Under the pieces are notes generated by a model that saw nothing but the letters and a program-made list of their open reading frames with translations, was not told the DNA's origin and made no database searches. A program made the position numbers and the translations under genes. Below are positions 1-22,253 of a DNA stretch of 22,253 bases, piece after piece; the stretch's first letter is position 1, and every line of letters starts with the position of its first letter. This DNA is from a virus. Location: positions 1-22,253 of the IMG/VR virus record IMGVR_UViG_3300046777_002776; one strand, given 5' to 3'.

Positions 1-45
1 AAATATAATATTGGTAAAAAGGGTAGAAGTGTAGAAGGTGAATAA
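1..45 (+). CDS. C-terminal end of an upstream gene (partial)
   Basis: Frame 1 reads KYNIGKKGRSVEGE and then TAA at 43-45. It is the only frame that stays open up to a natural stop before the non-coding stretch that follows. Only 14 residues are visible, rich in Lys and Gly, so no family can be named. A late-promoter-like AATAAATA overlaps the stop codon, a pattern repeated at several gene ends in this window. It could also be chance reading of intergenic DNA. Confidence 0.35.
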   Translation, partial: KYNIGKKGRSVEGE

Positions 46-48
46 ATA
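41..48 (+). promoter_or_regulatory. Late-promoter-like AATAAATA
   Basis: One mismatch to the T4-type late element TATAAATA. By T4 spacing, transcription would start near 54. No ORF lies between here and the terminator at 93-128, so it would yield either a short RNA or read-through into hsp20. Such an octamer is easily produced by chance at a TAA stop in AT-rich DNA. Confidence 0.35.
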
Positions 49-92
49 ACTTTGAGACTTTCGTGCGGTCTCTACAAAAGTCGGAACACCGT

Positions 93-128
93 AAAAAGAG
101 GTTCGGTTTTTACCGTTCCTCTTTTTTT
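93..128 (+). terminator. Intrinsic terminator upstream of hsp20
   Basis: The stem AAAAAGAGG (93-101) pairs with CCTCTTTTT (118-126). A nested CGGT (104-107) pairs with ACCG (112-115), and a T-run reaches 128. A smaller hairpin GAGAC (54-58)/GTCTC (68-72) lies just before it. The whole 46-203 gap holds no gene; the remainder up to hsp20 is AT-rich leader. Confidence 0.8.
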
Positions 129-203
129 GTTTATTTGATTAAATAATAATGGATGCCGAAAGGGTCCATAAAACACAAACTCGCTTAAAAAGGAGCTACC
201 ATA

Positions 204-638
204 ATGACTAATCTTGCACGTTATTCTGCTGCGGATTTGCCTGCCCTGATGGATAGGATTAATCGCTATAGTATTGGAATGGACGAATACTTTGACCGTC
301 TATTTAATCTTCATGAAACTACTTCAAATTATCCACCATACAATCTTGTTCAAATTAGTAATGTAGAATCAAGACTTGAACTTGCACTTGCTGGATTTAA
401 AAAGAAGGAGGTTTATGTCTATACACAAGATGGAAAACTATTTGTTGAGGGACAGAAAGAAGATAGAGAATCTGATTCCAACTACGTCCATAAGGGACTG
501 GCTCAACGATCTTTCAAAAGAGCGTGGACAATGGCAGATGATACGGAAGTCAAAGAAGTATCATTTGAGGATGGACTCCTCACTATCAACATAAGAAAGA
601 TTGTTCCTGAACATCACAAGAGGAAAGATTACCTCTAA
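204..638 (+). CDS. hsp20: Small heat-shock protein (Hsp20/IbpA-like)
   Basis: This 144-aa protein has the layout of an alpha-crystallin-domain chaperone. A variable N-terminus (about 1-44) is followed by a beta-sandwich domain (about 45-134) with LELALAGFKKKEVYV near 58-72, the characteristic YVHKGLAQRSFKRAW stretch near 94-108 and a closing strand GLLTINIRKIVPE. The tail carries an I-x-I-type NIRKI motif. Small heat-shock proteins form oligomers that hold unfolding proteins soluble without ATP. hsp20 is a frequent core gene of T4-like cyanophages, where its role is unknown; assembly of virion proteins or protection of host photosystems have been suggested. The start is supported by AGGAG at 191-195. 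It is isolated from its neighbours by a terminator upstream and a small ORF downstream. Confidence 0.93.
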   Translation: MTNLARYSAADLPALMDRINRYSIGMDEYFDRLFNLHETTSNYPPYNLVQISNVESRLELALAGFKKKEVYVYTQDGKLFVEGQKEDRESDSNYVHKGLAQRSFKRAWTMADDTEVKEVSFEDGLLTINIRKIVPEHHKRKDYL

Positions 639-641
639 ATA
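634..641 (+). promoter_or_regulatory. Late-promoter-like TCTAAATA at the hsp20 stop
   Basis: CTAAATA overlaps the hsp20 TAA stop (636-638). The next ORF starts at 652, only about 5 nt after the expected start site, so any transcript would be almost leaderless. The match is weak and could be chance. Confidence 0.25.
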
Positions 642-651
642 AAAATAAAAA

Positions 652-831
652 ATGAAATCATTCGATGAATTCAAAACAATAGCATATAAAAATGCAATTC
701 CTCATACTGTCTATTCTGGAGGAAAAACGAAAAAAATTCCTAAAGGAAAGGCAGTTCCAGTAAGAAGTCGCTCAAGTGCTGGTGGTAATGGGGATAGTGG
801 TGACGGTGGCGGGGGAGATGGTGGTGAATAA
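652..831 (+). CDS. Small Gly-rich hypothetical protein (59 aa)
   Basis: It begins MKSFDEFKTIAYKNA, has a basic middle (KTKKIPKGKAVPVRSRSS) and ends in a Gly/Asp tail (GGNGDSGDGGGGDGGE). I do not recognise a functional family. The MKSFDEF start vaguely resembles T4-type capsid-targeting peptides (MKTYQEF), but no L/I-x-E cleavage site follows, so this is only a hint. There is no Shine-Dalgarno sequence; the start sits in an A-rich context (ATAAAAAATG). It lies 13 nt after hsp20 and ends 24 nt before the next terminator stem, so co-transcription with hsp20 is likely. Confidence 0.55.
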   Translation: MKSFDEFKTIAYKNAIPHTVYSGGKTKKIPKGKAVPVRSRSSAGGNGDSGDGGGGDGGE

Positions 832-834
832 ATA
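827..834 (+). promoter_or_regulatory. Late-promoter-like AATAAATA
   Basis: It overlaps the stop codon of the 59-aa ORF (829-831). The expected start site near 840 is followed within 60 nt by a strong terminator, so the product would be a very short RNA unless transcripts read through. Confidence 0.3.
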
Positions 835-855
835 AAAAATGAATATCGTTGGCGC

Positions 856-897
856 GAGGAGCACCTGGCAAAATCCAGGTTGACTCCTCCTTTTTTT
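856..897 (+). terminator. Intrinsic terminator with a long two-part stem
   Basis: GAGGAG (856-861) pairs with CTCCTC (884-889). An inner ACCTGG (863-868) pairs with CCAGGT (875-880) around a CAAAAT loop. Seven T residues follow (891-897). It separates the hsp20 unit from the replication operon. Confidence 0.88.
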
Positions 898-929
898 CTT
901 GCTAAGATATATGGAGGTATGAGTTTAAA

Positions 930-1310
930 ATGACTGTAAAACTTTTATTGCTTAAATCAGGAGAAGATATAATCTCTGATATTCAAGAAATGGTAACTGA
1001 AGATCCAGATAATGGTCAGAAAAGAGTAATTGGATATTTTTTAAAGAAACCATGTGTAGTTAAACTTAGGGATGCTTCTATTATTTCTGATGAAAATACT
1101 AAAGTAGAAAGTAAATATAACGTAACAATGTATCCCTGGATTCCATTGAGTTCAGACAAAGTTATCCCCTTGACTGCAGAGTGGGTAATTACAATCGTGA
1201 ATCCTGCGGAACAAGTTAAAAAAATGTATGAGGAGGACATTCTTCCAGATGGAAAAACAAATCAAAATTATAGTGTTAATGAGCAATCTGATTCTAATCA
1301 GTCAGATTGA
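930..1310 (+). CDS. Sm-like small protein of unknown function (126 aa)
   Basis: The N-terminus (LLLLKSGEDIISDIQE) and the following strands (GYFLKKPCVVKL about 35-46, then YPWIPLSSDKVIPLTAEWVITIVNPAEQVKKMYEE about 69-102) read like a compact Sm-type beta-barrel followed by a short helix and a disordered Ser/Gln/Asn tail. The same order of elements recurs in the next gene, suggesting paralogy. Sm-like folds often bind RNA, but no function has been shown and I only see general resemblance. GGAGG at 913-917 is 12 nt from the ATG, rather far. The gene heads the operon that contains DNA polymerase and its end overlaps the next gene by 32 nt. Confidence 0.8.
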   Translation: MTVKLLLLKSGEDIISDIQEMVTEDPDNGQKRVIGYFLKKPCVVKLRDASIISDENTKVESKYNVTMYPWIPLSSDKVIPLTAEWVITIVNPAEQVKKMYEEDILPDGKTNQNYSVNEQSDSNQSD

Positions 1311-1506
1311 GGAAGTAGGTGCTGATATTGGAGAACCTGATTGTAAATTAGTAAATCCATATGTAATAAGAAAAGACCAAACTATGGAACCTTTTCTTTG
1401 TGGTTATACTAAACAAAATACATTCATGATGAGTTCGGATAAAATTCTTACAATTGCAGATCCAACTCCAACACTTCTTGAAAAATACAATGATTTAATT
1501 GCATAA
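1279..1506 (+). CDS. Second Sm-like small protein (75 aa)
   Basis: I place the start at ATG 1279 (MSNLILISQIEEVGADIGEP), because the in-frame codons back to 1228 lie inside the previous gene and give an unrelated basic extension. The core EPDCKLVNPYVI, MEPFLCGY and FMMSSDKILTIADPTPTLLEKYNDL parallels the preceding gene: a strand pair, a P-W/F motif, a D-K-I/V strand, then a P...Y helix. It may act as a partner barrel. The stop overlaps the ATG of the DNA polymerase gene (ATAATGA context), so translation is probably coupled. Function unknown. Confidence 0.75.
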   Translation: MSNLILISQIEEVGADIGEPDCKLVNPYVIRKDQTMEPFLCGYTKQNTFMMSSDKILTIADPTPTLLEKYNDLIA

Positions 1507-4001
1507 TGAATTTTTACACTAATGTTCAATTGATTGGAAATCAATTTTTAGTTCGTGGAGTAGAAAATGGAAAAAGATTTGAGAGGAGAGATGAATTCTT
1601 TCCTACTTTGTATGTTAAAACTAAAAAGAAATCCAAGTATAAGACATTAAGTGGAGAGTTAGTTGAACCAGTAAAACCAGGAACAGTAAGAGACTGTCGA
1701 GAGTTTTATAGTAAATATGAAAATGTAGATGGTTTTGAAATTTATGGAAATGATCGATACATTTATCAGTACATTTCCGAAAAGTATCCAGAAGATGAAA
1801 TTAAGTTTGATATTAGTAAAATTAAACTTGTAACTCTCGATATTGAGGTTGCTTCTGAGTCTGGATTCCCTGATGTGGAGTCCTGCTCAGAAGAAATTCT
1901 ATCAATTACAATTCAAGATTATACGACTAAAAAAATCATCACATGGGGAGTTAAACCATTTAATAATACTCGCAAAGACTTAACATATAATTATTGTCCA
2001 TCAGAGTATGAATTGCTGAGTAACTTTATAAATTACTGGATGGTAGATGTTCCAGATGTAATTACTGGTTGGAATATTCAATTGTATGATATTCCTTATA
2101 TCTGCAAAAGACTTAATCGCGTTCTTGGTGAAAAACTAATGAAACGTATGTCCAACTGGGGTCTTGTCACAGAGGGACAAACATTTATTCAAGGAAGAAA
2201 GCACACAATGTTTGATATTGGTGGTCTTACGCAACTTGATTATCTTGACCTATACAAAAAGTTCACATACAAAGCACAAGAATCATATCGTCTGGATTAC
2301 ATCGCTGAAGTAGAACTTGGGCAAAAGAAATTAGATCACTCTGAGTACGATACATTCAAAGATTTTTATACAAAGGGTTGGCAAAAGTTTATTGAGTACA
2401 ACATCATTGACGTAGAACTTGTTGACCGTTTGGAAGACAAGATGAAACTCATTGAACTTGCTCTTACGATGGCATATGATGCCAAAGTAAATTATGCTGA
2501 CGTATTTTCACAAGTTCGTATGTGGGACAATATAATCTATACTTATCTTAAGAAAAGAAATATTGTTATTCCACCAAGGAACAGAGAACAAAAAGACGAA
2601 AAATATGCGGGTGCTTATGTAAAAGAACCTGTTCCTGGGATGTATGATTGGGTAGTGAGTTTTGATCTTAATAGTCTATATCCTCATTTGATCATGCAGT
2701 ATAATATTTCTCCAGAAACACTTTTGGAAGAAAAACATCCAACAGTTAATGTTGATAAAATTCTCAATCAAGATTTAACATTTGAGATGTATAAAGACTA
2801 TGCTGTATGTGCAAATGGTGCAATGTACCGTAAGGATGTTCGTGGTTTTCTTCCAGAATTGATGGAGAAAATTTATAATGAACGTGTAATCTTTAAAAAG
2901 AAAATGCTTGCTGCGGAGCAGGAATATGAAAAGAAAAAGACGAAAGAGTTGGAAAAGGAAATTGCAAGATGTAACAACATCCAAATGGCGAGGAAGATTC
3001 AACTTAACTCTGCTTATGGTGCTATTGGCAATCAGTATTTCCGTTATTACAAACTAGCAAACGCCGAGGCAATCACCTTGTCTGGTCAAGTCTCTATTCA
3101 ATGGATTATGAATAAGATGAATTCTTATTTGAATAAAGTTCTAAAAACTGATGGTGAAGATTATGTTATTGCTTCTGATACTGACTCTTTGTATATTAAT
3201 ATGGGTCCTTTGGTTGAAACTGTATTCAAGGGAAGAGAGAAAACTACTGAAGGCATTGTCACGTTCCTTGATAAGGTCTGTAAAGTGGAACTTGAAAAGT
3301 ATATTGAAAGTTGCTACCAAGAACTGGCGACCTATGTAAATGCTTATGATCAAAAAATGGTTATGAAGCGAGAGTGTATTGCTGAGCGTGGTATTTGGAC
3401 TGCTAAAAAGCGATATATTTTAAGTGTTTGGGACAGTGAAGGTGTTCGATATGAAGAACCTAAACTTAAAATTAAAGGAATTGAGGCAATTAAGTCTTCA
3501 ACACCAGCACCATGTCGTAATATGTTAAAGGAATCTTTTAAAATTATGATGAATGGGGTTGAAGATGATATGATTAAATTCATTGACAATTGTAGAACAA
3601 AATTTAAGTCATTAAGACCAGAAGAAATTTCTTTTCCACGTTCAGCATCCGATGTTCAGAAATATACTTCTTCATCGGATATTTACATTAAAGGAACTCC
3701 AATTCACGTTCGTGGAGCACTGCTTTTTAATCATTATATAAAACAGAAAAAACTTACAGGTAAATATTCTCTTATACAGAATGGTGAAAAAATTAAATTT
3801 GTATACTTAAAAAAACCAAATATTATTCATGAGAATGTAATTTCATTCATCCAAGATTTTCCTAAAGAACTTGGTCTTGACAAATTTATAGATTATGAAT
3901 TACAATTTGAAAAGGCATTTCTAGAACCACTCAAAATTATTCTTGATACAATTGGGTGGAGTGTAGAAAAAACAACAAACCTTGAGTCATTTTTCTTCTA
4001 A
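1506..4001 (+). CDS. 43: T4-type family B DNA polymerase (gp43)
   Basis: This is the replicative polymerase with 3'-5' proofreading. At 831 aa it is somewhat shorter than T4 gp43 (898). The exonuclease motifs are intact: ExoI with D112-I-E114, ExoII NIQLYD (190-195) and ExoIII Y298-x-x-x-D302. The polymerase motifs are also intact: A (D387 in FDLNSLYP), B (K497 to NSAYG 501-505) and C (DTDS 558-561). The C-terminus ends LESFFF, which resembles the hydrophobic tail that docks T4/RB69 polymerase on the sliding clamp. The gene is complete with no intron or intein, although this gene is split in some T4-like phages. Its stop shares an A with the uvsX start (TAATG), indicating tight coupling. Confidence 0.98.
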   Translation: MNFYTNVQLIGNQFLVRGVENGKRFERRDEFFPTLYVKTKKKSKYKTLSGELVEPVKPGTVRDCREFYSKYENVDGFEIYGNDRYIYQYISEKYPEDEIKFDISKIKLVTLDIEVASESGFPDVESCSEEILSITIQDYTTKKIITWGVKPFNNTRKDLTYNYCPSEYELLSNFINYWMVDVPDVITGWNIQLYDIPYICKRLNRVLGEKLMKRMSNWGLVTEGQTFIQGRKHTMFDIGGLTQLDYLDLYKKFTYKAQESYRLDYIAEVELGQKKLDHSEYDTFKDFYTKGWQKFIEYNIIDVELVDRLEDKMKLIELALTMAYDAKVNYADVFSQVRMWDNIIYTYLKKRNIVIPPRNREQKDEKYAGAYVKEPVPGMYDWVVSFDLNSLYPHLIMQYNISPETLLEEKHPTVNVDKILNQDLTFEMYKDYAVCANGAMYRKDVRGFLPELMEKIYNERVIFKKKMLAAEQEYEKKKTKELEKEIARCNNIQMARKIQLNSAYGAIGNQYFRYYKLANAEAITLSGQVSIQWIMNKMNSYLNKVLKTDGEDYVIASDTDSLYINMGPLVETVFKGREKTTEGIVTFLDKVCKVELEKYIESCYQELATYVNAYDQKMVMKRECIAERGIWTAKKRYILSVWDSEGVRYEEPKLKIKGIEAIKSSTPAPCRNMLKESFKIMMNGVEDDMIKFIDNCRTKFKSLRPEEISFPRSASDVQKYTSSSDIYIKGTPIHVRGALLFNHYIKQKKLTGKYSLIQNGEKIKFVYLKKPNIIHENVISFIQDFPKELGLDKFIDYELQFEKAFLEPLKIILDTIGWSVEKTTNLESFFF

Positions 4002-5008
4002 TGGATTTTCTTAAAGATATTGTAAAAGAGATTGGTGATGACTATACCAAACTTGCTTCTGAAATAGATGAAACAGAAACCTATGTTGACACAGGTTCAT
4101 ACATCTTTAACGCACTGGTTTCAGGTAGCATCTTTGGTGGTGTATCTGGGAATAAGATTACTGCTATTGCTGGAGAGTCTTCTACTGGAAAGACTTTTTT
4201 CTCTCTCGCAGTGGTTAAGAATTTTCTTGATAATAATCCCGATGGTTACTGTCTCTACTTTGACACTGAGGCTGCTATCACTAAATCTCTCTTAGAGAGT
4301 AGAGGTCTTGATACTTCACGAATTGTAGTTGTTAATGTTGTTACCGTAGAAGATTTTCGTGGTAAAGCACTTAAGGCAGTTGATATATACCTTAAGAAAC
4401 CTGAAGAAGAACGCAAACCTTGCATGTTTGTGCTAGACTCTTTAGGGATGCTTTCTACTGAGAAAGAGATTACTGATGCACTGAATGATAAACAAGTTCG
4501 TGATATGACTAAATCACAACTTGTTAAAGGTGCTTTCCGTATGCTTACTCTTAAGTTGGGACAAGCAAAAATTCCAATGATCGTTACTAATCACACTTAT
4601 GATGTTATCGGCGCTTACGTACCAACTAAAGAAATGGGTGGAGGCAGCGGACTCAAGTACGCAGCATCTACGATCATTTATCTCAGCAAAAAGAAAGAAA
4701 AGGATGGAACAGAAGTGGTCGGAAATATTATCAAGGCTAAGACTGCTAAATCGCGTTTAAGTAAAGAAAACAAAGATGTAGAGATTCGTCTTTATTATGA
4801 TGAACGTGGTCTTGATCGTTACTATGGACTTCTTGAACTTGGAGAAATTGGTGGTTTGTGGAAGAATGTAGCAGGACGATATGAGATTGATGGTAAGAAA
4901 ATTTATGGAAAGCAAATTCTTGCTAACCCTGAAGAATACTTTACTGAAGAAGTAATGCAACAACTAGACGAAATCGCACGAAAGGAATTTAGTTATGGAG
5001 AAAGTTGA
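4001..5008 (+). CDS. uvsX: UvsX RecA-like recombinase
   Basis: The 335-aa strand-exchange ATPase forms filaments on ssDNA and drives recombination-dependent replication and repair. Walker A is GESSTGKT (58-65). A YFDTEAA segment (about 87-93) holds the catalytic Glu. Walker B ends at D146 in CMFVLDSLG, and NHTYDVIG near 197-204 is a RecA-like L-region. A Gly-rich KEMGGGSGLKYAAS stretch is typical of UvsX. It starts at the TAATG overlap with gp43 and overlaps gp41 by 14 nt, so recombinase and helicase are produced together. Confidence 0.97.
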   Translation: MDFLKDIVKEIGDDYTKLASEIDETETYVDTGSYIFNALVSGSIFGGVSGNKITAIAGESSTGKTFFSLAVVKNFLDNNPDGYCLYFDTEAAITKSLLESRGLDTSRIVVVNVVTVEDFRGKALKAVDIYLKKPEEERKPCMFVLDSLGMLSTEKEITDALNDKQVRDMTKSQLVKGAFRMLTLKLGQAKIPMIVTNHTYDVIGAYVPTKEMGGGSGLKYAASTIIYLSKKKEKDGTEVVGNIIKAKTAKSRLSKENKDVEIRLYYDERGLDRYYGLLELGEIGGLWKNVAGRYEIDGKKIYGKQILANPEEYFTEEVMQQLDEIARKEFSYGES

Positions 5009-6371
5009 GTTTCTAATTCTTAGAAACCTGTTACATAATGAACAATATATCAGAAAAGTACTTCCATTCTTAAAACCAGAGTATTTTGAAGATCAAAATC
5101 AAAAGATTGTATTTCAAGAAATATCTTCTTTCGTTCAAGAGTATAACCAACCAGCAACTAAAGAAGTTCTTTCTATTGAAGTAGAAAAACGTCAGGACAT
5201 TAATGATGAAACATTCAAAGAAATTATCCATCTAATTTCCTCTCTTGACGATGTTCCTGCAGAATTTAATTGGTTGATTGATACCACTGAAAAGTGGTGT
5301 CGTGATCGTGCCATTTATTTGGCACTCATGGAGTCAATTCATATTGCTGATGGAAAAGATGAGAAGAAAAATCGTGATAGTATTCCTTCTATTCTTTCTG
5401 ATGCTCTTGCTGTAAGTTTTGATACTCATATTGGGCATGACTACTTAGAGGATTATGAAAAAAGATTTGAAACATATCACAAAAAGGAGGATAAAATTGA
5501 ATTTGATCTTGAGTACTTTAACAAAATTACCAAAGGCGGTCTGCCTAACAAAACTCTTAATATCGCTCTTGCTGGTACGGGCGTCGGGAAATCTCTATTC
5601 ATGTGCCATGTGGCTAGCTCCGTCTTGCTCCAAGGACGGAACGTTTTGTACATTACGTTGGAAATGGCAGAAGAACGCATTGCTGAAAGAATTGATGCAA
5701 ATCTCTTGAATGTTCCTATTCAGGAGATAGTAGAACTTCCTAAGCAAATGTTTGAAAATAAAATAACAAATCTTTCTAAAAAGACACAAGGAACCCTTAT
5801 AATTAAGGAATACCCAACTGCTTCCGCACATGCAGGACACTTTAAATCACTTCTTAATGAACTTGCACTTAAGAAGTCATTTAGACCTGATATTATTTTT
5901 ATTGATTACCTTAATATTTGTGCTTCCTCTAGGTATCGCGGAAACAGCAATATCAATTCTTATACATTTGTCAAAGCAATTGCTGAAGAACTTAGGGGAC
6001 TCGCCGTTGAGTTTAATGTCCCAATTGTATCCGCTACTCAGACCACTCGTTCAGGTTATGGTAGTTCTGATGTTGAACTTACTGATACTTCTGAATCCTT
6101 TGGTCTCCCTGCTACTGCTGATCTTATGTTTGCCCTTATTAGTACAGAAGAGTTGGAGGGGTTGGGACAGATACTTGTAAAACAACTTAAAAATAGATAC
6201 AATGACCCAACCATTTATAAAAGGTTTGTGGTTGGAATTGATAGGGCAAAAATGCGACTCTACGATTGTGAACAGTCTGCCCAAAATGACATACTTGACT
6301 CTGGTAAAGAAGAGGAGTATAATTACGAAGAAAGAAAACCTAAAAAAACATTTGAAGGATTTAAATTTTAA
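4995..6371 (+). CDS. 41: Replicative DNA helicase (gp41, DnaB-like)
   Basis: A 458-aa hexameric 5'-3' helicase. An N-terminal helical domain (about 1-150) mediates hexamer and primase contacts, and the RecA-like motor follows. Walker A is GTGVGKS (194-200), the Walker B aspartate is D304 in IIFIDYLN, and motif H3 is SATQT (346-350). A basic LKNRYNDP stretch near 398-405 probably supplies the arginine finger or DNA contacts. The acidic-basic C-terminal tail ends KKTFEGFKF. The partner primase gp61 is encoded separately at 14449. It is followed 2 nt later by mazG. Confidence 0.97.
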   Translation: MEKVEFLILRNLLHNEQYIRKVLPFLKPEYFEDQNQKIVFQEISSFVQEYNQPATKEVLSIEVEKRQDINDETFKEIIHLISSLDDVPAEFNWLIDTTEKWCRDRAIYLALMESIHIADGKDEKKNRDSIPSILSDALAVSFDTHIGHDYLEDYEKRFETYHKKEDKIEFDLEYFNKITKGGLPNKTLNIALAGTGVGKSLFMCHVASSVLLQGRNVLYITLEMAEERIAERIDANLLNVPIQEIVELPKQMFENKITNLSKKTQGTLIIKEYPTASAHAGHFKSLLNELALKKSFRPDIIFIDYLNICASSRYRGNSNINSYTFVKAIAEELRGLAVEFNVPIVSATQTTRSGYGSSDVELTDTSESFGLPATADLMFALISTEELEGLGQILVKQLKNRYNDPTIYKRFVVGIDRAKMRLYDCEQSAQNDILDSGKEEEYNYEERKPKKTFEGFKF

Positions 6372-6373
6372 CC

Positions 6374-6787
6374 ATGACACAAGTTATTGACACTAATAAG
6401 TATATTGAATTTGTTCGTCAAACTACAAGTCCTGCGAGCAGTGACCTAGCACAACTTCTTGCTCGCATTACTGAACTAGAAGCAAATGATGATGCTGATG
6501 TTCCTCGACTCCTAACTGCTGCTCTTGGTATGAGTGCTGAAGCAGGTGAGTTTACTGAAGTTGTTAAAAAAATTGTACTTCAAGGTAAATCTTACAATCA
6601 AGAAAATATTTTTCATCTAAAGCGTGAACTTGGAGACATTTGCTGGTATCTATCTCAAGCATTCATGGCACTTGACACTAATTTTGAGGAGATTCTTCAA
6701 ATGAACTATGAGAAACTGAGTGCTCGTTATCCTGAAGGTGCTTTTGACGTTTATCGTTCTGAAAATCGTGTAGATGGAGACCTATGA
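6374..6787 (+). CDS. mazG: MazG-type nucleotide pyrophosphohydrolase
   Basis: This 137-aa all-helical NTP-PPase cleaves (d)NTPs to (d)NMP and pyrophosphate. The metal-binding signature is present as E56-x-x-E59 (EAGE) and E85-x-x-D88 (ELGD), embedded in LGMSAEAGEFTEVVKKIV and HLKRELGDICWYLSQ. The family is common in marine cyanophages. It was first proposed to lower ppGpp in the host, but work on a cyanophage enzyme found dGTP/dCTP preferred and ppGpp not hydrolysed, so dNTP recycling beside the replisome is the safer reading. There is no clear ribosome site, and it sits 2 nt after gp41. Its stop overlaps the next start (ATGA). Confidence 0.95.
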   Translation: MTQVIDTNKYIEFVRQTTSPASSDLAQLLARITELEANDDADVPRLLTAALGMSAEAGEFTEVVKKIVLQGKSYNQENIFHLKRELGDICWYLSQAFMALDTNFEEILQMNYEKLSARYPEGAFDVYRSENRVDGDL

Positions 6788-6969
6788 GTAAAGAAAAGCA
6801 AGTAACAATTAAAATGGATGCTCGCCAAGCAGCAGCAGTTCGTCAAATTCTTTTTGAGCATCAGAGAGGTTATACTTATGATGAAGTGAGTGTTCCTGAA
6901 CGAATTTCTAATATTCGTGAAGTAATTAAAAATATTGATGATAATATCGGTGCTGTTCTTGGTGTTTGA
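6784..6969 (+). CDS. Small hypothetical protein (61 aa) coupled to mazG
   Basis: The protein starts MSKEKQVTIKMDARQAAAVRQILFEHQ and continues with two predicted helices ending IKNIDDNIGAVLGV. It is soluble, mildly charged and without Cys motifs or membrane segments. I do not recognise its function; similar small proteins after mazG are common in cyanomyoviruses. It overlaps mazG by four bases (ATGA), and its stop codon is built into the left arm of the operon terminator. Confidence 0.75.
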   Translation: MSKEKQVTIKMDARQAAAVRQILFEHQRGYTYDEVSVPERISNIREVIKNIDDNIGAVLGV

Positions 6970-6988
6970 CCCTTCGGGGTCTTTTTTT
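6968..6988 (+). terminator. Terminator ending the replication operon
   Basis: GACCC (6968-6972), a TTCG loop and GGGTC (6977-6981) are followed by seven T residues. The TTCG loop is of the exceptionally stable tetraloop class. The stem starts inside the TGA of the 61-aa ORF. Confidence 0.92.
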
Positions 6989-6995
6989 ATAAATA
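6988..6995 (+). promoter_or_regulatory. Perfect T4-type late promoter TATAAATA
   Basis: An exact match to the T4 late consensus directly after the terminator T-run. By T4 spacing the transcript starts near 7001, giving an 18-nt leader to the gene at 7019. Confidence 0.7.
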
Positions 6996-7018
6996 AATAA
7001 AAACCTATTCGTAAAAAA

Positions 7019-7648
7019 ATGGATCCTCAAGAACTGCGATGTTTAATGGAAGCATATACTGAAGTTTATGCCCCACAAGAAGTTGATGAAGCAAAACAGT
7101 CTTTTCCTTTTAAGAAAGTGGAAGGGAAAATGGAAAAGGCAAGAAAGGGTTCTGTCTACGGTAAAGACGGTGGCAGCAATTCCGTTCCTACCGACTCTGA
7201 GAAGAAAGAAACTTCTCGTTTCAGCAAGATGTTCCATGCATCTGAAAAAGCAAAAAGAGAAAAACAAAATGCTGCTAAAGCATCAAGATCTTCAACTTTC
7301 TACAGAGACACTCATCCAGCAAGTCCTGCTAAGATGAAGAAAGCAAATGAAGAATTTGATGTCTTTGATGTAGTTCTGGAGTTTCTCCAAGCAGAAGGAT
7401 TTGCAGAAACTCTGGAAGACGCAGAGTTTATCATGGCAAATGATTTAAATTCTGAGGTTATTGATGCTATTCTTGAGGCGAGAAAATCATATTCAGCAAC
7501 TGCAGCAAGAGAAGGCAAAGATATTGGTAAGCGCGGTAAAGTTTTTGGTAAGATTGCTCGTGATGCTGGTAAGCGTTATGGGTCAGAAGAGCGTGGTAAG
7601 AAAGTTGCAGGGGCAATTCTTGCAAAACTTCGCACTAAGCATGGTTGA
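7019..7648 (+). CDS. Lys-rich tagged mosaic protein, candidate packaged head protein (209 aa)
   Basis: Four parts can be seen. (a) The N-terminal tag MDPQELRCLMEAYTEVY contains L-M-E/A at 9-12, which fits the L/I-x-E cleavage rule of T4 prohead protease. (b) The basic module about 23-105 (EAKQSFPFKKVEGKMEK to RDTHPASPAKM) is shared with the gene at 10414. (c) A helical segment FLQAEGFAETLEDAEFIMAN is shared with the 45-aa ORF at 19474. (d) A strongly basic Gly-rich tail (AREGKDIGKRGKVFGKIARDAGKRYG) could bind nucleic acid. A perfect late promoter lies 18-25 nt upstream; there is no Shine-Dalgarno. I infer a virion-internal or DNA-associated late protein; no enzyme domain is visible. Confidence 0.85.
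   Translation: MDPQELRCLMEAYTEVYAPQEVDEAKQSFPFKKVEGKMEKARKGSVYGKDGGSNSVPTDSEKKETSRFSKMFHASEKAKREKQNAAKASRSSTFYRDTHPASPAKMKKANEEFDVFDVVLEFLQAEGFAETLEDAEFIMANDLNSEVIDAILEARKSYSATAAREGKDIGKRGKVFGKIARDAGKRYGSEERGKKVAGAILAKLRTKHG
7215..7254 (+). repeat. Copy 1 of a 40-nt exact repeat (pair at 10607-10646)
   Basis: The 40 bases encoding most of [13 protein letters not shown] are identical to 10607-10646 in a different gene. Flanking sequence is similar only at the protein level, suggesting gene conversion or recent module exchange. Confidence 0.9.
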
Positions 7649-7680
7649 TTGAATAGATAAAATAATTAAACCCACTTAAA

Positions 7681-9072
7681 ATGAAAGTACCCTCAGCATA
7701 TCGTGATGATATTTTAAAAGTAATGGATTGTCTCGGTGGAGACAATTATGCATATTATAATGTTGATTTTACTAAGTTTGCTGATCCAGAATCTAGGTCA
7801 AAAATTGCTATTGCTCTGAGAGTAGTTGTTTCGCAATCCGAAAGAGTTACTGCCGCACAAAATATCAAAAATTCTTTAGAGAGAGATGGATTTTATACTA
7901 ATATTGTTGAGGATCGTGGTGGAAAAAGATTAGATGTTCCCATTAAAGATGGGAAGATTATTAGAATAGATATTAAACCAACCGGTGGTGGATCTGGAGC
8001 AGGGGCAAAAGAGACTGCAAGAAATGAATCTGCACAATGTCTTTATTTGGCATTGAGGCAGTATGTATATGGAAGAGATTTGAAAGATGATGAATTGATA
8101 TCTGAGGAAGAATTTAAAAAAGCATATAGTTATATTGAAGTTGATGTTAAATATGAAGATTTACTAATGCTTCCCCCAGAATGGAAAATTTCATCTATTA
8201 GGGGAGCAAATGAAATAGCAAAAGAACTTGGAAATAAACAATATAAGTTTTATAGGGGAAAGGGTTTTGATGATAAAGAAATAAAAAATGCTTTTTCAAG
8301 GGTTAGAACACAAACACCATTTTCTTCGGAAGATAAATGGAATCCAGCTGATATATGGGTGGCGTCTACAGACTTTAATCCAAAAGAACTTGATTCTATT
8401 GATACTATTGATGCTCTTAATCAATTTCTTTTAGAAAAATATCAGTCAAAACAATTGTTTGGAGTTTCTCTCAAAAAGGTAGAGGGTCAACCAAAACTAG
8501 ATAAAAAAAATTACGATAGTGCTGCTAAAATTAAAAAAGCATCACAAGTTGGATTAAAAAAATATTCTTTAGTTTTCCAGCAAAGAAATAATATTCCTAT
8601 GGATGTTTATTACTATTTTGGTAGCGGTCCTCAAGATAGATTTCAGGCTAGAAACTTTGGTGGAGATTCTACAGGTTCTTTTCAACTTGAGTTGAAGGGA
8701 GTGTCTGCTAATCAAGGTCGAATAGGTGGTGGTAGCGTTTATAAAATTTTAAATCATCTTGGTGTGAGGGCAACTTTTAATAATACTCAATTGTGGTCGG
8801 ATTGTTCGGATAAATCTAGTAAGAAACAAAAAATATCTGAAGAAATTTATGAACTATTAAAAAAATACAATGCAGAAGGTTTGCCGGACAAAGGTTCTGC
8901 CATGGCAATTATTATGCAACAAAAACAATCATACCGGTACAGTAAACTATCGGGTCTTAGACTTTTGGATACAATTAAAACTTCTGGGAAGCAAGATGAA
9001 ATAATTAAAGAATTATATTTGTATGGTTCTTCTGAAGGTGCTCAGTCAGGATTCTATTTAAAATTACAATAA
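7681..9072 (+). CDS. Unknown protein with nuclease-like signatures (463 aa)
   Basis: I do not recognise a named family. Two places look like PD-(D/E)XK nuclease cores. One is LDVPIKDGKIIRIDIKP (D85 to D97-I-K99), followed by a Gly-rich loop TGGGSGAGAKE and an NESAQCLYLALR helix. The other is KWNPADIWV (219-227) followed by LFGVSLKKV (SLK 263-265), a D...S-x-K variant seen in some restriction-type enzymes. A third Gly-rich region NFGGDSTGSFQLELKGVSANQGRIGGGS lies at about 325-352. There is no signal peptide or membrane segment. Unlike its neighbours it has no capsid-type N-terminal tag and no clear late promoter; the start is the A-rich TTAAAATG. It lies between two tagged late genes. A nuclease role is a low-confidence inference. 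Confidence 0.8.
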   Translation: MKVPSAYRDDILKVMDCLGGDNYAYYNVDFTKFADPESRSKIAIALRVVVSQSERVTAAQNIKNSLERDGFYTNIVEDRGGKRLDVPIKDGKIIRIDIKPTGGGSGAGAKETARNESAQCLYLALRQYVYGRDLKDDELISEEEFKKAYSYIEVDVKYEDLLMLPPEWKISSIRGANEIAKELGNKQYKFYRGKGFDDKEIKNAFSRVRTQTPFSSEDKWNPADIWVASTDFNPKELDSIDTIDALNQFLLEKYQSKQLFGVSLKKVEGQPKLDKKNYDSAAKIKKASQVGLKKYSLVFQQRNNIPMDVYYYFGSGPQDRFQARNFGGDSTGSFQLELKGVSANQGRIGGGSVYKILNHLGVRATFNNTQLWSDCSDKSSKKQKISEEIYELLKKYNAEGLPDKGSAMAIIMQQKQSYRYSKLSGLRLLDTIKTSGKQDEIIKELYLYGSSEGAQSGFYLKLQ

Positions 9073-9075
9073 ATA
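9068..9075 (+). promoter_or_regulatory. Late-promoter-like AATAAATA before the nucleotidyltransferase gene
   Basis: One mismatch to TATAAATA, overlapping the previous stop (9070-9072). The expected start near 9081 leaves a 15-nt leader to ATG 9096. Confidence 0.45.
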
Positions 9076-9095
9076 TTATTATAGTAAAAAGTAAT

Positions 9096-10406
9096 ATGAA
9101 GAGATTTATCCAATTTTTATCGGAGGCAACACAGTCGCAAGCAGCAATGCAAGCGAAAAAACTTGGATTAACTGGAGATGGGCATGGTGGATGGGTTGAT
9201 CGCGCCGGTAAAGTTGTTGCAAGAACAGATAAGGGGAAGTTAAAGTTTATTGATGGTCGTCAAGCAAAAGGTGAAGAAGAAACAACTGGAAAACAAGCAG
9301 GTGTAGGAGCGGAAACAACATCACAAAAAACTGCGGCAACAAAAGAACCTTCTCCTACTCTACAAACAGCAAAATCAGCACCAGAAGATGGTGGAGAAGA
9401 GGAAGGTGGAGATACTCTGACAGTTGTATTTGGAAGATTTAATCCCCCAACAATCGGACATGAAAAACTTTTAAAGTCTGCAGCAAAAGCAGCATCTGGT
9501 GGAAATTTAAAAATTTATCCTTCAAGAACTCAAGATCCAAAGAAAAATCCTTTGGATCCAAGTACTAAAGTTTCGTATATGAGAAAGATGTTTCCGGAAT
9601 ATGGGGAACAAATTATTAATGATCCAGATATGAAATCTATTTTTGATGTTCTGGTAAATGCTGATAAAGATGGATATGCAAATGTAAATATTATCGTTGG
9701 TTCAGATCGCCAAGCAGAGTTTGAGAATTTGGCGCAAAAGTACAATGGAGACCTTTACAACTTTGATTTAATACGTGTTATTTCTGCTGGAGTTCGTGAT
9801 GCGGATGCTGAAGGTGTGGAAGGTATGTCGGCATCTAAAATGAGAAAGGCAGTAATGGATGATGATTTTGATTCATTCCGAAAAGGCACCCCGAAAGCAC
9901 TTGATGATGGTGAAACAAAAACTTTGTTTGATGCTATTCGTCAAGGAATGAAAATTAAAAAATCAAAAGTTAAAAAAGAAAATTATTCACTTTGGCAGGT
10001 AGCACCCGAATATGATCAACAGTCACTTCGTGAAAATTATTTGATGGGTAAAATTTTCAAGGTAGGTGATGTAGTAGAAAATTTAAATACTGGACTTGTT
10101 GGTAAGATTATTCGTCGTGGGACCAATTATTTAATTTGTGTTACAGAAGATAATTGTATGTTTAAGTCATGGATTAAAGACGTAATGGAATATAATGAAG
10201 TTAAAATGAATAGAAAAATGAGAGTTCCTGGAAAACCAAATACGTTAATAGGAACTTCTGGATACTTTAAATATGCTGTTGATATGACACCTGGATTTGA
10301 GAAAGGAGATAAAACTAATCTTCAACCTGGTGGTAAAGCATATAGTGGATATAAGACAGCAAGTATTAGGGAATTTATAAATAAGTATAAAGTAAAAAGT
10401 AAGTAG
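9096..10406 (+). CDS. Nucleotidyltransferase-domain protein with capsid-targeting-like N-terminus (436 aa)
   Basis: Residues 1-11 ([11 protein letters not shown]) align ungapped with the T4 capsid-targeting peptide of internal proteins (MKTYQEFIAEA), including the protease site L-S-E/A at 10-11. A GHGGW module (about 20-53) and a disordered Glu/Gly/Thr linker (about 57-105) follow. Next comes a HxGH-superfamily nucleotidyltransferase domain (about 107-290) with [10 protein letters not shown] (113-122), VGSDR (201-205) and the ISSTxxR-like GMSASKMR (243-250). A KOW/SH3-like barrel (about 318-364; [23 protein letters not shown]) and a tail with [15 protein letters not shown] complete it. This superfamily adenylylates or cytidylylates small substrates (as in NadM, PPAT and CCT); the substrate here is unknown. 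The tag suggests packaging into the head and possible injection, which is inference. Confidence 0.88.
10376..10383 (+). promoter_or_regulatory. Perfect late promoter TATAAATA inside the end of the nucleotidyltransferase gene
   Basis: Exact late consensus embedded in codons for F-I-N near the C-terminus. The expected start near 10389 leaves a leader of about 25 nt to ATG 10414. Confidence 0.6.
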
Positions 10407-10413
10407 TATTAAA

Positions 10414-12129
10414 ATGTCTATCAACCCTCTGAATGATATTTCCCGTGTTTATCTGGAGCAAGTTGCTGCTATTGATGAAGCAAAACAACCCTTTCCTCAG
10501 AAAAAAGTTGAAAAGCAAATGGCAAAAGCAAGGGCTGGTTCTGTGTATGCTAAAAAAGGAAACCCCGCTGTTCCTAACACAACTGACGCAGAAAAGAAAA
10601 ATACAACTCGTTTCAGCAAGATGTTCCATGCATCTGAAAAAGCAAAGAGAGAAAAGCAAGAGGCAGATAAAGCAAGACGCTCGCCAACTTTTTATAAAGA
10701 TACTCATCCAGCAAGTGCTCCCAAAATGGCAAAGGCACAAAGAGAGGAATTTGAAATTGATGAAACTTCACACCTTGAGACTGATATGAAGAAGCGTCGT
10801 GAAGCAAATGAAAAGGCAATTGAAGATATGAAAAAAACCGCTGCATATAAGAGTATGGCAGCAACTGCGGCAAAGAAATTTGATGAAGCACTAGACCCAG
10901 TGGGAAAAGAAGATTCAGATATTGATAATGATGGTGATACTGATAAGTCAGATAAGTATCTTCATAAGCGTCGTAAAGCAATTAGCAAAGCAATTGCAAA
11001 ATCTGGTATGAAAGAAACTTTTTCAAACTGGAGAGAAGATTTACAACTTATTGAAATTACTGATAATCAAGCAGAAAAAAAAGTTACAGAAAAGAAAGTA
11101 AATAATAAAATTACCATTAATCCGAGGCTTGGTGAAGCAGTGGAGGAAATGGGAGGAACATTAATTGAAATGGTTGAGATTGATGAGTTTGATTACATTG
11201 TAGAAGGTGCTTATCTTGAACTTCTCGATGAAGGTTATGAAGAAGATGAAATTGAAGAAGCACTTGAGTACGCTTTGACAGAAGCAAAAGTCACTTATGG
11301 TCATGATACAACTTCTTCGGGGACTGAGAAGAAAAAAGAAGGTCTTTTGAGTGCTGCTAGACAGAGACTTTCTGCTGCTAAAAGGGCAGCAAAACAAGCA
11401 GTAGCAACTGGTGCAAGAAAAGTTGCTAAGGGGGCATTAAAGGTTGCTCGCAAAGTAGAGGGTGGGGATAAAACTCCATCGGCAGCACACACTAAAACTA
11501 GAACTTCATCAACATATCGTGGTGCTGGTGCAGGACAAAAAGAAAAAGTAAGTAGTGGTTCTTATCAAGCACCTAAAAAGGCAGAACCCGTAAAAGATCC
11601 TTGGGAAGGAAGTGCTACTGCACCAAAACCAAAGGCAAAAAAACCAGCAGCAAAACCAAAAGCATCTACACCAAAAGAAACTACTAAAAAAACAACCACA
11701 AAAAAGAAGAAATCAAATTTAGACAATCTTCTCGCTTCAATTCGTAGCGAACAAGTTCAGATTGATGAAAAAGTATTGACTTCTGCAGAAACTAAAAAGA
11801 AAGAAGAACTTGTGAAAAAAATGAAGAAGAGTGCTTCTGATTTTGAAAAAAGATATCCTGGTCGCGGTAAAGAAGTGATGTATGCTACTGCCACTAAAAT
11901 GGCAAAGAGGATGGCAGAACAAGCACTAGAAATGAATCCAAAAACACAAAAACCACAAGAAAAGACACAAAAAACACAACAACCACAACAACAATCCCAA
12001 TTACAGCAGGATAAAAAAAATCAACAACAACAAGATAGAATGAGGCAACAAGAAATTCAAATCGTCCAAAGAAAACTCCAAGCATTGAAGTCAGCACCTA
12101 AAGGAACTGACCCTTCTATTACTACTTGA
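10414..12129 (+). CDS. Large Lys/Ala/Gln-rich modular late protein (571 aa)
   Basis: A chain of modules without a known enzyme domain. (a) Tag [19 protein letters not shown], with a possible I-D-E/A protease site at 20-23. (b) Basic module about 23-110, paralogous to the gene at 7019 ([25 protein letters not shown]). (c) An EF-hand/dockerin-like Ca-binding loop D169-x-D171-x-D173-G-D175-x-D177. (d) NWREDL plus acidic helices ([25 protein letters not shown], about 264-288). (e) A histone-like Lys/Ala/Pro/Thr stretch (about 305-435). (f) [30 protein letters not shown]...[11 protein letters not shown] block (455-498). (g) A Gln-rich coil and the tail [12 protein letters not shown] read it as a late, DNA-rich-compartment or scaffold-type structural protein. 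A perfect late promoter sits 31-38 nt upstream. Confidence 0.87.
10607..10646 (+). repeat. Copy 2 of the 40-nt exact repeat
   Basis: Identical to 7215-7254. Both copies are in the same reading frame relative to the shared [12 protein letters not shown] protein module. Confidence 0.9.
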
Positions 12130-12132
12130 TTT

Positions 12133-12140
12133 AATAAATA
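12133..12140 (+). promoter_or_regulatory. Late-promoter-like AATAAATA before the 56-aa gene
   Basis: One mismatch to the late consensus. The expected start near 12146 gives a 20-nt leader containing the strong AGGAGG at 12155-12160. Confidence 0.5.
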
Positions 12141-12165
12141 GTAGAGAGATATACAGGAGGACATT

Positions 12166-12336
12166 ATGGGAGCACTTGTAGAACTTGTAAAACCACTTTT
12201 AATTGCTGCACTAAACTCTTGCCATACTAAGAGACTTGTATGTGACCTACTTGATCGTTATGTAAAAACCACTGATAATGATGTTGATAATGTAATCGCA
12301 GCAACAGTAAGAACAGCATTACTTAAAAACTGCTGA
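12166..12336 (+). CDS. Small hypothetical protein (56 aa)
   Basis: It reads MGALVELVKPLLIAALNSCH followed by TKRLVCDLLDRYVKTTDNDVDN and VIAATVRTALLKNC. Three amphipathic helices are likely; the first is hydrophobic but too short and too polar-flanked to be a convincing membrane anchor. Function unknown; comparable short proteins occur in other cyanomyoviruses. It has one of the best ribosome sites in the window (AGGAGG, 5 nt before the ATG) and its own late-type promoter and terminator, so it is probably made in quantity as a single-gene unit. Confidence 0.8.
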   Translation: MGALVELVKPLLIAALNSCHTKRLVCDLLDRYVKTTDNDVDNVIAATVRTALLKNC

Positions 12337-12365
12337 TATTTTAGTTTTATTTTAACCTAAAATGT

Positions 12366-12398
12366 AATAGGAGACCTGAAGTAAGGTCTCCTATTTTT
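12366..12398 (+). terminator. Intrinsic terminator after the 56-aa gene
   Basis: AATAGGAGACC (12366-12376) pairs perfectly with GGTCTCCTATT (12385-12395) around an 8-nt loop. A short T-run follows and overlaps the next late promoter. Confidence 0.9.
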
Positions 12399-12405
12399 AT
12401 AAATA
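12398..12405 (+). promoter_or_regulatory. Perfect late promoter TATAAATA for the virion-type gene
   Basis: Exact late consensus immediately downstream of a terminator. The expected start near 12411 gives a 27-nt leader with GGAAG (12427-12431) six bases before ATG 12438. Confidence 0.8.
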
Positions 12406-12437
12406 TTCATAGCAAATAATTTTTACGGAAGAAAAAC

Positions 12438-13190
12438 ATGGCACTCTGGGGAAATAATGATGCTAAAGGATCTGGCGGAACAGTATCTTTAGACTATGAT
12501 ACCCTCATCGTTACTGGTAGTGGAACTACATTTGGTAGAGTAGGTGCTGCTGCTACTGGCGATGTAATTAGATTTGGAACTAGGTCTGGGGTTTATTATG
12601 GCGATGCTGTTATTGTTGGAATCGCAAGCACTACTCAACTTTCTATTGCATCAACTTCTGGATTGAGCGGTGCTGCTATTTCTGGAGTTCAGTTTGACAT
12701 CAGTGAACTTCCAAAATATACAACTTGGGATAGTGTTTACAGTCAGAAGACTTTATCATCTGCTGAAACTCATTTAGTAGTCAGAACCTCAGCTGCAGCA
12801 ACATCTGGAATTGGTTCTGATAAAGTTACATTGACATCAGTTGTTGGAATTATAACTGGTGACACTCTTGCAAGTGGATCAGTATCAAAAGCAGTAACCT
12901 CAATATCAGGTTCAATTGTTTCTCTCGCATCCACAATCGCATCGGCAATTGCTTCAGGAAACGCAGTTACTGTAACAAGGCAAACTGGCGCAAGACTATC
13001 TTCAGTTTATGGTGTTGCTGGTGCCGGCGTTAGTGTTGCAAATGGAACTACTTATGAATTGACACACGAAGGATGGGTTGGAATTACATCTTATGTTGAC
13101 TCTGAAGGTAATGTAAGAGTTAAAAAAGAAACCCTAGTCGCAATGTCTGGAATTACTACAGGAAATACTCCTTCATATCCACCTGTTTGA
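12438..13190 (+). CDS. Predicted virion structural protein (250 aa)
   Basis: This Gly/Ser/Thr/Ala/Val-rich beta protein begins MALWGNNDAKGSGGTVSLDYDT, a start I associate with late structural proteins of cyanomyoviruses. It contains two similar stretches. GDVIRFGTRSG...AVIVGIASTTQLSIASTSGLSG (about 41-79) is echoed by GDTLASGSVSKAVTSISGSIVSLASTIASAIASG (about 141-175), suggesting tandem beta-repeats. No signal peptide, enzyme motif or membrane segment is seen. Composition and the strong late promoter fit a fibre, neck or head-decoration component; which one cannot be told from sequence. The next ATG follows 6 nt after its stop. Confidence 0.85.
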   Translation: MALWGNNDAKGSGGTVSLDYDTLIVTGSGTTFGRVGAAATGDVIRFGTRSGVYYGDAVIVGIASTTQLSIASTSGLSGAAISGVQFDISELPKYTTWDSVYSQKTLSSAETHLVVRTSAAATSGIGSDKVTLTSVVGIITGDTLASGSVSKAVTSISGSIVSLASTIASAIASGNAVTVTRQTGARLSSVYGVAGAGVSVANGTTYELTHEGWVGITSYVDSEGNVRVKKETLVAMSGITTGNTPSYPPV

Positions 13191-13196
13191 TAAAGT

Positions 13197-13589
13197 ATGT
13201 TTTTCAATGAGTTGAATGAGGATAATTTTATCCTATTTGCTATTAAAAATTATAATAATCCGCAAGCGGTTACTAAAGAAGATTTCGATAAAGATCTAAA
13301 TCACTTTAAGTATATTAAGCGGTTGTTGAAACGATATGTCAAAAATGGCGAATTGAAAGTTCATCTCATTCTTAATCATTTTATTATTCTTTATAATCTT
13401 TTTGGAGAAGCTGCTACTCCAATGCTGTTTCATAAACTTGAATCTGAACTTTGGCCATCTGCTAAAAGTTTTATTATTTTTTTGGGTAGACTTTCCAAAT
13501 ATCCAAGATCACAAGTACATGATATACAACCTGATATCTATTGTTTAAAAGAACTTTACAAGGTTTTCCATGAACAAAAAGACACTTGA
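13197..13589 (+). CDS. Conserved phage protein of unknown function (130 aa)
   Basis: An all-helical protein (ELNEDNFILFAIKNYNNPQAVTKEDF, FKYIKRLLKRYVKNGELKVHLILNHFIILYNLFGEAATPMLFHKLE). The family, with its N-terminal LNEDNF-LFAIK and central HL-LNH-I-LYN-FG core, occurs in many T4- and T7-like marine phages next to genes like the two that follow. No function is known to me. There is no signal peptide; hydrophobic LILNHFIILYNLF is part of a helical core rather than a clear membrane span. There is no ribosome site; it starts 6 nt after the virion gene and overlaps the next ORF by 20 nt. Confidence 0.85.
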   Translation: MFFNELNEDNFILFAIKNYNNPQAVTKEDFDKDLNHFKYIKRLLKRYVKNGELKVHLILNHFIILYNLFGEAATPMLFHKLESELWPSAKSFIIFLGRLSKYPRSQVHDIQPDIYCLKELYKVFHEQKDT

Positions 13590-13794
13590 TAAAATTATTA
13601 ATTTTATCCGAGAAGAGATGACAACTCAGAGCACTACAGGTAAACCTGGATTTAGTTCTGATGCAGATGATAAGGGACCGGTTGCCGGTAGAGGACCCAA
13701 GATGTTTTTCGTGGCAAGAAAGTATGTAAAAAAATATGCAAATGGTGGACCTGGATCTAGAAAAATATGGTTAGATAACCTAAAAACTAAATAA
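13570..13794 (+). CDS. Small conserved phage protein (74 aa)
   Basis: MNKKTLDKIINFIREEM forms an N-terminal helix. A flexible Gly/Ser/Asp-rich middle (TTGKPGFSSDADDKGPVAGRGP) and a basic end (KMFFVARKYVKKYANGGPGSRKIWLDNLKTK) follow. It overlaps the previous gene by 20 nt, so translation is likely coupled. Homologues usually accompany the 130-aa family in marine phages. Function unknown. A 20-bp palindrome begins inside its stop codon. Confidence 0.75.
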   Translation: MNKKTLDKIINFIREEMTTQSTTGKPGFSSDADDKGPVAGRGPKMFFVARKYVKKYANGGPGSRKIWLDNLKTK

Positions 13795-13812
13795 TATTAA
13801 CTAGTTAATATT
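13793..13812. repeat. 20-bp perfect palindrome AATATTAACTAGTTAATATT
   Basis: Perfect dyad overlapping the stop of the 74-aa gene and followed by TTT, so it could be an A/T-only terminator hairpin or a protein-binding site. It overlaps a CTAAATA late-like motif (13787-13793). Confidence 0.8.
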
Positions 13813-13820
13813 TTGCTATT

Positions 13821-13862
13821 AGTTCTCTGAAAAAGTAAAAGTGAGAGAAATTTCAGATAACT
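13821..13862 (+). other. Second hairpin-forming sequence before the coiled-coil gene
   Basis: AGTT (13821-13824) pairs with AACT (13859-13862) and CTGAAA (13827-13832) with TTTCAG (13851-13856), with 2-nt internal loops on each side. An alternative pairing is TTCTCT (13823-13828) with AGAGAA (13844-13849). It ends 7 nt before ATG 13870. Confidence 0.5.
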
Positions 13863-13869
13863 GATAAAA

Positions 13870-14283
13870 ATGTTTAATCAAAACACATCTGCTGATACTA
13901 AAATTGCAGTATTAGAAGAACGTCTTTCTTCTTTTGAAATTATGATGAGAAAGATTGATGAAGCAATTCAGATAATGGGAAAAACAAGTCATAATATTAG
14001 TAAAATGCTTGCTGTTCATGAGGAAAGAATTGAACAGTGTGGAAAGTCAGATGATTATATTAGTAGAGTTATAGAAGAATTGCGACTAGAGAATAAAGAT
14101 CAACATCAATCAGTATCTGAAAGAATAGAAAAGGTTGAAAATAAAATAGAAGAGTTTGCAAAGTATCGTTGGATTGTAGTTGGTATTTTTGCTGTAATTA
14201 GTTTTGGACTTTCACAATCTCATTTAGTAATTGATTTTTTGACACCTAATACAGCACAAGTTCAGGTAGAAAAAAATAAATAG
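13870..14283 (+). CDS. Coiled-coil protein with C-terminal membrane anchor (137 aa)
   Basis: Residues about 8-95 form heptad-rich helices (KIAVLEERLSSFEIMMRKIDEAIQIMG, HEERIEQ, SERIEKVENKIEEFAKYR). One membrane span follows (about 99-120, WIVVGIFAVISFGLSQSHLVI) and a short hydrophilic tail. The layout resembles haemolysin XhlA-type proteins that accompany phage holins, so a role at the inner membrane in lysis is possible but unproven. In other marine phages similar proteins follow the two small genes upstream. There is no Shine-Dalgarno; the start is GATAAAAATG behind a hairpin. Confidence 0.85.
   Translation: MFNQNTSADTKIAVLEERLSSFEIMMRKIDEAIQIMGKTSHNISKMLAVHEERIEQCGKSDDYISRVIEELRLENKDQHQSVSERIEKVENKIEEFAKYRWIVVGIFAVISFGLSQSHLVIDFLTPNTAQVQVEKNK
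14275..14282 (+). promoter_or_regulatory. Late-promoter-like AATAAATA
   Basis: It overlaps the TAG stop of the coiled-coil gene (14281-14283). The nearest downstream ORF is the 35-aa candidate at 14306. Confidence 0.3.
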
Positions 14284-14305
14284 TTGAGTGTTGGCACAAG
14301 ATGCC

Positions 14306-14413
14306 ATGAAAATCAAAAAGAAACCAACCCTTTATTCTCTACAAAAAACAACAAATTCCGTAGTTAAGTGGACTGCAATAATTACTTCCTGTTGCCTTGA
14401 CAAAACCAGGTAG
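14306..14413 (+). CDS. Possible 35-aa peptide
   Basis: MKIKKKPTLYSLQKTTNSVV is followed by KWTAIITSCCLDKTR. It has a basic start and a short hydrophobic TAIITSCCL core. Its ATG overlaps the right arm of a small hairpin TGGCA (14292-14296)/TGCCA (14302-14306). It has no ribosome site and its end runs through the -35 element of the next promoter. It may be spurious. Confidence 0.25.
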   Translation: MKIKKKPTLYSLQKTTNSVVKWTAIITSCCLDKTR

Positions 14414-14426
14414 TCTGGTCTAATAT
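14397..14426 (+). promoter_or_regulatory. Sigma70-type early promoter for primase-nrdAB
   Basis: Consensus TTGACA (14397-14402), an 18-nt spacer and TAATAT (14421-14426). The spacer contains the inverted repeat ACCAG (14405-14409)/CTGGT (14415-14419), which could be an operator. The start would fall near 14433, shortly before ATG 14449, with AGAGAGG (14430-14435) nearby. Confidence 0.7.
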
Positions 14427-14448
14427 TCAGAGAGGTTATCTTTTCATT

Positions 14449-15417
14449 ATGGACTTTGTTGATGTAAAATACATCAATTTGATATCTTCAAGATTTCAAA
14501 GATTTAAAAAAGTAAAAAGTAATCTTTACAACTTTCGTTGTCCAATTTGTGGAGATTCTCAGAAAAATAAAAATAAAGCAAGAGGGTATTTATATCAAGT
14601 AAAAAATAACACAAATTTCAAATGCCATAACTGTGGAGTCAACATATCTTTCAATAATTTCCTTAAACAACTAGATTCTACTTTGTATAAACAATACACA
14701 TTTGAAAAATTTAAGGAAGGAAAAACTGGAAAAAATTTTACAACAGAAACTCCTGTCTTTCAATTTAATACACCAAGTTTTAAACAAAAAATAGATTTAC
14801 CAAAAGCGTCAGAAAATCCTAACGCAAAAATATATTTGGAAAAAAGAAAATTAAACCCAGATAAATTTTATTATACAGACAAATTTAAAACGTGGTCTAA
14901 TTCTCTTCACCAGACATTCGATAATACAGATAATGATGAACCAAGGATAATTATTCCTTTGTTTTATCAAAATACTTTAGTCGGATTTCAGGGAAGAGCA
15001 CTTGGACCAAGTAAAGTCAAATATATCACTGTAATGCTTGATGACAATGCCCCAAAAATATACGGTCTCGATGAAGTCGAAAAAAATAAAACTGTCTACA
15101 TCACGGAAGGTCCATTCGACTCAACTTTTATATCCAACTCAATTGCTCTTTGTGGTGCAGATGGTGATGTTAGTAAGTGGGGCATTGACAATGTTGTTTG
15201 GATTTATGATAACGAACCACGTAATGCAGAAATCCATTCAAGAATCTCCCGTGTCATTGAGCGTGGGGAAAAGATTGTAATATGGCCTAGTACAATAAAA
15301 GAAAAGGACATTAATGAAATGGTTCTGTCTGGACTGAATATTCAGTCTGTGATAGAATCAAATATCTACTCTGGATTAGAAGCAAAACTTAAATTTACTA
15401 CCTGGAAAAAAATATGA
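14449..15417 (+). CDS. 61: DNA primase (gp61-like)
   Basis: A 322-aa DnaG-type primase that makes RNA primers with helicase gp41. The N-terminal zinc ribbon has C31-P-I-C34 and C59-H-N-C62. A Toprim domain follows, with the catalytic E220-G in VYITEGPFDS, the second acidic site D254-N-E256 in WIYDNEPRN and a later KDINEM (D287). Length is close to T4 gp61 (342). Its stop overlaps nrdA (ATGA). Grouping primase with nucleotide reduction instead of with gp41 is the local arrangement; a sigma70-like promoter just upstream points to early expression. Confidence 0.95.
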   Translation: MDFVDVKYINLISSRFQRFKKVKSNLYNFRCPICGDSQKNKNKARGYLYQVKNNTNFKCHNCGVNISFNNFLKQLDSTLYKQYTFEKFKEGKTGKNFTTETPVFQFNTPSFKQKIDLPKASENPNAKIYLEKRKLNPDKFYYTDKFKTWSNSLHQTFDNTDNDEPRIIIPLFYQNTLVGFQGRALGPSKVKYITVMLDDNAPKIYGLDEVEKNKTVYITEGPFDSTFISNSIALCGADGDVSKWGIDNVVWIYDNEPRNAEIHSRISRVIERGEKIVIWPSTIKEKDINEMVLSGLNIQSVIESNIYSGLEAKLKFTTWKKI

Positions 15418-17714
15418 GCAACGGAACCAAAGTTAAAAAGCGTGATGGTCGAATTGAGTCTCTAGACCTAGATAAGATGCATCTTATGGTTGAAGAGGCA
15501 TGTAAGGGTCTTGCAGGCGTCTCTGCAAGTCAAGTTGAAATGACTTCTGGTATTCAATTTTATGATGGAATTACCACCGCAGAAATTCAGGAAATTCTGA
15601 TTCGTTCTGCCTCTGATTTAATTGATTTAGATCATCCTAATTATCAATATGTTGCTGCTCGTCTGCTTCTTTTTGCAGTTCGTAAGCAACTGTATGGAAA
15701 GACGAAGGAACTTCCAACTTTAGAGCAACATATTTATAACTGTGTAAATTCTGATGTATATGATAGTGATATTTTCACTAAGTATTCTAAAGAAGAAATC
15801 GAACGTGCCAACTCATATATTGACCATGATCGTGATTTCTTATTTACTTATGCTGGACTTCGCCAGGTAGTTGATAAGTATTTGGTTCAAGATCGTAGCA
15901 CAAATGGAGTGTATGAAACTCCTCAGTTCATGTATATGATGATTGCTCTGACAATTTTTGCAGAGTATCCAAAAGAAACCCGTATGTCATACGTTAAGAG
16001 GTACTATGATGCAATCTCCAAACACAAAATCAACATTCCCACACCTATCATGGCAGGGGTTAGAACTCCACTTCGACAGTTTGCTAGCTGTGTTCTTGTT
16101 GATGTTGATGACACCCTCGATTCTATCTTTAGCTCTGATATGGCAATTGGCAGGTATGTTGCACAGAGGGCGGGAATCGGCATCAATGCAGGTCGAATCC
16201 GTGGCATCAACAGCAAAATCCGTGGCGGAGAAGTTCAGCACACAGGTGTTGTTCCATTCCTCAAGAAGTTTGAAGCAACTGTCCGATGCTGCACTCAAAA
16301 TGGCATCCGTGGTGGATCAGCAACTGTCCACTTCCCAATCTGGCATCAAGAAATAGAGGATATCTTAGTTCTCAAGAATAATAAAGGAACTGAAGATAAT
16401 CGTGTCCGTAAACTAGATTATTCTATTCAAATCTCTAAACTTTTCTATGAAAGGTTTATTCAAGATGCAAATATTTCACTTTTCTCTCCTCATGATGTTC
16501 CTGGACTTTATGAAGCATTTGGACTTCCTGAGTTCGATGAACTTTATGTTCGTTATGAAAATGATCCATCAATCAAAAAGAAAACAGTTCGTGCTCAAGA
16601 ACTAATTCTTGACCTTCTCAAAGAACGTGCTGAAACTGGTCGTATTTACATTATGAATATTGACCACTGCAATTCACACTCATCATTTAAAGATAAAATT
16701 GAGATGAGTAATCTTTGTCAGGAAATTACTCTACCCACATATCCAATTCAGCATATTGATGATACAAGTGGGGAGATTGCACTTTGCATTCTTTCTGCAA
16801 TCAATGTGGGTAAAGTCAAGTCAGATGAAGAACTTGAAGAACTTTGTGATCTTTCTGTTCGTGGACTTGATGAATTAATTGACTATCAAAAGTATCCTGT
16901 AGCAGCGGCAGAAATCGCCACTAAGGCACGTAGGTCTCTTGGTATTGGTTATATTGGTCTTGCTCATTATCTTGCTAAACTTGGATTTAACTATGATTCT
17001 CAAGAAGCATGGGATGCTGTCCATGGACTTTCTGAATCTTTTCAATATTATCTGCTAAAGGCATCTAATCAACTTGCAAAAGAAAAAGGTCATTGTGAAT
17101 ATTTTGGGCGTACTAAGTATGCTGATGGTATTCTCCCAATTGACACATATAAAAAAGATGTAGACGAAATTACTTCTATTGCACTTGAACATGATTGGGA
17201 ATCTCTCAGAAAGTCTATCCTGGAACACGGTCTCAGGCACTCAACACTGTCCGCACAGATGCCATCGGAGAGCAGTTCCGTTGTGTCAAACGCTACCAAT
17301 GGAATCGAACCTCCTAGGGACTACTTGTCCGTTAAGAAATCAAAGAAAGGACCACTTAAGCAAATCGTTCCTCAATATCAAACACTTAAGAACAATTATA
17401 CGCTTCTTTGGGATATGCCTAGCAATCGTGGTTATATTAATATTGTTGCTGTTATGCAAAAATTCTTCGATCAAGCGATTTCTGGAAACTGGTCATATAA
17501 TCCAGAAAATTATTCCGATAATGAAGTTCCTACTTCAGTAATGGCAAATGATTTCTTAACTACATACAAGTACGGATGGAAAACTTCTTACTATCAAAAC
17601 ACTTATGATATTAAGACTGATGAAGTAGTGGAAGAAAAGAAATCCAAATTAGAAGATTTGATTAGTGAATTAAGTTCAGTAGAGGAGGCAGAGTGTGAAT
17701 CCTGTGCAGTTTAA
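15414..17714 (+). CDS. nrdA: Ribonucleotide reductase class Ia, alpha subunit (NrdA)
   Basis: It reduces ribonucleoside diphosphates to deoxyribonucleotides for phage DNA synthesis. The 766-aa protein starts with an ATP-cone-like segment (VKKRDGRIESLDLDKMHLMVEEA). Redox cysteines correspond to C226 (ASCVLVD) and C458 (IALCILSAIN). The active-site loop is N433-L-C435-Q-E437, and the radical-transfer tyrosines are Y726-Y727 (SYYQNT). The C-terminal swinging-arm cysteines are C761 and C764 in CESCAV, closer together than the C-x4-C of E. coli NrdA. The gene is uninterrupted although nrdA is a frequent intron or homing-endonuclease target. It overlaps primase by 4 nt and nrdB by 20 nt. Confidence 0.98.
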   Translation: MSNGTKVKKRDGRIESLDLDKMHLMVEEACKGLAGVSASQVEMTSGIQFYDGITTAEIQEILIRSASDLIDLDHPNYQYVAARLLLFAVRKQLYGKTKELPTLEQHIYNCVNSDVYDSDIFTKYSKEEIERANSYIDHDRDFLFTYAGLRQVVDKYLVQDRSTNGVYETPQFMYMMIALTIFAEYPKETRMSYVKRYYDAISKHKINIPTPIMAGVRTPLRQFASCVLVDVDDTLDSIFSSDMAIGRYVAQRAGIGINAGRIRGINSKIRGGEVQHTGVVPFLKKFEATVRCCTQNGIRGGSATVHFPIWHQEIEDILVLKNNKGTEDNRVRKLDYSIQISKLFYERFIQDANISLFSPHDVPGLYEAFGLPEFDELYVRYENDPSIKKKTVRAQELILDLLKERAETGRIYIMNIDHCNSHSSFKDKIEMSNLCQEITLPTYPIQHIDDTSGEIALCILSAINVGKVKSDEELEELCDLSVRGLDELIDYQKYPVAAAEIATKARRSLGIGYIGLAHYLAKLGFNYDSQEAWDAVHGLSESFQYYLLKASNQLAKEKGHCEYFGRTKYADGILPIDTYKKDVDEITSIALEHDWESLRKSILEHGLRHSTLSAQMPSESSSVVSNATNGIEPPRDYLSVKKSKKGPLKQIVPQYQTLKNNYTLLWDMPSNRGYINIVAVMQKFFDQAISGNWSYNPENYSDNEVPTSVMANDFLTTYKYGWKTSYYQNTYDIKTDEVVEEKKSKLEDLISELSSVEEAECESCAV

Positions 17715-18882
17715 AATTTCTTCAATAGAAGACCAAACTAGAATTAAAGGAATGACCGTATTCAATACAGAAAAAGTAGATACTAAAAAACAACCAATGT
17801 TTTTTGGAAAACCCTTGGGTATTCAGAGATATGATTCATATAAGTATCCTGTCTTTGATAAACTAACTACTCAACAACTTGGATACTTTTGGAGACCTGA
17901 AGAGGTTTCTCTTCAAAAAGATCGCGGAGACTATCAGACTTTACGTCCTGAACAAAAGCACATCTATACTTCCAATTTGAAGTACCAAATTATGCTTGAC
18001 TCTGTTCAGGGTCGTGGTCCTGGCATGGCATTCATTCCTTATTGCTCTCTTCCTGAACTTGAAGCATGTATGGAAGTATGGGGATTTATGGAGATGATCC
18101 ATAGTCGTTCATATACCTACATTATTAAAAATGTTTATTCTGACCCTTCTGAAGTTTTTGACACTATTATTCAAGATGAACGCATTCTAGAACGTGCTAA
18201 GAGTGTTACTGAGTCATATGATGACTTTATTCAATCTGCACAAAATTATGGTTCATCCAACACCTGGATGCATAATCTTGAAGGTGTTTCATACGCAAAG
18301 GAATCAATCAACGATGTCAAAAGAAAACTGTACAGAGCAGTTGCAAACGTTAATATTCTTGAAGGTATTCGCTTCTACGTTAGTTTTGCTTGTAGTTTCG
18401 CCTTTGGTGAACTTAAGCTTATGGAAGGATCCGCTAAGATTATCTCTCTTATTGCAAGAGACGAAAATCAACACCTAGCAATCACACAAAATATCTTAAA
18501 TAAGTGGCGTGATGGTGATGATCCTGAAATGAAGCAGATTATGAAAGAAGAAGAAGAATGGACTTATAAGATGTTTGACCTTGCAGTAAATGAGGAAAAA
18601 CGTTGGGCAGATTATCTGTTCAAAGATGGTAGTATGATTGGACTTAATGACAAACTTCTTCAACAGTATGTTGAGTGGATTGCAAATCGTCGTCTGAAAG
18701 CAATTGGTCTCAAACCACAATATGACATTTCAGCAAACAACAATCCTCTTCCTTGGACTCAGCATTGGATTTCTTCCAAAGGTCTTCAGGTTGCTCCACA
18801 AGAAACGGAAATCGAAAGTTATGTGATTGGTGGAATCAAACAGGATGTGAAAAAAGATACATTTAGTGGATTTAAACTATAA
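17695..18882 (+). CDS. nrdB: Ribonucleotide reductase class Ia, beta subunit (NrdB)
   Basis: The di-iron tyrosyl-radical subunit (395 aa). Metal ligands are D102, E133, H136, E223, E257 and H260, and the radical tyrosine is Y140 in MIHSRSYTYI. RFYVSFACSFAFGE near 226-239 and ARDENQHL are classic. The C-terminal FSGFKL is the peptide that docks on NrdA. The start is GTG at 17695, chosen because AGGAGG (17683-17688) lies 6 nt before it; the gene overlaps nrdA by 20 nt. A 17-bp inverted repeat starts immediately after its stop. Confidence 0.98.
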   Translation: MNPVQFKISSIEDQTRIKGMTVFNTEKVDTKKQPMFFGKPLGIQRYDSYKYPVFDKLTTQQLGYFWRPEEVSLQKDRGDYQTLRPEQKHIYTSNLKYQIMLDSVQGRGPGMAFIPYCSLPELEACMEVWGFMEMIHSRSYTYIIKNVYSDPSEVFDTIIQDERILERAKSVTESYDDFIQSAQNYGSSNTWMHNLEGVSYAKESINDVKRKLYRAVANVNILEGIRFYVSFACSFAFGELKLMEGSAKIISLIARDENQHLAITQNILNKWRDGDDPEMKQIMKEEEEWTYKMFDLAVNEEKRWADYLFKDGSMIGLNDKLLQQYVEWIANRRLKAIGLKPQYDISANNNPLPWTQHWISSKGLQVAPQETEIESYVIGGIKQDVKKDTFSGFKL

Positions 18883-18940
18883 TTTAAGACTGAAGTTGAA
18901 TGTTGTATAAATAACTATATAACTCAACTTCAGTCTTAAA
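18883..18940 (+). promoter_or_regulatory. 17-bp perfect inverted repeat enclosing a late promoter, directly before a homing endonuclease start
   Basis: The left arm TTTAAGACTGAAGTTGA (18883-18899) is the exact reverse complement of TCAACTTCAGTCTTAAA (18924-18940), with a 24-nt loop. The left arm begins right after the nrdB stop and the right arm ends right before ATG 18941. In read-through nrd mRNA the hairpin would press against the start codon; RNA started at the promoter in the loop lacks the left arm. There is no T-run, so a terminator is unlikely. Confidence 0.9.
18906..18913 (+). promoter_or_regulatory. Perfect late promoter TATAAATA in the hairpin loop
   Basis: Exact late consensus. 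By T4 spacing the start is near 18919, giving a leader of about 22 nt that keeps only the right arm of the inverted repeat. Confidence 0.75.
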
Positions 18941-19459
18941 ATGAATAACTATATTCTTTACTATTACTTAAGGGAGGACTTTAGTTCTCCCTTTTATGTT
19001 GGGTATGGAAAACCAAGAAGAATACACGCAAAACATTTGAGAAGTAATGGAGCAAATCTATTACCACCAAGAGAACGAAGATATATTGTAAAATCTGGTC
19101 TTACCAAAGAAGAAGCAATAGATTTAGAAATAAAGCATATAGCACTTTGGAAAAGAGAGTGTGATGGTGGTATATTATTGAATCAAAATCTTGGTGGAGA
19201 AGGAAAACCAGGGGGACAAAAAACCAGAGGATTTAGTGGGAAAAAACATAGTGAAGAAAGTAAGAAAAAAACTTCATTAAAAGTTGCTGGTAAAAATAAT
19301 CCAAGAGCAAAAAAATATATTTTTATTTCTCCAGATGGAAAAAAATATGTTGTAGAGGGTGGAGTCAAAAAGTTTTGTAAAGAAATAGGAGTAACTTATG
19401 ATGCGGTTTTGGGAAAGAAAAGTAAGAATACAAAAGGTTGGACTATAATAAATAACTAA
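18941..19459 (+). CDS. GIY-YIG homing endonuclease with NUMOD-type DNA-binding motifs
   Basis: A 172-aa free-standing endonuclease. The N-terminal GIY-YIG domain has LYYYLR (6-11) and FYVGYG (18-23), a conserved arginine at R26/R27, a catalytic-type glutamate E63 in DLEIKHI, and N81/N83 in LLNQNLGGEG. GFSGKKHSEESKKK (about 97-110) is a NUMOD3-type minor-groove module. The C-terminal PDGKKYVV...VKKFCKEIGVTYDAVLG...KGWTI resembles a NUMOD/HTH recognition segment. Such enzymes cut DNA lacking their own gene and spread by repair copying; its position beside nrdB suggests a target in or near the nrd genes. The start is TTAAAATG without a Shine-Dalgarno. All expected residues appear intact. Confidence 0.9.
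   Translation: MNNYILYYYLREDFSSPFYVGYGKPRRIHAKHLRSNGANLLPPRERRYIVKSGLTKEEAIDLEIKHIALWKRECDGGILLNQNLGGEGKPGGQKTRGFSGKKHSEESKKKTSLKVAGKNNPRAKKYIFISPDGKKYVVEGGVKKFCKEIGVTYDAVLGKKSKNTKGWTIINN
19447..19454 (+). promoter_or_regulatory. Late-promoter-like AATAAATA for the 45-aa ORF
   Basis: Encoded within the last codons of the endonuclease gene. The expected start near 19460 leaves a 14-nt leader to ATG 19474. Confidence 0.45.
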
Positions 19460-19473
19460 AAAGTAGTTGTAAA

Positions 19474-19611
19474 ATGGACGCACAAGAACTTCGCAATCTA
19501 CAAGAAGCATATTTAGAAGTTTATGATGAAGGATATGCTGAAACACCAGAAGCAGCAGAAGCAATTATGGTGAATATGAGTGAAGAGTGGAGAAACTCTA
19601 TTATCAATTAA
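19474..19611 (+). CDS. 45-aa tagged miniprotein
   Basis: MDAQELRNLQEAYLEVYDEG is nearly the N-terminal tag of the gene at 7019 (MDPQELRCLMEAYTEVY), with a prohead-protease-like L-Q-E/A at 9-12. The remainder, YAETPEAAEAIMVNMSEEWRNSIIN, matches the internal FAETLEDAEFIMAN segment of the same gene. It is therefore a minimal two-module version of the tagged proteins. It may be a functional small virion protein or the remnant of a larger one. No Shine-Dalgarno; A-rich start TGTAAAATG. Confidence 0.72.
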   Translation: MDAQELRNLQEAYLEVYDEGYAETPEAAEAIMVNMSEEWRNSIIN

Positions 19612-19629
19612 TCTATTTTAGTTTTTATT

Positions 19630-19791
19630 ATGTTACCAAAAATACTTTCGCAGGATTCCAATTATGATGATTGGTGCGAACAGGAAATCCTGAACGCATA
19701 TAAAGAAGCGGCAGAATATGATGACTTTTTGTTTGGAGATTATGACTATCCTAAAGAATGGTTAGGTAAAAACACAAACGATATTGTATAG
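19630..19791 (+). CDS. Small acidic hypothetical protein (53 aa)
   Basis: MLPKILSQDSNYDDWCEQEI is followed by LNAYKEAAEYDDFLFGDYDY and PKEWLGKNTNDIV. It is rich in Asp, Tyr and Trp. The reading frame is complete, sits 18 nt after the 45-aa ORF and ends just before a terminator, which supports it being real. No ribosome site and no recognised family. Confidence 0.55.
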   Translation: MLPKILSQDSNYDDWCEQEILNAYKEAAEYDDFLFGDYDYPKEWLGKNTNDIV

Positions 19792-19793
19792 AT

Positions 19794-19819
19794 AAAGGAG
19801 GTTATTACCTCCTTTTTTT
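19794..19819 (+). terminator. Terminator fused to the next start codon
   Basis: AAAGGAGGT (19794-19802) pairs with ACCTCCTTT (19807-19815) around TATT. T-run 19813-19819, then ATG directly at 19820. The left arm contains AGGAGG, which would be hidden in the stem. Confidence 0.88.
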
Positions 19820-19975
19820 ATGGTACATGTTTCAGACATATTAGAACTTAAAGCAAAATTAGATGGGTTAAAGCATCAACTTTATAATGAACAAGCACAC
19901 CCATACGATAAAGAACTTGCAAATAAATACCTTAACAAAGTGATTGACTATGTTAATGAGTTGCAGTTATACTAA
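19820..19975 (+). CDS. Small hypothetical protein (51 aa)
   Basis: MVHVSDILELKAKLDGLKHQ is followed by LYNEQAHPYDKELANKYLNK and VIDYVNELQLY. Predicted as two helices with a central HPYD turn; no cysteines or membrane segment. Function not recognised. Its ATG abuts the T-run of the preceding terminator, so it would be made only from read-through RNA or an unseen promoter. It overlaps the following gene by 32 nt in another frame. Confidence 0.55.
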   Translation: MVHVSDILELKAKLDGLKHQLYNEQAHPYDKELANKYLNKVIDYVNELQLY

Positions 19976-20393
19976 TCCTTGGTTATATGATGGAAAACCT
20001 TTTGATTCGTGCGATATTCAAGATTATTTTGGTTTTGTTTATCTTATACAAAACAATCTTAATGGTAGGAAATATATTGGTAGGAAATATCTGTGGCAGT
20101 TTAGAACACCTAAAGGTAAAAAAAGAAAAGTAAAATCAGAATCAGATTGGAAAAAATACTATGGGTCTTGTCCGGAACTTAAAGAAGACATTGAAAAGTT
20201 TGGTAGAGAAAATTTTAGTAGGATTATCTTATCATTACATAAAACAAAGGGCAAAACAAACTACGAAGAGACACGACAACTCTTCACCAATAACGTACTC
20301 ACAGAGTCCCTTGACAACGGAGAACCAGCATTCTACAATAGCAACATCCTCTCAAGGTACTACCGAAAAGATTATTATGGAAGCAACGACTGA
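19944..20393 (+). CDS. GIY-YIG-like nuclease-family protein (about 149 aa)
   Basis: GFVYLI (30-35) and KYIGRKYLW (43-51) give a clear GIY-YIG core. YYGSCPELKEDIEKFGRENFSRIIL, NYEETRQLFTNNVL and AFYNSNILSRYY then supply the typical conserved E and N positions. Unlike the enzyme at 18941 it has no NUMOD tail. Related single-domain proteins are widespread in T4-like phages and may be domesticated rather than selfish. Three in-frame ATGs (19944, 19950, 19956) leave the exact start uncertain, none with a ribosome site. It overlaps small ORFs at both ends. Confidence 0.8.
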   Translation: MTMLMSCSYTNPWLYDGKPFDSCDIQDYFGFVYLIQNNLNGRKYIGRKYLWQFRTPKGKKRKVKSESDWKKYYGSCPELKEDIEKFGRENFSRIILSLHKTKGKTNYEETRQLFTNNVLTESLDNGEPAFYNSNILSRYYRKDYYGSND

Positions 20394-20550
20394 AGATATT
20401 GTTGCACATGTACGAGAGTGGTCTCTTGACCGTGCTGCAGATAAAAGTATTTCTAAAAAAGATGCCCGTGCTATTCTTGCAGAGTTTTATGAGTGGATTG
20501 AACCTGAAGGAGAAGAACTTGAAATTATTTCTTTAGAACCTGAAAGTTGA
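20377..20550 (+). CDS. Small acidic hypothetical protein (57 aa)
   Basis: Starting at ATG 20377, MEATTEDIVAHVREWSLDRA continues through ADKSISKKDARAILAEFYEW to an acidic end IEPEGEELEIISLEPES. The frame is open further upstream to 20161, but that part lies inside the GIY-YIG-like gene and has a shadow-like composition. It overlaps that gene by 17 nt. Probably two helices; function unknown. Confidence 0.65.
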   Translation: MEATTEDIVAHVREWSLDRAADKSISKKDARAILAEFYEWIEPEGEELEIISLEPES

Positions 20551-20556
20551 CAATTA

Positions 20557-20563
20557 CTAAATA
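20557..20563 (+). promoter_or_regulatory. Late-promoter-like CTAAATA
   Basis: A partial match to the late element, with a start expected near 20569, just before a weak terminator and the folded element at 20634. Confidence 0.3.
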
Positions 20564-20578
20564 CTAACTTATTATGTT

Positions 20579-20603
20579 AAACCCACTATAAAAGGTGGGT
20601 TTT
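20579..20603 (+). terminator. Weak intrinsic terminator
   Basis: AAACCCAC (20579-20586) pairs with GTGGGTTT (20595-20602) around TATAAAAG. Only four T residues follow, so termination may be partial. Confidence 0.65.
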
Positions 20604-20633
20604 ATATTATTAGTCCTTGAAAATGATTTAGAG

Positions 20634-20681
20634 CCGTGGGCACTGCCCCTGAGAAGGGGAACCTCTCCTTTGCCTATACGG
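20634..20681 (+). ncRNA. Predicted structured RNA leader of unknown class
   Basis: CCGT (20634-20637) pairs with ACGG (20678-20681). Across a 2-nt bulge, GGGCA (20638-20642) pairs with TGCCT (20671-20675, one G-U). Inside lies CCCCT-GAGA-AGGGG (20646-20659) with a GNRA-type tetraloop, then a pyrimidine-rich strand. The stretch is much more GC-rich than its surroundings and contains no ORF. It ends 22 nt before ATG 20704, a position fitting a regulatory leader. It could also be a decayed tRNA-like sequence, since GAGTTCAATT follows. By-hand pairing only. Confidence 0.45.
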
Positions 20682-20703
20682 ATGTAGAGTTCAATTAATT
20701 TTA

Positions 20704-21327
20704 ATGCAAAACATCTTTACTGTAGCCCTGCCTCTTCTGGCAACGGTTACAACCACAACGGCAACACTGCCATCATCTGCAATTGCTCCTCAATATTCAA
20801 TTATTAAGGAGTTTGAGACAGAGAAGACAGCAATCCGCGAGGTTGCACCTGAAAAGCCAAAAGAGAAAAGGCTAATTTGTAAAGGGTGTTCATACTATGA
20901 AAACCTGGCATTGGAATTTTTCCAAAATCAGGGAATTAAAGACAGAAACGCCCTTGCTACTATCATGGGCAATATTAAGCAAGAATCTATGTTCGTGCCT
21001 AATATTTGTGAGGGTGGTAGCAGGACCAGATGGAATAACTGCGGCCGCGGTTATGGTCTGATCCAATGGACATCTGCCGACCGTTATTATGGATTGGGTG
21101 ATTTTGCTAGAAAGTTTGGTGGAGACCCATCAAACATTCATACGCAATTACGTTATCTGACAAATGAAGTTCAATGGCAACGAATATCTGATAGAATGAA
21201 AAAACCTGGAAAGTCTATCGATCGTTACATGAACTATGCATATAGTTGGATTGGTTGGGGGCATCATGGTGCTCGCACTTCGTATGCTCATGATTATGCT
21301 AGCCGACTGATCACGGTAGAAGTTTGA
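20704..21327 (+). CDS. Secreted phage lysozyme-like cell-wall hydrolase (207 aa)
   Basis: The hydrophobic N-terminus (FTVALPLLATVTTTTATLPSSAIA, about 5-28) looks like a signal or signal-arrest sequence. A charged linker follows (about 35-57, EKPKEKR). The domain at about 63-205 matches the phage tail-lysozyme type: NALATIMGNIKQESMFVP with likely catalytic E94, NNCGRGYGLIQWTS (111-124), then HTQLRYLTNEV. It would cleave peptidoglycan at lysis or during entry. A signal with a lysozyme domain and no tail-protein fusion favours an export-dependent lysin. No Shine-Dalgarno is present; a folded RNA element lies upstream. A terminator follows 22 nt after its stop. Confidence 0.85.
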   Translation: MQNIFTVALPLLATVTTTTATLPSSAIAPQYSIIKEFETEKTAIREVAPEKPKEKRLICKGCSYYENLALEFFQNQGIKDRNALATIMGNIKQESMFVPNICEGGSRTRWNNCGRGYGLIQWTSADRYYGLGDFARKFGGDPSNIHTQLRYLTNEVQWQRISDRMKKPGKSIDRYMNYAYSWIGWGHHGARTSYAHDYASRLITVEV

Positions 21328-21331
21328 AAAA

Positions 21332-21338
21332 CTAAATA
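21332..21338 (+). promoter_or_regulatory. Late-promoter-like CTAAATA
   Basis: A partial match just upstream of a strong terminator stem at 21350. The expected start is near 21344, so it may be a chance match. Confidence 0.22.
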
Positions 21339-21349
21339 TAAACTAAATT

Positions 21350-21374
21350 GGGGAGTGTAAAAACTCCCCTTTTT
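21350..21374 (+). terminator. Terminator after the lysozyme-like gene
   Basis: GGGGAGT (21350-21356) pairs with ACTCCCC (21363-21369) around GTAAAA, followed by five T residues. Confidence 0.9.
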
Positions 21375-21425
21375 AATAAAAAAACATTATATATACTAAA
21401 CACTATTTTATTTTAGAGGAGTATT

Positions 21426-21623
21426 ATGTCTGAAACGGTACAAAAGATTAATGATTTGTTTGCATCTTGGCAAACTGAAGATGAGAAGTTTGTAGGTGGA
21501 AATAGCGCAGCTGGAACCAGAGCACGTAAAGCACTTCAAGAACTGACTAAACTTGCAAAGGTACGTAGAGCAGAAATTTCAGAAGAAAAGAATTCGCGTA
21601 AAGAAGCAAAAGCAGCAGCATAA
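21426..21623 (+). CDS. Hc1-like histone-like protein (65 aa)
   Basis: MSETVQKINDLFASWQTED leads into VGGNSAAGTRARKALQELTKLAKVRRAEISEEKNSRKEAKAAA. The G-N-x-A-A-x-R-x-R pattern followed by L-K-A-K-x-x-R-x-E resembles the N-terminal region of bacterial histone H1-like Hc1 proteins, which compact DNA. The phage version lacks the long Lys/Ala tail of chlamydial Hc1. It may coat or organise phage DNA. AGAGGAG (21415-21421) lies 4 nt before the ATG, one of the stronger ribosome sites in the window. It forms a single-gene unit between two terminators. Confidence 0.82.
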   Translation: MSETVQKINDLFASWQTEDEKFVGGNSAAGTRARKALQELTKLAKVRRAEISEEKNSRKEAKAAA

Positions 21624-21629
21624 TAAATA
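21622..21629 (+). promoter_or_regulatory. Late-promoter-like AATAAATA before the membrane protein
   Basis: One mismatch to the late consensus, overlapping the previous stop. The expected start near 21635 falls inside the left arm of the next hairpin, so late RNA would carry an impaired stem and a leader of about 24 nt. Confidence 0.45.
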
Positions 21630-21632
21630 CAT

Positions 21633-21658
21633 GGGAGTGGTTGCTACTCCCTTTTTTT
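21633..21658 (+). terminator. Terminator fused to the next start codon
   Basis: GGGAGT (21633-21638) pairs with ACTCCC (21646-21651) around a 7-nt loop. Seven T residues follow (21652-21658), then ATG immediately at 21659. Confidence 0.88.
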
Positions 21659-22087
21659 ATGTTTAATTTCAACTTCGGAAAGAAGAAACCAGATAAGAAG
21701 CAGATAATCTTTATAAGCGCCATACTCAGTGGTATTGTAGCAACCCTCTCTCAATGCTCTGGAGTGCCCTCAGAGCGTCTCTGGGACCTCTTAGACGAGG
21801 TTCAAAGGAAGTTCTTCCCTCAGACCATAATCAATGATGTTCTGCTCCAAGAACCTGGTGTGATAGATAGAAGAGTAAAGAGGGACGTAGATAAAGCAAT
21901 TGAAGAATATGAACGCTTGACAGGAGACTCTGGAACACCTAGAATACCTTTGCCCAGGTTGATAGAGAAAGATCTGGATACTTCTAAGTGTTATACTGAA
22001 GAGTGTAAAAAACTTGGAGGTGAAATGAGACTCTGTGCTCCATGGGTTCCAGACTGCATAGACACTAATAAAAGTGTCACAGAGTGA
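21659..22087 (+). CDS. Membrane-anchored hypothetical protein (142 aa)
   Basis: I place the start at ATG 21659 rather than the in-frame TTG 21641 that lies inside the terminator hairpin. A basic start (FGKKKPDKK) precedes one hydrophobic span (QIIFISAILSGIVATLSQC, about 15-33), suggesting an N-terminal anchor with the remainder outside the cytoplasm. LSQC is not a proper lipobox because Gln is at -1. The C-terminal domain has four cysteines (SKCYTEECKKLGGEMRLCAPWVPDC) that could form disulfides in the periplasm. Function unknown; similar proteins occur near the lysis or tRNA region of cyanophages. Possible role in lysis or exclusion is speculation. Confidence 0.75.
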   Translation: MFNFNFGKKKPDKKQIIFISAILSGIVATLSQCSGVPSERLWDLLDEVQRKFFPQTIINDVLLQEPGVIDRRVKRDVDKAIEEYERLTGDSGTPRIPLPRLIEKDLDTSKCYTEECKKLGGEMRLCAPWVPDCIDTNKSVTE

Positions 22088-22130
22088 TTGACCAAGAGAC
22101 CCATTAGTGGTATTATTAAGGAGTGGTCAA
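22088..22130 (+). promoter_or_regulatory. Sigma70-type promoter for tRNA-Lys, within an inverted repeat
   Basis: TTGACC (22088-22093), a 17-nt spacer and TATTAT (22111-22116): five of six consensus bases in each box at optimal spacing. TTGACCA (22088-22094) is repeated inverted as TGGTCAA (22124-22130), so the repeat spans from the -35 to about the start site. The -35 begins right after the previous stop codon. Confidence 0.7.
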
Positions 22131-22169
22131 AAGAGACGACCAGTACCTTGATAACTTAATCCTCATAAT

Positions 22170-22241
22170 GGGTCTGTAACTCAATGGTAGAGTAACGGGC
22201 TTTTAACCTGGAAGTTGTGGGTTCAAATCCCACCAGACCCA
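22170..22241 (+). tRNA. tRNA-Lys (anticodon UUU)
   Basis: Acceptor GGGTCTG (22170-22176) pairs with CAGACCC (22234-22240), with discriminator A at 22241. The D-arm is ACTC/GAGT (22179-22182/22190-22193). The anticodon stem is ACGGG/CCTGG with a G-U pair and one A-G mismatch at its outer end. Loop CTTTTAA gives anticodon TTT (22202-22204). The T-arm is GTGGG/CCCAC with TTCAAAT. No CCA is encoded. It decodes AAA/AAG, in line with Lys-rich, A-rich phage genes. Confidence 0.93.
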
Positions 22242-22253
22242 TAAGGGAAATTA

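Follow-up and report, generated by a model that had tools for sequence, protein, structure and literature searches.

A promoter-enclosing hairpin ahead of a cyanophage homing endonuclease gene: a probable early-off/late-on translational switch

Described hairpin-controlled genes and the present locus

The principle of a hairpin that keeps a gene switched off in read-through RNA is established for the homing endonuclease gene (HEG) of I-TevI, and similar arrangements are described for I-TevII, I-TevIII and segB (PMC2988022). The same principle applies to the T4 genes e and soc (PMC3014915). For I-TevI, which lies in the td intron, and for its T4 counterparts, RNA from an adjacent middle or late promoter cannot form the start-blocking hairpin of the longer RNA (PMC2988022). 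In e and soc, the late promoter lies within or next to the 5' strand of the hairpin and the late RNA is open (PMC3014915). A similar start-region hairpin is reported for mobE of Aeromonas phage Aeh1, a free-standing HEG tied to ribonucleotide reductase genes (PMC2988022; Gibb and Edgell 2007, 2009). Among cyanomyoviruses, the free-standing HEG F-CphI of S-PM2 has a terminator and TATAAATA just upstream (PMC6083498).

The locus described here comes from IMG/VR record IMGVR_UViG_3300046777_002776, of which positions 1 to 22,253 (22,253 nt, one strand) make up the whole stretch analysed, called the window below. In the T4 intron HEGs, the hidden element is a consensus Shine-Dalgarno sequence about 8 nt before the AUG; the present gene has none, and positions -17 to -1 are taken up by the stem. 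The host gene (the 3' end of nrdB) and the host (a cyanobacterium) also differ. Aeh1 mobE is an HNH gene embedded in an nrd gene, in contrast to the GIY-YIG-like/NUMOD3 gene found here between the nrdB stop codon and the next gene. Genes e and soc serve lysis and the capsid, whereas the gene at this locus encodes a mobile nuclease; F-CphI, which is of the EndoVII type and lies beside psbA, has no promoter-enclosing stem. A literature search that left most subscription journals aside found no description of this switch at cyanophage HEGs. New elements are the use of the switch without a Shine-Dalgarno sequence, its occurrence across HEG families, a sigma-70-like promoter in a sister clade and a conserved terminator-like hairpin inside the reading frame.

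Anatomy of the hairpin

The features at the nrdB–HEG junction are as follows:

17695..18882, + strand: nrdB, ribonucleotide reductase small subunit (Pfam PF00268, E=1.3e-56), stop codon TAA at 18880-18882
18883..18899, + strand: left (5') arm of the stem, in read-through RNA only (sequence, folding, compensatory changes)
18900..18923, + strand: 24-nt spacer, an inner 8-bp helix plus apical loop (folding)
18906..18913, + strand: TATAAATA, T4/cyanophage late-promoter motif, with a predicted RNA start at about 18918-18920
18924..18940, + strand: right (3') arm, -17 to -1 of the HEG start codon (sequence, folding, opening cost)
18941..19459, + strand: 172-aa GIY-YIG-like/NUMOD3 HEG (NUMOD3, PHROG 314, YYY-x9-YVG)

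The first-pass annotation had described an uninterrupted 17-bp inverted repeat filling the space from the nrdB stop to the endonuclease ATG (18941), and this is exact: the arms at 18883-18899 and 18924-18940 are 100% complementary in a direct reading of the sequence, are separated by 24 nt, and leave nothing else in the gap. This is the longest perfect inverted repeat found in the window at a spacing of at most 100 nt, and its arms recur nowhere else in the window. The RNA minimum free energy is -30.8 kcal/mol, against -8.2 +/- 2.2 for shuffled sequences (z -10.4). The annotation had also placed an exact promoter motif in the 24-nt loop; the motif is indeed there, though the inner 8-bp helix continues the stem, so that the loop is itself partly paired. 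That the stem touches the ATG and has no Shine-Dalgarno sequence to hide holds as well: the right arm ends at -1, the stem closing beside the AUG and not over it, and no such sequence can be read in TCAACTTCAGTCTTAAAATG before the HEG start. An Rfam search returned sub-threshold chance miRNA matches only, and a small ORF starting from an AUG in the loop at 18900 was rejected, since it is not conserved (the AUG is missing in locus L012).

TATAAATA agrees with the late-promoter motif of cyanomyoviruses, NATAAATA (PMC2984593). As the motif alone is only mildly over-represented in the window (6 copies versus 2.3 expected), its place in the loop cannot be judged from one sequence; the question is settled by the homologous loci, 83 out of 85 of which keep it there. 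Other copies, at 6988, 10376 and 12398, are followed by ORFs at a similar spacing (about 23-32 nt), as would be expected of late promoters.

Conservation and compensatory change

A scan of IMG/VR for relatives of the HEG found 105, of which 80 were kept: 16 close ones (86-99%) and 64 more distant ones (about 56-64%), the latter mostly having a 200-aa version. Where upstream regions were inspected, nrdB precedes the gene, with the same hairpin ahead of the ATG. The two loci lacking TATAAATA in the loop have TATATGAATA and TATAGATA instead; many of these environmental loci are close relatives, so that sequence counts are not counts of independent events. Over 30 distinct leaders, 89.8% of the cells of the 17-pair stem are paired, and pairing falls to about 50% when the partners are slid by one column. 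Two-sided compensatory change is seen at 9 of the 17 pairs, a level reached by none of 500 shuffles, which ignore relatedness and thus give counts rather than probabilities; this points to a structure maintained by selection. The first-pass annotation had named loss of complementarity in homologous loci that keep the gene as a refutation test; this test was run, and complementarity is kept, with compensatory changes. A chance palindrome is rejected by the conservation and covariation. A mobile palindrome was likewise rejected: the pattern of late motif, right arm and ATG occurs in 64 IMG/VR stretches, mostly known HEG contigs.

These data bear on two other possible roles of the repeat. It could be a DNA operator through which, for example, the endonuclease represses its own late promoter, given that the palindrome surrounds the promoter and that I-TevI binds an operator overlapping its own late promoter (PMC2988022). 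However, G-U intermediates occur in the stem (e.g. U-A, U-G and C-G at one pair), and these wobble states, together with the compensatory changes, speak for RNA pairing and against DNA symmetry; moreover, homologous modules combine unrelated arm sequences with the same geometry. An operator instead of an RNA switch thus appears very improbable, and an operator role could coexist with the switch. The stem could also be an RNase III-type site that splits the nrdB and HEG messages, the 3' product, devoid of the left arm, then being translated. The 17 bp plus the inner 8 bp do make a long double-stranded RNA, but the continuous stem is only about 11 bp long in several relatives, and cleavage leaves the retention of TATAAATA in the loop of nearly all loci unexplained, which makes processing the least probable of the alternatives weighed here.

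Linkage to the endonuclease gene and empty sites

Comparison of nrdB loci reveals presence and absence of the HEG at one site among relatives: it is present in 4 of 79 readable nrdB relatives and absent from the other 75. None of these 75 HEG-less loci has a comparable stem enclosing a late motif (best score 10.5 versus 19.5 here, with nearly identical scoring), though one of them retains an isolated left-arm scar. Many of them either have an ordinary terminator, in some cases with TATAAATA behind it, or overlap directly with the gene that comes next. The final ~30 nt of nrdB also serve as the start of that gene (MLPKILSQDSNYDEW) in many phages without the HEG (e.g. loci L086 and L099). In the window, this gene lies intact some 750 nt further downstream (19631-19792) and both copies of the overlap exist with the insert between them, which implies that inserted DNA has parted two formerly overlapping genes. 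Comparing the occupied locus L080 with the empty locus L157 brackets the insert as hairpin plus HEG. Three loci (L121, L356 and L357) carry after nrdB a decayed left arm alone, with a mutated promoter (CATAAAT for TATAAAT) and no HEG, probably the scar of an HEG loss.

This linkage is relevant to a further reading, according to which the hairpin is a transcription terminator or a stabiliser of the nrdB mRNA 3' end, with the promoter inside by chance. The hairpin does start right after the nrdB stop codon, and in HEG-less relatives terminators often stand after nrdB and ahead of TATAAATA. Nevertheless, the hairpin is not kept in the HEG-less nrdB loci, the position of its right arm is tied to the HEG start codon, and the stem has no U-run: the right arm is followed by ATGAATAAC, and terminator calling does not call the hairpin. 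The nrdB terminator reading was rejected on the missing U-run and the absence from HEG-less loci, and the broader terminator or stabiliser role is judged quite unlikely.

A proposed early-off/late-on switch

The hairpin is best read as an early-off/late-on translational switch that travels with the HEG, a reading to which we attach a probability of roughly 0.85. In read-through RNA coming from nrdB, both arms would be present, and the 17-bp stem covering -17 to -1 would fold up the HEG start region. Having no Shine-Dalgarno sequence and depending on an unstructured start, the HEG would remain untranslated from this RNA. Late RNA from the loop promoter (5' end at about 18919) would lack the left arm, so that a short, open, A/U-rich leader would allow translation. 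The missing Shine-Dalgarno sequence fits this model because translation without one depends on a locally unstructured start (PMC3121790). Read-through ahead of the late phase is plausible, since nrdA and nrdB belong to the middle expression cluster in a Prochlorococcus cyanophage (PMC5082946).

Accessibility was modelled at 37 °C as the cost of forcing positions -18 to +15 open. This cost is 26.9 kcal/mol in read-through RNA versus 4.6 in RNA starting at about 18919, with medians over 36 loci of 15.6 versus 4.3. The corresponding ranges in five further late genes from the window are 6.3-10.0 versus 2.5-7.2. The late motif lies between the arms, and the 3' arm lies over the start region in read-through RNA, as in the T4-type systems. 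On this modelling, the hairpin works like a member of that class by function, the start region being predicted to be closed overall; the literal wording of PMC3014915 places the Shine-Dalgarno sequence and/or the AUG in the stem, so that the hairpin may not belong to the class in the strict sense. When a ribosome terminates on nrdB, about 11 nt of the left arm would lie beneath it, and the stem might be partly opened.

The switch reading draws on the anatomy, conservation, compensatory change, HEG linkage and modelled accessibility, and promoter use, repression and timing are inferred from these. The early-off/late-on interpretation offered by the first-pass annotation appears well supported computationally, through the covariation of the stem, the conservation of TATAAATA, the HEG linkage and the accessibility contrast. 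The annotation had further proposed that the switch may protect nrdB expression and delay cutting.

The same design before other cyanophage endonuclease genes

Distant homologues of the HEG elsewhere in isolated cyanophage genomes show the same plan with unrelated arms. Before the primase gene of MA01 and S-CREM2, the arms are CCGTAGC/GCTACGG and CCGGGTCGC/GCGACCCGG, and the plan is also found at B23 gp45 and in S-B68 between gene 43 and uvsX. No such hairpin was found at the HEG relatives located at other loci of ACG-2014f, RN05-S and S-SRM01 (gp4 side).

Five isolate genomes were then scanned blind to gene identity, the best enclosing stem ending 5' of the ATG being scored for each [A/C]TAAATA followed by an ORF. 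Four of the five were chosen because relatives with such leaders were already known from them; the fifth, S-SRM01, was included on account of its many NUMOD3 hits rather than a hairpin. A score of at least 14 was reached by 14 of 275 genes and by 0 of 1375 shuffles. Eleven of these 14 genes are nuclease-like, of the NUMOD3/GIY-YIG, EndoVII-like or HNH types (Pfam or PHROG), the label of S-SRM01 77631 resting on PHROG 15526 (function unknown, also in the HEG of the window) and that of B23 179724 on resemblance only. With labels taken from genome-wide family searches alone, the P value for nuclease enrichment is 7e-4 with the score threshold at 14 and 1.3e-5 with it at 11.5, several thresholds having been tried. 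In S-SRM01, the six best-scoring genes are all nuclease-like. Most enclosing modules have, in addition, an ordinary terminator downstream of the left arm and ahead of the promoter. The hairpin is not universal: 27 of 35 nuclease-family ORFs have a late motif upstream and only 8 score at least 12.

Free-standing HEGs of unrelated catalytic families seem rather likely to share a general cyanophage cassette: a late promoter, often with a terminator, within a stem closing just before the start codon, the stems being mutually unrelated within one genome and their geometry constant. This indicates that a control known from a few nucleases and late genes of the T4 group appears widespread among the homing nucleases of cyanobacterial viruses, and that the switch can act on messages without a Shine-Dalgarno sequence. 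Cyanophage homing genes can also be sought by the hairpin plan, a signature that is easy to score, and the natural stem variants are a ready set for testing how the expression of a selfish nuclease is timed and how the invaded host gene is spared.

Several HEG-like genes of S-SRM01 (MW015081) share one leader plan with unrelated stems: a CTGA.. or TTGTGTT.. arm, a terminator such as GGTGCTTTCGGGCACC, TATAAATA, the complementary arm, a short A-rich tail and the ATG. A 12-bp hairpin also stands before regA in S-CREM2 (OR473000 20649, L351), with CATAAATA in the loop and arms TAACAGATCCAT/ATGGATTTGTTA.

Sister-clade promoter and hairpin within the reading frame

Of all 37 distinct leaders, 22, belonging to the sister clade, have TTGA(C/T)N-17/18-TATTAT directly before TATAAATA, a near-consensus sigma-70-like promoter. 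Leaders L016-L078 carry it, in the form TTGAC(T/A)-17-TATTAT overlapping TATAAATA, roughly 60 nt ahead of the HEG start (e.g. about 2936-3000 in L016), with its predicted start in the loop. Joint early and late promoters are thought to drive the 'middle' genes of cyanomyoviruses (PMC2984593). The sister clade may therefore not be strictly late; the shared logic would be 'own promoter on, read-through off', strict lateness being best supported in the clade of the window.

A second hairpin lies within the HEG itself:

18970..18993, + strand: terminator-like 10-bp hairpin inside the HEG ORF, codons 11-18 (AAGGGAGGAC TTTA GTTCTCCCTT)

It is kept in nearly all relatives through atypical codons (AGG, GAG, GAC, CCC): AGG in 49/50, in a gene that otherwise mostly uses AGA, and CCC in 46/50, where CCA or CCT is otherwise used. 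In most relatives it is stabler than synonymous shuffles (z about -4), and it may end untranslated read-through RNA.

The endonuclease gene and its neighbours

The gene, called GIY-YIG in the first-pass annotation, has at its N-terminus the YYY-x9-YVG version of that motif, and it matches PHROG 314 'homing endonuclease' (E=7.9e-12). Membership in the GIY-YIG-like catalytic class is nonetheless probable rather than proven, since Pfam GIY-YIG (PF01541) gives no match; fold matches are weak (I-HmuI, E=0.007) and come from a low-confidence AlphaFold model (pLDDT 58.6). A model built from 11 relatives was poor, and a PDB profile search retrieved nothing relevant. A NUMOD-type DNA-binding module is indicated by NUMOD3 PF07460 (20.5 bits, barely over the Pfam cut-off of 20.4) and by a C-terminal match to PHROG 2081 'HNH endonuclease'.

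The 3' end of the gene holds another late motif:

19448..19454, + strand: second ATAAATA, just 5' of the HEG stop, probable late promoter of the gene at 19475 (motif)

It overlaps the last HEG codons, so that the gene following at 19475 apparently keeps its late promoter. The HEG stop codon of L080 overlaps the start codon of the next gene. A second nuclease-like gene, of the SegE GIY-YIG family (PF19835, E=5e-55), lies at 19944-20393, and no late-motif hairpin was found before it. The ORFs at 7019, 10414 and 19475, each preceded by a late motif, have related N-termini, 7019 and 19475 being closest (MD.QELR.L.EAY.EVY); they are possibly virion proteins with a common targeting peptide.
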